The translations under genes were made by a program, and so were the position numbers. From Candidatus Bathyarchaeota archaeon (GTDB lineage Archaea > Thermoproteota > Bathyarchaeia > TCS64): DNA of 64,000 nucleotides. The notes under the pieces were generated by a model. That model saw only the letters and a list, made by a program, of their open reading frames with translations. It was not told the origin of the DNA and searched no databases. Where the stretch lies: contig JASLYX010000004.1 of NCBI GenBank assembly GCA_030739585.1, positions 62,001 through 126,000 on the forward strand. The letters run 5' to 3'. The first letter of the stretch is position 1. The number at the start of each line of letters is the position of its first letter. Positions 1 through 64,000 of this stretch are shown here, piece after piece.

Positions 1-1317
1 GCAGGGGGACCCCATGGTGTTCTGGAACGCGATGGCCGCAGCATCCAATGCTTGCCGGACAGAGCCCCCAGCCACCTCCACAACCGCGGCGGAGGACATT
101 GCCCCTGCGGCCCCGATTTCCACTTGGCATCCCGCGACCTCAGCAGCAAAGGTCCCCCTCATTGCTAGCACAAGTCCTATTGCTCCGGCAGCGAAGAGAG
201 CATTCACGGTCTGGATCTTATTCAGGCCTCGCTCATCGACCAGTGTCGTGATAGTACCGGGAATTGTTCCGGCAGCTCCCCCCGTAGGCGCCGCGCAAAC
301 GACCCCCATGCTGCTGTTGACGTGCATCGCAGCTAGTGCTCTTGCTGCAGCTTTTGTATGCAGGCCGCCTGTAGCTAGGTCCCCTCTTGTTTCTAGCTCG
401 TAGATCCTCTGTGCGCTGGGCTCTAGCAGTTGCATCCCTCTGATGTTACCCCTAAGGCCCTGCTCCACGGCTTGAGCCATGATCTCATATCGCCGCCACA
501 TTTCGTCGATAGCCTCTTCTTGTGTGATGCCTAGTAGGGCTGCCTCGTAGTGGAGGGCTGCTTCTCCCAACGAACATCCCTCTTTCTTGGCATACTCGTC
601 TAGGGTTTTTCCACTCAGATATAGGGGATCTCCGGGTTTGGGGAACTTTATAGAGCTAGTCTTCCAGATAGATTTTATCCCATCGGTTTTGTTGATTTCA
701 TCCAACGCGTTTTCATTGAGCTGCCTGAAAAGTTGAGTCCTAATAAGGGCCATCCCATCGCGCTCCTTAATTGAGGGCTCTATTAATATCTGGTCATTGT
801 AGGACAGTATTTCTTTAATCTTTAAGGCCGCACTGCTTTCTGTCTCAACTATTAAGTTATGGGCGTCCCCCGTGATGTTAACCTCCCAGCCGTTTAGATT
901 CAGCAGTTCCACAGCACCTCCTCCGGTAGACCTCGCGTTCACAAAGATCTCCTGACCCCCCTGGGAGACGCCCTGTATCCAAATAGCGTTAGGATGATCG
1001 TCCTCCTCCAGAATCTCAACTGTGAAAGCTATCGATAACCCAGAATCTCGGGCTAGCTGGAGCGCGTCGAAGAATCTTTCGTCGGTAATCGGCCACCCCA
1101 TCAACCCAGTGGCAAAACCCAGATCGCTACCTTGCTGAGAGTAAACCTCTGCGTAGGAGCCCCCCTCCGCGAATGAGATGATGACGGTCTCAGGTTTGTC
1201 ATTGAGTAGATCCCTAATGAGTCTGCCGATGAAATATGACGCCGCTGTGTGGGAGCTTGAAGGCCCGTGCATTACGGGGCCAAGGACCTCATTAAAAATA
1301 CTTACTTTCTTCCTCAT
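1..1317 (-). CDS. L-serine dehydratase, single-chain beta+alpha type (partial, C-terminus off the window)
   Basis: Iron-sulfur L-serine ammonia-lyase, converting serine to pyruvate and ammonia in the cytoplasm. The reverse strand is open from an ATG at 1317 to the window edge, about 439 residues. The N-terminus carries the SDH-beta signature GPVMHGPSSSHTA near residues 13-25. The SDH-alpha domain follows from about residue 200, with APTGGAAG and cysteines in GVVC, AGC and MGSPC that should hold the 4Fe-4S cluster. Beta and alpha regions are in one chain, as in E. coli SdaA, unlike the two-gene Bacillus form. The end is missing only because the window stops. Start chosen because it completes the conserved N-terminus and a TATA box lies 24-33 bp upstream. 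Family assignment is secure; L-serine as substrate is inferred. Confidence 0.9.
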   Translation of the reverse strand, partial: MRKKVSIFNEVLGPVMHGPSSSHTAASYFIGRLIRDLLNDKPETVIISFAEGGSYAEVYSQQGSDLGFATGLMGWPITDERFFDALQLARDSGLSIAFTVEILEEDDHPNAIWIQGVSQGGQEIFVNARSTGGGAVELLNLNGWEVNITGDAHNLIVETESSAALKIKEILSYNDQILIEPSIKERDGMALIRTQLFRQLNENALDEINKTDGIKSIWKTSSIKFPKPGDPLYLSGKTLDEYAKKEGCSLGEAALHYEAALLGITQEEAIDEMWRRYEIMAQAVEQGLRGNIRGMQLLEPSAQRIYELETRGDLATGGLHTKAAARALAAMHVNSSMGVVCAAPTGGAAGTIPGTITTLVDERGLNKIQTVNALFAAGAIGLVLAMRGTFAAEVAGCQVEIGAAGAMSSAAVVEVAGGSVRQALDAAAIAFQNTMGSPC

Positions 1318-1340
1318 CAGCTAAGTTCATCGCCTAAACG

Positions 1341-1350
1341 TTATATATTT
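1341..1350 (-). promoter_or_regulatory. TATA box of the serine dehydratase gene
   Basis: An A/T-only stretch (AAATATATAA on the minus strand) is centred about 28 bp upstream of the ATG at 1317. That spacing fits an archaeal TATA box driving a leaderless transcript. Nothing else was recognised between 1318 and 1549. Confidence 0.6.
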
Positions 1351-1549
1351 CAATATTCTTGGTGGACATATAAGATCGATAAGCCATCAAGATCGAAGCT
1401 AACTGCCTTTCTATATACATGTCGGGACACGGTATATTATCTGAATACATGTACAATCCCCCTAATCCTTTCAGTTGATATCGTGAAGGGTTCCCCCTGA
1501 GCCAGGCGGTGAACGAATATTACTGAAATGTAGAGGTATGAATCTTGGT

Positions 1550-2680
1550 CTAGGGCGTGATGACCATCTTGATACCCTTCCGACTCCTCACCGTCTCGAT
1601 GGATCTCGCGGCGTTGGTGACTCTGAACTTATGGGTGATGATCTCGGTCAGAGGGAGATCGTCCATTCCCCTCTCCAAGAACTGGAGGGCTGTGTCGAAC
1701 TGGGCGGGGGGATAAGCCCAGCTCCCCAGGATGTCCACGTCCTTCATACAGATAGTGTGGGGGTTTATTTCAACGTTCCCCGGGTCGGTATAGTGACCCA
1801 CCTCAACGAATCGGCCACCCCTTCTTGTCAGTTCGATTCCCTCGGCGAAGGCTGCGGGGACCCCAGCGCACTCAATGACTACGTCGGCCCCAATGCCGCT
1901 GGTAAGGCGCTTGACCTCCGCGACCCTTGATCCGCGGTCCGTAAAGCTCCTCATATCGATGACGTAATCCGCCCCTAGCTTCTCGGCGATCTCCAAGCGA
2001 TCGTCGACCATATCGACGGCTATGATCCTTCCGGCCCCGGCGATACGGGCGGTTGCAATAGCTAGGAGCCCAATGGGTCCCGCCCCCTGTACCACGACGC
2101 TGTCGTCCGACCTGAATCCCTTGATGGATGTTTGAATTCCAGGGGAGTAAGCCCTCTCTATGGCTCTCGAAGAGACCGCCATAGGCTCCGTCAGGACAGC
2201 AACCTCTGCGGGGACGCCATCGGGGATCTTATAGACAAAGTAGTGGGCGGCGTCGACGAAAACCTCCTCGGCCCAACCCCCAAGTAGATGTGGTGGTTCG
2301 CCACTACTTAGGTTGACTCCCATTACCCTTCTGTTGGTACAATAGGTGGGTTTGTGGGGCAATAAGCGGCAGAAATAGCAGGTTCCACAGAATAGGTTAG
2401 TGCCAGGGACCACTGCTACGAGATCGTCCTCTGCGAGGTACTTCCCTTTTGCCTCCATTTTCTCGGCACCCTCCCCTATCTCCTTGATCCTCCCAACAAA
2501 TTCGTGGCCGGGGATCACGGGGAATGGGACCTTCATATTCCCCCCGTAGAGGTGTATGTCGGTGCCGCAAACTCCACAGAGTTCCATATCAATTAGCATA
2601 GTGCCTTCTCCGACATCTGGTCGGGGATAATCGTGGACTGCAAGCCGCCCCACATCCTCTAAGACCGATGCTTTCACCAT
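1550..2680 (-). CDS. Zinc-dependent medium-chain alcohol/polyol dehydrogenase
   Basis: NAD(P)-dependent zinc alcohol dehydrogenase family, 376 aa, the usual length. Catalytic zinc ligands are visible as CGVCGTD (Cys38) and GHE (His59, Glu60). A structural zinc lobe follows with cysteines in the segment FCGTCYFC and a fourth in TYCTN. The Rossmann nucleotide-binding motif GAGPIGLL lies near residue 200. The family includes threonine, sorbitol and alcohol dehydrogenases; the exact substrate cannot be told from sequence. Cytoplasmic, no signal peptide. It is transcribed away from larE, with about 270 bp of A/T-rich intergenic DNA between them, and appears monocistronic. Confidence 0.85.
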   Translation of the reverse strand: MVKASVLEDVGRLAVHDYPRPDVGEGTMLIDMELCGVCGTDIHLYGGNMKVPFPVIPGHEFVGRIKEIGEGAEKMEAKGKYLAEDDLVAVVPGTNLFCGTCYFCRLLPHKPTYCTNRRVMGVNLSSGEPPHLLGGWAEEVFVDAAHYFVYKIPDGVPAEVAVLTEPMAVSSRAIERAYSPGIQTSIKGFRSDDSVVVQGAGPIGLLAIATARIAGAGRIIAVDMVDDRLEIAEKLGADYVIDMRSFTDRGSRVAEVKRLTSGIGADVVIECAGVPAAFAEGIELTRRGGRFVEVGHYTDPGNVEINPHTICMKDVDILGSWAYPPAQFDTALQFLERGMDDLPLTEIITHKFRVTNAARSIETVRSRKGIKMVITP

Positions 2681-2811
2681 ATCTAACAGAGAAACTATCT
2701 CTATCCACGTTAAAAACTGATTGAAGTGTCGTTTTTTATCGAACTCAGAATATTTTGCTAATGGCTATTGAAATCTTACAAGGTTGAGGAAAGATGGGCT
2801 GTGTGCGTTAT

Positions 2812-2871
2812 TACCCTTTAGGGTATAAGTGAAAACTAAAATATCCGATCATTATCACGCGCTTATGCGTG
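2812..2871. promoter_or_regulatory. Intergenic inverted repeats between the alcohol dehydrogenase gene and larE
   Basis: Two short inverted repeats lie in the divergent intergenic region: TACCC-TTTA-GGGTA (2812-2825), touching a TATAA-like run, and CACGC-GCTTAT-GCGTG (2856-2871). They could be operator half-sites for the flanking divergent genes; no regulator is identified. A further A/T run, TTTAAATTAA at 2896-2905, is a candidate TATA box for larE. Confidence 0.3.
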
Positions 2872-2948
2872 TTATGACGATGAGGTTAACAAGCCTTTAA
2901 ATTAATTGATGATTGGTATTTACGAAAGCACGGGGGCCTATAAATAAA

Positions 2949-3788
2949 ATGACTGTGGAAGATTACTTTGGAAAATATGAAGTTCTAAAGCGTTTAATAG
3001 ATGAAAAGGGGGCGGGTGGGGTCGTAGTTGCTTTCTCCGGAGGCGTGGACAGTTCAACTCTGGCTGCCGTATGCCATGATATCCTAGGAGATAAGGTCGT
3101 GGCAGTGACCGCTAATTCTCCGACGTACCTATCTGCGGAATTGGAGGACGCAAAGAGTGTGGCCAAGGAGATCGGCATTAGACACCATATAATCGAAACC
3201 GACGAGTTCTCACAGCAGGACTTTGTAAGCAATCCAGAGAATCGGTGTTTCTTCTGTAAAACTGAATTGCTGACCTCTTCCCAGTCATTCGCTCGTGAGA
3301 TCGGTTTCACCACTGTCTTTGAGGGGACGAACTTTAGCGATCTAGGTGGTCACAGACCTGGGTTTGACGCAGTGAAGGAGGGGAAGAACGTTTTTAGCCC
3401 TTGGGTAGAGGCGGAATTCACGAAGGATGAGATTCGGGCCCTAGCAAAGAGTATGGGGCTATCGGTTCACGATAAGCCTTCATTAGCCTGTCTAGCGTCC
3501 AGAATTCCCTTCGGGGTCAATATCACGATGGAAAAGCTTTCCCGGGTCGGGTCGGCGGAGCAGCTCATCAAAGAGAAATTTGGCGTCAGGCAAATCCGGG
3601 TCCGGGACCACGATGGATTGGCGAGGATAGAGGTGGGACGGGACGAAAGGCATCTTCTTTTTGACGTTGGGGTCATGAATACGGTCGTCAAAGAACTAAA
3701 GTTATTGGGCTTCAACTTCATCACTTTTGACATGGAAGGTTACAGGACGGGAAGCATGCTGGTGACCGCCGAAAACATTGGAAGTTGA
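2949..3788 (+). CDS. larE: LarE, ATP-dependent sulfur insertase for the nickel-pincer nucleotide cofactor
   Basis: LarE adenylates the carboxylates of pyridinium-3,5-biscarboxylate mononucleotide and converts them to thiocarboxylates. The 279-residue protein has the PP-loop SGGVDSS near the N-terminus and the C-terminal ACLASRIPFG whose Cys aligns with the sacrificial Cys176 of Lactobacillus plantarum LarE. It also has a CFFC pair (RCFFCK). Three-cysteine LarE proteins of this pattern are thought to use a 4Fe-4S cluster to supply sulfur instead of destroying their own cysteine; that this one does so is inferred. ATG 2949 is preferred to an in-frame TTG at 2913 because a TATA-like run lies near 2896. 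Convergent with larC; larB follows beyond it. Confidence 0.92.
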   Translation: MTVEDYFGKYEVLKRLIDEKGAGGVVVAFSGGVDSSTLAAVCHDILGDKVVAVTANSPTYLSAELEDAKSVAKEIGIRHHIIETDEFSQQDFVSNPENRCFFCKTELLTSSQSFAREIGFTTVFEGTNFSDLGGHRPGFDAVKEGKNVFSPWVEAEFTKDEIRALAKSMGLSVHDKPSLACLASRIPFGVNITMEKLSRVGSAEQLIKEKFGVRQIRVRDHDGLARIEVGRDERHLLFDVGVMNTVVKELKLLGFNFITFDMEGYRTGSMLVTAENIGS

Positions 3789-3804
3789 TGGACGCGCGTC
3801 CATC
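3787..3804. repeat. 18-bp perfect palindrome between convergent larE and larC
   Basis: GATGGACGCGCGTCCATC reads the same on both strands. It begins inside the larE stop codon and ends 16 bp before the larC stop. As RNA it would form a 7-bp stem with a CGCG loop on either transcript, so a bidirectional terminator or RNA-stabilising hairpin is possible; a protein-binding site is the alternative. Confidence 0.6.
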
Positions 3805-3819
3805 GCATTCAACAGTTCC

Positions 3820-5067
3820 CTAATGGGAAGCTATCTCTCGCCTCGCCTGATCTGTGACAAGACTCATTATCTCTCGCAGGGTCCTACCCGTTTTCTCGGC
3901 TAAAGACCTGACATCCTCGAACTCGGGCTTGACCTGGATAACCCTCCCCTCGCGGTTCCTCGAAACCTTCACCTGTACTATCCCCTCTAGCCCCTTCAGC
4001 TTAACCTCCATAGAAGTCACGTCTCTAGTGAGGATATGCCTCTTGCTGGGGTACATTCTGACGCCCAATGTGCCCGTCTCCTCCATCAGCAGCATAGTGA
4101 GAGGGTGTACGTTCTCTCTATCAGTGATCACTTTAAGAATGTGCCCCGGCCGGTTTTTCTTAGTGGTCATTGGGATGACGCTGATATCCCTGGCTCCTCC
4201 CTGCAACATCCTGTCGATGGTATATCCGATTACTTCACCTGTAGCATCATCTAGATTGGTCTCCAAGACGTAGATTTCGTCTACCATGAGGCTGGATCTA
4301 GTGGGCTCTCCCAGGGTTAGACGCACGATATTAGGCATGGATTCAAAGTCTTTCGTCCCAGATCCGTAGCCTATCCTTGTCGGCTTTATAGGGGGATAGA
4401 ACGGAGTAACCTCGTCGACGATGTTTACGAGCAATGCAGCCCCCGTGGGAGTTGTCAGTTCGAAATCTATTGGCCCGCCAACCAACGGGAAACCCTTCGC
4501 TCTCAAAATCTCGAGGGTGGCAGGAGCAGGGCTCTGGACGTTACCGTGAGAGAACTTGAAGATACCGCCCCCCACAGCCACCGGGGTTGAGTATATCTTG
4601 GTGTCCTTCGTTAGCCCCAGCTCGTCTAAAGCGTAGACGGTGCCAATGATATCGACGACAGTATCAATGGAGCCAGCCTCGTGGAGATGAACCTCACTTG
4701 GGGTCTCCCCGTGGACCTTCGCCTCCGCTCCGATTAAGCTATCGATAGTTCTCGTGGCCAGGACTTTGCCGTTCTCCGAGAGCTTAAAATCATCGGCGAT
4801 GTTTAGAATGGCGTCTCTCAGCTTGGAGCCCATTAAATGATGATGTCCCGTCTCCTTCGCCTTGACATGGAGTTTCTTTGCCCGGAATCCCCTTCGTACT
4901 ACATCTTCTACCTCGACGACCAAGCAGTCACAGCCTTCTAGGTATTTTGCTGAGTCCTCCATGACCTCAATAAACCTGGGGATGTCCACCCCAAGGTCCA
5001 GGAGGGACCCGACCAACATGTCCCCTGCGATACCAGCTAATTGGCAGTCTATGACAAGTACCCGCAT
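3820..5067 (-). CDS. larC: LarC, nickel insertion enzyme for the nickel-pincer nucleotide
   Basis: LarC is the CTP-dependent cyclometallase that inserts nickel into the bis-thiocarboxylated pyridinium nucleotide made by LarB and LarE. The N-terminus MRVLVIDCQLAGIAGDM is characteristic of this family, and the histidine run GHHHL near residue 75 and LHEAGSIDTV are also typical. It is one uninterrupted frame of 415 residues, unlike L. plantarum, where larC1/larC2 need a ribosomal frameshift. Start ATG 5067 is preferred over TTG 5079 because a TATA-like CTTATAC sits 24-30 bp upstream (5091-5097). Divergent from larB and convergent with larE. Confidence 0.93.
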   Translation of the reverse strand: MRVLVIDCQLAGIAGDMLVGSLLDLGVDIPRFIEVMEDSAKYLEGCDCLVVEVEDVVRRGFRAKKLHVKAKETGHHHLMGSKLRDAILNIADDFKLSENGKVLATRTIDSLIGAEAKVHGETPSEVHLHEAGSIDTVVDIIGTVYALDELGLTKDTKIYSTPVAVGGGIFKFSHGNVQSPAPATLEILRAKGFPLVGGPIDFELTTPTGAALLVNIVDEVTPFYPPIKPTRIGYGSGTKDFESMPNIVRLTLGEPTRSSLMVDEIYVLETNLDDATGEVIGYTIDRMLQGGARDISVIPMTTKKNRPGHILKVITDRENVHPLTMLLMEETGTLGVRMYPSKRHILTRDVTSMEVKLKGLEGIVQVKVSRNREGRVIQVKPEFEDVRSLAEKTGRTLREIMSLVTDQARREIASH

Positions 5068-5139
5068 GTTAGTTGACAAATAGATCAGGGGTATAAGGGG
5101 TAAAGGTGATATCTAACCCTATTCATAAAGGAAGAAAAC

Positions 5140-5146
5140 GGGGTGA
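5140..5146 (+). promoter_or_regulatory. Shine-Dalgarno of larB, pointing to an ATT start
   Basis: GGGGTGA is followed by 6 nt and then ATT (5153). The TGA inside it closes the larB frame upstream, and no ATG, GTG or TTG lies in frame before 5195. The site therefore decides the start of larB. Confidence 0.6.
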
Positions 5147-5152
5147 AACACA

Positions 5153-5929
5153 ATTAGAGATGTTCTGAGAAGGCTAGCTAGGAACGAGATCTCTGTGGAT
5201 GAAGCAGAGAGGATGATGAAGACGTCAGCCATCATTGAGATAGAGGACATCGCAAAGCTAGATGTTGGAAGGGATACTCGAAAGGGATTTCCAGAGATCA
5301 TCCTCGCAGAGGGAAAGACCACGGAGGACGTGATTAGGATCTCCCTGAAGATGTTGGAGAGCAAGGAACGGGTAATAGTCAGCCGGGGAAGCAACGAGCA
5401 ACTGGATGCTATAAGGGGGGTTGTTCCTGAGGGAGCGACCCTTTGCTTGAACGAGAAGGCTAGGATGGCGGTCCTTAAAAAGCGTGGCTTCACCGTGGAG
5501 GATTCTGGAGGGCGCATAGGCGTGATGACCGCGGGCACATCTGACATCCCTATCGCCGAGGAGGTGAAGGTTATGGCAGAGGAGTTGGGCTGCGAGGTCT
5601 TTTCCTCCTATGACGCTGGTGTTGCTGGCCTACACAGGCTGTTTCCTTCCTTACGGGAGATGATAATGAGGGACGTGGACGTGATGGTGGTCATCGCCGG
5701 CAGGGAGGGAGCCCTCCCTACGGTGGTCTCTGGGCTTGTGGATGTTCCCATAATCGGTGTTCCGACGTCCATCGGCTATGGATATGGCGGGAAGGGGGTC
5801 AGTGCTCTTATGGCCATGCTTCAGGCTTGCTCCCTTGGGATAGCGGTCGTCAACATCGATGGGGGGGTTGCAGCCGGGGCCATTGCCGCTCTAATCGCCA
5901 ATCGTGTTGCCAGGGCGAGGAACGTTTGA
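5153..5929 (+). CDS. larB: LarB, carboxylase/hydrolase of nicotinic acid adenine dinucleotide
   Basis: LarB starts nickel-pincer cofactor synthesis by carboxylating the pyridinium ring of NaAD and releasing AMP. The C-terminal half is the PurE/AIR-carboxylase-like fold, with DAGVAGLHR, VPTSIGYGYGGKG and ACSLGIAVVNIDGG, the last containing the cysteine equivalent to the catalytic one of L. plantarum LarB. The first canonical start is GTG 5195, but the frame is open upstream to 5147 and reads I-RDVLRRLARNEISVDEAE, which matches the usual LarB N-terminus. A good Shine-Dalgarno sits 6 nt before ATT 5153, so ATT is proposed as start (258 aa). If wrong, the protein begins at 5195. Confidence 0.88.
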   Translation: MRDVLRRLARNEISVDEAERMMKTSAIIEIEDIAKLDVGRDTRKGFPEIILAEGKTTEDVIRISLKMLESKERVIVSRGSNEQLDAIRGVVPEGATLCLNEKARMAVLKKRGFTVEDSGGRIGVMTAGTSDIPIAEEVKVMAEELGCEVFSSYDAGVAGLHRLFPSLREMIMRDVDVMVVIAGREGALPTVVSGLVDVPIIGVPTSIGYGYGGKGVSALMAMLQACSLGIAVVNIDGGVAAGAIAALIANRVARARNV

Positions 5930-6050
5930 CATCCCAGAAAAAATAGCGCAAATAGATTCTTAGGAGATGAGGTAAAATCCACCCACCATATTAATAATAA
6001 TTCATAGAGTCGCTTCTGGTTGAAACCTCTCTCACGGTCTTTTTGATTTC
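5930..6050. other. Intergenic, no gene recognised
   Basis: A/T-rich DNA after larB. It contains a TATA-like run (ATTAATAATAATTC, about 5988-6001) ahead of the short broken frame at 6051. The noncoding stretch continues after that frame to the peroxiredoxin gene end at 6336, where nothing is recognised. Confidence 0.4.
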
Positions 6051-6237
6051 ATGATTGAACGACTCGAGCGAAGCATCTCAGACTTGATTAACCGAGTGCT
6101 CACACCTGAGGACATTCTCAGGAGGGTTCAGTGATCCCGATTACTGGATATTTTCTAAGGCCTTAAGGGACGGGTTCACAACTTGGCAGCAGACAAACAT
6201 CTTGCTTGGTGGCAATTACTCCGACGAGACCGATTGA
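6051..6237 (+). pseudogene. Possible decayed small gene, unrecognised
   Basis: An ATG at 6051 opens a 27-codon frame ending ...TPEDILRRVQ-stop at 6133. One frame over, the text continues as FSDPDYWIFSKALRDGF and on to TWQQTNILLGGNYSDETD before TGA 6235. The two parts read like one protein of about 60 residues split by a one-base frameshift near 6130. No family recognised. It could be chance; confidence is low. Confidence 0.25.
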
Positions 6238-6335
6238 CTCTTTTTATTCAACATTAGTGGAGAGCCAAAGCGACAAACCCAGTTCCACCGGACTGATATG
6301 AACAACAGAATGCTAGTGCATACGCGTTTGAAAGA

Positions 6336-6797
6336 TCACTCCGTGATCTCCCTCAGGGCCTTTAGCGACACCGCTATGTGCTTTTTCATGTTGATCTCGC
6401 TCGTGAAAATGTGCCTGATGACGCCGCCCTTATCAATGACGAAGGTGTAGCGCCCAGGGAGGAGCCCGAATGCCTTGGTTGCGCCATACAAAAACTGTAT
6501 CTTCCGTTTTGGGTCGCTCAATAGAGTGAAAGGAAGCATGTGCCTGTCCACCCATCTCTTATGGGACTTAACGCTGTCACCGCTGACCCCGATTACTACG
6601 GCATCTAAGTCTATGATGTCTTCATAGACGTCTCTAAAGCCGCGGGCCTCTGCCGTGCACCCGGGCGAGAAATCCTTTGGGTAGAAAAACAGTACCACGT
6701 TGCTTTTTCCCTTGTAATCGCTCAAGGACACGGGATTGCCGTCCTGGTCCTTCAACGTGAAATCAGGGGATTTCGTTCCCACCTTAAAATTTGGCAC
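6336..6797 (-). CDS. Peroxiredoxin, PrxQ/BCP type, single cysteine
   Basis: Thiol peroxidase reducing hydrogen peroxide and organic peroxides in the cytoplasm. The 153-residue protein has the AhpC/TSA fold with PDFTLKDQDGNPVSLSDYKG and the active site FFYPKDFSPGCTAEARGF. The peroxidatic cysteine in SPGCT is the only cysteine in the protein. The usual PrxQ resolving cysteine five residues later is alanine or glutamate territory here, so it must act as a 1-Cys enzyme with an external thiol. A TATA box (6819-6828, CTTTATATC on the minus strand) lies 22-31 bp before the ATG, consistent with leaderless transcription. Confidence 0.9.
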   Translation of the reverse strand: MPNFKVGTKSPDFTLKDQDGNPVSLSDYKGKSNVVLFFYPKDFSPGCTAEARGFRDVYEDIIDLDAVVIGVSGDSVKSHKRWVDRHMLPFTLLSDPKRKIQFLYGATKAFGLLPGRYTFVIDKGGVIRHIFTSEINMKKHIAVSLKALREITE

Positions 6798-6973
6798 ATA
6801 CGTTCCAATTAATGAGCAGATATAAAGAAATCTGATCCTAGACGCGCGAAAAGACGCGCGCTCGTCATAACACCATATACTCCTACAAAAAAAATAAGAT
6901 GGCGGGGCCTATGTCAACCGGATCAGACACCCCTAATAACCCCTGATACCATCTTTCCACCACGAGTTCCCCA

Positions 6974-7717
6974 ATGTTACAAGTTGAAGGACGTAACCCC
7001 GTTAAAGAAGCCCTCAAGATCACTAAACCAGAGAGGATCCTTGTGGCCAGGGGCACCGAAAAGCACCCAAAGATACAGGAGATCATCCTCATCGCCGGGA
7101 AGCGGGACATCCCCACAGAAATCGTTCCCAAGAGGCGCCTTGATACCCTCACCCAGACGGGTCGTCATCAGGGGATCATCACGCTCATCCAGCTCCCCCC
7201 CGTTCGCTCCCTTAAGGACATCCTCATGAGTAACCAAGGAGACGTCACCATCCTCCTCCTTGACAGGGTCCAGGACCCTATGAACTTGGGCTCCATCCTC
7301 AGGACCGCTGAGGCCACTGGAGTCGACACCGTCATTATCCCCAAAAAGGAGAGCGTCGGCCTCACTCCCGCGGTCCTCCGAGCCTCCATGGGAGGCGCCC
7401 TCCACGTCCCCCTCATCAGGGACAGCCTCTACCGGGCGGCCAAGCTCCTTAGACAAGAGGGGGTCACCCTTATTGGCATCGACCCAACCGCCACCACTAG
7501 GTACTATGACACTCGACTCACTGGCTCTGTCGCCATCATCCTCGGCGGCGAAGACCAGGGACTTAACTCCACCCTCCAGAACCAGTGCCATAGCCTAGCG
7601 AGGATACCCATGTACGGTGCTATCACCACTCTAAATGTTAGCGCAGCCACTGCGGTCACTCTCTACGAGAGAACCCGCCAACAAACAAATAATAAAAACC
7701 GGAGGATAACACCATAA
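6974..7717 (+). CDS. SpoU-family RNA 2'-O-ribose methyltransferase (RlmB/TrmH group 3-like)
   Basis: SPOUT-fold methyltransferase transferring methyl from SAM to a ribose 2'-OH in rRNA or tRNA. The 247 residues contain an N-terminal substrate-binding domain (VEGRNPVKEAL, RHQGI) followed by the three SpoU motifs: DRVQDPMNLGSILRTAEATG, IILGGEDQGL, and IPMYGAITTLNVSAATAV. Closest to the RlmB type, which modifies 23S rRNA G2251 in bacteria. The archaeal target is unknown. It overlaps the next small zinc-finger gene by 4 bp and probably shares its transcript. The gene is C-rich at codon third positions compared with neighbours. Confidence 0.85.
   Translation: MLQVEGRNPVKEALKITKPERILVARGTEKHPKIQEIILIAGKRDIPTEIVPKRRLDTLTQTGRHQGIITLIQLPPVRSLKDILMSNQGDVTILLLDRVQDPMNLGSILRTAEATGVDTVIIPKKESVGLTPAVLRASMGGALHVPLIRDSLYRAAKLLRQEGVTLIGIDPTATTRYYDTRLTGSVAIILGGEDQGLNSTLQNQCHSLARIPMYGAITTLNVSAATAVTLYERTRQQTNNKNRRITP
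7701..7705 (+). promoter_or_regulatory. Shine-Dalgarno of the ATA-initiated zinc-finger gene
   Basis: GGAGG inside the end of the SpoU gene, 8 nt before ATA 7714. It is a strong SD match and the only signal that places the start of the next frame. Confidence 0.5.
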
Positions 7718-7908
7718 GCAGGCCGCGCGGCCGAACTGGAGTATATCGTGGATTCCCGAGAAAAAGGACATGTGAAGGATGCCGAAAATACTCCCGGAAG
7801 ACATTCTACTGCGCCAAACATCGCAAAGTCCTCGCAGCAAGGAGGACTGCCTGCGACTATTGGGCCCCTAGGAAGAAGAAGATACCTCGGGGAAGAAAGC
7901 GTTACTAA
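7714..7908 (+). CDS. Small basic zinc-finger protein, apparent ATA start
   Basis: A 64-codon frame that contains no ATG, GTG or TTG. It encodes a very basic peptide with zinc ligands spaced TCEGC - 9 residues - YCAKH - 9 residues - AC, flanked by arginine/lysine-rich ends (RPRGRTGVYRG at the start, PRKKKIPRGRKRY at the end). The ATA overlaps the SpoU stop (ATAA), and a GGAGG sits 8 nt upstream, the geometry of translational coupling. The preserved cysteine/histidine spacing and charge argue that it is real. Basic character and linkage to an RNA methyltransferase suggest RNA binding. No family recognised. A perfect 12-bp palindrome, GGCCGCGCGGCC, lies at its 5' end (7721-7732). Confidence 0.6.
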   Translation: MSRPRGRTGVYRGFPRKRTCEGCRKYSRKTFYCAKHRKVLAARRTACDYWAPRKKKIPRGRKRY

Positions 7909-7929
7909 GCCCAATTGCAACTGATCAAA

Positions 7930-8028
7930 CTATACGCGCCACAAAACTAACCCAATGCTGAGAACCACGATATCCCCAACAGCCCTAAGGTAGGTCATCC
8001 AACCCTTGAAACCGCACAAAATGTTCAA
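7930..8028 (-). CDS. Possible 32-residue single-pass membrane peptide
   Basis: Short reverse frame from TTG 8028 that ends in a hydrophobic stretch, AVGDIVVLSIGLVLW, between the zinc-finger gene and the SMP-30 gene. One predicted membrane helix. No homology recognised and the start is weak; it may be chance. Confidence 0.2.
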   Translation of the reverse strand: MNILCGFKGWMTYLRAVGDIVVLSIGLVLWRV

Positions 8029-8071
8029 CGTTTTATGTAACCCGATCGAGTAGACAACGGAGGATTGAACT

Positions 8072-8956
8072 ATGATCGATGAGATGGGGGACAAGGGAAC
8101 GCTCGGTGCTATCATCGGCGACGAGCCCATAGAAAAGATAGCGGAAAGTTTCCAGTTCACGGAGGGCCCCATTTGGGTACCCGAAGGACACCTGCTCTTC
8201 TCCGACATCCCCGCAGACACTATCTACAAGTGGAACCCAGGAACCGGAAAACATGAAGTTTTCCGAAATCCCAGTGGCCCATCCAATGGCCTCACCCTAG
8301 ACCTCCAGGGTCGCCTACTAGCCTGTGAGCTCTCCTGCCGTGTCTCCCGAACAGAGGCTGATGGTGAGGTGATCACCTTGGCTGAAAAGTATAAGGGAAG
8401 AAGGATCAACAGCCCTAACGACATCGTGGTCAAGTCAGACGGTGGTGTATACTTCACCGACCCTGCTTACGGCCTCCGTAGAACTGGGCTCTCCAAAGAG
8501 CTTGACTTCAACGGGATCTTCCGCATAGAGCCCAACGGAGATCTCTCCCTGCTTGACGCCACCTTCGAGGGTCCAAACGGCCTTGCTTTCTCCCCCGATG
8601 AATCCATCCTCTATGTAGACGACTCCTCCATGGGTCACATCCGGGCCTTTGACGTCAAGGACAATGGCGCACTCACTAATGGCCGCCTTTTTGCGGTGCT
8701 CCGAGGACCCGGTGAAGGAGTCCCTGATGGAATGAAGGTTGACACTCAAGGTAATATCTATTGCACGGGTCCGGGGGGCATCTGGATCCTAGACAAGGAC
8801 GGCAAGAAGCTGGGGATATTGAGCTTCCCAGAGGCTCCCTCGAATCTTGCATGGGGCGATAACGATCTCAAAACATTGTATGTCACAGCGCGGACAGGGG
8901 TCTACCGTGTACGTACTAGGATCCAAGGAGCAACACTATTGAGCCCCCTTCATTAA
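8072..8956 (+). CDS. SMP-30/gluconolactonase-family hydrolase
   Basis: Six-bladed beta-propeller lactonase/esterase family (SMP-30/LRE). The 294 residues include FTEGPIWVPEG with the metal-binding glutamate, INSPNDIVVKSDGGVYFTDP with the metal-binding asparagine, and FEGPNGLAFSPDESILYVDD with the catalytic aspartate region. These are the family's calcium/zinc ligands. Likely sugar lactone hydrolysis in the cytoplasm; the true substrate is not known. No signal peptide. GGAGG about 9 nt before the ATG supports this start. The 3' end overlaps the converging corrinoid-protein relic by about 20 bp. Confidence 0.85.
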   Translation: MIDEMGDKGTLGAIIGDEPIEKIAESFQFTEGPIWVPEGHLLFSDIPADTIYKWNPGTGKHEVFRNPSGPSNGLTLDLQGRLLACELSCRVSRTEADGEVITLAEKYKGRRINSPNDIVVKSDGGVYFTDPAYGLRRTGLSKELDFNGIFRIEPNGDLSLLDATFEGPNGLAFSPDESILYVDDSSMGHIRAFDVKDNGALTNGRLFAVLRGPGEGVPDGMKVDTQGNIYCTGPGGIWILDKDGKKLGILSFPEAPSNLAWGDNDLKTLYVTARTGVYRVRTRIQGATLLSPLH

Positions 8957-9508
8957 CTCCCTAGCCTTCGCGATCCCATCAAAAGCGTCCCGTGCGTACG
9001 CGTCGGCATTTATCCTATCAGCCATCCCAGCCTCGAGGGCCCTCCCTCCTAGGAGCACCCTGGTCTTCTCTCCTAACTAAGATCTCTTCAAGGTATTAAT
9101 GGTCTTCACGACTTGGGGCTCCAGAACACTCAGGAGAGCTGAGAGTACTACGATGTCAGCCTCTTCCTCCTCGGCTACTCTAACTATATCCGCCGCCGTC
9201 ACATCTACACAAAGGTCTACTACCCTTAAACCTACGGATTTCAGCATCGCGATGGCAATGTTCTTTCCGAGGTCATTGAGATCTCCCTCTACCGTCGCGA
9301 AGACGATGACGCCCTTCGACTTCGAGGCCCCTGACTCTAGGAGAGGCTCTAATATCGCAGTCGCCTCCTTCATTATATGCCCTGCGCCCTCAAGGCAACT
9401 CTTGGCAGAGGCGTGCTTCTTTCCCGTGAGCATCTCCACAAATTTGGCGTCTAGCCCCGCGTATATTGGTACCCCGTCTGGCTCCTTGTGAGGGATATGT
9501 CCCCTAAG
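8936..9508 (-). pseudogene. Decayed corrinoid (B12-binding) methyltransferase protein
   Basis: Relic of an MtaC/MtbC-like corrinoid protein. The longest frame (GTG 9439 to TAG 9077) starts in the middle of the N-terminal helical cap (HIMKEATAILEPLLESG). It then runs through the B12 domain, where the canonical DxHxxG reads GDLNDLGKN: the cobalt-ligating histidine is Asn. At 9077-9079 an in-frame TAG interrupts, and the same frame continues with LGEKTRVLLGG and ADRINADAYARDAFDG to TAG 8936, exactly the expected C-terminal end. Upstream the frame opens directly after the UbiA stop without a start codon. Truncation, loss of the ligand and a nonsense codon together indicate a pseudogene. Pyrrolysine read-through of the TAG is the alternative, but does not explain the Asn. 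Confidence 0.75.
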
Positions 9509-10295
9509 CTATTCTTGCTATACGCACGTTCATCCTGTAAATGGCTGGAACTACGATCAATATCGAAATGACAAACCCGACGACCTTGTACTGCGCAGAA
9601 AGGCTTAGAACAATGATGAGGGTACCTAAGATGACTAGGATGCTCAATGCGATAAGTAGATTCTTTACGTTAAATCCTCCTAACATTTGCACCGTGTTAC
9701 TGATCCCAGTCTCCTCATCCACCTTGAAGTCAATTAGCTCGTGAATTACCTCGTTCATCAGAGAGAAGGGTATGATGATCATGAGGAAGGGCGTTACGAA
9801 CAGGTCAAGGGACCGGAACGCCGTGTAGGTAACCAATAATTGCTGGACCCCAAGGAAAAGGACGTGAGAGATAACGTCCCAGATGGGCGTCGACTTGAGT
9901 CTCAAAGGCCTCCAAGAGTAGAAAAATCCTACAATGGAGAAAGCTATTCCAAGGAACAAAGCGACGGGATTTATATACGCTAGCATGATTAAGCCTGAGC
10001 TTAAGAGAGCCAAATTAGCAAGGTAGCTCTGATTTCGGGTTATCTCTCCGCTAGCAACTGGGTTCCTTTTCCTTTTCTCGAGATCGCAATAATCATCCAC
10101 GGCATCCTGAAGATCGTTATACATATACCCGTATGCTGTGAGGCATAAATTCGCGGCAAAAACGATGAGGGCTTTAAATGTGAAGAGATTCGCGGGGGAA
10201 ATCAGAAAAATTACGGGAAAAATCAGTAATAGTATATGAACGTAATCCCATAATCTCGTAAATCTGAAAAAAAGATGCGAATTAAACATCATCAA
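9504..10295 (-). CDS. UbiA-family prenyltransferase
   Basis: Integral membrane prenyltransferase with about eight helices, 263 aa. The first aspartate motif reads NDLQDAVDDYCD and the second is DFKVDEETG; both coordinate Mg-diphosphate in this superfamily. It is distinct from the DGGGP synthase at 16693, so it probably prenylates a different acceptor such as a quinone ring, sugar or lipid head group. A TATA-like CTTTATAGA at about 10311-10319 gives it a possible own promoter. It lies downstream of a glycosyltransferase and a UGM-like flavoprotein in the same direction, which hints at a glycolipid or prenyl-linked glycan pathway. That role is inference. Confidence 0.85.
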   Translation of the reverse strand: MMMFNSHLFFRFTRLWDYVHILLLIFPVIFLISPANLFTFKALIVFAANLCLTAYGYMYNDLQDAVDDYCDLEKRKRNPVASGEITRNQSYLANLALLSSGLIMLAYINPVALFLGIAFSIVGFFYSWRPLRLKSTPIWDVISHVLFLGVQQLLVTYTAFRSLDLFVTPFLMIIIPFSLMNEVIHELIDFKVDEETGISNTVQMLGGFNVKNLLIALSILVILGTLIIVLSLSAQYKVVGFVISILIVVPAIYRMNVRIARIA

Positions 10296-10353
10296 CTACG
10301 CAAAGTAGAATCTATAAAGATGTATCTATACACAGGAAAACTTTGCTTTCTCC

Positions 10354-11082
10354 TTAGCTATATGCCTGTCTGGCGTAGCTGTCGTCTTTCGGTTTTGCGT
10401 TCATTACCATGGTCACAAAGTCGTTCTTAGTGATCGTGTAAATGTATCTCAACAGACTCATCTTCCTGATCCTTCGGATCGAGTAGTTCACTTTCATCCT
10501 CGTATCTAGGACCATCTTCCCTCTAGGCTTTAGCCTCTTGTAGATCTCTATATCATCTGAGTAAGGGAGATCTTGGTAACCCCCGATCTCGAGGAATGTA
10601 TCCCTATCGAACGCGGAATTGGCTCCGCAGAGGTGATAATATCCTGTAATTGAAAACACCCTTAGTAGTTGGTTAGATATACCGAACAGTAGCTTGTAGA
10701 TGAAAGCCTCGTATTTCCTCAGCCCCTCGCAATCAAAGGGATTGAGGAATCCTGTAACCGCGACTACTTTCTCATCCTTAAACTGATTCTGGATAACTTG
10801 GAGCCATTCAGCGTAAGGTATACAGTCCGCGTCGGTGGTAACTATAATATCACCTTTGGCGATCTGGACACCGTCATTTCTTGCGCCTCCGACTCCTTTG
10901 CTGACTTGCTGGATGACTCTGTCAGCAAAATTCTTGGCGATAGTCGTGGTTCTGTCGCTGCTCTGACCATCCACAATAATGATCTCGAAAGCTTCCCGTG
11001 TAATTGTCTGCTTCTCAAACGCTTTAAGACATCTCTCGATGTTCTTTTCCTCGTTGTAGGTGGGAATGATGACAGATATCAT
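10354..11082 (-). CDS. Family 2 glycosyltransferase
   Basis: GT-A fold glycosyltransferase, 242 aa, transferring sugar from an NDP-sugar. N-terminal VIIPTYNEEKNIERCL is the family signature. The metal-binding DxD region reads TTDADCIPYAEW, and the acceptor/base region is LPYSDDIEIYKRLK. The C-terminus has only a weak hydrophobic stretch, so it is probably peripheral to the membrane. Its ATG overlaps the stop of the upstream flavoprotein gene by 4 bp (ATGA), implying translational coupling. Donor and acceptor are not predictable. Confidence 0.88.
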   Translation of the reverse strand: MISVIIPTYNEEKNIERCLKAFEKQTITREAFEIIIVDGQSSDRTTTIAKNFADRVIQQVSKGVGGARNDGVQIAKGDIIVTTDADCIPYAEWLQVIQNQFKDEKVVAVTGFLNPFDCEGLRKYEAFIYKLLFGISNQLLRVFSITGYYHLCGANSAFDRDTFLEIGGYQDLPYSDDIEIYKRLKPRGKMVLDTRMKVNYSIRRIRKMSLLRYIYTITKNDFVTMVMNAKPKDDSYARQAYS

Positions 11083-12359
11083 GGAGATCCACTGATTCTT
11101 AAAGCAGCATTCCTACCTGATAATAAAGCTTTATCCATATTGAAATATTCCCACTCCCCGAATCTTCCTATTGGGACGACGTTGGATCTTTTCAGATAGT
11201 CGTGTATAATTCCTACGTTCTTGGCGTGGTTAAGGTCGTAGATCACGTAAGCGTACTTAAAGGCGGAAACATCGCATACCTTTATTTCATCCTTCTCGTC
11301 GAGTATCCCCGTCTTGATGAGATCCCTAAGGACCAGGTCCCGGATGCTATCAAGGTCCACGCTAGTCTCTCTGTGGGTCACCTCAACGAGGAGACTACTT
11401 GAGTCTCTGGGTGTGGTGTATTTTGAGAAGTTCATGGGGAAGCTGATACGATTAAAGATGAGATCGTCCTCGGGGAAGTAAAGCCAGTGTTTATCGATGA
11501 TTCCCGGCGTACTAACTCCAATGTTCACACAAATTAGGGAATTGTAGACAAGGGATCTCGCGGCTTCGACGACATCTTCGGGCGGATCATGGAACATGTT
11601 GACCAAGTCCGGCAATGGTATCGATGACAGAACCGTTTCAGCTGAGAGCTCCTTTAGGCTACCGTTTTTTAGGTATTGGACCATGACCTCTGTTTCTGAG
11701 GGCCTGATCTCGACCACCTTTGAGCTCAGGGAGATATTGACGCCATCGGCAAGTGTGTTCGCTAATGCGCCGATTCCCCCGCGCTTAGGGTACATAAATT
11801 CAGCATTGGGACCATAGTCCCTCTTGAAAGCCCCCTCCGCCCCCTTCCTCATCTCCTCTATACTAGGTGAGGGAACTCTCCCTCTGATCCAATTGAGGCT
11901 CATCTTTGACAAGTCGTACTTCCAGATCTTCTGATTATATGGAATCATGTAATGCTTAGCGATGCCATCTCCGAAGGTTGAGTAGATCCACTCCTCAAAG
12001 TTAGTCACTTTACTGACATCTCTGTTAGTAATCCCATCAATGCATTCTCGGATGACGTCCTCAGGCAGATTGTGAAGGTTGACCTCAAAGGGGTACCTTA
12101 CGAAAAGCCCTTGGAGATAGATGAATGCCTCCCGGGTATGTTTTAAGAGGTTTCCTTTCAATTGATCCTCGAAAAGAGACCGTATGTGATCGTTTCTCGT
12201 GAAGAGGATGTGGGGGGCGTAGTCGAAGATGAAGCCATCGATATTCACGCTCTTGCAGAGACCTCCGACTCGGGTGTCCTTTTCGAGAACAAAGTGGTTG
12301 CCACCAAGGTTACGTGCCGCGCTCAGACCAGCGAGACCTGCTCCAAAAATGGGAATCAT
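11079..12359 (-). CDS. FAD-dependent oxidoreductase, UDP-galactopyranose mutase / protoporphyrinogen-oxidase-like
   Basis: 426 residues beginning with the FAD dinucleotide motif IFGAGLAGLSAARNLGG, then EKDTRVGGLCKS. The motif FDYAPHILFTRN resembles the UGM substrate loop, and YPKRGGIGALANTLADG is typical of the COG1232 amine-oxidase-like group. Members interconvert sugars (UDP-galactopyranose/furanose) or oxidise isoprenoid or porphyrin substrates. Coupled with a GT2 (4-bp overlap) and a UbiA protein, a role in exotic sugar or lipid biosynthesis is the more likely of the two. Cytoplasmic; full length for the family. Confidence 0.75.
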   Translation of the reverse strand: MIPIFGAGLAGLSAARNLGGNHFVLEKDTRVGGLCKSVNIDGFIFDYAPHILFTRNDHIRSLFEDQLKGNLLKHTREAFIYLQGLFVRYPFEVNLHNLPEDVIRECIDGITNRDVSKVTNFEEWIYSTFGDGIAKHYMIPYNQKIWKYDLSKMSLNWIRGRVPSPSIEEMRKGAEGAFKRDYGPNAEFMYPKRGGIGALANTLADGVNISLSSKVVEIRPSETEVMVQYLKNGSLKELSAETVLSSIPLPDLVNMFHDPPEDVVEAARSLVYNSLICVNIGVSTPGIIDKHWLYFPEDDLIFNRISFPMNFSKYTTPRDSSSLLVEVTHRETSVDLDSIRDLVLRDLIKTGILDEKDEIKVCDVSAFKYAYVIYDLNHAKNVGIIHDYLKRSNVVPIGRFGEWEYFNMDKALLSGRNAALRISGSP

Positions 12360-12445
12360 GATAAATATAGATTGACCCGACTACATACCTTATGAATCAT
12401 TTGGAGAATCCATCTGAGTGAATCAGTATTTTCGGCGATGAGTTG

Positions 12446-12853
12446 CTATTGGCGCGCCTTCTGGAGCATCTCGAGGCATTCATCTCTAAGGAAGCCCGCC
12501 TCTATCTGAATACCAACCTCTACAGGGCTCGATCCGATGTCTTCGGGCCCAGCTCCATAATAGATCTTGGAGATTTTAGCTCGTTCGCAGGCCTCCTGAC
12601 ACATTCTGCAGGGTTTGAACGTTGCATAGATCTCGCAACCTGATAGATCTAGGGTGTTCAAGACTTTACAAGCCATCCTGATTGCATTTATCTCTGCGTG
12701 AGCAGTAACATCGTGGTCCCGCAGTGCTGTGTTGTGGGCCACACCTATAATGTTCCCGTCCCTAATGACGCAAGCCCCAAACGGCTCTTGACCGTTCGCT
12801 ATTCCTTCCTTGGCCTTGTCTATCGAGAACCTCATAAACTTCTCTTCAGCCAT
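12446..12853 (-). CDS. Cytidine/deoxycytidylate/guanine deaminase-family protein
   Basis: Zinc nucleobase deaminase, 135 aa. The zinc-binding HAEINA (His and catalytic Glu) and FKPCRMCQEAC (PCxxC) motifs are both intact. EPFGACVIRDGNIIG is typical of guanine deaminase, tRNA adenosine deaminase and related CDA-fold enzymes. The usual Glu before the PC motif is Lys here. Whether it acts on guanine, cytosine or a nucleotide cannot be told. It is separated from the flavoprotein operon by about 90 bp. Confidence 0.8.
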   Translation of the reverse strand: MAEEKFMRFSIDKAKEGIANGQEPFGACVIRDGNIIGVAHNTALRDHDVTAHAEINAIRMACKVLNTLDLSGCEIYATFKPCRMCQEACERAKISKIYYGAGPEDIGSSPVEVGIQIEAGFLRDECLEMLQKARQ

Positions 12854-13134
12854 AATGGATACGAGAGTTCGATCGTGGCTTAATGATACTTAACGATAGC
12901 GCTGTGGTTCAGGAAAATGTCGCTTTGTTTCACTTACTAGCTCAGTATTTTGTACGTTCAGGGTTCTGGTTTAGGTTATTCAAAAAGGCCGATGTTAATC
13001 CTCCAGATCCTCGGAGATCTTGACATGACTTTCCGTAGTGGAACTATTAAATCCGACAGTTTTCTTCGGTCATTATTCATCTTTCTGCGCGCGCGATGTT
13101 ATTTAAGATTTCATTTAGCTATAGAGGGATCGTA

Positions 13135-14030
13135 TTGTCTCTCTTTGAGTATACCGTCGAGTAGAAGACGTTTGAGATCCATGGTGTAAAAGTTGGTGGG
13201 AACCCAGGTATCACCCCAACCGTGATGATTAGATCTATATTCTACAAGAGACATAGCATCATCCAGGATCCTCATAACGGACTCTTCGACGAGAAAAAGG
13301 ATGAGACCGCATTATGAAGATGGCGGAGCAGACGGATAAGTCGGGCTACCAGCTATGGTAGACCTCGTAGCAGAAAGCTCCTTGGTTGCCGAGAGAGACA
13401 TGGATTTCGTCGCAGGGGTTACAGAGATGCCTATAGTCTTGAATGTCCTCTCCGAGGAGAGTCAGGTGAAGTCTCTCCAATACGCCAACGACCAGGGATT
13501 CATGGACCGGGAAATCCTCAACTCCCTTATACCCCACTCAGAACCTTCTGTCTATGACAAGATCAAGGAGGGGGGCTGCTCCAGCGCGATACGCCTCCTC
13601 TACAGCACCAAGACGCTTCTATCCTCAGATAAGAGCGGACTCCCTGACAAGCTCCTACTGAAGGTTAAGGCCGCCGAGACAAAGAACATGTTGGTGGATA
13701 CAATGGTTATTGATATCCCATCTGTGGGTTTAGCCGCGAAAGCCATCCACAGCATCAAGAATTGTTACGGTTATCCAGTCGGATGTGGAGCTCACAACTT
13801 TATCTCCTCTTGGAAGAGGCTCAAGAAAAGGTACTCGAGGGACGCTGTCACCTCTGCAGTTGCAGTGGCCAACTCGTTGCCTACGGCGTTGGGTGCGGAC
13901 TTTGTTCTACGGACCCATCGAGGCAGCTGAGGACATCTTTTCCGCAGTCGCCTTGGTTGATGTCGCTTTTAACCAGATCGAGAAATGTGTGAGGCATGAC
14001 AGGGAGCATCCTCGATATATGATAGGCTAA
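13135..14030 (+). pseudogene. Decayed mtrH-like methyltransferase gene
   Basis: Relic of a tetrahydromethanopterin methyltransferase subunit H homologue. Reading across frames gives a near-complete MtrH: an N-terminus MSLFEYTVE-stop-KTFEIHGVKVGG (in-frame TAG at 13162), GNPGITPTVMI, then HNGLFDEKKDE. A frameshift near 13316 leads to MAEQTDKSGYQL, and another near 13353 leads to the long frame containing VDLVAESS and GYPVGCGAHNFISSWKRL. A third near 13905 leads to YGPIEAAEDIFSAVALVD, ending at TAA 14028. The bulk of the sequence is well preserved, so inactivation looks recent. The nearby corrinoid protein (8936-9508) is also broken. Confidence 0.85.
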
Positions 14031-14148
14031 GATTTGCTTAAATTCATCCTACGTGTGCACAAGCCTAGGTCAGACAAAACTGGTAACGTGGGTTATTCCT
14101 AGGGCTCCAGATTGTCCGTCTATAGTGGCAATAAAGACGCACACAGTG

Positions 14149-14652
14149 TTAATTATCATAGTCCATAGTCAGTTGCTCTCCGTATAGAACCGTAAGCTCG
14201 CTCGTAAGCCTACCGAGCATCTCATGATGACTTCTCTCGTCTTCGATGAGACTTTGGATCCTCCCGACCGCCTTTTCATTAGAGATAATACGTGAGAGTT
14301 CGACGTAGTACCGCATCACGCTCTCCTCAACAGCGATGTGCTCCTTGACGATCTTAAAAGTCGTTTCGACAGCTAATTGCTGATCGATTACGGGGCTAAT
14401 CTCAGGAAGCCTCCTAGGAGTAAAATCCCCCCTGTATGGCAGGTCAACGGCCTCGCCGAGGAGATAGGGTAGCTCTTTAAGCATATCCGAGTGCTTTTGA
14501 CACTCTAGGGCGAGATGGGTGAATAGGGAACAAACAACCTCATTTTTTGTCAACTCAGCGAACTGGCTGTACCTAGTCGATAGTTGCTCCTCTATACCCC
14601 TTGCGGTGTTAAGTGCTTCAAGCAGGGAGAGTTCAGTGATATTGGATTTCAA
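14149..14652 (-). CDS. Ferritin-like/rubrerythrin-like diiron protein
   Basis: A 167-residue four-helix-bundle protein. Each helix carries an acidic/histidine motif: GIEEQLSTRY, LALECQKHSDML, HIAVEESVMRYY and IEDERSHHEML. This is the two ExxH-plus-two-Glu pattern of ferritin-like diiron carriers. No rubredoxin domain follows, so it is shorter than true rubrerythrin. Likely oxidative-stress or iron-handling function in the cytoplasm; the precise activity is unknown. Expressed away from the mtrH relic with no partner gene. Confidence 0.7.
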   Translation of the reverse strand: MKSNITELSLLEALNTARGIEEQLSTRYSQFAELTKNEVVCSLFTHLALECQKHSDMLKELPYLLGEAVDLPYRGDFTPRRLPEISPVIDQQLAVETTFKIVKEHIAVEESVMRYYVELSRIISNEKAVGRIQSLIEDERSHHEMLGRLTSELTVLYGEQLTMDYDN

Positions 14653-14716
14653 TATATCGAATAGCTAGATGCCTTCACCTATAAAAAAGGCAGATAGCCT
14701 CAAGGGGACCGTCCCG

Positions 14717-14848
14717 CTAATACTCTTCATCGGAGGAATAGTTCTTAATGAAAAAATAGACCTCTCTGACAATTCTATATAACGCATATACACCAAAAAT
14801 ATTACTGCCTATCATAAGTATCAGCCTAATGGGGGCCCCTGTCTCCAT
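14717..14848 (-). CDS. Possible 43-residue single-pass membrane protein
   Basis: Reverse frame from ATG 14848 to TAG 14717. It starts METGAPIRLILMIGSN and is predicted to span the membrane once, then ends in the charged tail FFIKNYSSDEEY. A TATA-like TTTATATC lies about 33 bp upstream (14880-14887), which supports real transcription. No homology recognised. Confidence 0.35.
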   Translation of the reverse strand: METGAPIRLILMIGSNIFGVYALYRIVREVYFFIKNYSSDEEY

Positions 14849-15036
14849 TTAGTTCACCATAGACGTTCTATCTGTGCTTTGATATAAAGGCTCAGAACCA
14901 CGGGTCTAGGGATTCTCTCTGTAATGGCTTGACAAAATTCATCCCAGCTATTGATTATGAAAATAAATATTCAATACGCGCGCTATACAATACAGATCAA
15001 ATAGACAATATTGGCCTGTGAGCTGATTTTCCACAA

Positions 15037-15045
15037 AGTTTAAAG
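15037..15045 (+). promoter_or_regulatory. TATA-like box of rpsL
   Basis: AGTTTAAAG, 30-38 bp upstream of the rpsL ATG. Transcription would start about 5 nt before or at the start codon. Confidence 0.45.
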
Positions 15046-15074
15046 ATGCCCCCCTGCACGGCATAGCTGATTTC

Positions 15075-15503
15075 ATGGCTAACGGGATGTACGCAGGCAG
15101 ACGCCTCAAGAAAGTCCGGCGCAAGATGCGTTACAAGAGCAAGGACTACGTTCTTAGACTTAAGCGGAGAACCGATAAGAAGGGTCTCCTAGAGGGTGCC
15201 CCCATGGGTAGGGGCATCGTCCTCCAAAAGGTGGGCATTGAGTCCAAGCAGCCAAACTCAGCCATCCGTAAATGCGTCAGAGTCCAACTCATAAAGAACG
15301 GCCGTCTCGCTACCGCATTCCTCCCCGGAGATGGAGCCCTGAACTACGTCGATGAGCATGATGAGGTCACCATTGAAGGCATCGGGGGGCCCAGAGCCAG
15401 ATCTATGGGAGATATCCCTGGCGTAAGATACAAAGTCAACTCTGTCAATGGCGTACCCCTGCAACTCATGGTAATAGGCAAAGTCCGTAAACCCATGCGC
15501 TAA
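15075..15503 (+). CDS. rpsL: Small-subunit ribosomal protein uS12
   Basis: Archaeal/eukaryal-type S12, a decoding-centre protein of the 30S subunit, 142 aa. It has the conserved loop [15 protein letters not shown] and the second universally conserved segment [15 protein letters not shown]. The archaeal N-terminal extension is present ([20 protein letters not shown]). In most archaea S12 is followed by S7 in one operon. Here S7 is nearly 600 bp downstream and has its own start region, so the classical operon is loosened. No partner elongation-factor gene is seen. Confidence 0.96.
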
Positions 15504-16101
15504 TCGCTTTAATTCTATTCTCTCCCAGCTTGAAAACGGGCGCTAGATTCACTAATTGTAGAGTCATACCAAGATTGTCCCACTGAACTTAATCTTCTAA
15601 AAAGGCCCAATGGTTCTCCAGTGGCGTTATTCATCAAATAGGTTGACGACGAATATAGTGGATTCTGAAAAAAACAAGAGGGCTGATGCGTAGGAGAGTC
15701 CACAGGGGGTTAATTGGAAAAAACAACTGTATAAGCACACATAATGCCCTCACCATATTTTACTCGAGCCTTATAGATATGGAACGAAAATAGCGGAGCC
15801 TCTGAGAGGTCAGACGACTAGGGATATCTCAATCAGGAACCTAAGCACCCAGTGTCCCGATACAATGATCCCTACAACCACCCCTAATTCCTCTCTCTCA
15901 TACATAAGTAAATGGCTGGGAACAAGAGGCTCATGTTATACGTCGTCAATAGTACGGCGCCACTAAAAGTAAAATAGGCCACTCGCGCACGGAATGTTCA
16001 ACATATACCCAACACTCCAGCTAAAGGGATGGCGATTCTTGGTAAACCTTTTATTTCGGTTTCGTGTCATGCATTTCTGGTTCAACGGAAGATGTGATTC
16101 C
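15504..16101. other. rpsL-rpsG spacer with one possible micro-ORF
   Basis: A 600-bp stretch unusual for an S12-S7 pair. The only candidate gene is a reverse frame at 15810-15905 (31 aa, starting MYEREELGVVVGIIVSG) with one hydrophobic segment and a TATA-like TATAAC about 30 bp upstream. No RNA gene or repeat was recognised. The frame from 15994 that runs into S7 has an ill-fitting hydrophobic leader and is not taken as coding. Confidence 0.35.
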
Positions 16102-16683
16102 ATGAGCAGTCAGATAACAGGGCCTCCGAAGCTATTTGGTGAGTGGACATTTGATGATATCTCTGTAAGAGACATCGGACTTGTGCGGTATCTAAACATC
16201 GAGCCTATCTTTCTCCCACACTCTAGTGGAAGGCATACGGCCCGCAAATTTAGGAAATCCGACATGAGTATAGTAGAACGCCTCATCAATGCCCTGATGC
16301 GTCCCGGCAGTAGCGGTGGCGGAAAGCCCCGCCTCATAAGTGTCGTCCGTAATGCATTCAAGATTATCAATATTAGGACGGGGCGCAACCCTGTTGAAGT
16401 CCTAGTCAGGGCCGTCGAGAACTCCGCCCCTAATGAGGACACAACACGCATTGGCTACGGGGGAGTCGTCTATCGCCTCGCTGTGGACATCAGTCCCCAG
16501 CGCCGGATAGACCTTGCCCTGAGATACATCTCCAGAGGAATCAGGGACGCCACGTTCAGCAACCGCTTAACACTTGAAGAAGTCCTAGCAACCCAGTTAA
16601 TCGGTGCCGCTAACAACAACGCTAATGCTTTCTCCATCCGAAGGAAAAGAGAAGTTGAGAGAATTGCTCTCTCATCCAGGTAA
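16102..16683 (+). CDS. rpsG: Small-subunit ribosomal protein uS7
   Basis: S7 organises the 3' domain of 16S rRNA and the head of the 30S subunit. From ATG 16102 the protein is 193 residues, the usual archaeal length, starting MSSQITGPPKLFGEWTF. Conserved pieces include RKFRKSDMSIVERLINALM, GRNPVEVLVRAVENSAP, GYGGVVYRLAVDISPQRRID and the C-terminal NANAFSIRRKREVERIA. An upstream in-frame ATG at 15994 would add 36 residues not typical of S7. Ends 10 bp from the converging DGGGP synthase gene. Confidence 0.95.
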   Translation: MSSQITGPPKLFGEWTFDDISVRDIGLVRYLNIEPIFLPHSSGRHTARKFRKSDMSIVERLINALMRPGSSGGGKPRLISVVRNAFKIINIRTGRNPVEVLVRAVENSAPNEDTTRIGYGGVVYRLAVDISPQRRIDLALRYISRGIRDATFSNRLTLEEVLATQLIGAANNNANAFSIRRKREVERIALSSR

Positions 16684-16692
16684 ACGGCAGAC

Positions 16693-17544
16693 TCAAATAA
16701 AGCTTCCAAACAGGAAGCCAAATAGTCCGGACAACATCAACGGTAGGATCCAGTTTTTAACTTTTCTGCTATTTTCCCTACTCGGCTCTCTTAGTAATGA
16801 GATCGAAAGATAGATCAATCCTAGATCCGTGGCCGCCACGAATGGAATATACCAGAACGATACCAGATGCAGGTAGACTGGGACCACTGAGACTAGAACC
16901 GCCAGAACGTAGCTAGTAACAGATACAATCGCAGCAGTATCCCGACCTCTCAAAACCGCCACGGTTCTGATTCCAGATGCCCTATCACCCTCAATATCGA
17001 CAACCCCCTTTGTTACCTCCCTCCCGGTGTTCGTGAGAAATGCAAGAAGGGCAAAGAGCATGGAGTGGCTTAGGCTAGTCTCCCCTCCAATAAAACCACC
17101 GTAAACAAAAGGAAGAGAGATACACCCGCTCACGATGAGATTCCCAGGGAGTCCCGTCCGCTTTCCCAATGTAGAGTAGAACATCATTCCCACCCAAGCT
17201 AGTGCTGCAATCAGCAGACTGCCCATGCTCGTCAATCCTGCCAATCCCAGCCCTAACACGCTGAAAACGAAGGTGACAACCAAAGCCTCCCCCGGGGACA
17301 CTGCCAAGCTAGGAATGGGACGCCCAGGCTCGTTTATCACATCAATCTCCCTATCGTAATAGTCATTCACAGCCATGGCACTGCCACTTAGGAAGAATCC
17401 AACGAAGAATGCCAGGACCAGCTCCTGGACCGATGACGGGAGCAGAGACTTTTCGCCAATAGCCACCCCTACCAGCACCGCGAATCCCATCATTATAGAG
17501 TTCACTGGTCTCACGATCCGAAACAGTCCACCTATGGAGACCAT
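16693..17544 (-). CDS. Digeranylgeranylglyceryl phosphate (DGGGP) synthase, UbiA family
   Basis: Membrane prenyltransferase adding the second geranylgeranyl chain to GGGP, the second ether bond of archaeal lipids. 283 aa with about eight helices. The first aspartate motif is NDYYDREIDVINEPGRPIPS and the second GREVTKGVVDIEGDRASG; the latter with TNTGREVTK is diagnostic of archaeal DGGGP synthases. Start ATG 17544 gives SIGGLFRIVRPVNSIMMGFA, the family N-terminus. Monocistronic on present evidence. It is one of two UbiA genes in the window. Confidence 0.92.
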   Translation of the reverse strand: MVSIGGLFRIVRPVNSIMMGFAVLVGVAIGEKSLLPSSVQELVLAFFVGFFLSGSAMAVNDYYDREIDVINEPGRPIPSLAVSPGEALVVTFVFSVLGLGLAGLTSMGSLLIAALAWVGMMFYSTLGKRTGLPGNLIVSGCISLPFVYGGFIGGETSLSHSMLFALLAFLTNTGREVTKGVVDIEGDRASGIRTVAVLRGRDTAAIVSVTSYVLAVLVSVVPVYLHLVSFWYIPFVAATDLGLIYLSISLLREPSRENSRKVKNWILPLMLSGLFGFLFGSFI

Positions 17545-17671
17545 ACCTATCGAGTCTACAAGAAGAAAGATATTAACCCTGCTCCCCTAGATCGCTCTCG
17601 ACGAGGGAACTAACGGCTTTTCGTGTAGTACAGAAGGCAATCGTAAAGACGAATAAGTTATTGTTACATCA

Positions 17672-17988
17672 ATGCAGAGGATCAATCCCATTGAAAGCTG
17701 CAACTATAAACTGATTGACCCACAGAAACGCCAAAGGCTAGCAAAAAACACTGAGGAGGACCAGTTCAGGCCGATACCATCTCTGTGGGGAGGCGCATCA
17801 TTAAAGATCTAGGATGCTTCCAAAAATAGAAATTCGCTACGGTTAGGGAATGTGATTATCAAAGGTATAATAACCTCAGCTGGTTTAACATCGAGCGATT
17901 AGAGATCCTTGACGACGAAAAGCTCTGGTTCCTTCACCGATCATCATCGATTCGAGTCCATAAAAAGGGCGAAAAAACTAAATATTAA
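17672..17988 (+). pseudogene. Decayed or recoded small gene (unknown family)
   Basis: ATG 17672 begins MQRINPIESCNYKLIDPQ and then KRQRLAKNTEEDQFRPIPSL. Shifting one base near 17790 continues GRRIIKDLGCFQK, an in-frame TAG (17825), then KFATVRECDYQRYNNLSWF and NIERLEILDDEKLWFLHR to TAA 17986. Composition and conserved-looking aromatic/charged text over 100 residues argue against chance. One frameshift plus one nonsense codon make it a probable pseudogene. No family recognised. The remaining noncoding flanks (17545-17671 and 17989-18115) show nothing. Confidence 0.5.
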
Positions 17989-18115
17989 ACAATTGCCCCG
18001 TCTCGCGTGGAAGAGCGGCCTAGATGGCATGCACTGTCTCCAAGCTTTTCCCTGTGAATTTAGAGAAAACCTTTCCACATGAGGAAAACGCGATCATAAT
18101 TTTCATGGCAGTCAC

Positions 18116-18625
18116 TTAGGTTGGGAGGGCTATGACCTCGAGAACTGCCAACTCATCTTTTAGGTCAGTGTCGACCAAATCCTCTGGAGTTGAGGGCCTT
18201 ACTACGAGGGCTGTGTCAAGTCCGTGTCTCCCCCCACCGATGGCAAGGACGGGCTCGGAGGCCAAGCCCTTCCCTGCAGCGATAACTACAGCCTCCAGAG
18301 CGGCCTTAACACCTGAACTGCAGGCCTGTAATGCTTCACGCATCTCCCTGTGATCCTGAATGTGAAGATCAGCATTCTCCACCAACACAACCTTCAGCTT
18401 CTTCATTGCCTTTTTCAAGGAGTTAGAGTACTCGAACTCTGTGACGCTCACGACCTTAGCGGATCCCTTTAGCGCCTCGCTGAACTTAATGACCTGTTTG
18501 CCTTTCATGCTGGCAATGACGACTGTGGATATACCACCTTTGTTGACTCTATCCGCGACAGCGTTGATGAGGGACAGAACTGTTTTTCCTGTGTCTAGGT
18601 GGAGGAGAATTTGATTGATATCCAT
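18116..18625 (-). CDS. Pyruvate-kinase C-terminal-domain-like protein
   Basis: 169 residues resembling the stand-alone PK-C alpha/beta domain (COG1751-like) found in archaea. It shows the pattern of a nucleotide/allosteric-type Rossmann domain: ISTVVIASMKGKQVIKFSEA, then VVSVTEFEYSNSLKKAMKK, then EAVVIAAGKGLASEPVLAIG. There is no catalytic pyruvate kinase barrel. Function in the family is undetermined; a regulatory or ligand-binding role is possible. TTG/ATG choice: ATG 18625 gives a compact N-terminus. Confidence 0.6.
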   Translation of the reverse strand: MDINQILLHLDTGKTVLSLINAVADRVNKGGISTVVIASMKGKQVIKFSEALKGSAKVVSVTEFEYSNSLKKAMKKLKVVLVENADLHIQDHREMREALQACSSGVKAALEAVVIAAGKGLASEPVLAIGGGRHGLDTALVVRPSTPEDLVDTDLKDELAVLEVIALPT

Positions 18626-18768
18626 GATCTGGTCTCAGTCTCCATCAAGATAGGAATCTGGTTTCTATAAAGCTGTTTATAGCGCGCGAACTCTATAAAC
18701 TAGACTCAATACAAACGGTTAATTCTAAAAGAACGATTTAAAATAGACTCGTTTTCAAGCGAAGGAAA

Positions 18769-18945
18769 ATGAGCGTGAGGTTGGATAAGCACCGGAAACT
18801 GGGTAAAAATGCAATCAAAAACAACCAGGTAAGATACAAGGGTTTAATGACATTTACACGCACATTAACGGTTATTCTAATGGGGTTCGTTTCCTTCCCA
18901 GGATCTACTCCAGTTTTCTTCCCAGTCTTCGGTAAGACTCTCTGA
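18769..18945 (+). CDS. Possible small basic protein (58 aa)
   Basis: ATG 18769 opens MSVRLDKHRKLGKNAIKNNQ and then a stretch with one hydrophobic segment. A TATA-like TTTAAAATA lies about 28 bp upstream (18737-18745), right for a leaderless start. Its 3' end overlaps the opposing zinc-finger gene by 69 bp, which weakens the case. No homology recognised. Confidence 0.25.
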   Translation: MSVRLDKHRKLGKNAIKNNQVRYKGLMTFTRTLTVILMGFVSFPGSTPVFFPVFGKTL

Positions 18946-19074
18946 TTCCCAGCCTTGACAATCGTAGCATAATTTGCCCATTACATCGCCACACTCTTTG
19001 CAGAACTGGGACTCGCAGTTGGAACAGTTATGAGCCTCGATGGCTTCCATTCCGCAGATCTCGCAGATAAGCAT
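18877..19074 (-). CDS. Small cysteine-rich zinc-binding protein
   Basis: 65 residues with eight cysteines in an ordered B-box/RING-like spacing: CEICGM, HNCSNCESQFCKECG, then LCYDCQGW, followed by an acidic tryptophan-rich tail (WEENWSRSWEG). Two zinc sites are likely. Comparable orphan zinc ribbons occur widely in archaea as protein-protein adaptors. No specific family recognised. The cysteine pattern makes it a real gene despite its size. Confidence 0.65.
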   Translation of the reverse strand: MLICEICGMEAIEAHNCSNCESQFCKECGDVMGKLCYDCQGWESESLTEDWEENWSRSWEGNEPH

Positions 19075-19560
19075 GGTATATTTCCACTAGTTGCATGGGT
19101 TGAATAATATTCATTAATAAATCTATTGAAGTGTAAACTGGCTTCTTTCAGGAAATCAGAAGATGATCCCCTGAAAGAATAATATATCCTCGAAGCTGAG
19201 ATTTGAAATTGAATATGGATTTTCATATCTATTTCTACCCAAAGGCATCATTCGTGAGCTATCTAAGGATTGCAGCTACGCTAAGGTTGAGGCGGACGAA
19301 TATGATTGCCTTTTGATCTACTACTAGTTAAATTATAACATCATGGTCGGCCCCCAAATAGATATTAATATGAGACTCAAGGCGGTAGACCGCTGCTGTG
19401 TGTAGATGTACATCCTCACGCCGACCACGCCCGATGTAGAGTGGGAGACCCCGAGAGGGGGATAAAATTCACCTAGCTGGCGAACGACGGTTTCAGCGAT
19501 ATTATAAAGGTGCCCCCTGAGTGATTCCACTCCCTTGACACGCTGTCACTCTAGATCCTA
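19075..19560. other. Intergenic, no reliable gene
   Basis: A reverse frame (19333-19530, 65 aa starting at a GTG) exists but has no recognisable motif. The rest is noncoding. The sequence leads into the amidohydrolase fragment on the plus strand. Confidence 0.4.
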
Positions 19561-19772
19561 GAGGCTGCAGCTGACGAGCAGGAGAGGTCTGTAATAGAAT
19601 TGGGTCTAAAGGACGAACCCTGATTACCAAAGTGGGCGGTAAGCCTCTCGACCTCGAAAAGTGCCCCATAGTCTATGAGAGGGCGGCTAAGTCTGACAGG
19701 CCCCTCTTTTTCCACCCCACCTCCCCCATTAACACTAATTGGACGGGTGACTGGCGACTGGATCCCAATTAG
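19561..19772 (+). pseudogene. Amidohydrolase-2 (ACMSD-like) gene fragment
   Basis: Two adjoining frames read EAAADEQERSVIELGLKDEP, then after a frameshift at 19621 ITKVGGKPLDLEKCPIVYER and RPLFFHPTSPINTNW before TAG 19770. The consecutive pieces match the middle of amidohydrolase-2 TIM-barrel proteins, where LGLKG...NVNGKPLD and FIHPT...P are typical. N- and C-terminal parts are absent, so it is a degraded remnant. It lies directly behind the AOR gene on the opposite strand. Confidence 0.6.
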
Positions 19773-19793
19773 GAGGTTCGAATTCTACTGCGT

Positions 19794-21683
19794 TTATTTT
19801 AGCCTAGAAAGGTCGTTAGCCGCTCTATTCAGGCCTAATCTTCTTAAGGTCTTTGAGGTAGGTATCCCGGTCTTAAGATCCCAGCCTCTCTCCCCGTAAT
19901 ACTCGTCGAGCATGGGCTCCAACTCGAACACCGTACCCCTGCTCTCCCCCGCGATGAGGGGTTCCTCCCTGAATCTCCGGGGGAGGGTGTCGTCCTTCCG
20001 CCTCATCCCCTCTTTAACGTTAAAAGCCCTTTCGATGTTGACAATACGCTCCCCGACCCCACGGACCTCGGTTGGGGTCAACTGAATCCCTGTCGTGGCC
20101 TCTATGACTTTGGAGGAGAGATCGAATGTGAGGATCTCCATGTTCTGCATGATGTTCTTACAGGGCTGGAGGGAGTCGATAACTGCATTCCAGTCCTCGA
20201 AGTAGGAGACGAGCTTGCCTTTCCCCCTATATGCTCGCCTCATGGTCGCATCCGGGATCCCAAACATCTTTTCGCCGATCGCTGGGTCGTCCACCAGTTC
20301 TAGGAATGGTTCGCTCCTGAGATGGTCGCCTCCCCTACTCGAGACGGCATAACCTAGCCCGAATCCTTTGAGCCCTCGGGGATCAGCCATGATGATGTCA
20401 AGTCCCTTCACCTGCATCGTTAGGTCTATTCCGCGACCCAGCTTCCTCGCAGACATTGTGGTTCCATCAGCCAGCACGTCTCCGAAACCCTCGCGCAGTG
20501 CGATCTTATTGATAAGGGTGAGGATAGTCTCTTCGTTACCCCAGGAAAGGTCAAGACCATCGGCCTCCTCACTGGAAAGCATCTCTTTCTCGTAGAGTTC
20601 CATGACCCAGGCGATGCTCTCAGCGGTGGTGAGGATGTCCAACCCCAGCCTGTTGCAGAGGTCGTTCGCCTTGAGAGCTGTTTCTAGGCTCCTGTTCCCT
20701 ATTCTCGACGTGAATGATCCCTGGGACTCGTACTCAGGTCCCTCGCCGTAGAGTCCTGCATGTTCTCCACTCTTTACGACGTAAAAGCGGCTGCAAGGGA
20801 TTGTGCATGCGAAGCACCCCCTTCCCTTGACATTGAACTCCTCCGCGAGCCTCTCTCCGCTCACCTCGGCTGCGTGTTTGAATGTCCCCGCTGTATAATG
20901 CCTCGTAGGGAGAAAACCCCCGGCGTTGGCCATAAGGAGGATCCTCGTGGTACCCATACTCCGCCTGCCCTGGTATTGCTCGTGGCCTTTGATCTGTTCA
21001 TTGATATAATCGACGAGCTCCTCGAACATCCTAGGCTTGGCGACACTGACTGAGCCCGTGCCCCTGACCACAAGGGCCTTGACCCCCTTGGATGCCATTA
21101 CGGAGCCCATTCCTGTCCTCGCTGCAGCTCGCATAAGGTTCGCGAAAATACCCGCGAACCTCACTCCATTTTCAGCGGCAGGACCGATGATCGCAGTCTG
21201 AACACGTCTATCTCCGAGATCTGATTTGATGATTTCGTCTGTCTCATAGACTCCTCTCCCCTTTAGATGTGACGCGTCCGGGAATTCTACATCGTCATCG
21301 CGGATATGGATATAGATAGGATTCGTGCTCCGCCCTTCTAGGATAATCTGGTCGTATCCTGCATACTTTATCTCGGATGCTAAGTGACCCCCGGCGTTGG
21401 TGTCCCCTAGTATACCTGTCTGGGGGGATTTCCCTGAGATATTGAAGCGGCTTGCAGTAGGGAAACTAGTCCCGACCAAGGGGCCCGGTGCGAAATATAG
21501 TTTGTTCTCTGGGCCTAGAGGATCTGTCCCGGTGGGGATTTCATCATACATTCGCTTCACGTTAAATCCACGGCCTCCCAAAAAGCCCCAGGCAAGAGTT
21601 TTCTCTAGTTCAGTGACCGTTGAGATCCTTTTCGTGAGATTGATCCTGAGAACCTTCCCCGTGTATCCGCCAAATTTAGACAT
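19794..21683 (-). CDS. Aldehyde:ferredoxin oxidoreductase, tungsten type
   Basis: Tungstopterin enzyme oxidising aldehydes to acids with ferredoxin as electron acceptor, 629 aa. N-terminal GYTGKVLRINLTKRIST and GGRGFNVKRMYDEIP are AOR signatures. AARTGMGSVMASKGVKALVV is the pterin-binding region. The 4Fe-4S ligands lie in RGCFACTIPCSR with the fourth in LQPCKNIM. Its ATG overlaps the end of an upstream ferredoxin gene by 8 bp, so the two are a functional pair. Substrate is unknown; the general role is reversible aldehyde metabolism. Cytoplasmic. Confidence 0.93.
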   Translation of the reverse strand: MSKFGGYTGKVLRINLTKRISTVTELEKTLAWGFLGGRGFNVKRMYDEIPTGTDPLGPENKLYFAPGPLVGTSFPTASRFNISGKSPQTGILGDTNAGGHLASEIKYAGYDQIILEGRSTNPIYIHIRDDDVEFPDASHLKGRGVYETDEIIKSDLGDRRVQTAIIGPAAENGVRFAGIFANLMRAAARTGMGSVMASKGVKALVVRGTGSVSVAKPRMFEELVDYINEQIKGHEQYQGRRSMGTTRILLMANAGGFLPTRHYTAGTFKHAAEVSGERLAEEFNVKGRGCFACTIPCSRFYVVKSGEHAGLYGEGPEYESQGSFTSRIGNRSLETALKANDLCNRLGLDILTTAESIAWVMELYEKEMLSSEEADGLDLSWGNEETILTLINKIALREGFGDVLADGTTMSARKLGRGIDLTMQVKGLDIIMADPRGLKGFGLGYAVSSRGGDHLRSEPFLELVDDPAIGEKMFGIPDATMRRAYRGKGKLVSYFEDWNAVIDSLQPCKNIMQNMEILTFDLSSKVIEATTGIQLTPTEVRGVGERIVNIERAFNVKEGMRRKDDTLPRRFREEPLIAGESRGTVFELEPMLDEYYGERGWDLKTGIPTSKTLRRLGLNRAANDLSRLK

Positions 21684-22143
21684 CTATACCCCACCTTTCC
21701 CTGAGCTCCTTGAAGACACTCTCAGGCTGATCCGTAACCTGGATCGACTCCTCATAAGTTAATGCGTCCGTAGGGCATTTTTTCACGCAGACTGGGTCGC
21801 CCCAGCATAGGTCACAGATTAGTGGCCTTGAGGCTTCATCGAGCTTGACAGCGTTGTAGATGCAGATCTTGGCGCATACCCCACAATTTATGCATACTTC
21901 GACGTCAAGGATTATTGCCCCGTTATCCCCCTTGTTGAGGGCCCCCACGGGGCATACATCGGCAGGGGGGCACTCACTACACTGGCGACAGTAGACGGGG
22001 TAGTCCAAGCCATATTTGTCCATTTTGACAACGTCTATCCGGGATAGGCTCGGGCTGAACCTCTTCTCGTGGTGGTATGAGCATACTAGTTCACAGACCC
22101 TACATCCGGAGCACTTGGCGGCGTCTACGACTATCCTATTCAA
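21676..22143 (-). CDS. Polyferredoxin (4Fe-4S), AOR partner
   Basis: 155-residue HycB/NuoG-like ferredoxin. Cysteine clusters are CSGCRVCELVC, CRQCSECPPADVC, CINCGVCAKIC and CDLCWGDPVCVKKCP, enough for four 4Fe-4S clusters. The length and order match the ferredoxin subunit of AOR operons. It likely shuttles AOR electrons to cellular acceptors. Overlaps the AOR start by 8 bp, indicating coupled translation. Confidence 0.9.
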   Translation of the reverse strand: MNRIVVDAAKCSGCRVCELVCSYHHEKRFSPSLSRIDVVKMDKYGLDYPVYCRQCSECPPADVCPVGALNKGDNGAIILDVEVCINCGVCAKICIYNAVKLDEASRPLICDLCWGDPVCVKKCPTDALTYEESIQVTDQPESVFKELRERWGIDV

Positions 22144-22167
22144 TGAAATTCACTTCCTCCGTCTCCT

Positions 22168-23151
22168 CTACATTATATTTGCTGCCTGTTTCAACAGCCC
22201 TTCATCGATGTTCCCGCCAGAAACAACAACTCCAACATTCTTCCCCTTGAATCGTTCTGGATTCTCAATTATAGCTGCAGCTCCTACGGCCCCGGCTCCC
22301 TCCACCACCTGATGGTCAAATTGTAGGTGATTCGATATGGCCTTAAGTATAGTTTTCTCTCGGACTAAGATGAAGCCGTCTACGTGCTTTTTACATATCT
22401 CGAATGTGATAGAACTCTCCTCGATTCCCCCATGTAGTCCCTCAGCAATGGAATCCCTGAGTGGCATGTCAACGATGCTACCCATTCTTAGGCTCTCAGA
22501 CATCACTGGCGATGCCATGGTCTGTACCCCAACTACCTCGATGTTTTTATCCGTGCCTTTAACGGCCGCGCCTACCCCTGAGATTAGCCCCCCTCCTCCC
22601 ACCGGAACGAGAACGATATCGAAGTCCAGAGTTGACTCGAGCATCTCCAGCCCTAGAGTTCCCTGGCCCTCAATGATCTGGGGGTCGTTATATCCAGAGA
22701 TAAAGGGTTTTTTCTGCTCTAGTCCCATTTTCCTAGCGAGTCTCTCGGCCTCCATATATTCCTCCCCGTGAAGAATGAGATCGACTCCGTATTTCCTTAT
22801 CGCCTCGATCTTTACTCTAGGGGTATGTAAGGGGACTATGATGGTGGCTTCGACGCCTAGGTGGTTGCAGACGTAGCCTAGACCCTGAGCATGATTGCCA
22901 GAGGATGCGGCGATTATTCCGTACGGCATATCCCCAATTGAGAGCTGAAGGAGCTTGTTGAAGGCACCTCTCACCTTGAAGGAGCCAGTATACTGCAAGT
23001 TCTCGAGCTTGAGCATCACCCGCCCACCGCAAGCCTTGCTGAGGTACCAGGAGTAATGAAGGGGGGTGTGTCTCACCAGATGCCTGAGACGTCTGCCCGC
23101 GATATAGATGTCCCTCAGATTCATGGTTGATATAGAACAATTGGAATGCAT
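22168..23151 (-). CDS. PLP-dependent threonine/serine dehydratase
   Basis: Fold-type II PLP enzyme of the threonine ammonia-lyase group, 327 aa without a C-terminal ACT domain, so of the catabolic/short type. The PLP lysine is in YTGSFKVRGAFNKL, the phosphate/substrate loop in SSGNHAQG, and the glycine-rich PLP phosphate loop in VPVGGGGLISG. It deaminates threonine (or serine) to 2-oxobutyrate (or pyruvate). ATG 23124 (MNLRDIYIAGRRL) is a reasonable alternative start, giving a conventional N-terminus. It precedes the ferredoxin/AOR pair in the same direction with a 24-bp gap, so it may be co-transcribed; 2-oxoacids and aldehydes are metabolically linked. Confidence 0.88.
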   Translation of the reverse strand: MHSNCSISTMNLRDIYIAGRRLRHLVRHTPLHYSWYLSKACGGRVMLKLENLQYTGSFKVRGAFNKLLQLSIGDMPYGIIAASSGNHAQGLGYVCNHLGVEATIIVPLHTPRVKIEAIRKYGVDLILHGEEYMEAERLARKMGLEQKKPFISGYNDPQIIEGQGTLGLEMLESTLDFDIVLVPVGGGGLISGVGAAVKGTDKNIEVVGVQTMASPVMSESLRMGSIVDMPLRDSIAEGLHGGIEESSITFEICKKHVDGFILVREKTILKAISNHLQFDHQVVEGAGAVGAAAIIENPERFKGKNVGVVVSGGNIDEGLLKQAANIM

Positions 23152-23643
23152 ACATTTCAGTTTGCCTAAGCACTGAATAGGAAGAAATAGTCTAGGCCCT
23201 AGGATTACTCATTTTGCGACCGTATAATAACGGCCCTTTTCGCGCGAATTGCCAAAGAACAAACTCCCTATGAACACGGAAATGGAAGCCCGTGGCGGAG
23301 TTCAAGGTCTGGCACGCGCGTATATCTAAAACAGAACTCGCTACGGTCGTTGATCCCAGCTTGGTGGAGACGGAGATGGTAGTGGAGATTGAGAGCAAAA
23401 GAGAGATACTCGGGGGATGACCCTCGTCGACCGTAAAGATACGGTTCTAAAAGAGTCTAAGAAGGCGAATATGAAGCCCACATCTCAATGGACAACACCA
23501 TTTTTCTAGGGCTCATCTTTAACCGGCTGGTTTTGAGGTAGTCATATTATGATTGATCTGATTTGCTGTGGGGCCATTAACTGGTGTGAGCTGCGAGATA
23601 ATCACCATTAACCTTAAGTTATATCTTCTAAGGAGGGTTAGAC
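23152..23643. other. Intergenic between the dehydratase and cupin genes
   Basis: About 490 bp with no complete gene. It holds two CGCGCG motifs (23241, 23315), one in the palindrome TTCGCGCGAA, and a 42-residue open frame described separately. The upstream part should carry the dehydratase promoter. Confidence 0.4.
23292..23420 (+). CDS. Unrecognised 42-residue frame, possibly a fragment
   Basis: GTG 23292 reads AEFKVWHARISKTELATVV, then EMVVEIESKREILGG to TGA 23418. The even mix of charged and hydrophobic residues looks protein-like, but no family is recognised and there is no clear Shine-Dalgarno. Could be a relic or chance. Confidence 0.25.
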   Translation: MAEFKVWHARISKTELATVVDPSLVETEMVVEIESKREILGG

Positions 23644-23985
23644 ATGAAGACTTTTCTGAACGAGGAGGTTAAGGAGGATGAGGTTCCCGCTCCAGCAGAC
23701 GGGGTGAAGATCAGGTGGCTCCTCACTGAGGAGACAGGAGCCCCCACCTTTTCGATGAGGCAGTTTACAGTGACGCCAGGGGGCTCGACCCCCCAGCACA
23801 CCCATCCATGGGAGCACGAGGCGTACATCCTAGAGGGATCGGGCACGATACTCGGGGGAGAGGAAGTCGAGGCGGTTGAGGCGGGGACCGTCGTTTATAT
23901 TCCCCCCGATGAGCTTCACCAGTTCAAGAACACGGGGGACCGGGAGCTAAAGTTCCTATGCATGATCCCCAACCAGAAAAAGTGA
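23644..23985 (+). CDS. Cupin-2 domain protein
   Basis: Single-domain small cupin, 113 residues, a beta-barrel metal-binding fold. Metal ligands are in THPWEHEAYILEG (His, His, Glu) and in the second motif PPDELHQFKNTG (His). An SD-like AAGGAGGGT lies 6-8 nt ahead of the ATG. Function in the family ranges from sugar isomerases to dioxygenases and sensor proteins; this one is unassigned. Monocistronic with a T-rich terminator downstream. Confidence 0.82.
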   Translation: MKTFLNEEVKEDEVPAPADGVKIRWLLTEETGAPTFSMRQFTVTPGGSTPQHTHPWEHEAYILEGSGTILGGEEVEAVEAGTVVYIPPDELHQFKNTGDRELKFLCMIPNQKK

Positions 23986-23998
23986 CGGCACAGAAACT

Positions 23999-24012
23999 TA
24001 TTTTTCTTTTTA
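23999..24012 (+). terminator. T-rich archaeal terminator after the cupin gene
   Basis: TTATTTTTCTTTTT begins about 14 bp after the stop codon. Oligo-T runs are the intrinsic termination signal in archaea. Confidence 0.5.
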
Positions 24013-24289
24013 CCAGGTACCACTGTGAAAAACTCGAGTTAACGGGTTTTGTCCGTCGCTATTACGTTCAACTCATTATCTGAAAACATACGCTTGAGAA
24101 GAATTGGCTTGTCATGATGATCCAGTTTATCATGGGACTCTAAGAGAACCTCTGGCCTCACGCGTGTGATTTACTTCCAAAAATATACCCTCTTATTTAT
24201 GATGCTCTTGGACAAGAGCTTCCATAGAATTCAAATTTTGATTTATTGATTTTAGAATACAAGTAGGCGCAGTAATAATGGTTGAGAGT

Positions 24290-25089
24290 TTACGATTTCT
24301 TGAGTAGTATCTGCACTTGCACGCCTACTGATGACGAAAAGTTATACCTAGATACCAGTTTACGCCAAAGCCAAAAAGGAATATCGCGAACTGTGTAAGC
24401 AACTTCCAGAAATGTTGCTCCTTCTTCAGCTCTGGTATGAGCTCCGAGGCTGATAGATACAAAAAAAGCCCCAGCTGAAAAAACTATGAGGGTTCCACTG
24501 AAGGTTTCAACCATCTCAAGGAAGAAATAGGCGAAGATCCCGCCAGCTACGAGAGATAGGGCGGCCACGAAGTTCAGGAGTAAGGGCCTGATCTTTTCAA
24601 ACCCTGCATAGATAAGGAAGCCGTAGTCACCTATCTCCGGGGGAAGCTCGTGGAAGATCACCGCAATCGTGGTCGCGAGACCCATGAGAAACCCACATTG
24701 AAGCTCACAGCAATGATCACGTCATCAAGGAAATTGTAGATAGCGTACCCAAGGACATTCAGATAAGCGAATCACTTAGTATATGCCCTTACCCTTGTCT
24801 CGCTGAATTCGCCGCGATAACCATGCCCGTGATACCAATAAATGAACCGCTCTAAAAGGTAGAACGCCACAAATCCCCCAGCAACGTAAACGAAAACTAT
24901 TGATCCTTCGATGTATTTCACGGCCTCTGGGAGGAGGTTGAAAAGTGCAACCCCAAGGATCGTGCCGGCTGAGGCTATTATGAAAAACATTATCTTGTGA
25001 AGGGTCTCTTCTTAAAGTGAGAGCGCCAGAATTCCAACTAAAGAGAAGGAACTTACGAAAAAAGTTGCAAATAGAATAGTGATCTGCAC
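24290..25089 (-). pseudogene. Decayed ZIP-family metal transporter
   Basis: Reading frame by frame the reverse strand gives a ZIP transporter. It runs from GTG 25089 (VQITILFATFFVSSFSLVG), TAA 25012, EETLHKIMFFIIASAGTILG, FNLLPEAVKYIEG and the loop FIYWYHGHGY, then TGA 24772, GYAIYNFLDDVIIAVSFNVG. A frameshift near 24690 leads to LATTIAVIFHELPPEIGD, and then two more helices. The HELPPEIGD and NFLDD positions are the metal-binding core. After this, the C-terminus lacks the conserved last helix. Two stop codons, one frameshift and a degenerate end identify a pseudogene. A zinc/nickel importer of the neighbouring metal locus was probably lost. Confidence 0.82.
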
Positions 25090-25162
25090 TGAACCGGTTG
25101 AAATCACTATAATTCAGTGGATTAAATTGTTAAGGATTTAGACTGCCTCAAAATGACCTAGT

Positions 25163-26992
25163 TCAATAAATATTTTCTTCCCGGGCCTTGATCCTACCTA
25201 ACCTCATAGCATTTAGGATAACAGCTAGGCTGAGCCCCATGTCGCCCACTGCTACGGCTATCCAGAGAGTGATCCATCCAGGGATAGCTAGGACAGCCAC
25301 CATAAGTTTGACGATTATTGAAGCCGCAATGTTCTCCTTGATGCGACCCATCGTGGCCTGGCTCAAACGGACGAGATAAATAATACGCATTAGGTCGTCT
25401 TCCATTAAGGCAATATCAGCCGTCTCCAAAGCCACATCACTCCCGATTGCCCCCATAGCGATCCCGACGTCTGCAGCAGCAAGAGCCGGAGCGTCGTTCA
25501 CGCCGTCACCAACCATCGCCACCTGCCCATATTTGGACCTCAAATTCTCGATGGCTTCAAGCTTTTCATCGGGGAGAAGATGAGACATATAACCTCCCAT
25601 ATCCAGTTTCTCGGCTATTGCTTTAGCAGTAAGGGCGTTATCCCCTGTGAGCATTTGGACCTCCAGGCCACGCGTTCTCAATTCCGCGATTGTCTGCGGT
25701 GCCTCATCTCTAATCTTATCCATTAGGGCGATAACACCTATAGTATAGTCATCCTCAGAGACAAGTACCACAGTTTTCCCTTTCGCCTCGAGTTTCTCAA
25801 CGATGCCTTCAAGGGGAACGATACCCAGTTCCTTAAGGAGGCGGAGATTACCGATGCAAAATGTCTTCCCGTCGATGCACACTTTTACTCCACGTCCAAC
25901 GTAAGCTTTGAAGTCAGTGGTCTTTACTGGTTTGACTCCCGCAGCCTCGGCTTTAGCTAGGATCGCTTTTGCTATTGGATGTTCGGCCTTTACTTCGAGA
26001 GAGACAGCCAGCCTCAATATCTCTTCCTCGGTGAGGTCAAATGAAATGATATCTGTAACCTCCAACTCACCTTGAGTCAATGTTCCCGTCTTGTCGAAAG
26101 CAATGGCTTTTACATCGTTCATTCTCTCTAGAAATGTGCTTCCCTTGACAAGTATACCATTCCTGCTAGCGCTTGTAATGGCAGAGACCATGGCCACAGG
26201 AGTTGAGATGGAGAGAGCACAGGGACAAGCCACTACGAGCACCACAAGGGCACGATAGATCCAATCACTAAATGGTTCCTGTAGGATTATTGGAGGGATA
26301 GTTGCCACAAGGATTGCGAGTATAATCACCGCCGGCGTATAGAATCTAGCGAAACGATCCACAAACGCTTCTGTCGGGGAACGGCTCTCTTCTGCCTCCC
26401 TCACTAGTTTTAGTATCCTGGCGAGAAAAGTCTCATCAGCCATCTTGCTGACTCGCACCACAAGGAACCCATCAATATTGATGGTGCCTGCAAAAACGTC
26501 CGCCCCTTCAACTTTAGAAATTGGTGCAGACTCGCCAGTTATAGTTGCCTGGTTGATGCTAGAAGCTCCTTCAATGACCACACCATCAAGGGGGACTCTG
26601 TCTCCAGGTCTTAGGACAAATACTTCCCCGGGAGAGACCTCTTGGATGGAGACAGAAACCTCCTCTCCATCCCGCCTAATGGTCGCGTTCTCAGGTTTCA
26701 GATCCATCAGGGATTCGATGGAGTGACGCGCACGATCTGCAGCATAATCCTCCAGCCTCTCTGCAATATTGAACAAAAAAACCACTGCTGCGGCCTCCTC
26801 GAGATGCCCTATGACGAACGCGCCTATCGACGCGATTGTAATCAATAAGTTGATGTTGATTCGCCCCTCAATTAAGCGCCTTACACCCAATTCTGCGATG
26901 GTATATCCAGAGAGTATCATCGTGGAGACCAATAACAGATCGGAGACGAGAGATTGACCCCGGGAATAGTTTAAGCCGAGTCCCAGAACCAT
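25163..26992 (-). CDS. P1B-type heavy-metal-transporting ATPase (Zn/Cd/Co-like)
   Basis: Metal-exporting P-type ATPase. In the 609-residue ATG frame: TGES actuator motif (TITGESAPIS), intramembrane CPC (VVACPCALSIS), phosphorylation site DKTGTLTQG, HP dipeptide (AEHPIAKA), hinge GDGVNDAPALA and the C-terminal membrane motif VGDMGLSLAVILNAMRLG. The Asp-Gly pattern in the last helix favours Zn/Cd/Pb or Ni/Co. The same frame stays open upstream to about 27130 through GHNHIPKP and VHVHKHSNEGW, a His-rich metal-binding extension with no ATG, GTG or TTG. A leaderless ATG at 27135 reaches it only by changing a run of five G (27110-27114). Likely regulated by the divergent NikR-like gene. Confidence 0.9.
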   Translation of the reverse strand: MVLGLGLNYSRGQSLVSDLLLVSTMILSGYTIAELGVRRLIEGRININLLITIASIGAFVIGHLEEAAAVVFLFNIAERLEDYAADRARHSIESLMDLKPENATIRRDGEEVSVSIQEVSPGEVFVLRPGDRVPLDGVVIEGASSINQATITGESAPISKVEGADVFAGTINIDGFLVVRVSKMADETFLARILKLVREAEESRSPTEAFVDRFARFYTPAVIILAILVATIPPIILQEPFSDWIYRALVVLVVACPCALSISTPVAMVSAITSASRNGILVKGSTFLERMNDVKAIAFDKTGTLTQGELEVTDIISFDLTEEEILRLAVSLEVKAEHPIAKAILAKAEAAGVKPVKTTDFKAYVGRGVKVCIDGKTFCIGNLRLLKELGIVPLEGIVEKLEAKGKTVVLVSEDDYTIGVIALMDKIRDEAPQTIAELRTRGLEVQMLTGDNALTAKAIAEKLDMGGYMSHLLPDEKLEAIENLRSKYGQVAMVGDGVNDAPALAAADVGIAMGAIGSDVALETADIALMEDDLMRIIYLVRLSQATMGRIKENIAASIIVKLMVAVLAIPGWITLWIAVAVGDMGLSLAVILNAMRLGRIKAREENIY

Positions 26993-27109
26993 GGTGATAA
27001 CGGAAATTGCGAGAGCCTCCCAACCCTCATTTGAGTGTTTGTGAACGTGAACTTGGTTGGAAGAGGGCTTGGGGATATGGTTGTGACCGTTTTCTGATAT
27101 GCCTCTTAT

Positions 27110-27114
27110 CCCCC
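27110..27114 (-). other. G5 homopolymer separating ATG 27135 from the ATPase frame
   Basis: On the minus strand, ATG 27135 (MFSVSRIGG) hits TAA just after five G. Six G would join it to the His-rich N-terminus and the whole ATPase. It is either an indel mutation, an assembly error or a phase-variable or slippage site. Confidence 0.5.
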
Positions 27115-27153
27115 TATTCTGCTGACTGAGAACATTGACCCTTATGAATTTAA

Positions 27154-27163
27154 CGCTATAAAG
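27154..27163 (-). promoter_or_regulatory. TATA box of the metal ATPase
   Basis: CCTTTATAGC on the minus strand, 19-28 bp before ATG 27135, supporting transcription from there instead of from ATG 26992. Direct repeats TTTAATAATA/TTTAATAAAA (about 27172-27191) lie between it and nikR and could be regulator sites. Confidence 0.5.
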
Positions 27164-27210
27164 GGGGTTGTTTTTAATAATATTTAATAAAATCCAGGAC
27201 TTATTTTAAT

Positions 27211-27639
27211 ATGAGTGAATTGACTGTTATAAGCGTATCACTAAGCCACGATCTATTAGTTCGACTTGACCTATTTGTGAAAAACACGGGTTATTCGAGC
27301 CGTTCAGAAGCTATCAGGATGGCGGTTAGAGATACCCTTTCGAAGTTTGCCCTCGTGAAAATGAAGCAAGGGCAGATAGTATCCACAATCACAGTGATAT
27401 TTGATAGGAAGCAGCACGCATTGAACTCCACCTTAATGGATCTCAGACATGAGTATGAGGATAGCATCTTCGGCAACATGCATCTCCATGTCGGTACGGG
27501 TTACTGTGTCGAGATCTTTATGGTCAGAAACGAATACGAGAAAGTCCTGGACTTTATCTCCCGGGTCAAGGTTCTAAGGGGCATACGTGAAGTCGAATAC
27601 ACTGTGACACCTATTGATAAGAGCGAATTTGAGAGATAG
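27211..27639 (+). CDS. nikR: NikR-family nickel-responsive transcriptional regulator
   Basis: Ribbon-helix-helix repressor with a C-terminal ACT-like nickel-binding domain, 142 aa. The RHH domain is at the N-terminus (SVSLSHDLLVRLDLFVKNTG, SSRSEAIRMAVRDTL). The four high-affinity nickel ligands of E. coli NikR (H76, H87, H89, C95) correspond to the His in LRHEYED, both His in MHLHVG, and the Cys in GYCVEIF. It lies divergently from the metal ATPase with A/T-rich DNA holding repeated TTTAATAA, plausible operators. Expected to sense Ni(II) and repress transport genes; that the ATPase and former ZIP gene are targets is inferred. Confidence 0.88.
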   Translation: MSELTVISVSLSHDLLVRLDLFVKNTGYSSRSEAIRMAVRDTLSKFALVKMKQGQIVSTITVIFDRKQHALNSTLMDLRHEYEDSIFGNMHLHVGTGYCVEIFMVRNEYEKVLDFISRVKVLRGIREVEYTVTPIDKSEFER

Positions 27640-27967
27640 ACCTTACCTTCTTTCAAGGGCTCACTTCCATCATAGGTAAATCTCTAGAAACTAGCGTCGT
27701 ACCTCATCTGAAATGGATCAGTTACAAGACCCGTTTGCGCGTGCGATTAACAGATATAAAATCCAAGTCATTCTTTAAACAGGGGGCTTGTCTGAAGAAC
27801 TAGTTCATGAGTTATTTCAACTATCTCTGGGATTTCAAAGATGAGTCGAAGGGGAATTCACAGTTAGATACTTGCTCCTATTGACCTCCACGGTAAATGA
27901 TACTCCAATTTGTCCTATTAATCTCGGGGGGATATAGATCATCAGTACGGTTCGGAGAGGTTCTGGT
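27640..27967. other. Intergenic, nothing recognised
   Basis: A/T-rich, about 330 bp. A GCGCGT-containing segment occurs at about 27736. No ORF above 30 codons with recognisable content, no RNA gene seen. Confidence 0.4.
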
Positions 27968-28222
27968 TTAGCTTCTCTTGATCCCTTCACCGTAGGCGAT
28001 CAGGGTGATGGTGGTCTTGACGTTCTCTAACCTCCTGATGTTGTTGAAGACGATTTCCTTGACCTTGTCCATGGAATCAGCTTCAACTTCCGCTATGACA
28101 TCATAGATCCCGTAGAGAGCCTGAACATCAGGGATACCTTGGATGTGGCTCAAAGATTTCACTACAATAGCTTCCTGCCCAAGTTCAGTGTTGATAAGGA
28201 CGAACGCTTTCATACCTCTCAC
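27968..28222 (-). CDS. Stand-alone Lrp/AsnC ligand-binding (RAM) domain protein
   Basis: 84 residues comprising only the RAM/ACT-like domain of Lrp/AsnC regulators, no helix-turn-helix. Motifs: INTELGQEAIVVKSLSHIQG, IYDVIAEVEADSMDKVKEIV, then LENVKTTITLIAYG. Such proteins form ligand-binding oligomers and may act with a full-length Lrp. The start at ATG 28213 (MKAFVLINTELG) is more conventional. A second such protein is at 50719. Confidence 0.82.
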   Translation of the reverse strand: MRGMKAFVLINTELGQEAIVVKSLSHIQGIPDVQALYGIYDVIAEVEADSMDKVKEIVFNNIRRLENVKTTITLIAYGEGIKRS

Positions 28223-28359
28223 CTAACAGACGTTCAACCATAGTAATTCTCAGTTGCTATATCTATCTTTTCATTCAATAAAAATATAATCCATTCAAGA
28301 AATTGAAAAAGCCCCGGGGTGTATACAATCTTGCAACAAGTAACTATGGGGACCTTAAC

Positions 28360-28689
28360 TCAAGTTACTTTTGCACCGTTGGTAATGTCCCGGTCGACTG
28401 TTAGCAACGCTAAATGGTCATCATTCTCTGCTGCGAGGAGCATGCCATAGGACCAATGCCCAAAGATTTTTGCAGGCTTTAGGTTAGTTACCACCGTGAT
28501 CACCTTTCCTTGGAGTTCATCCAGTTCGTAGTGATCCACTAGACCAGTGATAATTTGTCGCGTCTCGTCTCCCAAATCCACCTGTATCTTGTAGAGTTTA
28601 TCAGAACCTGAGACTCTCTCAGTATCGGAGACCGTTCCTATCCGTATATTTAACTTCTTAAAATCTTTAAACGAGACTTCCTCGCTCAT
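28360..28689 (-). CDS. tRNA-binding OB-fold protein, MetG C-terminal/CsaA-like
   Basis: 109 residues of EMAP/MetG-beta OB fold. Motifs: FKKLNIRIGTVSDTERV, DKLYKIQVDLGDETRQIITG and VTNLKPAKIFGHWSYGMLLAA, the hallmark of the tRNA-binding domain. In archaea this domain is often a separate protein that binds methionyl-tRNA synthetase. Cytoplasmic; trans-acting tRNA-binding or chaperone-like. Monocistronic. Confidence 0.85.
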   Translation of the reverse strand: MSEEVSFKDFKKLNIRIGTVSDTERVSGSDKLYKIQVDLGDETRQIITGLVDHYELDELQGKVITVVTNLKPAKIFGHWSYGMLLAAENDDHLALLTVDRDITNGAKVT

Positions 28690-29114
28690 ATCGGACGCCT
28701 TGCATCATCGATCTATTCCATGCTTTTTAAGATTTCAATAATCAGTGAACTTTACAGTAATGCGCGTAAATATCTCTGAAACAATCAGAAGCAAAGTTGG
28801 ACAAATTAGTCATTCTGAGGGACCCTTCCTCCCTGTGATAAAGGTGCGCGCAAAGGATAGTTCCCTCTAGGGGGTATATCAAAAGTTGAAAACAACTCTC
28901 AACAGGTTGAGGATAGATGTTATCTTCCCTTCATAGGATATGATTTTTGACCCTACAAGTTAACCTCCTCTACCATGAAACGTAGAGCCCTATATCCCAG
29001 CTCTCCTCAATGGGCACAGTAAGGCGTGCTCGTTGAGGTTCAGGTTCATCCTGTTCTTTCACTCATCATTCTCTCCTTTAGATGGTGGGTCTATCAGGCT
29101 CTACATTGTGTGTT
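28690..29114. other. Intergenic, nothing certain
   Basis: About 425 bp of noncoding DNA with one GCGCGC motif at 28846 in the palindrome TGCGCGCA. No RNA gene recognised. Confidence 0.35.
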
Positions 29115-29258
29115 TCACAGCATTAGCCTAATAGGTTCAAGCTCCTCTTTTAGAAAGTAAGCTAGATCGCCTTCATTTCTTACGACCGAGTTTATCTTGT
29201 TCCTCTCTTCAATGACTTATTTGGTGTAGTCTATTTTGTCCAATATTTCGTCAATCAT
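29115..29258 (-). pseudogene. Small gene behind DNA ligase with an in-frame TAA
   Basis: One frame: ATG 29258, MIDEILDKIDYTK, TAA, then VIEERNKINSVVRNEGDLAYF and FLKEELEPIRLML to TGA 29115. It begins 13 nt after the ligase stop codon on the same strand and reads as a charged coiled-coil-like protein of about 47 residues. The TAA interrupts it. A nonsense mutation or a gene starting later are possible. Confidence 0.35.
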
Positions 29259-29270
29259 CGGTTATTTTTC

Positions 29271-31022
29271 CTAAGGAGTCCTCAATTGAGCCCTGTACAT
29301 GTCCACGATCTCATCAACTGTCGTGGCGTCCTGGGGAGCCTTATCATCCCTCAGGCGCAGAAATCTGGGGAACCTTATGGCGAGCCCAGATTCTTTCCTT
29401 AGTTGCTCGAAAGCGGAAGTGTGAATGGGGCTCAAGGTGATCTCATCACCCAGGAGCTCCATTACAACAGTTGGCCTAAACCAGACTTCTGCATCAATCA
29501 TAGAGTCCACATTTCCAGGTTTTTCTTCGACTCGGTCTCCATCCAGCAGCTCTGGGAAGTTTGAAAGATCTTCATCCGTGAAGCCTGAGCCTACCTTGCA
29601 AACCGTCCGAAACATGTCCTCCTCCGGATCATAGGACGCCATTAGCAAAGCACCATATCTCCCCGCACGCCTGCCTCGACCGCGGAACGACCCTACTACG
29701 ACGAGGTCGACTGGCTCCACCATCTTGCTCTGATAACTCGCCTTGAGCTTCACCCAAAGCCAGGAGCGGGCCCCCGCTCGGTAGATCGAGTCCTCAGACG
29801 TTGATTTCACTACTAGCCCCTCTGTGCCAAAAGAGATAGCCTCTTCGAAGAAGTCCACGAACTGTGAGATCTCAGAGGTCTGGAGCGCCCTTACCAACTT
29901 GAAACGCTCGGTCTCATCGACGATATCTTGAAGCATCTCCCGCCTACGCATGTAAGGCTCAAGGGTCAGGTCCTCCCCGTCTACATAGAGACACTCAAAG
30001 AGAAACACTGCGATTGGGAACTTCTCTGCCATCTCTTCAATGCGGTGTTTCCTCCTCCGCCGCATTAGGGTCTGAAACGATTTGATCTCCCCCGAATCAG
30101 CGTCTATTGCGACCGCCTCCCCCTCAAGTACTGCGTGTTCAACCTTTACATGAGATGAGACCATCTCTACTGCATCCGGATACATCAACGTGATGTTCTC
30201 CAGTCTTCGGGAGAAGATCTGGACGGAGTCACCGTCCTTGTGGATCTGAAACCTCTCTCCATCCAGCTTGTACTCTGCGGAGAAGTTCTCCAACTTCTCG
30301 AGGATCTCCTCTGGAGTTGAGAGCCTTTGAGCAAGCATCATTCGGATGGGCTTTCCAAGGACAATTTGGGCATCGGATACACTCTCCAGCCCTTCCTCCG
30401 CAAGAGTCCTAGCGACAGCACCGAGGTCGCTGGTTAGATTATACGCTCGCTCTAACTGCCCTCTGTTCTCCGAGGAACCCGTGAAGGCCAAGGACAAGGC
30501 ATCGAGTATCGTCATGTCTCCGACGCCAAGCCTAAGGGTGCCCACCACGGTTCTGGCAAGATAGCGAGCTCCGAGAGGCGAGGTACTCATCATCACTTTC
30601 ACAAGACGACCTATTTTCCTGCTGCTACTTCCTTTTCCAGATTCCTTGGCAATCTGGTCAAATACGTTGTATACATCGAAGACTGAAGGCGATTTTTGGC
30701 CAAACATCACCTGTCGCTTATCTTTGAGTATCATCTCAGCCGCCAAGCCAACGTCTCCGATCTTGGAAAGTATAGATTCTACTTTGGCTTTGCTCAGTCC
30801 AGATGCCCTTGCGATGGTTGCCACAACCATCTTCTCTGCCATCCCGATCTCTGGCTCTCCCGTCCAATCTGGGTGGATCTTCCCTTGAGTCAAATAGATC
30901 AGACGCTCAAGATCATCTGGTTCGGCTGCTACGAAGAGTTCAGCTAGGATGTCCGTCATCTCCAGCCTCTTGGTAGTGGCTTCAAGTCTCATGTAGAACT
31001 TGACGAGAGTGGAGTACAGCAT
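29271..31022 (-). CDS. lig: ATP-dependent DNA ligase, archaeal LigI type
   Basis: Replicative/repair ligase sealing Okazaki fragment nicks, 583 aa, the usual archaeal length. Active-site lysine motif AEYKLDGERFQIHK (KxDG, motif I) near residue 250. Other motifs are LEGEAVAID (III), FGTEGLVVKS (IV) and WVKLKA (V). The N-terminal DNA-binding domain precedes it. Start ATG 31022 gives MLYSTLVKFYMRLEATTKR. The gene is followed by the small TAA-broken frame. Confidence 0.96.
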   Translation of the reverse strand: MLYSTLVKFYMRLEATTKRLEMTDILAELFVAAEPDDLERLIYLTQGKIHPDWTGEPEIGMAEKMVVATIARASGLSKAKVESILSKIGDVGLAAEMILKDKRQVMFGQKSPSVFDVYNVFDQIAKESGKGSSSRKIGRLVKVMMSTSPLGARYLARTVVGTLRLGVGDMTILDALSLAFTGSSENRGQLERAYNLTSDLGAVARTLAEEGLESVSDAQIVLGKPIRMMLAQRLSTPEEILEKLENFSAEYKLDGERFQIHKDGDSVQIFSRRLENITLMYPDAVEMVSSHVKVEHAVLEGEAVAIDADSGEIKSFQTLMRRRRKHRIEEMAEKFPIAVFLFECLYVDGEDLTLEPYMRRREMLQDIVDETERFKLVRALQTSEISQFVDFFEEAISFGTEGLVVKSTSEDSIYRAGARSWLWVKLKASYQSKMVEPVDLVVVGSFRGRGRRAGRYGALLMASYDPEEDMFRTVCKVGSGFTDEDLSNFPELLDGDRVEEKPGNVDSMIDAEVWFRPTVVMELLGDEITLSPIHTSAFEQLRKESGLAIRFPRFLRLRDDKAPQDATTVDEIVDMYRAQLRTP

Positions 31023-31123
31023 GTGGACTCGTTTACAGGGTTGACTGTTAGAATATTAAATGTGTTCTAAGGTTTGTTAGACCCAGTATTTTCAAACTAC
31101 AATATCCCTGATGGTGGCGAACT

Positions 31124-31330
31124 CTATGAAGGAGTCCATGAGAAAGATTCCCCTATATAGTTGAATAACTCGAAAATGTGCCATGTCCCCTTTTCTATCT
31201 TGTTCTCAGTGAGCGTTCTCTGGAGGAACAACATCTCCTGCATTTTACTCCAGACCAGATCCAGGCGTTGAAAGAGTTGTGCCTGTCGAGCGGGATTCAC
31301 ATGCTTAAATGAAACCAAGTTATCAGACAA
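31124..31330 (-). CDS. Hypothetical small protein downstream of the GlcD-like gene
   Basis: 68-codon frame from TTG 31330, overlapping the preceding oxidase stop by 8 bp. It reads charged and helical (VNPARQAQLFQRLDLVWSKM, TENKIEKGTWHIFELFNYIG). Overlap suggests translational coupling in the EtfBA-GlcD operon. No family recognised. GTG 31297 (start of VNPAR) is another possible start. Confidence 0.4.
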   Translation of the reverse strand: MSDNLVSFKHVNPARQAQLFQRLDLVWSKMQEMLFLQRTLTENKIEKGTWHIFELFNYIGESFSWTPS

Positions 31331-32726
31331 TATCGAAGACCTTCCCTGGGTTCAGGATATTATGGGGATCAAAACCCCTCTTAATGGCCCTCATCAACTC
31401 AACCTGGGTCTCTCCCACTTGCCTAGCAAGATAACGTTTCTTTGCCAAACCTAGACCATGCTCTCCTGAGATGGTACCTCCGAGATTCAAGGCAATGTCA
31501 ATCAGATCTCCGATGATAGCATCCAAGGTTGTATGCCAGTCTTCGCTGGAGTGCTTTTCCATAGCTATGAGACTGTGTACGTTACCGTCTCCAGCGTGCC
31601 CAATATTGGTGATTATAACGCCTTTTTCCTGCGCAACTCTTTCGGCACCCTCAATATAGTCGGGGATTCGGTTCCGGGGGACGCAGGCGTCGACCTCATC
31701 TATCTCCCAGTATGCCTTGTAGGCATCGAATAGGCACTTCCTTGCCTCCCAAAGCTGATCCTGCTTCTGAGCGGTGTCCGCGACGAAGGCATCAACTCCC
31801 CCCATCTCTAAACAGACCTCTCCGGCCGTCTCAAGGTTTTCTTCGACCTCAGCCTTGCTGTTGCCCTCTATCCCGATAAGTAGGTATGCAGGATGGCTGT
31901 TATCCGGGAGAGGCCTATCCAGGTACTTTTCGGCTATTAAGATCGCGTGGCGAGGGATGTATTCAAGGGCGAAGGGGACTACCTTTCTTCGTACGATCTC
32001 AGAGACAGTCCTAGCAGCGTCTTTAGTTGACTCGAAAGGCACATACAGTAGTGCGGTGTACTGGGGTTTGGGGACTAGGCGGAGGATCGCCTTTGTGACG
32101 ATGGCGAGAGTCCCCTCAGAGCCTATTATGATATCCAGAAGGCTATACGCCGTTGAGTTCTTGACCAGCTTGCCGCCGACGTTTATTACTTCCCCATTGG
32201 GAAGCACCGCTTCGAGGCCTTGGACGAAATCACGGGTCACCCCGTACTTCATGCCCCGGACCCCACCCGCGTTAGTTGAGATGTTTCCTCCAAGAGTACC
32301 AGATCCCTGGCCAGGATCTGGAGGATATAATAAGCCGAGTTTCTCCGTTTCCTCGTGGAGGTCCATAATAAGGACCCCGGGCTCAACGACGGCCATGAGG
32401 TTGTCCTCGTCGATTTCCAAAATATTCGTCATTCTCTCTAGGCTCATGGCGATCCCAGCATGGAGTGGGTGAGACCCTCCGCTGAGCCCCGTCCTTGATC
32501 CCTGGGGGGTAACCGGAATCAGCCCCCTAGAGGCTATCTTCATTATGTTGGATACTTCTCTGGTACTACCGGGCTTAACAATTACGTGAGGAAGATGGGG
32601 GGTCTCAAGGCTTTCGTCTATCGCATGTTTCTCTAGGTCCTTTGAGCTGCTAAAGACATTCTCGACTCCTACGATCTCCTCAAGTTCCCTCTTTATCTGT
32701 TGGGTTAATAGTCCATACTCATCCAT
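31323..32726 (-). CDS. FAD-linked oxidase, GlcD/D-lactate dehydrogenase type
   Basis: 467-residue FAD-binding PCMH + C-terminal FAD oxidase. Motifs: PHVIVKPGSTREVSNIMKIA, PVTPQGSRTGLSGGSHPLHA (flavin-binding loop), TLGGNISTNAGGVRGMKYG, and the C-terminal TISGEHGLGLAKKRYL. Family members oxidise D-lactate, glycolate or other 2-hydroxyacids. Gene order EtfB - ferredoxin-EtfA - this enzyme equals LctBCD of Acetobacterium, the electron-confurcating lactate dehydrogenase. It starts inside the last codons of etfA (8-bp overlap). Confidence 0.9.
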   Translation of the reverse strand: MDEYGLLTQQIKRELEEIVGVENVFSSSKDLEKHAIDESLETPHLPHVIVKPGSTREVSNIMKIASRGLIPVTPQGSRTGLSGGSHPLHAGIAMSLERMTNILEIDEDNLMAVVEPGVLIMDLHEETEKLGLLYPPDPGQGSGTLGGNISTNAGGVRGMKYGVTRDFVQGLEAVLPNGEVINVGGKLVKNSTAYSLLDIIIGSEGTLAIVTKAILRLVPKPQYTALLYVPFESTKDAARTVSEIVRRKVVPFALEYIPRHAILIAEKYLDRPLPDNSHPAYLLIGIEGNSKAEVEENLETAGEVCLEMGGVDAFVADTAQKQDQLWEARKCLFDAYKAYWEIDEVDACVPRNRIPDYIEGAERVAQEKGVIITNIGHAGDGNVHSLIAMEKHSSEDWHTTLDAIIGDLIDIALNLGGTISGEHGLGLAKKRYLARQVGETQVELMRAIKRGFDPHNILNPGKVFDIV

Positions 32727-33918
32727 TCTTCTTTCTCTCTTTTATCATATTAACGAGGCGGGGAATGACCTCGTATAGATCTCCAACTGCTCCCAGCGAA
32801 GCGACATTAAATATTGGGGCCTCGGGGTCCTTATTTATTGCGATGATCACATCCGAAGTCTTCATGCCAGCTAGATGTTGAACGGCACCAGAGATTCCGC
32901 ATGCCACGTATATCCTTGGACGGACAGTCCGTCCGCTTAGACCTACTTGGTGGGGATAATCTATCCATCCCTCGTCCACAGTAGGCCTGCTGGCGCCAAC
33001 CGCTCCTCCTAGGGCTTCAGCCAACTCTTGGATGAGCTCGAAACCCCTTTGGTCTCCCAGGCCTTTTCCTCCGGAGACTATTATCTCGGCATCTATAATG
33101 CTCACCTGGTCCTTGACCGGATTGGATTTGAGTATCTTAACACGATCGGGAAGGTCGCTGATTGTAACGTTCCTTCTAATTATCTCGCATTCATTCGCAG
33201 GGACTATTTCCGCCTCTTCCATTACCTTGTACCTGACTGTGGCAATCTGGGGTCTTGTGTTAGTGCAGATTATAGTGGCCATGATATTGCCCCCGTATGT
33301 TGGACGGGTCTGGAGAAGGAGACGGCTCTCAGGGTCGATGTCAAGGCTAGTGCAGTCCGCAGTGAGTCCTGTTTCGAGGCACGCCGCTACTTTAGGGCCC
33401 AAGGAACGGCCTATGGAGGTCGCTCCGATGAGGAAGATGCTGGGTTTCTCCTCTTTCACTAGATTTTCGAGGATTGCAGAGTAGGGATCGTCCCTAAAGT
33501 CCTCAAGTCCTGGATGATCGAAAACAAAGATCTTGTCAGCTCCTCTCAATTTCAGCTCAGATAATGCCTCATCAAGTTCGTTTCCGATGATGACCGCGGA
33601 GAGTTTTTCCTCGAGCTGGTTAGCTAATTCTCTTCCTTTTCCGAATAGCTCGTATACTACCGGGTGAACCTTTCCCTTCCACTGCTCTGCGAAGACTAAG
33701 ATGCCGCTATGATCCGAAAAGTTTACGGATACCCCTTCCTTTTCGATAGTGATCGCTTTGGTAGGACATGCCGTTACGCACTCGCCGCAGAGTCTGCAAT
33801 CGTCCAAAATACGAGGGTAACCTTCTTCCATTACGAGGGACCCGAAGGCGCAAGTGTTCTCACAAAGCGTGCAGTTGATGCATTTTCCTTTGTCGACAGA
33901 TATGGGTTGCTCGCTCAT
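32719..33918 (-). CDS. etfA: Electron transfer flavoprotein alpha with N-terminal ferredoxin domain
   Basis: 399 aa. N-terminal 60 residues hold two 4Fe-4S clusters (CINCTLCENTC and CRLCGECVTACP). The ETF-alpha body follows, including the FAD site VGLSGRTVRPRIYVACGISG and VASLGAVGD-type C-terminus. Fusion of ferredoxin to EtfA is characteristic of LctC and CarE, where electrons flow between ferredoxin, NADH and flavin by bifurcation/confurcation. Together with EtfB and the GlcD-type enzyme it should oxidise a 2-hydroxyacid with NAD+ while consuming reduced ferredoxin. Starts one base after the end of etfB. Confidence 0.93.
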   Translation of the reverse strand: MSEQPISVDKGKCINCTLCENTCAFGSLVMEEGYPRILDDCRLCGECVTACPTKAITIEKEGVSVNFSDHSGILVFAEQWKGKVHPVVYELFGKGRELANQLEEKLSAVIIGNELDEALSELKLRGADKIFVFDHPGLEDFRDDPYSAILENLVKEEKPSIFLIGATSIGRSLGPKVAACLETGLTADCTSLDIDPESRLLLQTRPTYGGNIMATIICTNTRPQIATVRYKVMEEAEIVPANECEIIRRNVTISDLPDRVKILKSNPVKDQVSIIDAEIIVSGGKGLGDQRGFELIQELAEALGGAVGASRPTVDEGWIDYPHQVGLSGRTVRPRIYVACGISGAVQHLAGMKTSDVIIAINKDPEAPIFNVASLGAVGDLYEVIPRLVNMIKERKKNG

Positions 33919-34716
33919 CTAGATCACCTTATATTCCACGAGTTTCTGGAAGACGCTCTTCGCCAGCTCCTCTGGAGATCCATCGACTATCTTCCCAGCA
34001 GTTAGCCGGGCAGGAGTGGATATCTTAGTAACCCGAGTCGGGGACCCTTTGAGACCTAATTTCAAGGGGTCCGCTTCGAGATCATTTGAGGTAAGTATCT
34101 GGATCTCAGCTTTCTTCGCTTTTAGTCTACCCCGGAGGGTCGCCAATCTCGGTTGATTGATGGATTTACTGACCGAGACGACTATTGGGAGGGAGGCTCC
34201 AAGTATCTCAATCCTATCGTCGAGGACCCTCTTTAGCCTGATATTCCCCCCGTCTATTTTGAGGATCTCATTTACATAGCAGACATGCGGGATTCCGAGG
34301 CAGTGAGCCAACTCAGGTCCCACTTGGCCCGTATCCCCGTCAATGGTCTTCAATCCGCAAATAACAAGGTCGTAAGGAGCCATACACTCAATGCTGAGCC
34401 CCAACGTGTAGCTCGTAGCCCACGTATCTGCCCCGGCAAAAGCCATATCGGTGGCCAAGTAGGCCTCGTCTGCACCCATGGCTATGGCAGATCTCAATGC
34501 AGATTCCGCCTGGGGTGGACCCATGGAAAGTACCCTGACTGTGCCCCCGAATTTCTCCTTAAGTCTTATTCCTTCCTCAATAGCGTACTCGTCAAATGGA
34601 TTTACGACAGAAGCAACTCCTTCCCTCTTAAGTCTCCCCAGTTCCTTATCGAAATCTACTTCCATCGTCTCAGGAACCTGCTTAATACAGACTATAATAT
34701 TCATTCCTTCGCTCAT
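33919..34716 (-). CDS. etfB: Electron transfer flavoprotein beta
   Basis: ETF small subunit that binds AMP/FAD and contacts the dehydrogenase, 265 aa. Motifs: NIIVCIKQVPETMEVDFD, NPFDEYAIEEGIRLKE, and the ETF-beta signature ICGLKTIDGDTGQVGPELAH. Start ATG 34716 is preferred over 34734: GGAGG (34726-34730) lies 9 nt upstream. First gene of the EtfB/EtfA/GlcD-like operon. A TATA run at 34764-34773 may serve both this operon and grpE. Confidence 0.93.
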   Translation of the reverse strand: MSEGMNIIVCIKQVPETMEVDFDKELGRLKREGVASVVNPFDEYAIEEGIRLKEKFGGTVRVLSMGPPQAESALRSAIAMGADEAYLATDMAFAGADTWATSYTLGLSIECMAPYDLVICGLKTIDGDTGQVGPELAHCLGIPHVCYVNEILKIDGGNIRLKRVLDDRIEILGASLPIVVSVSKSINQPRLATLRGRLKAKKAEIQILTSNDLEADPLKLGLKGSPTRVTKISTPARLTAGKIVDGSPEELAKSVFQKLVEYKVI

Positions 34717-34763
34717 GGTATCTAGCCTCCTCAAAAAGACGTTTTACTCTAGGGCTCCCCGTG

Positions 34764-34773
34764 GTATAAAAAT
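34764..34773. promoter_or_regulatory. TATA run shared by etfB and grpE
   Basis: GTATAAAAAT on the plus strand, ATTTTTATAC on the minus. It lies about 50 bp from the etfB start and about 65 bp from the grpE start, so one A/T element could drive both divergent units. Confidence 0.4.
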
Positions 34774-34834
34774 CCGGAAGAGAAATAAATAGCAATCCCG
34801 ATTCTCAGAGCGAAAAATTGAGCCGAGTGTTATA

Positions 34835-35374
34835 ATGTCTCCGAGGAAATCCAAAACAAAGATACTAGAGGAGCGGATATCTAAGTTAGAGATCAGTCTA
34901 GAGGACGAGAGGAAGACATCGGAAAGATACCTGAGCCAGTTACAGTACTCCAGAGCAGACCTTGAAAACCTCCAGAAGAGAACCCAGAAAAGAATCGACG
35001 AGGCTAAGGAGAAGGCTAAAGGGCATATGGTTATTGAACTCCTTACGATCCTGGACGAACTAGACCTCGCAATCTCCGTCGCTGAAACCTCAAAGGTAGA
35101 CATAGTTAATGGGGTCGGAATGGTCAGGGGGAAGTTATGGAAACTCCTCGACACTGAGGGTCTCGCGCCCATTGATGCTTATGGGCGGCCTTTCGACCCA
35201 AATCTCCACGAAGCGGTGCTTGAGGTGAAGACCGACGAGGTCGAGAACGGCTATGTAGTTGAGGAGTTCCGGAAGGGCTACAAGTTCAAGGGTAGAGTGC
35301 TCAGGGCAAGCATGGTGAAAGTGGCGAAAAACTCAGGCTCTAATGACGTTGAAGAGGAGAAGGAAGATGAGTGA
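34835..35374 (+). CDS. grpE: GrpE, nucleotide exchange factor of DnaK
   Basis: 179 aa. N-terminal coiled coil ([20 protein letters not shown]) followed by the beta-wing with [20 protein letters not shown] and [20 protein letters not shown]. It releases ADP from DnaK. It ends in ATGAGTGA, overlapping the dnaK ATG by 8 bp. GrpE is found only in archaea that acquired DnaK from bacteria. Start ATG 34835. Confidence 0.92.
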
Positions 35375-37265
35375 AACAAAACGTGAAAAGATAATCGGAA
35401 TAGACCTAGGAACTACCAACTCAGCCGCTGCTGTGGTGATGGGTGGCAAGCCCACCATCATACCCAGTGCAGAGGGCCCTACCGTGGCGGGAAAGATGTT
35501 CCCTTCAGTAGTGGCGTTGACAAAGGAGGGGCAACTCCTAGTTGGGGAGCCTGCTAGGAGGCAGGCGGTCACCAATGCCGAGGGCACAGTAAGGGAGGCG
35601 AAGCGCCTCATGGGTACCAAAAAGAAAATAACCCTCCACGGGAAGGAGTACACCCCTCAGCAGATTAGCGGGTTTATACTCCAAAAGATTCTGAGGGACG
35701 CAGAGACCTATCTGGGGGAGAAGATCGCAAAGGCTGTGATCACAGTACCAGCCCACTTTAATGATAACCAGCGCCAAGCCACAATCGACGCTGGTGAGAT
35801 TGCCGGCCTTAAAGTCACTAGAGTTGTGAACGAGCCCACCGCCGCAGCCCTCGCCTATGGCATCGATAAGATCGATCAAGAGCAAAAGATTCTAGTCTTC
35901 AGCTTCGGAGGGGGCACTAACGACACGACGGTTATGGATTTCGGGGGTGGGGTCTTTGAGGTGCTCTCCACTAGCGGCGACACCCAGACTGGGGGCGCTG
36001 ACCTAGATAAGGCGGTTATGGACTATGTTATTGGCGAGTTCAAGGCTGAGACCGGTATTGATCTTACCGGCGACCTGAGTGCCATGGCTAGGGTTAAGGA
36101 GGCCTCGGAAAAAGCTAAGATAGAGCTCTCTAATATCCTGACCACGGACATCGAGCTCCCCTACATCGCAATGAAAAACGGTCAGCCCCTCAATCTTCAA
36201 GTAACCCTCAACAGGGCCAAGCTGGAGCAGCTCACGAGGCCCATCGTCGAGAAGATACGAGGGCCCATTCTCCAGACCATCAGGGATGCTAAGCTTTCAT
36301 CGCAGCAGATAGACAAGATCATCGTCTTCGGGGGCCAGACCAAGATGCCACTGGTCCAACAATTCATTGAGGATGTGGTGGGTAAGAAGCCGGAGAGAGG
36401 GCTAGACCCTATGGAGTGTGTAGCAATGGGGGCTGCAATCCAAGGTGCTGTCCTTTCTGGCGAGATTAGCGACATCGTCCTCCTGGACGTCACTCCTCTT
36501 AGCCTAGGTGTCGAGACTCTGGGGAGCGTCATGACCCGGGTCATAGAGAGAAATACGACCATCCCAGTGAAGCAGACACAGACTTTCAGTACGGCCGCCG
36601 ACTTCCAGACTGCTGTTACTATCCACGTTCTACAGGGAGAGAGGTCCATGGCTAAGGACAATATCAGCTTGGGCCGGTTCGACCTCACAGGGATCCCACC
36701 CGCACCCCGAGGGGTCCCCCAAGTTGAGGTAACCTTCGACATTAACGCTGACGGAGTCCTCGACGTGACTGCAAAGGATCTGGGCACAGGGAAGGAAATG
36801 AGCATCGCCATCACAGCATCCACAAAGCTGAGCCAGACCGAAAAAGATAGGATGATCGATGAGGCAGATCAGTTCGCTGAGCAAGACAAAGCGACCAAAG
36901 AAGAGGTTGAGGCAAAGAACACCGCGGACTCTCTCATCTACACCACGGAGAAAACCCTTTCTGAGCTCGGAGACAAGCTCAATGATGAAGTCAAGTCGGG
37001 GATCCAAACAGCGAAAGAAGCTCTACAGCAGGCAATGGAGAGCGGGACTACCGTCGAGATCAACACTAGGACCGAAGAGCTCCGAAAAATGATTCAAGAA
37101 GCAGGGGCTTCCGTTTACCAGCAAGCAGCCGAGCAGCAAGCCCAGCAGCAGGATCAGGCCGACTCGGCTCAGCAGGCACCTCATCAGGGAGACAACCAGG
37201 GACCCAAGACAGTTGATGCCGAATACAAGGTAGTTGATGAGGAAAACAAGAAAGAGGTACCTTAG
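35367..37265 (+). CDS. dnaK: DnaK (Hsp70) chaperone
   Basis: ATP-driven chaperone with a nucleotide-binding domain (residues 9-390) and a substrate-binding domain, and a Gln-rich C-terminal tail. Motifs: [17 protein letters not shown] (catalytic Lys), [12 protein letters not shown]. The linker [13 protein letters not shown] is intact. The second phosphate motif is unusual: the expected DLGGGTFD reads SFGGGTNDT (about residues 199-207), so the Mg-coordinating Asp equivalent to E. coli D194 is Ser. The upstream 24 nt (35343) are in frame but ATG 35367 gives the conventional N-terminus [17 protein letters not shown]. Operon with grpE; M28 peptidase and dnaJ follow. Confidence 0.95.
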
Positions 37266-37326
37266 GGCCGCGTATCCTACTCTTCTTTCAGTCTATCATA
37301 ATCGTTAAACCTTCATCCTATCGATT

Positions 37327-38754
37327 ATGATCCCGTTCCTCATGTTGGACGAAAAACTAGTTGAAATAGAACGCGAAGTCATTGGGGATATATGGCAAAG
37401 CAGCAAGATGCGAGAAACTTATTACTACATGGCTGACGAGCTTGGGAGTAGGTTCGCAGGAACCGAGAGCGAGAAAAAGGCCATTGAATTCATAGTAGCT
37501 AAGCTCAGGGATTACGGATATGGGAACGCCCATGCGGATACCTTCGCGTACTATGGATGGAAGAGGGGTCCAGCCAGTCTCGTGATAACCGAACCATATG
37601 ACAGAGAGTTCCCAGTGATCTCCCTCGCGATGTCCCCCGGAGGGAAAGTAGATGCAGAGATCATAGACCTAGGCACAGGAAGTCCGGAGGAGTTCAAGGC
37701 CGTTGATCCCTCAGAAGTTGAGGGAAAAATAGTGCTCTGCTCCAGCGCCACGAGCCCCACGGGGATACGGGTTCACCGAAGAACAAAGTACGGATACGCC
37801 GTTGATAGCGGGGCCGTGGGATTCATATTCATGAACCACAACCAAGGCCAGCTCCCCCCTACCGGCAGTGTGAGACCCGCTTACAGGCTGGCAGGGGAGA
37901 TACCAGGCATCGGGATCAGCCTTGAGCACGGCTCTCACATGAAGAGACTGGCTAAAGACAGGCCTCTGAGGGCTAGACTCACCAATCAAAGCAGTATTAT
38001 ACCAGACACGGAGTCGGCAAATGTGGTCTGTGAACTTGAGGGATCATCTAAAAAAGACGAATGGATAGTTATAGGGGGCCACTTTGACGGCCACGACATA
38101 GCCCAAGGGGCTATGGACAACCTCTCTGGAACCGTGGTGATCATGGATCTTGCCAGGGTCTTGAAACGGTATGCGGGGGTATTCAAAAGGAGCATCCGCT
38201 TTATCTGCTTCTCCTGTGAGGAGATAGGGGTTACTGGTGCTACTAATTACGTCCATAAGCATATTGATGAGATTAAAGACATCTCCATAATGCTCAACCT
38301 TGAGCTCGGCGGTCTAGCAGATAAGGACGGGACCCAGCATGCCGCACTCACCCTGTTCCAACCCGTAAGCCTGAAAAAGAAACTAGAGGAGTTCGCGGAT
38401 GAGATTGGCTACCCTATGACCGTTTCCACTGGGACCTCAGCGGCATCGGACCACTGGCCCTTCTACATGCAGGGTGTCCCCACGATCACAATGGGATCTG
38501 AGCCATCACCGGCTCGGCTCATCGTGGGACGAGGTTGGGGCCATACCACCGCGGATATGATGGACAAGGTGGATCCCCGCAATCTGCAGGAGGGCGTGAT
38601 GGTCATGGCGAGATTCCTGCTTAGACTAGCTAATCAGGAGGATAAAATCGCGGATAGTACTCCTCTAAAGGAAATCATTGCGCTCCTCGAGAGGAATGGG
38701 ATGAAGAAGATCCTTGAGATCCAGAAAAAGTGGCATCCCTACAGCACTATATAG
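37327..38754 (+). CDS. M28-family zinc metallopeptidase
   Basis: Aminopeptidase-like, 475 aa. A PA-type insert precedes the peptidase domain with di-zinc ligands in GGHFDGHD, AMDNLSG, CEEIGVTGA and GWGHTTADMMDK. No signal peptide, so cytosolic. Lies between dnaK and dnaJ and may be in the same stress regulon, degrading peptides released from misfolded proteins; this role is inference. Two candidate starts (37327 and 37342). Confidence 0.87.
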   Translation: MIPFLMLDEKLVEIEREVIGDIWQSSKMRETYYYMADELGSRFAGTESEKKAIEFIVAKLRDYGYGNAHADTFAYYGWKRGPASLVITEPYDREFPVISLAMSPGGKVDAEIIDLGTGSPEEFKAVDPSEVEGKIVLCSSATSPTGIRVHRRTKYGYAVDSGAVGFIFMNHNQGQLPPTGSVRPAYRLAGEIPGIGISLEHGSHMKRLAKDRPLRARLTNQSSIIPDTESANVVCELEGSSKKDEWIVIGGHFDGHDIAQGAMDNLSGTVVIMDLARVLKRYAGVFKRSIRFICFSCEEIGVTGATNYVHKHIDEIKDISIMLNLELGGLADKDGTQHAALTLFQPVSLKKKLEEFADEIGYPMTVSTGTSAASDHWPFYMQGVPTITMGSEPSPARLIVGRGWGHTTADMMDKVDPRNLQEGVMVMARFLLRLANQEDKIADSTPLKEIIALLERNGMKKILEIQKKWHPYSTI

Positions 38755-38756
38755 TA

Positions 38757-38775
38757 TTCTTTCTTTTCATTTTTC
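38757..38775 (+). terminator. T-rich archaeal terminator after the M28 peptidase gene
   Basis: TTCTTTCTTTTCATTTTTC immediately after the stop codon at 38754, an oligo-T termination signal. Confidence 0.5.
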
Positions 38776-38915
38776 GCAAGGATACAGGATTTTTCACTTT
38801 GACCTGCTTGGGCAGATCCTAGATGTTTGATGATTGTTTGCCCTCGTTTTCTCGTCTAAACCTTTTTTAGGCTTTGACTATTCAAAGGCTTTGACAACCG
38901 TCTCGGTGCATACTT

Positions 38916-40028
38916 TTGGCAAGTAAGAAGGATTATTACGAGGTTCTTGGGATAAAACGAGGAGCCTCAGCCAATGAAATAAAGAAGGCATTCAGAAAGC
39001 TCGCTTTCAAATATCACCCCGATAGAAATAAGGATCCCGAAGCAGAAGAGAAGTTCAAGGAGTTCTCTGAAGCCTATGCCGTCCTCAGTGACGCTGAGAA
39101 GAGACAGCAATACGACACCTTTGGTCACGCAGGCATCAGCGGACGGTACTCGACTGAGGACATCTTCAGGGGAGCAAACTTCAGGGACATCTTTTCTGGT
39201 TTTGGCTCCGATGTCCTGGGTCGTATCTTCAGCGGCGTCGGATTCAACTTCCAGCAGGCCCAAGCAGGTCCCAGTAAGGGCAGCGACCTTCAGACTAGGA
39301 TTGAGGTCACCCTAGAGCAGGCATCGTTCGGAACAGAGGTAGAGATAGTTCTCGACAGGTTACAGACATGTGGTTTATGTGGAGGAAATGGAGCGGAGCC
39401 AGGGACTGATATTTCCACGTGCAAGGGATGTAACGGACGAGGCAGAATAGAGCGAAGAACCCAGTCTCTCTTTGGACAGATGATCCGGGTGGTTCCATGT
39501 GAAAAATGTAAAGGGAGAGGGCAGGTCCCGGAGACCCCCTGTACAACCTGCGGTGGGAATGGCTTAGAGCCTAAGAAGAATCGCCTCAACGTTAAGGTCC
39601 CACCGGGGATCGATAGCGGCACCCAGCTTATTTTGCGGGGTCAAGGAGAGGATGGGCCCTTTGGGGGACCTACTGGAGACCTATATGTAATGATCCAGCT
39701 AAAGCCCCACCCCCATCTCATCCGGCGAGGAAAGGACATCATTTTCGAGGCAGAGATCAACTTTCCCGACGCTGCCCTCGGGACATCCATCAAAGTTCCC
39801 TCCCTGACTGGTGATAAATCGCTCAAAGTACCCCCGGGAACCCAGAGCGGGACCATTCTTAGAATGAGGAAGGAAGGTATGCCTAGCCGTTTTGGGAAAG
39901 GGGATCAGTTGGTCCACGTGACAGTCACTATACCTGTGAAGCTTACTCAAAAGCAGGAAGAACTCATCAAGGAGCTCGCCAATGAGTTTGCGGCACAATC
40001 AAACAAGAAAGGATGGTTCAGGCGCTAA
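38916..40028 (+). CDS. dnaJ: DnaJ, J-domain co-chaperone of DnaK
   Basis: Type I DnaJ, 370 aa. J domain with [18 protein letters not shown] (HPD motif) stimulates the DnaK ATPase. A short glycine/phenylalanine-rich region is followed by four CxxCxGxG repeats ([32 protein letters not shown]) that bind two zincs. The C-terminal substrate-binding domain is present. TTG start at 38916; a GGTG stretch lies 8 nt before it. Co-located with GrpE-DnaK. Confidence 0.94.
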
Positions 40029-41030
40029 TTATTTGCGCCTGTCTATAATCTCCCAGACACCTGGACCGGTACCAATGAACGTGACCGGGAGGCAAAGCTC
40101 TTTTTCAACATACTCGACGAAATGCATCGCTTCCCCATTCAGCGTATCATAGTCCGATGATCCCTTACACTCAGGGAAAAGGATGTCGAGCTTTGTCAAG
40201 GCGATCTGTGTAGCCCCGTTGAGTATTATTGCCCTCCTAGCAAGTTCGAAGTTGAAGGGTGCAGCCCTTCTCTGTCTCCCCGTCACAGTTCCGTACTCGT
40301 CCCATCCTCTATTCTTGGCTTCCTCGTGGCTTATTTCTCCAGGTAGGAAACCCTCCCCCACCCTCGTGACATATGCCTTTAAAACCAGGATCACCTCGTC
40401 GACCTTAGTGGGTCCAACTCCGACATCCGAACAAATTGCTGAGGCACAGACGTCGTTGCTAGTCACGAACGGATATGTGCCGTGGTAGAGGCTGATGTAG
40501 GTTCCTTGGGTTCCCTCGAGTAGGACATTGGCACCACAGTCAAGGGCCTCGTTGATCTCCAAGGATACATCACTAAGATATTCTTGTAATTCTGGTATCT
40601 CCTTTGCTATCTTTGCCACTCTCAGAGCTCGATCGGCGTTACATGGGCCCGTCCCTGTGCCCGTGGTCCCGATGGTATCCTTTAAATGTCCTTTCCCATC
40701 AGCCACAATGTGCTTTGCCTCGATAATGGCGCACTGGGGATCAATACCAAACCGATCCTCAATTCCTAGCTCTTTCACCTCTTTGATCACGATTTCAGGA
40801 TTCACCACTACTCCCGCCCCTATAAGGAGTCTCGTTTCGTTATTCACAAATCCACAAGGGACCATTCTAAGCTTGAAAGTGACTCCATCAGATACGACAG
40901 TATGACCCGCGTTAGGACCAACGCCTCCTCGTGCGCAAACTGCGACCTCATCTGCGACAGTCAAATATGAAACCAACTTCCCTTTGCCTCCATCCCCGAA
41001 GAAACCATCTACTACAACAGTACAAACCAA
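40029..41030 (-). CDS. purA: Adenylosuccinate synthetase
   Basis: Catalyses IMP + Asp + GTP to adenylosuccinate in AMP synthesis. From TTG 41030 the protein has 333 residues, the length of archaeal PurA. The N-terminus reads VCTVVVDGFFGDGGKGK; in the standard motif WGDEGKGK the second acidic residue (E. coli Glu14) is Glu, here Gly. Other motifs are GGVGPNAGHTV, DTIGTTGTGTGPCNADRA, EGTQGTYISLYHGTYPFVTS and TGRQRRAAPF. The ORF extends to 41150 but the extra 40 residues do not resemble PurA. It converges with dnaJ. Confidence 0.92.
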   Translation of the reverse strand: MVCTVVVDGFFGDGGKGKLVSYLTVADEVAVCARGGVGPNAGHTVVSDGVTFKLRMVPCGFVNNETRLLIGAGVVVNPEIVIKEVKELGIEDRFGIDPQCAIIEAKHIVADGKGHLKDTIGTTGTGTGPCNADRALRVAKIAKEIPELQEYLSDVSLEINEALDCGANVLLEGTQGTYISLYHGTYPFVTSNDVCASAICSDVGVGPTKVDEVILVLKAYVTRVGEGFLPGEISHEEAKNRGWDEYGTVTGRQRRAAPFNFELARRAIILNGATQIALTKLDILFPECKGSSDYDTLNGEAMHFVEYVEKELCLPVTFIGTGPGVWEIIDRRK

Positions 41031-41196
41031 AGAGAACGCCTCATGAAACGGTTTCTTCACTCCTTTTAATGATTTAAGAGTTCCCAATGATAGGGGAGTC
41101 AAGCCAGTTGAAGCTCCTCTGTGCCTGAAATATGTGACAGAATTATTCAAGACCTAAAGTTTATGCGTCGGCTCCTCGTTCAGTATACGATCGCCC

Positions 41197-42012
41197 TTGA
41201 ACACCCAGATAGGTATACTCGTGATAGGTAATGAGATTCTCGATGGCATCGTCCTAGACACTAACAGCCAGTGGCTCATTAACCAACTCAAGGCCCTTAA
41301 CTTCCAAGTTTCCGAGAAGATGACAATAAGAGACGATACTAAAGTAATCTCTAAAGCCGTTAGGCGGATGCTCTCAGCCGGCGCAAACCTCATATTTACA
41401 ACGGGAGGCCTTGGCCCCACCCATGACGATAAGACTCTCGCTGGAGTAGCTATGGCTTTTGAGCTACCTGTAGAGGTGAATGATAAGGCCCTCAAGATCG
41501 TCACGCGACAGTACACAGACATGCATCAGAGAGGGATGATCGAGACGGGGGAGATCACAGAGCCACGAAGGAAGATGGCGGTATTGCCCAAGGGCGCCCA
41601 ACCCCTAGATAATAGAGTTGGCGGTGCCCCCGGTGTCATCCTAGATATTGAGGGCGCTCAGATAATTAGCCTCCCAGGCGTCCCAGGGGAGCTCATGTGG
41701 ATTTTCGACAACCAGCTACTGACGTTGCTGAAGGGGAGGGTCGAGGGGGTATTCACTGAGGATGTCATCTATCTCCCCCTTAGGGACGAGTCAACCTTGG
41801 CTCCCATCATAGATGAGGTGATGCAGGACGTTCCTGGGGTCTACATAAAATCTATGGTGAAGCCTTATGGCGAGTCCGGGATCAGACTCTGGGTCTCATC
41901 CAGCGGGAAGAGTAAGACCGAAGTTGAGGAGCGGGTCCAACGGGTCACGAACCTCTTGGTAAAGAGAAGCGAAGAAAAGCTCCCAAAAATTGACCCTAGC
42001 ATAGACAATTGA
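41197..42012 (+). CDS. CinA N-terminal/MoaB-fold nucleotide-processing protein (COG1058)
   Basis: 271 aa. N-terminal IGILVIGNEILDGIVLDTNSQW and GPTHDDKTLAG belong to the MoeA/MoaB/CinA fold. No C-terminal NMN deamidase (PncC) domain. COG1058 members act on ADP-ribose or other pyrophosphate bonds of dinucleotides. TTG 41197 is the start. Only 27 bp separate it from the LarA-like gene, so they are probably one transcript. That suggests a link to pyridine nucleotides from which the nickel-pincer cofactor is built; this is inference. Confidence 0.78.
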   Translation: MNTQIGILVIGNEILDGIVLDTNSQWLINQLKALNFQVSEKMTIRDDTKVISKAVRRMLSAGANLIFTTGGLGPTHDDKTLAGVAMAFELPVEVNDKALKIVTRQYTDMHQRGMIETGEITEPRRKMAVLPKGAQPLDNRVGGAPGVILDIEGAQIISLPGVPGELMWIFDNQLLTLLKGRVEGVFTEDVIYLPLRDESTLAPIIDEVMQDVPGVYIKSMVKPYGESGIRLWVSSSGKSKTEVEERVQRVTNLLVKRSEEKLPKIDPSIDN

Positions 42013-42039
42013 ATTAAATGTAACTGAAAATAGTCTAGG

Positions 42040-43347
42040 TTGGACAAGATGGTTGAGATTTGGCTCCCTTATGGCAAAACTGAGGTCCATGTTAGTGTGC
42101 CCCTGAGATATCTCATGGGGACCATCGAGCCAGCCGAATTGAAGCTGCCGGAGAATCCATTCGAAACTATAACGTCAGCGTTGGATAATCTGATCGGAAC
42201 AGAAAATATACAGGATCTCGTAAATGGCAAAAAGAGTGCTGCTATTGCCCTCGATGGTACAATGGCCCCCCACGCAGCGTCCGTTGCGGCTTCAGCTATC
42301 GTTTGGACATTAGAACAGAACGGTATGTCAAGGGAAAACGTGTCTCTGATCATAGGGAATGGCCTTAGAGAACATGGCAATCTTGATCTGCTTGGGGCCC
42401 TTCAGAGAGCTGAGCCCCTTGGAAATGTCGCTATCCATGAGCATTCAATAAACTCAGTTGACATCAACAAAGTTGGGGTCACCTCATCAAGGACACAGGT
42501 ATCATTGGCCCAACCTTTCTTGGAAGCAGATCTCAGAATAGCAGTGGGAGATTTGAGGCCCGATCACTTTTCAGGGATGAAGGGAGCTCAGAGCACAGTA
42601 ATGCCGGCACTTGCCTCCCGTGAGGGACTCACCCGCCATCGGGAGATCTCATTCCATGGTAGTGTCACCTTAGGGATTTTCGAGGGAAATCTTGCTCATT
42701 TGGATCAGATGGAGGCCTGCAAGATGGCAGATTTAGACGTTGCATTGAACTTGGTCACCGATGGCTGGGGGAGGATCGTCTCAGCTGTGGCTGGCGGAAT
42801 TGAGCAGTCCTGGAAGACGGCTGTGGAGAGGTCGGGGGACCTCATTCAACTTTCCAGTGAAGCTGATGCCGATATCATCATTGTGAGTGCTGGTGGAGAT
42901 CTATATGATTTCAATCTATTCAATGCCGTCTGGGCTCTCCAGGGGATCGCTTCACTGGTGAAGAAGGGCGCCACTATCATCTTCTTGGCTGAGTGCACCC
43001 AGGGGCTTGGAGCTGCTGGGCTGGAGTCATTGGCTCAGGTTGATACCTTGTCTGAGCTGAGGCGAAGATATGAGCTTGGGGCAAGAGCGGTGTACGCTAT
43101 TAAATCCACTCTTCGGGGAAATAACGAAATAATTCTTGTCTCAGCTCTCCCTACTTATTTGGCGGATCCTCTTGGTTTCAAGATGGAGAGAACGGCGAAC
43201 GCCGCTTTCCAAAGGGTCATGGATCGCAGGAGGAATCGACGTACCCTAGTGGTGACCCATGGAGCCTCGTCTGTATTCATGCCATCAAAGGGGGGCAAGA
43301 ACGACAAGAGTGGTGATCATCATTCCAAGGTAGAAAAAAACCAGTAG
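42040..43347 (+). CDS. LarA-family (DUF2088) protein, possible nickel-pincer hydroxyacid racemase relative
   Basis: 435 aa resembling lactate racemase LarA in both domains. The core alignment with L. plantarum LarA (recalled, not searched) is gap-free: VGDLRPDHFSGMKGAQSTVM against GFIESHFFAGFSGGRKSVLP. In that alignment the lysine that binds the cofactor (K184) is Ser, H174 is Asp with a His one position later, and a Lys stands four positions before the K184 site. The aspartate of DxT (D72) and the His of the RHRE segment (H200) are kept. Whether this protein uses the cofactor made by LarB/C/E is open. It overlaps the converging M50 gene by 63 bp. Confidence 0.72.
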   Translation: MDKMVEIWLPYGKTEVHVSVPLRYLMGTIEPAELKLPENPFETITSALDNLIGTENIQDLVNGKKSAAIALDGTMAPHAASVAASAIVWTLEQNGMSRENVSLIIGNGLREHGNLDLLGALQRAEPLGNVAIHEHSINSVDINKVGVTSSRTQVSLAQPFLEADLRIAVGDLRPDHFSGMKGAQSTVMPALASREGLTRHREISFHGSVTLGIFEGNLAHLDQMEACKMADLDVALNLVTDGWGRIVSAVAGGIEQSWKTAVERSGDLIQLSSEADADIIIVSAGGDLYDFNLFNAVWALQGIASLVKKGATIIFLAECTQGLGAAGLESLAQVDTLSELRRRYELGARAVYAIKSTLRGNNEIILVSALPTYLADPLGFKMERTANAAFQRVMDRRRNRRTLVVTHGASSVFMPSKGGKNDKSGDHHSKVEKNQ

Positions 43348-44415
43348 CTTCCTCGAGTTGCTCAGCGGGGATATATCGTCCAGGGGAGAGTTCCCCCGGT
43401 TCCCCGTGTACTTCATGAAAAATGTTACCATAACAGCCATGACGAGGAAGCCCGATAGAATCAGGATGAAAACACCAGCTATAGACATTTTTTTATGATT
43501 GGACTTCCCGAGGAGGGCTCTGCTAATGTGACCACCATCCAGCTGCCAAGATGGGATAAGATTAATGAACGTTACTAGGGATCCGACCCACGCCGCGAAG
43601 CCTACCGGGTGGAGAATGATAGTCATATCCTCGGATACGGGTTTTAGAAACGTGGAAAGCCATTCAAGGAACATTGGAAAAGGGAGAGATTGAAAGCGGA
43701 TCCCAGGGAACATTACACTCCATCTATTTACCTCTTCAAGGGTGACGACGAAAGAGAGATTGATCCCCACGATGGCGACGATGATCGTGACTATAAATCC
43801 CATGAGGGGACCGCTGAAGCCCAGGTCGAAAAGGGCGTCCCTGTTGGTGAGGGGTCCCTTCTGGGTGATGACTGCACCGAGTGTGCCCCCCATGCCCGGT
43901 GGGGCTGGAATAAAGTATGGCATGGATGCATCGACGCCTATTAGGATCATGGCTATCTTGTGGCCTAGTTCGTGGAGCCCGAAGATTGCGATAATGGCAA
44001 CTGTAAACATAAGGGCGTTCATGTAAACTGGAGTGTCAGGCATCAAGATCTGGTTTAGCACGGGGTTGTTGCTCCTCAAGTATCCGTCGAGGAAAACTGT
44101 GGCGGTGGTAGCAAGGAATAGAAAAATGCTATTCCTATAGCTTTGAGGGCCCCTTTCACTGATTCTCTTGAGCTCTAACTTGAATCGATCCATATCTTTG
44201 GAGAGCCAAGGTAGGTATCCGTGGGGACGGATTCCCTCGACAAGAGCCTTAAACTGGGGCTTCATGGAGTTCTGGGGGCCTATTGGGGTGATAATATAGG
44301 TGGGGGTGCCCAGATAGAAGTAGCTGTCGTGAACGTTGAAGCGTCCCTCGATGGCTTTCTCAATCTCAGGTTCGGAGATCCGATATGCGGTCAAACCCCT
44401 TGTAGCATCTCCCAT
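43285..44415 (-). CDS. Site-2 protease-type intramembrane metalloprotease (M50)
   Basis: 376-residue multi-span membrane protein. HELGH in LHELGHKIAMILIG supplies two zinc ligands and NLIPSWQLDGGH the third (Asp). The N-terminal ~100 residues are soluble. Such S2P-like proteases cleave transmembrane substrates to release regulators. The 3' end overlaps the LarA-like gene by 63 bp, on the other strand. Substrate unknown. Confidence 0.87.
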   Translation of the reverse strand: MGDATRGLTAYRISEPEIEKAIEGRFNVHDSYFYLGTPTYIITPIGPQNSMKPQFKALVEGIRPHGYLPWLSKDMDRFKLELKRISERGPQSYRNSIFLFLATTATVFLDGYLRSNNPVLNQILMPDTPVYMNALMFTVAIIAIFGLHELGHKIAMILIGVDASMPYFIPAPPGMGGTLGAVITQKGPLTNRDALFDLGFSGPLMGFIVTIIVAIVGINLSFVVTLEEVNRWSVMFPGIRFQSLPFPMFLEWLSTFLKPVSEDMTIILHPVGFAAWVGSLVTFINLIPSWQLDGGHISRALLGKSNHKKMSIAGVFILILSGFLVMAVMVTFFMKYTGNRGNSPLDDISPLSNSRKLLVFFYLGMMITTLVVLAPL

Positions 44416-44502
44416 TCGTTAGTAATGGCTTACTAATATTCTAGATGGGAAGCTAAAAAACCTACTTAATCCCGTCTCTTTAGGCACAGTCTTTAAATCT
44501 CC

Positions 44503-45024
44503 TTGGTCGCGACCATAAGAAAGTCTGAATTGGAGAGTGACAACTTCATGCTCCGGGGATTTAGGCCCAACGACCTGAACAGGGTAATGGACATCAACGT
44601 AGAGTGTCTCCCAGAGAATTACAGCAAGTTCTTTTACAGGGATCTCTACAGACGTTTCCCTGAAACTTTTATCGTGGCAGAGGCCGATGGTCAGATCCAG
44701 GGATATATCATGTGTCGTATTGAGAGGGGACTATCCAAGTTTAAGAGTCTGAGGCCTGCCCGTCTCTGCCACGTGGTCTCTATTGCCGTGAGGGAGCCCT
44801 ACAGGCGTCAGGGGATCGCTAAGGGAATTATGCTGGTGGCCATGGAAAAAGGCCAAGAGACATATGAGGCTTCAGAATGCTATCTTGAGGTCAGGATCTC
44901 GAACGGGCCAGCACTGGTGCTATATGAAAAGCTCGGATTTACGAAAATAAAGCGGAATTACAGTTACTACATGAACGGTGAGGATGCGTGGATGATGGCT
45001 ATCCGTATCCAAATACCTGCCTAG
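44503..45024 (+). CDS. RimI/Ard1-type N-alpha-acetyltransferase
   Basis: GNAT-fold acetyltransferase acting on protein N-termini, 173 aa. Acetyl-CoA loop REPYRRQGIAKGIM; ECYLEVRISNGPALVLYEKLGF is the typical archaeal Ard1/RimI beta5-alpha4. A TATA-like CTTTAAATC lies 4-12 bp before TTG 44503, so the true start is probably TTG 44530 or ATG 44548 (MLRGFRPNDLNRVMDIN). Monocistronic. Confidence 0.9.
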   Translation: MVATIRKSELESDNFMLRGFRPNDLNRVMDINVECLPENYSKFFYRDLYRRFPETFIVAEADGQIQGYIMCRIERGLSKFKSLRPARLCHVVSIAVREPYRRQGIAKGIMLVAMEKGQETYEASECYLEVRISNGPALVLYEKLGFTKIKRNYSYYMNGEDAWMMAIRIQIPA

Positions 45025-45333
45025 TCCAACAAACGATAAATGTTATAGTAGACGGTTAAGGCTAAGCCACTGAAGCAGGCGTTTATAGATAGAGTCGAGG
45101 TTATCATGTGGGTTCTCTTTCTAGAGCCGATGATCATGTTTTATCATTTCACTAGTTCACGGTAAAGTTGTTCCTGGAGCGTCAGGACGTCTACATCCTG
45201 ATGTATGAACCTGAAGAGTAAAATAAAAATGGGAAATAATTCAAACAGCACAGCAGGGGACTCTGGTGACTTTTGGGTCTGTGGCATTTGGCGATAGGTA
45301 TTTAGCCATCCGTTGGTGAAGGGATTGCATATT
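45025..45333. other. Intergenic, nothing recognised
   Basis: About 300 bp, no open frame with recognisable content. A TATA-like GTATTTAG near 45298 points to the downstream cysteine-cluster gene. Confidence 0.4.
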
Positions 45334-45837
45334 ATGGGGGATACTGGTCTCATCCCGTGGACCGAGGTACGCTCTTGGTCCTGTGTGGCCTGCGGCAACT
45401 GCTGTAATGGATATAAGGTGCCCTTGAAAACCGAGGAGTACGCGAAGGTAGCGCAGACCTATGGAACAGGGGTGCTGGAGTTCGGGGTGGGGAGGGTGTT
45501 CCTTCGGAATGGGCGGGGAAATCGGTGTGTCTTCCAGAGGCCTACGGTAGGGCGTTGGATATGTAGTCTCCAGGGGATGAAACCTATGGCGTGCAAACTG
45601 TTCCCGTTCAGGATCCATTCCAAACCCGTGTACAAGCGGGGAGACACTAGTGCGTATCGATATCGGGGGAAGACCTTCCACGTTTACATGGATTCTGCAT
45701 GCAATGGGATCCAGATCGGGAGCCCAACGCCCCGGTTCAGAAGGGAAGTTCTGCCTGAGATAGTACGGATCGGGATGGGGGAACGAATGAAACAAAAGTT
45801 TACGACGTCAAAATATATCTCGTGGACGCCTCCCTGA
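45334..45837 (+). CDS. YkgJ-family cysteine-cluster protein (UPF0153)
   Basis: 167 aa. Cx2Cx2CC motif CVACGNCCNGY followed by RCVF and CSLQGMKPMACKLFPF, the UPF0153 zinc/iron cysteine cluster. Function of the family is unknown; roles in Fe-S handling or metal binding are proposed. ATG 45334 is favoured over TTG 45313 by a TATA-like element about 30 bp upstream. Confidence 0.82.
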   Translation: MGDTGLIPWTEVRSWSCVACGNCCNGYKVPLKTEEYAKVAQTYGTGVLEFGVGRVFLRNGRGNRCVFQRPTVGRWICSLQGMKPMACKLFPFRIHSKPVYKRGDTSAYRYRGKTFHVYMDSACNGIQIGSPTPRFRREVLPEIVRIGMGERMKQKFTTSKYISWTPP

Positions 45838-45850
45838 TGTAAAATTCCGG

Positions 45851-47236
45851 TCAATTTTTACGTGTTTTTTTCTCCCAGTTCTTTCTCTGCTTTGGATGAT
45901 CGGTGAAAAATTGTTCTATGATCTTTTCGACTCGACGTTGGGCTTTAGTTAATGCTTCTCTCTGGTCAATGGTGGTGAGTTTCTTTTCATGTTTCAGTAT
46001 TTTACCGTCGACGATGACCGTGGAGATGTCGTCGCTGGTGGCATAGAGGGCAACGCTGGTTAGGGGATCCATGGTGGGTGTAAGAAAAGGGTTAAGCATA
46101 TCGAAAAGGATGATATCTGCCTTCTTTCCGGGTTCTATTGATCCTACTTTGTCGGCAATGCCCAGGGTTTCAGCTCCGCCCCGGGTTGCAAGTTCTAGGA
46201 GACGGTGGGGGCTGGGGCGGGATGTAAAAGTGTTAGTTGCAAGCATCCCCTCGGAGCCCCCAGCGAGGCGAGCTCTGGTTCTTTGGCCTCTAAGGTTTTG
46301 TCTGAGGAGCTGTAGCATGTCATGAAAATAGTCATCGGTGCCTAGGCCTACGGGTATACCGAGGTCTAGCCATTGAAGGAGGGGATTGGTGACGGCTCTA
46401 CAGTGGAGGATGCCCATGCCCGACTGGGTTATGAGTTTGATGTCGTTTCCTGTGGAGTAAGTGCAGTGTGCACCTGTGAGCCTATCGTTTAGAACACCGA
46501 GGGTCTGTAGGTGTTGGATGGGGGTCTTGCCGTAGAGTCTCCTCACTTGGGTGACTTCCCTCCAGCTCTGGTTGAGGTGTGTGGTCATCATGAGGTCGTG
46601 AGTCTCCGCCAAGTCCTTGCACTTGAGGTAGGTCTCGGGGAGGGCGAGGTCCGCAGCCTTTGGTGCGACGATGGTGGTGATCCGACCTCTAGCTTCTCCT
46701 TCCCATCTCCTGTGGAGGTCGACGGCTCGTTTGAAGGCGGCCTCTCCCTTACCGGGGAGGTACTGGTAGGTTCCGTCCATGAGTTTAACGAGATCGACCT
46801 CCTCGATATCAGCGCCGAGGATGGTCCTGAATCCGGCTTCTTTGACGTTTTTGGCGAATCCGTTTGGATAGGTATAGACAACCATAGCGGTAGTGCATCC
46901 GGCGTGTATGAACTCGGCACAGGAGGAGGGTCCTAGCCATTCCATGTCCTCGGGTCGACGGTAGCCCTCTAGAGGGAGGTTTACCTCGTAAAAGTTGCCT
47001 ATGAGCTCGTAGATTCCACGGAAATACTGTTGGAGGTGGCTGTGAGCGTTGACGAATCCGGGGAGAGCGACCATATGGCGGGCATCGATGATATGCTCGG
47101 GGGCACGGGGGGAATTAACAGTGGGTCCTAAATCAGTGATCACGTCTGCCTCGAGGAGAATGCTTCCCTCCCTGTAGATTGTCCCGTCTCCGTCCATAGT
47201 GGCGATGAAAGCGTTCTTGATTAGGGTCTCTTCCAT
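45851..47236 (-). CDS. Amidohydrolase of the SsnA/AtzA/guanine-deaminase type
   Basis: 461 aa metal-dependent hydrolase. Motifs: PGFVNAHSHLQQYFRG (HxH metal ligands), TTHLNQSW, GAHCTYSTGNDIK and GLGTDDYFHD (Asp). The family deaminates purine or pterin ring amino groups or hydrolyses chlorides. A C-terminal beta sandwich (SVALYATSDDISTVIVDGK) is present. The tail after residue 420 is charged and possibly helical. Converges with the YkgJ gene with 13 bp between stops. Substrate not known. Confidence 0.85.
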   Translation of the reverse strand: MEETLIKNAFIATMDGDGTIYREGSILLEADVITDLGPTVNSPRAPEHIIDARHMVALPGFVNAHSHLQQYFRGIYELIGNFYEVNLPLEGYRRPEDMEWLGPSSCAEFIHAGCTTAMVVYTYPNGFAKNVKEAGFRTILGADIEEVDLVKLMDGTYQYLPGKGEAAFKRAVDLHRRWEGEARGRITTIVAPKAADLALPETYLKCKDLAETHDLMMTTHLNQSWREVTQVRRLYGKTPIQHLQTLGVLNDRLTGAHCTYSTGNDIKLITQSGMGILHCRAVTNPLLQWLDLGIPVGLGTDDYFHDMLQLLRQNLRGQRTRARLAGGSEGMLATNTFTSRPSPHRLLELATRGGAETLGIADKVGSIEPGKKADIILFDMLNPFLTPTMDPLTSVALYATSDDISTVIVDGKILKHEKKLTTIDQREALTKAQRRVEKIIEQFFTDHPKQRKNWEKKTRKN

Positions 47237-47552
47237 GAAGGATACCTATTACGGAGCATACTGGGTGGATGTTGGTTTTAATAGGTGGTGCATAAACTGG
47301 AATGGTTTTATCCGTGATTTTTTTTGGCTGAAATGATCTGGTTTTGGTTTCCAAAGAAAACCTAGGTAGAACCAGTGACTGATCTTGAGTCATAGGAAAT
47401 TTTTTTCAATGGAATAAATCTTGAAGGTCCCTCTTTTTCGCGTTTTCAATAGCACGCGAGTCTATAGAGAAAAGGAGTTTCCGCGAAGGTGAGATTCACT
47501 GAGCCGGGGAGTTTGGAGTATAACGTATTGTAGAGCTCTTCTTCAGCAAACG
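47237..47552. other. Intergenic, nothing recognised
   Basis: Noncoding DNA of about 315 bp between the amidohydrolase promoter side and the end of ttuA; T-rich near 47400-47410. Confidence 0.4.
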
Positions 47553-48503
47553 CTAGCCCTGCGCTTGGAAATTAAAAGTGTGTTTTCTGGGATCTAGCGT
47601 TAGTCCTTGAATGAGTTGACATGCCCGGCAAAGGTGGTCTGAGCTAGGTTCACCACAGGTGGAGCAATTGGTAAGGGGTTTTCTGGTCTGGAAGTTAGGG
47701 GAGATCTTGAGTGCTGTGCGATAAATGGTATGTTTGGTTCCGGGACGTTTGTATTCTAAACGGTTGAGGATGTCCCGAGCATCGTTACGCATAGACTCGT
47801 CTGCGTAAGGGCAAGGGATGGCCTGGAACGGGATTCCCGTGAGGTAGGCGTATAGGGTGGACTCTTTCTCTGGGATTTCGGCAAAAGGTTTGATGCGGCG
47901 AACAAATCCGGGGAGGTTATGGCCCCCGGGGTCGATCTGGGAGAGGCGGTTAGTATCCCCGCGGAGGATATTAAGGAGGGCGGTCTGGGCCATGTCATCT
48001 AGATTATGCGCGGTGGCGAGGCGATCTGAGTCAATATCCTGGGCAGCGGTATTGAGGGCGCGTCTGCGGAGGACCCCGCAGTAGGTGCATGCGTTAAACT
48101 CTTTTTGGATCGCAGAGATCTCGTCCATGGAGTAGCCAAACAGTTTTTTGAAGCTGGTAAGGTGGTGTTCAACTCCAAGTCGTTTGGTGGCCTGGGTGGC
48201 GAGCCGGAGGGCCTCGTCCCTGTAGCCCCCAACGCCTTCATCAATGCTGATTGCTATTAGTGTGGAACGGGGGTGAGCCTGCTGGAGAGTGTGGAGTATC
48301 TCGAGGAGAGCGATGCTGTCCTTGCCACCGGAGAGGCCGAGGGTGATTCTGGAGTCGTATTCCAGCATGTCGTGACGGGCAATTGTATGCCGGACCTTCT
48401 CCTTGATAGTGACGGTGAAGCATAGTCGGCAGAGACGCTCTCCGCTGTAGGGACGGTGGTAGATACTGGGGTTTGCACGGCATCTAGTGCAGGGCTGGGT
48501 CAT
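47553..48503 (-). CDS. ttuA: tRNA 2-thiolation protein TtuA/NcsA
   Basis: tRNA 2-thiouridine synthetase, 316 aa. The N-terminal zinc finger MTQPCTRC...LCRLC and the C-terminal CSTCGEPSS...LCRAC flank the PP-loop GLSGGKDSIALLEIL. CTYCGVLRRRALN and the 4Fe-4S cysteine PCPYADESMRN are in place. It activates tRNA U54 or U34 with ATP and receives sulfur from a ubiquitin-like carrier. A MoaD/ThiS-fold gene lies 42 bp upstream on the same strand, the expected sulfur carrier. Confidence 0.92.
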   Translation of the reverse strand: MTQPCTRCRANPSIYHRPYSGERLCRLCFTVTIKEKVRHTIARHDMLEYDSRITLGLSGGKDSIALLEILHTLQQAHPRSTLIAISIDEGVGGYRDEALRLATQATKRLGVEHHLTSFKKLFGYSMDEISAIQKEFNACTYCGVLRRRALNTAAQDIDSDRLATAHNLDDMAQTALLNILRGDTNRLSQIDPGGHNLPGFVRRIKPFAEIPEKESTLYAYLTGIPFQAIPCPYADESMRNDARDILNRLEYKRPGTKHTIYRTALKISPNFQTRKPLTNCSTCGEPSSDHLCRACQLIQGLTLDPRKHTFNFQAQG

Positions 48504-48545
48504 CCGGTGGTCTTTCTAATGTGCAGGATATAAATCCTGTGCGGG

Positions 48546-48833
48546 TTAACCCCCGTGGGTGACAGAGAGGAGGACTAGGGTGTCGTTGTGGTAGAGAGGG
48601 GTTTCAAGGCCCTGGAGATTACCTATCTCGATGCCATTGAGAAGGATGAGGGTTGCTAGTGGAGTCTCAGTAACAGGATCGAGAAGGACATCTTTCAGGG
48701 GCTGACCGTGGATGTCGATGAGAGTACGGATTGCCTCGTATACATCAGCGCATTCGGGGATAGTGATAGTCTCCCGGACCCTACCCGCGGCGTCCTTGGC
48801 GACCCCCAGCATCTTGATAGCTATCTCGACCAT
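48546..48833 (-). CDS. Ubiquitin-like sulfur carrier / SAMP (MoaD/ThiS fold)
   Basis: 95 aa beta-grasp protein ending in Gly-Gly (THGG), which can be adenylated and thiocarboxylated or conjugated. Adjacent to ttuA, so the probable TtuB-like carrier for tRNA thiolation. VYEAIRTLIDIHGQPLKD and the segment TLVLLSVTHGG match the family. An E1-like activating enzyme is not in the window. Confidence 0.85.
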   Translation of the reverse strand: MVEIAIKMLGVAKDAAGRVRETITIPECADVYEAIRTLIDIHGQPLKDVLLDPVTETPLATLILLNGIEIGNLQGLETPLYHNDTLVLLSVTHGG

Positions 48834-48857
48834 TCATATGCCCCCACGGGTTCGCAA

Positions 48858-48867
48858 CGTATAAATC
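48858..48867. promoter_or_regulatory. Single TATA element centred between two divergent ubiquitin-like genes
   Basis: CGTATAAATC lies about 30 bp from the ATG at 48833 and about 28 bp from the GTG at 48891. Both distances suit leaderless transcription, so one A/T core may direct both genes. Confidence 0.45.
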
Positions 48868-48890
48868 TGCGCGGTCTGGGGATTAGTTGA

Positions 48891-49184
48891 GTGGCGCCTG
48901 TGGAGGTTGAGGTACGGTATTACGCGATGCTACGGGAGGCAGCTGGAACCCGGAGAGAGAAAATAATGCTCCCTGAGGGCTCCAATTTTGGGGATCTCAT
49001 AGGGTTTGTAGTAGTAAAATATGGGCCACTTTTCCTTAGGTATGTCTTCGATAACGAGGGGCGGGAGAGAGATTATCTCAGTTTCATGGTGAACGGGGTG
49101 AGCGTCCATAGTCGGGAGGGCTTCAGCACGCCTCTAGCTGAGGGAGATGTAGTCGCGATTCTGCCTCCGATGGGCGGGGGCTAG
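48891..49184 (+). CDS. Ubiquitin-like small archaeal modifier (MoaD/SAMP type)
   Basis: 97 aa beta-grasp fold protein ending in GlyGlyGly (PPMGGG). VRYYAMLREAAGTRREKIML and FSTPLAEGDVVAILPP match MoaD/SAMP1. May supply sulfur to molybdopterin (tungstopterin for AOR) or modify lysines of proteins. Transcribed divergently from the TtuA-linked carrier. Confidence 0.85.
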   Translation: MAPVEVEVRYYAMLREAAGTRREKIMLPEGSNFGDLIGFVVVKYGPLFLRYVFDNEGRERDYLSFMVNGVSVHSREGFSTPLAEGDVVAILPPMGGG

Positions 49185-49224
49185 GGCACCTAAATTTATT
49201 TAGTTGGTGTCTGGTTGATATGTG

Positions 49225-49299
49225 GGGCTCGTGGTCTAGTCAGGATAAGACGTCAGCTTGCGGAGCTGTTGGTCGTGGGTTCGAATCCCACCGAGCCCG
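49225..49299 (+). tRNA. tRNA-Arg (anticodon GCG)
   Basis: Cloverleaf: acceptor GGGCTCG / CGAGCCC with discriminator G; D-arm GTCT...AGAC; anticodon loop TTGCGGA (anticodon GCG); T-arm GTGGG TTCGAAT CCCAC. The outermost anticodon-stem pair is a T-T mismatch. A TATA box AAATTTATTTAG is at 49192-49203. No CCA is encoded. Its 3' third is duplicated at 50525. Confidence 0.92.
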
Positions 49300-49300
49300 C
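49269..49300 (+). repeat. attL: 32-bp direct repeat in the 3' end of tRNA-Arg
   Basis: Bases 49269-49300 recur exactly at 50525-50556. This is the 3' end of tRNA-Arg including the whole T-arm, a standard integration target. Confidence 0.8.
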
Positions 49301-49373
49301 TTTTCACTCATTCGGACCCTTTTCCACCATTGATAAAGGGTGTTAATACACACACATAGAGCGCCCGCGGTGT

Positions 49374-50186
49374 TCATGGTGCTAAATTATACCCCCGTCG
49401 GTGTCGCTTTGACCATCTCTTCCAACAGTTAATGCAAAGAGACTTCCCAATCGAATCGATTATCTCTCCACATCCACAGCACACGATCCCCTCAAGCATC
49501 GGGTTAGTCACATCGGGCAAATCCCGTTCTCTCATCCAACTTCCCGCCCTCGCCCACGCATTAGACCAATCAGGAGAAATAACAGGCGTGAATCCCTCTC
49601 TCTCAATCGCAAGGACGATCTCTTTCGCTTCCTCCAGCCACCTATATTGGCTAACAGGGTGAAAATCAATAATTAACGCTCTAAGAGAATCTGGAAAATT
49701 ATCCTCAATATGAAAATTATACTCCCCGCCCTCAACATCAATCTTCACGATGGTAGCATCCTTGATCGCATCAGAATATTTTACTGCGGGAACAGTAATC
49801 GCTTTCTTATTACTGAACGATAAAATGGTGCTATTCGTGACCCCTATACCCGACGAGACGTGTAATGTAGCTTCTTCTCTATCGTTTCCAACTATAGCTG
49901 CGTGTATTGGCTTGAAATTAGGAAGCTTCAACTTGGTACATATCTGATACGAGGAAGGAGTGGGCTCATACGCGATCACTTTTGATACAGGAAACCTGGC
50001 ACAGCGAATACTATACTGTCCCATATAGGCTCCAATATCGACTACATTATCAGAATAATGAAGAGGAATCGATCTACACTCCCTCATAGAAGGAATGAAC
50101 GGCTTTTCACCATCCTTAGTGACCATAAATAAACCACCCGGGACATCATTCGACCTAACATATCTATATTCTAAAACGGAAGACAA
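49374..50186 (-). CDS. FkbM-family SAM methyltransferase with C-terminal zinc ribbon
   Basis: 270 aa. SAM-binding motif VVDIGAYMGQYSIRCARFP and the FkbM motif IVKIDVEGGEYNFHIEDN, then a C-terminal CCGCGEIIDSIGKSLCINCW zinc ribbon not usual for the family. FkbM enzymes methylate sugar or peptide hydroxyls, often in surface glycan loci. It is the cargo gene of the tRNA-Arg island. The start is a TTG at 50186. Codon usage is more A/T-rich than the flanking chromosome. Confidence 0.85.
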   Translation of the reverse strand: MSSVLEYRYVRSNDVPGGLFMVTKDGEKPFIPSMRECRSIPLHYSDNVVDIGAYMGQYSIRCARFPVSKVIAYEPTPSSYQICTKLKLPNFKPIHAAIVGNDREEATLHVSSGIGVTNSTILSFSNKKAITVPAVKYSDAIKDATIVKIDVEGGEYNFHIEDNFPDSLRALIIDFHPVSQYRWLEEAKEIVLAIEREGFTPVISPDWSNAWARAGSWMRERDLPDVTNPMLEGIVCCGCGEIIDSIGKSLCINCWKRWSKRHRRGYNLAP

Positions 50187-50189
50187 TCT

Positions 50190-50342
50190 CTAATCCTCCC
50201 CAATTTCATACCCCAGATGAATGTGGCTGATAGGGTTACCAATATGTCTAGTCTTCTCCGCAATCTTCTGCTCCAAAAGCATCGCAACGCCTGAACATCC
50301 TCCTCGTCTTTCAAGTGAACTATAATCCTTCGGTAATCTCAT
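50190..50342 (-). CDS. Small island protein (50 aa), unknown
   Basis: ATG 50342 to TAG 50190. Starts MRLPKDYSSLERRGGCSGVA and ends HIHLGYEIGED. It overlaps the upstream truncated frame (TAATG) and sits 3 bp ahead of the FkbM start, so the three form a coupled unit. No family recognised. Confidence 0.4.
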   Translation of the reverse strand: MRLPKDYSSLERRGGCSGVAMLLEQKIAEKTRHIGNPISHIHLGYEIGED

Positions 50343-50485
50343 TAACACCTCTGGGAGTATCTGATGAAATACCTAAGTATAAGAATGGAAAGAGTGTAGC
50401 CGATATTGTAAGCTGGGAAAAATAAGGTTCCAAATCCCCATAGCACCCTAATCTTTGCGGGAACTCGTTTCTTATCAAATGCCAA
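50342..50485 (-). pseudogene. Truncated C-terminal frame next to attR, membrane-associated
   Basis: Frame of about 47 codons, LAFDKKRVPAKIRVLWGFG then FFPAYNIGYTLSILILRYFI, stop TAA. It looks like the C-terminal end of a membrane protein whose N-terminal part is missing because attR begins shortly upstream. Could also be a short gene from TTG 50485. Low certainty. Confidence 0.3.
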
Positions 50486-50524
50486 AGTGAAACAAAAAAG
50501 GGAAGGAGACGGGTGATATCTCCA

Positions 50525-50556
50525 TTGGTCGTGGGTTCGAATCCCACCGAGCCCGC
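50525..50556 (+). repeat. attR: 32-bp copy of the tRNA-Arg 3' end
   Basis: Exact copy of 49269-49300; here it is not part of a complete tRNA. Marks the right end of the island. The frame that runs through this copy is not a gene. Confidence 0.8.
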
Positions 50557-50718
50557 CATTTGCTAAATCCATGATATTTTTTCGACCCCGATTATAGTAA
50601 AGATATCTCAATACACGTTTCTATTAGGAAAGGAGGATTATAGATCCAAGAGCGCTATGAACTCAATATTTAACCTCAAGAGTCTGGGAAAAAAGCTGAT
50701 AATTATGGCTAGAGTTGG

Positions 50719-50997
50719 TTAGATGGCGGTCGCGAAAGGTATTTCCTCAGAGGTACTCTTAGAGTCTGGATCTAGGATTATCAGGGTCAAAGTGGAGATG
50801 ACTCCCTCTATTTGTTCAATCTGCTTCTGCACCAGTTCCTCGATGGCGGACATTGTCTCTGTAGAAACTAATAGGAATACCTCGTAGATGCCATCGATCA
50901 CGTGGGCTTCGGTGACCTCACTTAGGGCAACTAAGTCTGCGTAGACCTTCTCAACCTCCCTATTCTCGACCTTGATGACCACAAAAGCTGATGCCAT
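50719..50997 (-). CDS. Stand-alone Lrp/AsnC ligand-binding (RAM) domain protein
   Basis: 92 aa; only the RAM/ACT-like domain. AFVVIKVENREVEKVYADLV, VTEAHVIDGIYEVFLLVS and IEGVISTLTLIILD follow the family pattern. Presumably an oligomeric ligand sensor without its own DNA-binding part. Similar in kind to the protein at 27968 but not close in sequence. Confidence 0.82.
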   Translation of the reverse strand: MASAFVVIKVENREVEKVYADLVALSEVTEAHVIDGIYEVFLLVSTETMSAIEELVQKQIEQIEGVISTLTLIILDPDSKSTSEEIPFATAI

Positions 50998-51114
50998 TTA
51001 ACGTACGCCAGAATAATCGGAATGGTTCCTGCTTATAATTCATATGGATGTCGACGCGAATGGGTTCAGGTACACGATAGGTTAAAATTACGGGGAAAGG
51101 GTAGATCAATCCGC

Positions 51115-51187
51115 GCCGGGTTGGCTGAGCGGTTTAGGCGTCCGCCTGCAGAGCGGATCTACGGGGGTTCGAATCCCTCGCCCGGCT
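51115..51187 (+). tRNA. tRNA-Cys (anticodon GCA)
   Basis: Acceptor GCCGGGT / GCCCGGC with T discriminator, anticodon stem TCCGC/GCGGA, anticodon loop CTGCAGA (GCA), T-loop TTCGAAT. TATA-like GTTAAAATTA at 51081-51090, 25-34 bp upstream. No encoded CCA (next bases CCA at 51188 belong to downstream sequence or the 3' end). Confidence 0.92.
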
Positions 51188-51310
51188 CCAATACATTTAA
51201 GAGAATTTTCAATTTTGCGTCTCTTTTAGGACAACTTAAGGTATACAGTACACTCGATCACGACTCTCTATATCCTAAGGTGAAACATACATCGAGAATG
51301 AAGGTTGGAA

Positions 51311-51368
51311 TATATAGGTACGCCAGTGTTTTGGGCAAAGGTGCGAGGCTCGCCTTGGCACCTATATA
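51311..51368. promoter_or_regulatory. Bulged inverted repeat with TATATA arms between tRNA-Cys and the superoxide reductase gene
   Basis: Left arm TATATAGGTACGCCA (51311-51325), right arm TGGCACCTATATA (51356-51368), pairing over 13 bp with a 2-nt bulge. A second near palindrome, GCGAGGCTCGC, sits in the loop. It may be a structured RNA or a pair of outward/inward TATA boxes. The rest of 51188-51525 shows no gene. Confidence 0.4.
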
Positions 51369-51525
51369 AATCTAGTACGTGGCACGATGAGGAACGTTAC
51401 AAGATAGATAAGTATGTAACAGATTAAATCAACACAAATTTGATTTACTAAATCAGTCAGCAGTTACGAGTGCCGAAAATGTACTTGGTTTTATTTCACC
51501 GTTCCCAAGTTTTTCAAGAATAGAA

Positions 51526-51924
51526 ATGGCTGAGCGAATATCGGAGAAGATTCAGACTGCTGATTGGAAAGGCGAGAAACACGTCCCCGTTATAGATGGC
51601 CCCGACGAAGTCGGCGCAGGTGAAAAATTGGATATCACCGTGACCGTAGGCAAAGAGGTCGCACATCCGAACACAACGGAGCACCACATCCGCTGGATCA
51701 GGGTTTATTTTGTGCCTGAAGGGGAGAAATCGGCGTACGATGTAGGTAACTTTGAGTTCAACGCCCACGGAGAGAGTGCTGAAGGCCCTAATAAGGGACC
51801 AGTCTACACGAACCACGGAGTAAGTTTCTCCTTCAAAACCCAGAAAGGTGGCTCACTAAACGCTATCTCATACTGCAATATCCACGGACTCTGGGAATCC
51901 ACAAAAAGCATAAAAGTCAATTAA
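51526..51924 (+). CDS. Superoxide reductase (neelaredoxin/desulfoferrodoxin type)
   Basis: Non-heme iron enzyme reducing superoxide to peroxide, 132 aa, without the N-terminal desulforedoxin domain, so neelaredoxin-like. Iron ligands: EKHVPVI (His), HPNTTEHHIRW (His residues), SYCNIHGLWE (Cys and His); the catalytic Glu before the first His (GEKH) is present. TATA-like GGTTTTATTTC at 51487-51497 fits a leaderless start. Complements the peroxiredoxin at 6336 in oxygen defence. Confidence 0.93.
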   Translation: MAERISEKIQTADWKGEKHVPVIDGPDEVGAGEKLDITVTVGKEVAHPNTTEHHIRWIRVYFVPEGEKSAYDVGNFEFNAHGESAEGPNKGPVYTNHGVSFSFKTQKGGSLNAISYCNIHGLWESTKSIKVN

Positions 51925-51930
51925 CCACAC

Positions 51931-51952
51931 TTTTTTTTGTCCAAGTTTTTTC
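51931..51952 (+). terminator. Double oligo-T terminator after the superoxide reductase gene
   Basis: T8 (51931-51938) and T6 (51946-51951) follow the stop codon by 6 and 21 bp. Runs of T terminate archaeal transcription. Confidence 0.6.
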
Positions 51953-52155
51953 TTCCGCAAAGTTTATTAGCATTCTGCATTTCACTAAACTATCTAAATA
52001 CACGGTGTAGTAGATGGGTGAATATCTTTGTCTTAGATCAACGATACCATTCCCTTCTAATAGCCATTCATTTGCCTGTTGAACGTTCTCGCAACAATTT
52101 AAAATCTCCACACATCAAAATCTATCCTCAAACACGAAATAAGTCAGCGTAACTG

Positions 52156-53130
52156 GTGGGTCTATTTATCATACAACTTGAATCACTAGTCGTCCCGGGC
52201 ACAATTGAGACCTACGCGTCCAGAATAAACCATATTAAGGAACGTATAGGGAACACACCAATAGCACACCTCGACACCGTAAATGGCAACAGGATATACG
52301 CAAAACTAGAGCACCTGAACCCCTTCAGCCTGTCCGTTAAGGACAGGGCCGCAGCTTACATGCTCACCGGCCCGCTGGAGCGGGGTGAGATAAACCCCTT
52401 GGAGGAAAAGGTGTGGATAGAGGCTTCTTCGGGGAACTTGGGGATAGCCTACGGAAAGATCGGCTCCTATCTTGGAATAAAGACTTTCATCGTGGTACCC
52501 AGCGTCACTGACGAGGAGACGATAGAGATACTCAAGGAGAGCGTCTCCAAATACATGGTGACACCAGGAGGATATTGCCCTGGAGGGGAGAGGGACGGTG
52601 CCATTAAGATGGTGGCAGACCTCTGGATGGAGGACCCCAGGAAGTATGAGTTTAGAGACCAGTATAGGAGCCGAGACAACATCAAGGCCCACGTAGAAAC
52701 CACAGGACCAGAGTTCTGGAACCAGACCAACGGGGAGATCACTCACCTCGTACTCGCACCGGGTACGGGGGGCACCATCATCGGGTCGGCACGGTACTTG
52801 AAAAGCCAGAACCCGGAGATCAAGATTATAACCGTTCAACCCCAGAGAGACCACAAGATCCAGGGTGTCAGGAACTTTGAGGAGTCGATGAAATCAATAA
52901 TCTTCTCCGACAACGAGGACCTCATTGATGACTGGGTCCATGTGGGAGACAAAGAGGCATTCCAGGCTATGGAGGGGCTCTGGAATAATAGATATCCAGT
53001 GGGATTTTCCTCTGGACTGAACTACGCCGCAGCGAAAAAGATAGCCAAAAAAGAGGAGAACGCTGTGATCGCAACGCTGTTCCCGGCTAATGGCAGGGGG
53101 AACACGAACACTACGACCTCCCTCAAGTAG
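52156..53130 (+). CDS. Cysteine synthase/cystathionine beta-synthase-like PLP enzyme
   Basis: Fold-type II PLP enzyme, 324 aa. PLP lysine in FSLSVKDRAAAYML, substrate loop EASSGNLG, and phosphate loop APGTGGTIIG. In family terms it joins a sulfide or thiol to O-acetylserine, O-phosphoserine or serine. NTPIAHLDTVNGNRIYAKLE is typical. The first ~25 codons from GTG 52156 are uncertain; the start could lie a little downstream. The 225-bp region before it has no gene. Confidence 0.85.
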   Translation: MGLFIIQLESLVVPGTIETYASRINHIKERIGNTPIAHLDTVNGNRIYAKLEHLNPFSLSVKDRAAAYMLTGPLERGEINPLEEKVWIEASSGNLGIAYGKIGSYLGIKTFIVVPSVTDEETIEILKESVSKYMVTPGGYCPGGERDGAIKMVADLWMEDPRKYEFRDQYRSRDNIKAHVETTGPEFWNQTNGEITHLVLAPGTGGTIIGSARYLKSQNPEIKIITVQPQRDHKIQGVRNFEESMKSIIFSDNEDLIDDWVHVGDKEAFQAMEGLWNNRYPVGFSSGLNYAAAKKIAKKEENAVIATLFPANGRGNTNTTTSLK

Positions 53131-53236
53131 GTTAGTTCTAACGAGGTCAATGTCAAGATGAAAATGGATCAATGAGAGGGTTTGCCTACCGATGGAAGAT
53201 ATAGTTTAAACGCCGGACACAATCAATTGTGAATAT

Positions 53237-54244
53237 ATGACACACCTCTTAGATCCCTTGAAAGTTGGCTGCCTAAGACTCAGGAACAGGATAGTTATGC
53301 CCCCAATGGCCACAAATTATGCCAACGGTAATGGAGAGGTCACCGAGAAACTGTTGAACTTCTACGCAGCTAGATCCCAAGATTTGGGACTTATGATCGT
53401 GGAGCACTCTTATATTGAACCTGTGGGAAAGGCGAGTTCAAATCAGATCGGGGCCCACTCCGATGATCTCATCCCTGGCTTGGCCAGACTCGTAGATATA
53501 GTTCATGATAACGAAACCCCCATTGTTCTGCAGTTGAATCACGGGGGAGGAACGACGAAAAGAGAGGTCACAGACACAATGCCCGTTGCCCCCTCGGCTT
53601 TGGTACACCCAATAAGAGGTATGGAAATCCCCCATGAGTTGACCTTAGAAGAGATCGATGATTTAATCGTTAGCTATGCTGATGCGGCTCGAAGAGCCAA
53701 GGATGCTGGATTCGATGCAGTTGAGATCCACGGAGCCCACGGCTACCTCCTATGTCAGTTCCTCTCTCCGGCGACGAACAAGAGACGCGATGAGTACGGT
53801 GGAGACCTGAGAAGCCGAGCCCGCCTACCATGCAAGATCATCGAGGCAGTGAAGCAGAACCTAGGCAGAGCCTTCCCCGTGATCTACAGGATCGGTGTAA
53901 CCGATCTATACCCAGGAGGACTCACATTAAAAGAGGGAGTCGAGGCCACGAGGCTCCTCGCCGAGAAAGGCGTTGACATAATTGATGTATCGGGCGGTCT
54001 CTGCGGAAGTACCCCTAAAAGGCTAAGTGGTCCGGGCTTTTTCGTTCCACATGCAAAAGCCGTAAAAAATGTTGTTGATATTCCTGTTATTGGTATAGGA
54101 GGGATAAAGACAGCTTCGGAGGCCAATGATATTATAGAATCTGGTAAGGTGGACCTCGTGGCGGTGGGCCGGGCTATGCTCAGAGAGGCAAAATGGGCTA
54201 CTAAGGCTGTAGAGGAGCTTAGCGGCTCAGTTTTATTTGAATAG
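53237..54244 (+). CDS. NADH:flavin oxidoreductase, Old Yellow Enzyme family
   Basis: FMN TIM-barrel reductase, 335 aa, lacking the C-terminal FeS/NAD domain of 2,4-dienoyl-CoA reductase, so of the short OYE/YqjM type. Motifs: LRNRIVMPPMATNYANGNG, VLQLNHGG, FDAVEIHGAHGYLLCQFLSP and RDEYGGDLRSR. Substrates are activated alkenes such as enoates or quinones. Upstream -10/TATA-like sequence is weak. Possibly co-regulated with the CoA-transferase that follows on the opposite strand. Confidence 0.88.
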   Translation: MTHLLDPLKVGCLRLRNRIVMPPMATNYANGNGEVTEKLLNFYAARSQDLGLMIVEHSYIEPVGKASSNQIGAHSDDLIPGLARLVDIVHDNETPIVLQLNHGGGTTKREVTDTMPVAPSALVHPIRGMEIPHELTLEEIDDLIVSYADAARRAKDAGFDAVEIHGAHGYLLCQFLSPATNKRRDEYGGDLRSRARLPCKIIEAVKQNLGRAFPVIYRIGVTDLYPGGLTLKEGVEATRLLAEKGVDIIDVSGGLCGSTPKRLSGPGFFVPHAKAVKNVVDIPVIGIGGIKTASEANDIIESGKVDLVAVGRAMLREAKWATKAVEELSGSVLFE

Positions 54245-54318
54245 CGAGTTCAGAATCCCGATATTATCTTCTTGTAAAGTTCGATTGTCTTCTTTACCTC
54301 GACGGGCGCATGTCGGAT

Positions 54319-54501
54319 TTAGCGAAAAAACAGTCGAGCCATAAACCACTTCAGCAGGGCAAAAATAGGGGAGTATTTAGTGACTAATTCGAGATCTGCG
54401 GTATCAACCACGTCTGGTTTGGATAAGGGGATAGGGTCCGCAGCTACTTTCGAGAGGGCTTTATGGAAAACCTGAGCCATAATAGGCGTCGAGAACTTCA
54501 C
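54319..54501 (-). CDS. Hypothetical 60-residue protein downstream of the CoA transferase
   Basis: GTG 54501 overlaps the CaiB stop (GTGA), a coupling overlap. Sequence starts KFSTPIMAQVFHKALSKVA and ends LKWFMARLFFR. No recognisable domain. Possibly a small operon partner; could be spurious. Confidence 0.35.
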   Translation of the reverse strand: MKFSTPIMAQVFHKALSKVAADPIPLSKPDVVDTADLELVTKYSPIFALLKWFMARLFFR

Positions 54502-55652
54502 TCCCCAAATACTATACCCGTTTTCTTGAGCTCTTGAAAACGCTCTTCAGAGTATCCTAAGAGACCCTTAACCACTTCTGCGTTATGCTGTCCGAAAACA
54601 GGGGCAGGACGTCTCTCATCTATGGGAGTTTCAGAGAACTTCACCGGGAAGTTGACGGATCTAATCTTACCTGCCTTAGGGTGATTCACCTCAATGATCA
54701 TCTCCCGGGCCTCAACATGCGGATCTTCCTCGATCTCAGGGATGTCGTAGACGGGGGCAACGGGGATCCCGAATCTGGCCATATATTCAACCAACTCGTC
54801 TCTAGTTTTCCCGGCGATGATCTTGTCTAAGATCTCCTGAGTCACCTCATCGATCCCCAGCTCCACTTTCAACCGTTCTATAGCTTTTGGCCTGTGGCCG
54901 GCGATCTGTACCCAGCCCCCATCCTTAGCTTGCTTTAGGCCTCCAATCATGTGGGCTCTAGGATAATGTTTCCTGATCTCATGGGGCCTGAGCCCAGTAA
55001 GCATGTAGCTGGTGATCCCCGTGTTGTAGGCTAGCATGCAGTCTAGCTGAGCCACGTCAATCATCTGGCCCATACCTGTCCGGTCTCTGTGCCTTATTGC
55101 GGCAATGATGGACATGGCCGCCATGGTACCTGGCCCAAGATCTCCGTAGGCTTGTGCTATTTGAATAGGAGGGCCCTTGGGGTCGACCCCGTCCCCCGTG
55201 AGCCGGGTGTGGCCACTCATAGCCTCAGCAATGGAGGCATAAGCGGGGCGGCTGGTATAAGGGCCGTACTGGCCGAAGCCTGATAGTGCAGCATAGATTA
55301 ACTTAGGGTTGATCTCTGTGAGAACGTCGTACCCAAGGCCAAGGCGTTCCATGGTTCCGGGGGCAAAGTTCTGGACCACGACATCAGAGATTTTTATTAG
55401 GTCCTTGAAAACGTCTACCCCCTGAGGGTCCTTGAGGTTCAGAGAGATACCCATCTTGTTCATATTCAGATGATGGAAAATGGTGCTGGCACCCCCAAAG
55501 AGGGGTCCCCGGGCCACACGCCCTATAGAACCCCAGGGGGGCTCAATCTTGATCACCTCAGCTCCAAGATCAGCAAGCATCATAGTGCACCAAGGGCCAA
55601 ACCAGACGTGACTCAAGTCTGCAACACGTATGTCATCGAGAATTTTAGACAT
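54498..55652 (-). CDS. Type III CoA-transferase, CaiB/BaiF family
   Basis: 384 aa; transfers CoA between carboxylic acids through an aspartyl-CoA thioester intermediate. N-terminal IRVADLSHVWFGPWCTMMLA, AEVIKIEPPWG, NMNKMGISLNLKDPQG, and VQNFAPGTMERLGLGYDVL are typical. The catalytic Asp is in AYGDLGPGTM. C-terminal VPVAPVYDIPEIEEDPH is present. Substrate unknown. Followed by a small coupled frame. Confidence 0.9.
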   Translation of the reverse strand: MSKILDDIRVADLSHVWFGPWCTMMLADLGAEVIKIEPPWGSIGRVARGPLFGGASTIFHHLNMNKMGISLNLKDPQGVDVFKDLIKISDVVVQNFAPGTMERLGLGYDVLTEINPKLIYAALSGFGQYGPYTSRPAYASIAEAMSGHTRLTGDGVDPKGPPIQIAQAYGDLGPGTMAAMSIIAAIRHRDRTGMGQMIDVAQLDCMLAYNTGITSYMLTGLRPHEIRKHYPRAHMIGGLKQAKDGGWVQIAGHRPKAIERLKVELGIDEVTQEILDKIIAGKTRDELVEYMARFGIPVAPVYDIPEIEEDPHVEAREMIIEVNHPKAGKIRSVNFPVKFSETPIDERRPAPVFGQHNAEVVKGLLGYSEERFQELKKTGIVFGE

Positions 55653-56315
55653 TGATAATGTTGGGTTTGTTTCTATAGTTAAATGCGATCACAAGGACTC
55701 CGAAAAAAAGGTAAAAAAATAGTGGAGGGGTGACGCGCGCGCGACATTTAAATTATCCTCGTAGCGCGCAACCCTATCCCCCTTGCTTGTGAATTTAATT
55801 CCCTGATTGCGCGCAGGTTCATATTTCAAGCTATTCAATCTTGAATATTTCAACTTATTAGAACTGTGAAAATTTTTTCGAGACTGAAGACCATTCTCGC
55901 ATTTAGTTGGCTATATAAAAGTTCTAGTTGCATACGCGTGGGTGTTCAAGAAATGTACCTACGCCTACACTCCAGTCCATCGTATATGCGGACAAGCCTA
56001 GAGTCCTATCCACAGGATGAGATTTTGTGCATTTGTGTCTTCCAATACAACTATTCCAGAGAAGAGATTGGGCAGGGGACCATCTAAAGGGACTTTGCAG
56101 TAGAATGAGATTAGGTACCTTCCTTGGGGAAGTAGATGGTGTAGGCTGAACTAAGTATAATTTTGCGCGCACTCTTAGAGTTAATTCCAAAGTCAACAGC
56201 TAGTATTATAGGAACTGCTGGCGATAACCGTTAGACTCCCTCGCGGAATCTTGGAACGTTCTTATAGTCCTATGCTAAAGGGGACAGCCCTGGAGACTAT
56301 AAATGGGGAGCATGA
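55653..56315. other. Long intergenic region rich in GCGCGC motifs
   Basis: 660 bp with no recognised gene; two overlapping frames (55866-56087 plus, 55924-56196 minus) have no protein-like features. It holds four (GC)n hexamers at 55734-55743, 55764-55769, 55809-55814 and 56165-56170. Four in one gap is the highest density in the window. May be a regulatory or structural region. Confidence 0.5.
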
Positions 56316-57404
56316 TCAATAATTCTCGACGGGAGCCATACCCGCGCCGTAACCCAAGAGGACATCATCCCTAAAGGCCTCTTTGATCATCTTCCGAGAG
56401 TACCAGAGTTGATGGATGCCCTGGGCCAGCATTGCAACGACTCCTAATTCCCCCAAGAACCCCGTCCACCCGTTCCAGAGAAAGTGGAGGGTAATTGCGA
56501 CGAGGAGCCCCGGAAGGAGATCCCAACTCACTACCCTGCCCCGCCTCACCTTCGCGATTGCAAGCCATAGCCCTGTGGTGCCTACCCAGACCCCGTGGCC
56601 CCAGCAGAGTAGGGATCTCATCACGAGGACTGAGGCATCAAAGTTAAGGAAGTATTGAAAGTTCTCCATCGCGAAGAATCCGAGACCCGACGCAAAGCCA
56701 TAGATGACGCCGTCCAGCGGGCTGTTGAACTCCTTGCTCCAGACCTTGTGCCGGACCAACAAGTACAGACCTAGTGCCTTGAGGGGCTCCTCCACGAAGG
56801 GTGCAACAAGTGCCCCGTTGCCAAACAGGGATTGGAATGCAGGACCAAATGCAATGTTCAGAGGAGCGGCAAGGAGTCCGCTGAAGACCCCCCAAGCGAA
56901 GAGGGCGATAATGAACCTGAGAGGCTCCCTCTCATACTTGTCGCTCCTGTAGACCCAGAACAGGAAGAGAAACGCGACGGCATAGGTAGAGAAAAAGTAC
57001 ATCAGATTGCTGTCTATAATGGAGACAGCCTGCTCACCAAACTCAAGTAAGTAGAACCCAGCGAACAGCACTACAGCGATTACGATCAATTTCCAGGACT
57101 GGGAGACCAGTGGCTGGGGAAGCTTCTCGTAGACCACGTCTGAGACGTCTATAAGACGGGGCCGCTGGGCGAAAAGACCCGCGAAGGCCCCTATGATGTT
57201 GCCCATGACATCGCCCTTCTGAGGAGACGGGAACGGGGGAGGAATGTAGTTCGAAGGGAGAGATGGGGGCGGAGGTGTGTAACTAGAAAGAGACGGCGGC
57301 AGTGGAACGCTCTTAGGCGTCAGATTCATCCCGCAGGCTCCGCAGAACCTGTTGTTGGTATCCACGGGGGTTCCACAATTTGGGCAGAACTGCACTATAT
57401 TCAC
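56316..57404 (-). CDS. PrsW-like (CPBP-related) intramembrane protease with N-terminal zinc ribbon
   Basis: 362 aa. N-terminal zinc ribbon CPNCGTPVDTNNRFCGACG, a proline-rich linker (PPPPSLPSNYIPPP), then about eight membrane helices. PrsW motifs: APFVEEPLKALGLYLL (EE), DGVIYGFASGLGFFAMEN, WGHGVWVGTTG and LHFLWNGW (H). PrsW proteases cleave membrane anchors of anti-sigma-like proteins in Bacillus. The zinc ribbon is a common archaeal addition. Target unknown. Confidence 0.85.
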   Translation of the reverse strand: MNIVQFCPNCGTPVDTNNRFCGACGMNLTPKSVPLPPSLSSYTPPPPSLPSNYIPPPFPSPQKGDVMGNIIGAFAGLFAQRPRLIDVSDVVYEKLPQPLVSQSWKLIVIAVVLFAGFYLLEFGEQAVSIIDSNLMYFFSTYAVAFLFLFWVYRSDKYEREPLRFIIALFAWGVFSGLLAAPLNIAFGPAFQSLFGNGALVAPFVEEPLKALGLYLLVRHKVWSKEFNSPLDGVIYGFASGLGFFAMENFQYFLNFDASVLVMRSLLCWGHGVWVGTTGLWLAIAKVRRGRVVSWDLLPGLLVAITLHFLWNGWTGFLGELGVVAMLAQGIHQLWYSRKMIKEAFRDDVLLGYGAGMAPVENY

Positions 57405-57519
57405 CTAGAAAAAAAGTTTTCGTTGATGTAAAATCGTTTATAGTATATAGGGTATTTAAAAAGAACTAAATACCGTCCCAACTTCAATTATAACGACCTA
57501 GATACAGGTAAGACCTTGA

Positions 57520-57879
57520 TCAATATGAATGAGACTCCAGCGCATGCTGAGACTTTTTTCTAGTCCAACGATCTTTATCTCTTGTAGCATATTTTTTCAT
57601 TACCTTCCCAAAACTGTCGTTAAGATCGATCTCATAATAATTAGCTAGACACACAAGACTAAACAAGATATCTGCGAGTTCCAATCCAATATCAGTATTT
57701 GTTTCTGAAGATTTCTTCTTTTTAATCTTTTCGAGACTATTTATTTCGCGAGCTAGTTCTCCTACCTCTTCAACGATACAAGCAAGCATTGAAAGAGGAG
57801 GCCAGTATCCCTCCTTAAACTGATTGATCCATGCATCGACGGTTTCTTGGATTTGATTAAGTTGGAGTTGTTTACCCAC
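57520..57879 (-). CDS. MazG-like nucleotide pyrophosphohydrolase
   Basis: 119 aa all-alpha NTP-PPase. LACIVEEVGELAREIN (EExxE) and LELADILFSLVCLANYYEIDL (ExxD) supply the Mg-binding residues. It hydrolyses NTPs or dNTPs to NMP and pyrophosphate, thought to clean damaged nucleotides or lower nucleotide levels. GTG 57879 start. Lysine-rich C-terminus. Monocistronic. Confidence 0.85.
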   Translation of the reverse strand: MGKQLQLNQIQETVDAWINQFKEGYWPPLSMLACIVEEVGELAREINSLEKIKKKKSSETNTDIGLELADILFSLVCLANYYEIDLNDSFGKVMKKYATRDKDRWTRKKSQHALESHSY

Positions 57880-58540
57880 GATTATCTCACAGATGAATGG
57901 AACTACAAGGAATAACCATATTTCATTTACTGTATTGGTTTTAACGTCTATATAGATAATCAGAATAGTAGAAATGAGAATTTGAAGAACTCGTTTTCAT
58001 TATCTAATTTTTAAGAGCCCTCATCGCTCGGTTGTTCAAGAAAAAAGATCACATGTTATTGCTAATCCTTGCTTTTTGAGTTAACGCCTCTAGTAGGAAG
58101 GTCTGTAAACGTTTCGGAGGATTCAGACGTTCTGGTGACAGTTACGGAATGGAAGGATATTCTGAGCGCTACACCTTGAAGAGAGATGTTTTTCAGTCAA
58201 ACTTGAAGAATGAGGTAACCGTTCACCATACGTTCCTTTGTGTTTGTTTATATTCATAAAGAAAACGGATGATATAAACTAAAACGGAACGAAGCAAGAT
58301 GGCTAGGCCAAATCCAAGGAGAACTTCGGTTAATTTCATAAAGTGTCATTCCACGATTCAATAGATCTCATAAAATGATAATCCTTAAGACTAAATTGAA
58401 AAACCAATCGTTCCCATACGGCCTCCAAAATAATCAATTAAACGTTAAATCCATATTATTAAATACATTAAAAAAATGAAGATTATTCTATTCATCAAAA
58501 CAATCGGAATTATCTGTGCCTTGTGTGCGCGCCTCGGGAC
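57880..58540. other. Intergenic, nothing recognised
   Basis: About 660 bp, A/T-rich, several stop codons in all frames. A GCGCGC motif lies at 58527. No RNA gene seen. Confidence 0.4.
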
Positions 58541-59578
58541 TTAATCTACTGCCTTCCAGAAATCTCTCACATGTAGCTTTTTACCCAGATAGACCAGTCC
58601 CAGCATAATAGGAACCTCCCAGAAAAGCCCCATTGTTGTCCCCAGCGCCGCCAGAGACTCGAGCCCATAAAGGCTGATGGCCGTCGCTATTGCAATCTCA
58701 AAATGGCTTGAGGAGCCTATGATCACGGATATGATCGCCTCAGGGTATGCCAAACCAATCAACCGGGTCATCACAAGGTTGACGCCGACCACAATAACGA
58801 AACCTAGGAGTAATGGGAGAGAGATGAGCACTAACTCTCCGGGGTTTTGGATCAGAACTTTGCCGTTTAACGAGAATAATACGATGAGGGTGGTGAGCAA
58901 CGCGATCAAAGAGACTCGCGCCACAAGTGGTCTGTAGACCTCGTGGAACCAATCAGCCCCCTTGGTCCCCAAGATGTACCTCTTCGAGATGTACCCCACT
59001 ATCATCGGTACCCCGATGAACACGAATACGGATACCACTAGCGCCCACCGATCAATCTGAATTTTCCTGATCCCCGTCAGGAAGGATACTATCGGCGCAT
59101 ATAGGAACATAATGGTTAATGTATTCAGGCTCGTATTAGTCACGTTTTGTTCCTGATTACCCTCAGCAAGATCGCCCCAAACCAGCACCATTGCGGTGCA
59201 CGGACTCGAGCCTAGTAGGATCAAGGAGATGATTAGCTGATCTCGCCCTCCTAGGAAGGCATAAGCCAAGAAAGCGGTAACTAGGGGCGCTAGGATCCAG
59301 TTGGAGAAGATCGTGAAAAGGATGGGCTTAGGGTTTATCATCAACTTTCTGAGCTCAGAGAGTTGCAGGTTCAGGAGTGCCGGATACATCATTAGGAAGA
59401 GACATATGCCAATGGGAACTGAGATGCCGCCGATCTTCAAAGCGTCAATAGCTAGACTCAAGTCAGGGAACAACTGGGATAAAGCCAACCCCACCACCAT
59501 GCAAATGCCTATCCAGACTGCAAGGTATCTATCGAACAATCCGAGAGCACTCCCCCTCTCTGAGCCCTCAACCATCAT
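58541..59578 (-). CDS. acr3: Arsenite efflux permease, ACR3 family
   Basis: Ten-helix bile-acid/arsenite/riboflavin superfamily transporter, 345 aa. ACR3 signatures: LLGSSPCTAMVLVWGDLAEG with the essential Cys, and SSSHFEIAIATAISLYG. It expels arsenite (or antimonite) in the plasma membrane. A TATA-like ACTATAATAAAG is about 25-35 bp upstream of ATG 59578. No arsenate reductase or ArsR is nearby. Confidence 0.88.
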   Translation of the reverse strand: MMVEGSERGSALGLFDRYLAVWIGICMVVGLALSQLFPDLSLAIDALKIGGISVPIGICLFLMMYPALLNLQLSELRKLMINPKPILFTIFSNWILAPLVTAFLAYAFLGGRDQLIISLILLGSSPCTAMVLVWGDLAEGNQEQNVTNTSLNTLTIMFLYAPIVSFLTGIRKIQIDRWALVVSVFVFIGVPMIVGYISKRYILGTKGADWFHEVYRPLVARVSLIALLTTLIVLFSLNGKVLIQNPGELVLISLPLLLGFVIVVGVNLVMTRLIGLAYPEAIISVIIGSSSHFEIAIATAISLYGLESLAALGTTMGLFWEVPIMLGLVYLGKKLHVRDFWKAVD

Positions 59579-59768
59579 AAATCTCGATGGGTAGGGAAGG
59601 AACTTTATTATAGTTTATCGACATGATCGCCGCACTTAAAGGAAAAAACCCGGAAAGGGAAGAATCTGGTGATTGGGGGCGCACGCAGATTAGTCAGCTA
59701 ATTTACTGAAGTAACAATCAAAGATTAGATTAAATATTTTTGAGTCTTCTCTTGTCTTTGATATACAT

Positions 59769-59978
59769 ATGTGTGTCCAAAAATGCCAAGAAGCTGCAGC
59801 TAGAAAGTTCAATATTGACATAGCCATTTAGTCGTTGCATAGTGGTGAACTTATATCCATGAGCGTTATGGAAATTATCTCTACCTTGCAAAGCGTAGAG
59901 CTTGCGAAAACAACCTGTCTAATCGCCATTTCATTGAACGGATACGCTGTCCCAGGTTCTCTACTACGTTATTTCTAA
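59769..59978 (+). pseudogene. Possible small gene with one in-frame TAG
   Basis: ATG 59769, MCVQKCQEAAARKFNIDIAI, then TAG, then in the same frame SLHSGELISMSVMEII and LNGYAVPGSLLRYF to TAA 59976. About 69 codons. No family recognised. May be coincidence, since other stop codons occur in the region. Confidence 0.2.
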
Positions 59979-60031
59979 AGCCAGCAGCGCGAAGTTTTTA
60001 TAAAGTCCCCCTGAGGGGGGATTCGATAGAT

Positions 60032-60805
60032 ATGAAAGCCATTGATGTAATTTTAAATCGTAAAACTATTCGAAAATTTGATGAAACCCCAATTACAGAT
60101 GAAATGATAGTCAAGATCGTTGAGGCTGGCATAAGAGCACCGTCCGCTTGTTCATTGCAGACGTATTCAATTATATGGATCAAAGAGAAGGAGCGGAGGA
60201 AAAAGCTTTGGGAGTCATGTGGGAAGCAGTCTTGGATCTTAGATGCACCATTAACCCTGTGTGTTTGCTCAGATGTTAGGAAGGTTTCCAGAATGATGGG
60301 AGCTTTGGACTTTGAATCCTCCCTTGAAGAAGGTATGGGTTATCGCTGGAAGCTTTTTTCACTCATAGATGCTGCGCTGGTAGCCCAAAATATGGTGATT
60401 GCTTCAGAGTCCTTTGGGCTGGGCTCAGTATATATCGGTGGCGCAATGGCTAACCGAAAAGTTATCGAGGCCTTGAACCTCCCAAGAGGTGTACTTCCGA
60501 TTAGTCTTCTTTGTATTGGATATCCCTCTGAAAACCCTCCCCTCAGGCCTAGGCATCCACTTGAAAACATCTTGTTTATCGACAAATATAGGGATCTCAC
60601 AATCAAGGAGCTCGAGAACTCCATTAGATGCATGACCGAAAAGCTGGTGAAAGAACAATATTACGTTAACTATGAAATGGGAGACAGAAACTATACGTGG
60701 ATTGACAATGTGAAATCAAAAATGGTTCCAGATAGAAAATCAGAGGAAAGATTGATAAAGCTACTGAAACAGGCTGGATTCACATTCAGTGAGTCCATCC
60801 CTTGA
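60032..60805 (+). CDS. Nitroreductase-family FMN protein
   Basis: 257 aa. N-terminal MKAIDVILNRKTIRKFDETP and ITDEMIVKIVEAGIRAPSA bind FMN phosphate; the C-terminal PISLLCIGYPSENPP is the family NAD(P)H/FMN region. Broad reductive substrates (nitroaromatics, quinones, flavins). TATA-like TTTTTATAAAG at 59995-60005 fits a leaderless start. Extended C-terminal helices (about 50 aa) beyond the domain. Confidence 0.88.
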   Translation: MKAIDVILNRKTIRKFDETPITDEMIVKIVEAGIRAPSACSLQTYSIIWIKEKERRKKLWESCGKQSWILDAPLTLCVCSDVRKVSRMMGALDFESSLEEGMGYRWKLFSLIDAALVAQNMVIASESFGLGSVYIGGAMANRKVIEALNLPRGVLPISLLCIGYPSENPPLRPRHPLENILFIDKYRDLTIKELENSIRCMTEKLVKEQYYVNYEMGDRNYTWIDNVKSKMVPDRKSEERLIKLLKQAGFTFSESIP

Positions 60806-60906
60806 TCCGTTTTTATATGCGGTTCGCGCACCTCTGGTACTTCTTTTCTTGTTCAAGTTGTGAACCAGAGTACGAAGGTCCCGCTCCTCCGCCTCACCTA
60901 ATGGGT

Positions 60907-61420
60907 TTAGGCATCAACGCGCGCAAGAAGCTTCTCGCGCACTACAAAGTCTTCGTAGTTAATCGTCAGTTCTACGACATCCACTTTATCTGAACTGAAG
61001 CCAGTAATTCCCAGAATCTGCTTTCTAAGAGTCTCCTTCAAATCCTCAACCTCCTTCGTTCCAGTGGTCTAGAAGTAACATTAGCTCACTCTGAAGACTT
61101 TTCTCTTGTCCTTAATAATAGACTCAGGAAGTCTTTCCTTGTTGGTTATGTTCCTCGCCTTGATATCTTTCATGTGGTCTATGAATAACTATCAATAGAC
61201 ATGAGATATGTTGCTCTTCACCTTTGGGAAGCGTGCGTCGAAATAAGCCCTCAACACATAGTGACGCGCATATGGAGCTTCAATGCCTCCCTGATCTCCT
61301 TGGTCACGGATTTTCTTGTGATATAATCATTATTCGAAGAGTTGACTCTATAGTCCACCATCTCCTACCGCAGATAAACGTCTAGGACTGGACTTTGGGG
61401 TTCGATAGCGCCTCCCTCGA
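60907..61420 (-). pseudogene. Decayed tyrosine integrase beside tRNA-Pro
   Basis: Reverse-strand text of an archaeal phage-type integrase. Upstream: NDYITRKSVTKEIREALKLHM (about 61342-61268). After a frameshift: HYVLRAYFDARF (HxxR box), SNISHVY then two stops (61186-61195), MKDIKARNITNKERLPESI. A TAA and a TAG (61080-61068), then TGTKEVEDLKETLRKQILG to TAA 60907. YVLRAYF and the EARYTTNKG-like segment are diagnostic of the family. At least four stops and one shift: inactive. It lies immediately beyond the 3' end of tRNA-Pro, where integrases of inserted elements sit. Confidence 0.75.
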
Positions 61421-61454
61421 CCATATGGATCTCAATGGACTCGCGTGCTGACAA

Positions 61455-61531
61455 TGGTGGGGTCGCCCGGATTTGAACCGGGGATCACGCGGACCCAAAC
61501 CGCGTATCGTGCCAAGCTTGACCACGACCCC
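61455..61531 (-). tRNA. tRNA-Pro (anticodon TGG), CCA encoded
   Basis: Cloverleaf on the minus strand: acceptor GGGGTCG / CGACCCC with A discriminator and encoded CCA (61455-61457); anticodon stem CGCGG/CCGCG, loop TTTGGGT (anticodon TGG); T-arm with TTCAAAT. TATA-like TCATTAAATT lies 26-35 bp upstream (61557-61566). Encoded CCA contrasts with the other two tRNAs. Confidence 0.93.
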
Positions 61532-61576
61532 GCGACATTCTGGATAGGCGCTAAGCAATTTAATGATATCGAACAG

Positions 61577-62791
61577 CTAACCATAGCGCTGCTTGGACCT
61601 CTCAAGGGACTCCACTATTGGCATCAAACTCCCTGCCAACAGATTAAGCATCGCCCCTCCCCCTGTGCTCACGTGGCTCATCTGAGAGCCCAGATCCATC
61701 ATCGCGACCAAAACCCCTAGGTGTCCGCCCCCGACTAAGGTGAATCCCTCACACTCAGCCATTGCGCGAAGAATCTCCTTTGTCCCAGTATTGAAATTAC
61801 GCCTCTCAAACATTCCCATGGGTCCCTCAGCCACCACTGTCTCCGCCCTCTTTATCAGATCGCAGAAACTAGCCATGGTGTTAAGCCCAATATCAAAAAT
61901 ATTCCGCTCATTCATCACGGAGTCAGCGTGGATCTCAACCCGCTCACCCCCCACGTCTAGAGCCACGTCTATAGGGATCTCTATCTGATCCTTATAATCT
62001 TCCAGTAATTTTTTCGCTTCTTCTACGAGAACCCTCTCTGCAATAGGCAGTGCCTCCACCTCTTCCTGAGGACGTTTTTCGGCCATATGAAAAGTCTCCC
62101 TCACTAAGCCACCCACCATGACCCGATCTGCGATCCCCTCTCCCAACACCCTCTTTATCACTGGGAGCCGGTCCTCCACTTTCACCCCGCCTAAAACGAA
62201 GACGCATGGCCTATCAGGATCCACTAGTACCTGGTCCATTGCTTTGAGCTCACTCTCCATGAGCCTCCCTGCAGCCATCGGCATCACTTCCGCGAACCCC
62301 ACTAGACTAGGCTGGCTTCGATGGGCTGCTGCGAATGCGTCATTCACAACTAGATCGAAATGAGGGGCAAGAGTCTTAACAAACTCAGTCTCAATATGCT
62401 TCGCAGGGGATGCCTGAACGTTCTCCTCCGGAATAGACCTGAGATTATCCAGGACTAGGACTCCGCCGGGTCTCAGCGCCTCGATAGCAGTTACTGCTTC
62501 CTCTCCCATAACGTCTCCTACATAGGTGACCTTAGCTCCCAGATACATTTGGAGAACCCTGGCGTGGAGCTCTAGTGACGTAAAGTCATATTTTCCAGGT
62601 CTGCTCTGATGGGCTCCAAGTACAACTCGAGCGTTTTCCAGATCTTTCAAGGTTTCCAACGTAGCCTTGATTCGGGAGGCGTCGAGGATCCGCTTGGAGA
62701 CTGGATCCAGAGGCGAGTTTATGTCAACCCTCAGGAACACAGTTTTCCCTGAGACGTCGATATCATCCAGCGTCAGGAAGTTAAAGGGCAA
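61577..62791 (-). CDS. pgk: Phosphoglycerate kinase
   Basis: Glycolytic/gluconeogenic kinase, 404 aa. N-terminal VFLRVDINSPLDPVSKRI with the substrate Arg, GAHQSRPGKYDFTS, and LDNLRSIPEENV. C-terminal nucleotide site with VLGGVKVEDR, VAEGPMGMFERRNFN and STGGGAMLNLL. A TATA box at 62827-62837 lies 36-46 bp before ATG 62791. Archaeal type; monocistronic. Confidence 0.95.
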   Translation of the reverse strand: MPFNFLTLDDIDVSGKTVFLRVDINSPLDPVSKRILDASRIKATLETLKDLENARVVLGAHQSRPGKYDFTSLELHARVLQMYLGAKVTYVGDVMGEEAVTAIEALRPGGVLVLDNLRSIPEENVQASPAKHIETEFVKTLAPHFDLVVNDAFAAAHRSQPSLVGFAEVMPMAAGRLMESELKAMDQVLVDPDRPCVFVLGGVKVEDRLPVIKRVLGEGIADRVMVGGLVRETFHMAEKRPQEEVEALPIAERVLVEEAKKLLEDYKDQIEIPIDVALDVGGERVEIHADSVMNERNIFDIGLNTMASFCDLIKRAETVVAEGPMGMFERRNFNTGTKEILRAMAECEGFTLVGGGHLGVLVAMMDLGSQMSHVSTGGGAMLNLLAGSLMPIVESLERSKQRYG

Positions 62792-62993
62792 AATCTCACA
62801 CTAGTCTCCCGATACATACAAAAGAAGATATAAATATTCCGAGCAACCAAAATCATTGGAAAAATAGAGGTTGATCAACTTCTTCAATTGGACGTTGAAG
62901 TTGCAAGTGAAACACCCGGGGTTATAAGAGACGCCTCCATGAAAACTCCTTAATAGAACAACCCTTCAACTAGAAGGACTACGAGGTTGGCAA

Positions 62994-64000
62994 TTGAGAT
63001 CCATACGAGAGGTTATGAAGGGAAACCTTCTCGTGTTTACCATCGGGGACGCTATAAGACAACTCTCCATGTTTATCACATTTCCCTACTTCAGTCTCTA
63101 CGTAATTGCCCTCGGGGGGAGCCCAGCGCACATTGGGATCGTGAACAGCCTTCGCCCTATCCTCAGCCTGTTTATTTACCCCATCGCTGGATACCTCTCA
63201 GACCGTTATAATAGGGTCCGGGTCCTCACCACTACGAGTTACCTTACCGCTGTTCTCTGGCTCGTTTTCCTGTTCGCCCCAGATTGGAGGGTTCTAGCTA
63301 TTGGAAACTTCTTCATGGGTGCGGTGACCTTTTACTTCCCCGCTGCAAACTCCCTCATGGCCGACTCCATCCCAGAGGACCGCCGTGGAACTGGCTACTC
63401 CCTATGGTACGGTATCCCTGGGGCCATCGGAGTCTTCTCTCCGTTTATAGGTGGGTATTTGGTCACTACATGGGGGGTAATACGTGGTATGCGATTCCTT
63501 TACGCCCTCACGTTCATGACTTCCATAGGGATCGCCACCATGAACCTCAGGTTCCTCAAGGACAACTCATCCAAGCAAGAAGGAACAGGGGGAGAGAGCA
63601 TTCGGAGAATAGTGATAAACTCATATAGGGACGTTGTTGCGGTGCTCCGCTGGTTCCCTCGGAACCTCAGGTACTATTCCGCCGTCCTGGCTATTAGCTT
63701 CTTTTGCAACAATCTGGTCGGCTCCTATTGGGTTATCTACGCCATAGATGTGATTGGTCTCGAAAAACTCCAGTGGGGCACGGTCCTTCTAATGACCTCT
63801 GTCGTCAACGTCTCTCTCCTTTACCCCGCTGGCATAATAGTTGATAGGATCGGGGCTAGGAGAGTCTTGACCCTCGCCCTCTTAGCCTCCTCGATTTCCC
63901 TCTTCCTTTTCCCCTTCAGCCGGGGATTTTGGGATGTCGCCCTTATTGTCGTCTTGGGGAGCACAGTCAGCGCATTCCTTAATATCGGCGCGCCAGCCTA
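62994..64000 (+). CDS. Major facilitator superfamily transporter (partial, C-terminus off the window)
   Basis: 335 residues so far, with about ten membrane helices. TTG 62994 with GAGGT 7 nt upstream opens RSIREVMKGNLLVFTIGDAI. The MFS loop 2-3 motif reads GYLSDRYNRVRVL and the second-half repeat DRIGARRVLTLALL. A shorter protein starts at ATG 63021 (inside the first 10 residues). Substrate unknown. The sequence runs off the right edge. Confidence 0.85.
   Translation, partial: MRSIREVMKGNLLVFTIGDAIRQLSMFITFPYFSLYVIALGGSPAHIGIVNSLRPILSLFIYPIAGYLSDRYNRVRVLTTTSYLTAVLWLVFLFAPDWRVLAIGNFFMGAVTFYFPAANSLMADSIPEDRRGTGYSLWYGIPGAIGVFSPFIGGYLVTTWGVIRGMRFLYALTFMTSIGIATMNLRFLKDNSSKQEGTGGESIRRIVINSYRDVVAVLRWFPRNLRYYSAVLAISFFCNNLVGSYWVIYAIDVIGLEKLQWGTVLLMTSVVNVSLLYPAGIIVDRIGARRVLTLALLASSISLFLFPFSRGFWDVALIVVLGSTVSAFLNIGAPA

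Follow-up and report, generated by a model that had tools for sequence, protein, structure and literature searches.

The window analysed here, a stretch of 64,000 nt from the 1.69-Mb, 28-contig assembly of a Candidatus Bathyarchaeota member (G000), contains a tRNA-Arg(GCG) gene, identified with ARAGORN, whose 3' end is present twice. An exact 32-bp direct repeat, TTGGTCGTGGGTTCGAATCCCACCGAGCCCGC, occurs at 49269-49300 and at 50525-50556 with a spacing of 1256, and its left copy is formed by the last 32 bases of the tRNA gene. The repeat stops at the first C of the tRNA CCA, and the remaining CA is present only after the right copy. Even when up to 3 mismatches are allowed, these are the only two copies in the window genome, and an exact match over 32 bp is far beyond chance. 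The 1,224 bp between the repeats constitute an insert of approximately 1.26 kb whose sole gene encodes an FkbM-family methyltransferase; no integrase was found in the insert. Thus, the original prediction of exact repeats, one of them the tRNA 3' end, framing an integrase-less insert was borne out. Its description of the insert as A/T-rich also holds, with a GC content of 43.5% versus 49.3% for the remainder of the window, a value that is low rather than extreme (rank 49 of 620 same-size windows). The locus comprises the following features:

49225-49300, plus strand: tRNA-Arg(GCG) (ARAGORN), the integration target, with its 3' end restored by the insert
49269-49300, plus strand: left 32-bp repeat, an attL-like core (variable loop, T-arm, acceptor 3' strand and first C of CCA), exact direct repeat with two genome copies only
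49301-49318, plus strand: cassette left end, TTTTCACTCATTCGGACC (family consensus TTTTCACTCAACCGGRCC), a motif that directly follows a tRNA-type acceptor end at other junctions
49374-50186, minus strand: FkbM-family methyltransferase of 270 aa with a TTG start and a Cys-rich C-terminal tail (PF05050, TIGR01444, dN/dS)
50187-50493, no strand assigned: conserved non-coding stretch upstream of the FkbM gene (full-length alignment with the G001 copy, L038; frames broken)
50494-50524, plus strand: cassette right end (R motif), AAAAAAGGGAAGGAGACGGGTGATATCTCCA, aligned with 29 dispersed copies (model R1)
50525-50556, plus strand: right 32-bp repeat (exact direct repeat), an attR-like core representing the displaced tRNA 3' end, followed by the CA of the original CCA

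Frames antisense to the core (window 50320-50611, minus strand) yield spurious proteins with GFEPTT and GGIRTHD stretches, and hypothetical proteins with such stretches in Bathyarchaeia annotations may be markers of core sites of this kind. Elsewhere in the window, an A+T-rich patch (57501-58500, 35% GC) surrounds a MazG-like frame at 57520-57879.

Matches to PF05050 (Methyltransf_21; E 2.2e-7, 31.6 bits versus a cut-off of 22.7) and to TIGR01444 (E 3e-17, 63.4 bits; cut-off 37.7) place the gene at 49374-50186 in the FkbM family. The gene product probably O-methylates a surface glycan or lipid. A sequence search of the PDB found no relative, and an AlphaFold model based on four sequences was uninformative (mean pLDDT 35). 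Beyond the matched FkbM domain, the protein carries the tail CCGCG...CINC (window 49374-49490, minus strand), which is kept in 4 of 4 copies and, in its sequence, resembles a zinc ribbon. The 340 bp upstream of the gene are well conserved relative to the copy in G001. A second gene coupled to FkbM, as originally predicted, was rejected, since the small reading frames in this region are unconserved and broken by indels relative to the G001 copy; the insert therefore holds one gene and a conserved non-coding stretch rather than two genes.

The FkbM cassette was found in 4 of 201 genomes of the class Bathyarchaeia, three belonging to one genus and one to another, and in each it occupies a different context. 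The copies in G000 and G012, which represent different genera, share 90% DNA identity (dS 0.21) versus 69% identity for the ribosomal-protein genes of these genomes, and the most distant copy resides in G002, a member of the same genus as G000 (dS 1.2). As judged from sequence divergence, the cassette has been transferred across genera. The dN/dS values of FkbM range from 0.14 to 0.44, which argues that the protein is under purifying selection. The G012 copy (C202, L039 3100-4500) has neither cassette end and is flanked by a direct repeat of another kind, the 20-bp sequence GTGGGG(G)TTAAAATTTATACC. One copy, on contig C38 of G001, possesses the right end and lacks the T-arm. Virus cargo was considered and rejected; viral contigs contained neither the exact right-end core nor a relative of FkbM.

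Comparison of the same tRNA-Arg(GCG) locus across relatives revealed that its occupancy varies. Nine members of the family and order (G003, G005, G008, G009, G014, G015, G021, G029 and G030) have an empty site, in which CCA lies directly after the tRNA. The site is filled in G000, G001 and G019, and in each case a left end lies directly behind GAGCCCGC; the sequence that follows the acceptor end and replaces CA is TTTTCACTCATTCGG in G000, TTTTCACTCAACCGG in G001 and TTTCATATTAAACCGG in G019. The cargo is FkbM in G000, a PAS_10 protein within a 764-bp unit in G001 and, in G019, an array that combines an EcKL/APH kinase with DUF4760 genes and a methyltransferase and contains additional core copies at +3779 and +4516. 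Because the site is empty or differently filled in relatives, tRNA-Arg(GCG) can be regarded as an integration site with interchangeable cargo, and this variable occupancy supports the mobility that had been anticipated for the insert. Two characteristics of tRNA-targeted genomic islands are seen here, variable presence at the same tRNA among relatives and a distal copy of the tRNA 3' end as a direct repeat; the integrase gene that autonomous islands usually carry is absent.

The right 32-bp repeat is directly preceded by a right end, A6-GGGAAGGAGACGGGTGATATCTCC. Relatives of this end were sought with a 73-nt consensus query and then with R1, a model of 57 positions built from 19 copies. The right-end family is present in 80 of 201 Bathyarchaeia genomes (R1, E 1e-4), and at E 0.01 R1 has matches in 22 of the 27 genomes of the family. 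The number of copies per genome reaches a maximum of 22 in G001, followed by G004 and G013 (16 each) and G002 (11), with 4 in the window genome. In most copies the T-arm GGGTTCGAATCCC comes next, and the sequence beyond it varies, being tRNA-Arg-type, tRNA-Leu-type, otherwise tRNA-like or unlike any tRNA. The T-arm alone does not drive the R1 matches, since 121 genomes of the class have none even though all of them possess tRNAs. An exact scan for the right-end motif in 84,980 species genomes returned only Candidatus Bathyarchaeota assemblies (five records), and the same scan of viral contigs returned no match; as the pattern is strict, these results reflect the specificity of the motif and not its full range. 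Units composed of the end plus T-arm occur at many places other than tRNA genes, which makes the island part of a dispersed family. The original prediction had regarded such an element as unusual in archaea, which it is, although it is not unique. It had also treated recurrence of the repeat at unrelated places as evidence against an island; the 32-bp repeat itself is confined to its two copies, whereas the end-plus-T-arm units are dispersed away from tRNA genes.

The left end is a separate element of the cassette. All six matches to the 18-nt left-end motif, with up to 3 mismatches, lie directly behind a tRNA-type acceptor end. The left end TTTTCACTCAACCGG directly follows CCCACCGAGCCCGC at intact tRNA-Arg genes and at several row junctions; at L094 3719 and L138 4669 it follows only the acceptor part, and the preceding sequence is unrelated. 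Two gene-less units (L038 3172-3268 and L094 3719-3815) consist of a left and a right end 43 bp apart, approximately 105 bp in total. The simplest reading of these ends is a circle in the order right end, core, left end that would recombine in the T-loop, first at tRNA genes and sometimes elsewhere.

Right ends are also arranged in rows. Within the family, 31 neighbour pairs lie within 4 kb of each other versus approximately 2 expected from the number of right ends, and in 29 of the 31 both members have the same orientation (p 2e-7). The median gap is 1.8 kb, and mostly one or two accessory genes lie between neighbours, including those for beta-lactamase (PF00144), GNAT, APH/EcKL kinases, methyltransferases, DUF4760 and PAS proteins. 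In a row in G132, three junctions are conserved over approximately 110 bp across the right end, core and left flank. Further islands were observed behind tRNA-Leu(TAG) (1.7 kb; L132 2876-4646, G013:C96) and tRNA-Leu(CAG) (2.2 kb; L096 3282-5550, G001:C50), each with a duplicate of the tRNA 3' part as its boundary. Within the window genome, two right ends of the same orientation (G000:C5:86304 and 89766; L086 10304-10349 and 13767-13823) flank a large Lhr-type helicase gene; synteny with relatives ends 127 bp before the first of them, and the helicase gene is mostly without a DNA match in six relatives. At G000:C8:31429 (L085 11400-11484), a right end-core-left end junction joins two units back to back.

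Several tyrosine recombinases were examined as candidates for the machinery. G004 possesses an integrase-bearing unit with a similar left end, in which the tyrosine integrase gene is convergent with, and approximately 26 bp from, tRNA-Arg(CCT), behind left-end-like sequence. This gene, on contig C16, is truncated by the end of its contig. Its closest NCBIfam model is archaeal XerA (79.7 bits, below the cut-off of 220), and XerA-like archaeal tyrosine recombinases (PMC8371274) are, by this resemblance, candidate machinery. Relatives of the G004 integrase adjoin cores in G010 and G150, both of them decayed, and a decayed relative of the tRNA-linked integrase is present on contig C20 of the window genome (L087 1661-2017). 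That small contig also contains a second copy of the tRNA-Leu(CAA) 3' end (L087 4499) and probably represents another tRNA-targeted element of the window genome. No matching core directly adjoins the longer tyrosine recombinases of the window genome, on C22 and C8; a right end-core-left end junction lies approximately 5 kb from the C8 recombinase (421 aa). The C8 integrase was rejected as the mover, as its homologue on C13 of G001 has no such site nearby. At the same tRNA-Arg locus in G001, on contig C45, an exact 24-bp core is followed by an integrase (L113 1108-2328) that is a candidate helper there. This integrase does not belong to the family adjoining left ends, and a search for the far end of its element found none. 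The C45 integrase region (L113 489-13347) begins 0.6 kb behind the exact 24-bp tRNA-Arg core, and after the integrase the proteins read as restriction-modification and other defence-like functions.

We favour, with a probability of about 0.6, the explanation that the insert is a non-autonomous cassette that a tyrosine recombinase provided in trans integrated into the tRNA 3' end in a site-specific manner, as part of a tRNA-anchored tandem accretion for which the integrases described above are only candidates. The circular form, recombination in trans and the identity of the tyrosine recombinase are what we infer from the sequences. In the proposed mechanism, the conserved ends of the cassette, of the TTTTCACTCAACCGG type on the left and the A6-GGGGAAAGAGACGGGAGATATCTCCA type on the right, would be connected in a circular form through a core that mimics a tRNA 3' half, and the recombinase would recombine this core and the tRNA-Arg(GCG) 3' end. 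Since the incoming cassette would supply its own acceptor end, the tRNA would remain functional and its previous 3' end would be shifted rightward; the shifted and supplied ends would together form the 32-bp repeats. Every insertion would place a fresh core after a right end, so that more cassettes could stack into same-orientation rows of one- or two-gene cassettes. The FkbM methyltransferase would be cargo kept by selection. Several observations count against the cassette reading: the right flank of the empty site in G003 matches that of G001 over only about 15 nt, numerous right ends are remote from tRNA genes, the G012 copy of FkbM has neither end and the C38 copy of G001 no T-arm, the integrase family adjoining left ends is decayed in G010, G150 and the window genome, and the C22 and C8 recombinases have no matching core directly beside them.

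The original prediction offered two origins, a satellite mobilised in trans or a deletion remnant. Under the latter, a larger integrative element or provirus in tRNA-Arg(GCG) would have lost its integrase and transfer genes, leaving an immobile cis-mobilizable piece (CIME) that retains the two att sites and a single useful gene. CIMEs are known to arise in this manner (PMC5704250), 15 of 31 Dehalococcoides ssrA islands have no integration module (PMC3146451), and the integrase-less insert and the decayed integrase relative on C20 are what such a loss could leave behind. We nevertheless consider it unlikely, since deletion gives no reason for a large number of different one-gene units to have matching ends: several genomes contain short one- or two-gene units that combine these ends with other cargo, and compact units of 0.1-2 kb would not result again and again from independent deletions. 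Moreover, the identity between both 32-bp cores has persisted, and the FkbM unit is found at four places with recent cross-genus identity. The shared ends with unrelated cargo, the variable locus and the four FkbM places make the satellite the better option, and deletion of a larger element is possible as the origin of the first ancestor.

It is more doubtful that the right end plus T-arm is a dispersed tRNA-derived repeat (MITE-, SINE- or terminator-like) and that the island arose through homologous recombination with the tRNA gene and not through a site-specific recombinase. The copies away from tRNA genes in many Bathyarchaeia, some of which lack the T-arm, the gene-less units and the two palindromes within the motif, GGAGATATCTCC and a GGGATTCGAATCCC-like sequence, would suit such a repeat. 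Independent insertions, however, would not match the orientation of their neighbours, a separate left-end motif after the acceptor, 0.04-1.2 kb away, is unexpected, and the right-end motif was rejected as a conserved structured RNA because RNAalifold gave 4 pairs and -0.8 kcal/mol. We consider a true integron-type cassette, with an attC site and an IntI integrase, highly improbable. Integrons are known in Archaea, including Thermoproteota (PMC9668308), and same-orientation sites clustered at spacings below 4 kb, with one or two accessory genes in between, are shared with their cassettes; yet the integrases near cores and ends score at most 49 bits against the integron-integrase model (cut-off 265), the aligned sites contain no attC-like long imperfect palindrome, the target is a tRNA 3' end, and no integrase-attI platform was seen. 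It is scarcely credible that the locus reflects an assembly or binning artefact or a chance repeat. Although the genome is a multi-contig assembly, both flanks and the insert lie inside one 155-kb contig, and independent assemblies show counterparts of the insert, its right end and the occupancy of the site.

Tycheposons of Prochlorococcus are likewise small cargo-carrying units at tRNA genes, many of which have no transfer genes of their own; they are usually larger than the Bathyarchaeia units and typically encode a tyrosine recombinase. The ssrA islands of Dehalococcoides are arranged in tandem behind one RNA gene with 20-bp direct repeats of its 3' end; approximately half have no integration module and are thought to be mobilised through their neighbours, and they carry accessory cargo (PMC3146451). 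The Bathyarchaeia units resemble them in tandem accretion behind an RNA gene, direct repeats of its 3' end and accessory cargo. They differ in consisting mostly of one or two genes, in having ends conserved beyond the repeat, in occurring also at other tRNA and non-tRNA places and in their archaeal host, whereas the Dehalococcoides target is a bacterial tmRNA with the serine recombinase DsiB encoded beside the site (PMC3146451). The insert is also like a CIME (PMC5704250) in that attL and attR are kept, integration and transfer genes are absent, and tandem stacking is possible. Unlike CIMEs, which are read as decayed ICEs or IMEs (PMC5704250), the units are compact, have both ends in common with one another, and recur with different cargo; no unit is traceable as an ICE or IME parent. 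As in integron cassettes, including archaeal ones (PMC9668308), short units of one or two genes follow one another in a single orientation with a conserved site between them, but IntI and an attC-like site between cassettes are both absent, the target is a tRNA 3' end, and the right-end motif, AAAAAAGGGGAAAGAGACGGGAGATATCTCC, is unrelated. The best reading of the arrangement is integron-like, yet not an integron. By analogy, the insert would work like a cis-mobilizable element at a tandem-accretion site, and we class it as a new form of integrase-less element targeted to tRNA genes.

Little is known of how genes are traded among the Bathyarchaeia, which are abundant and for the most part uncultured. 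We tentatively propose, in agreement with the sequence data, that they may possess a gene-cassette system of their own, in which one- or two-gene units with shared ends and a tRNA-3'-half core are captured first at tRNA genes and then stacked in the same orientation by a tyrosine recombinase supplied in trans. Such a system would be an archaeal analogue of the integron, with tRNA genes as its entry site and unrelated to IntI and attC. If the shared-end units do function as a cassette system, it can be recognised throughout the class by a searchable 57-nt signature. The system would explain the intergenus spread of single accessory genes without an integrase of their own, such as those for methyltransferases, beta-lactamase-family proteins, acetyltransferases and kinases, and it would represent a second, independent route to integron-like gene stacking.
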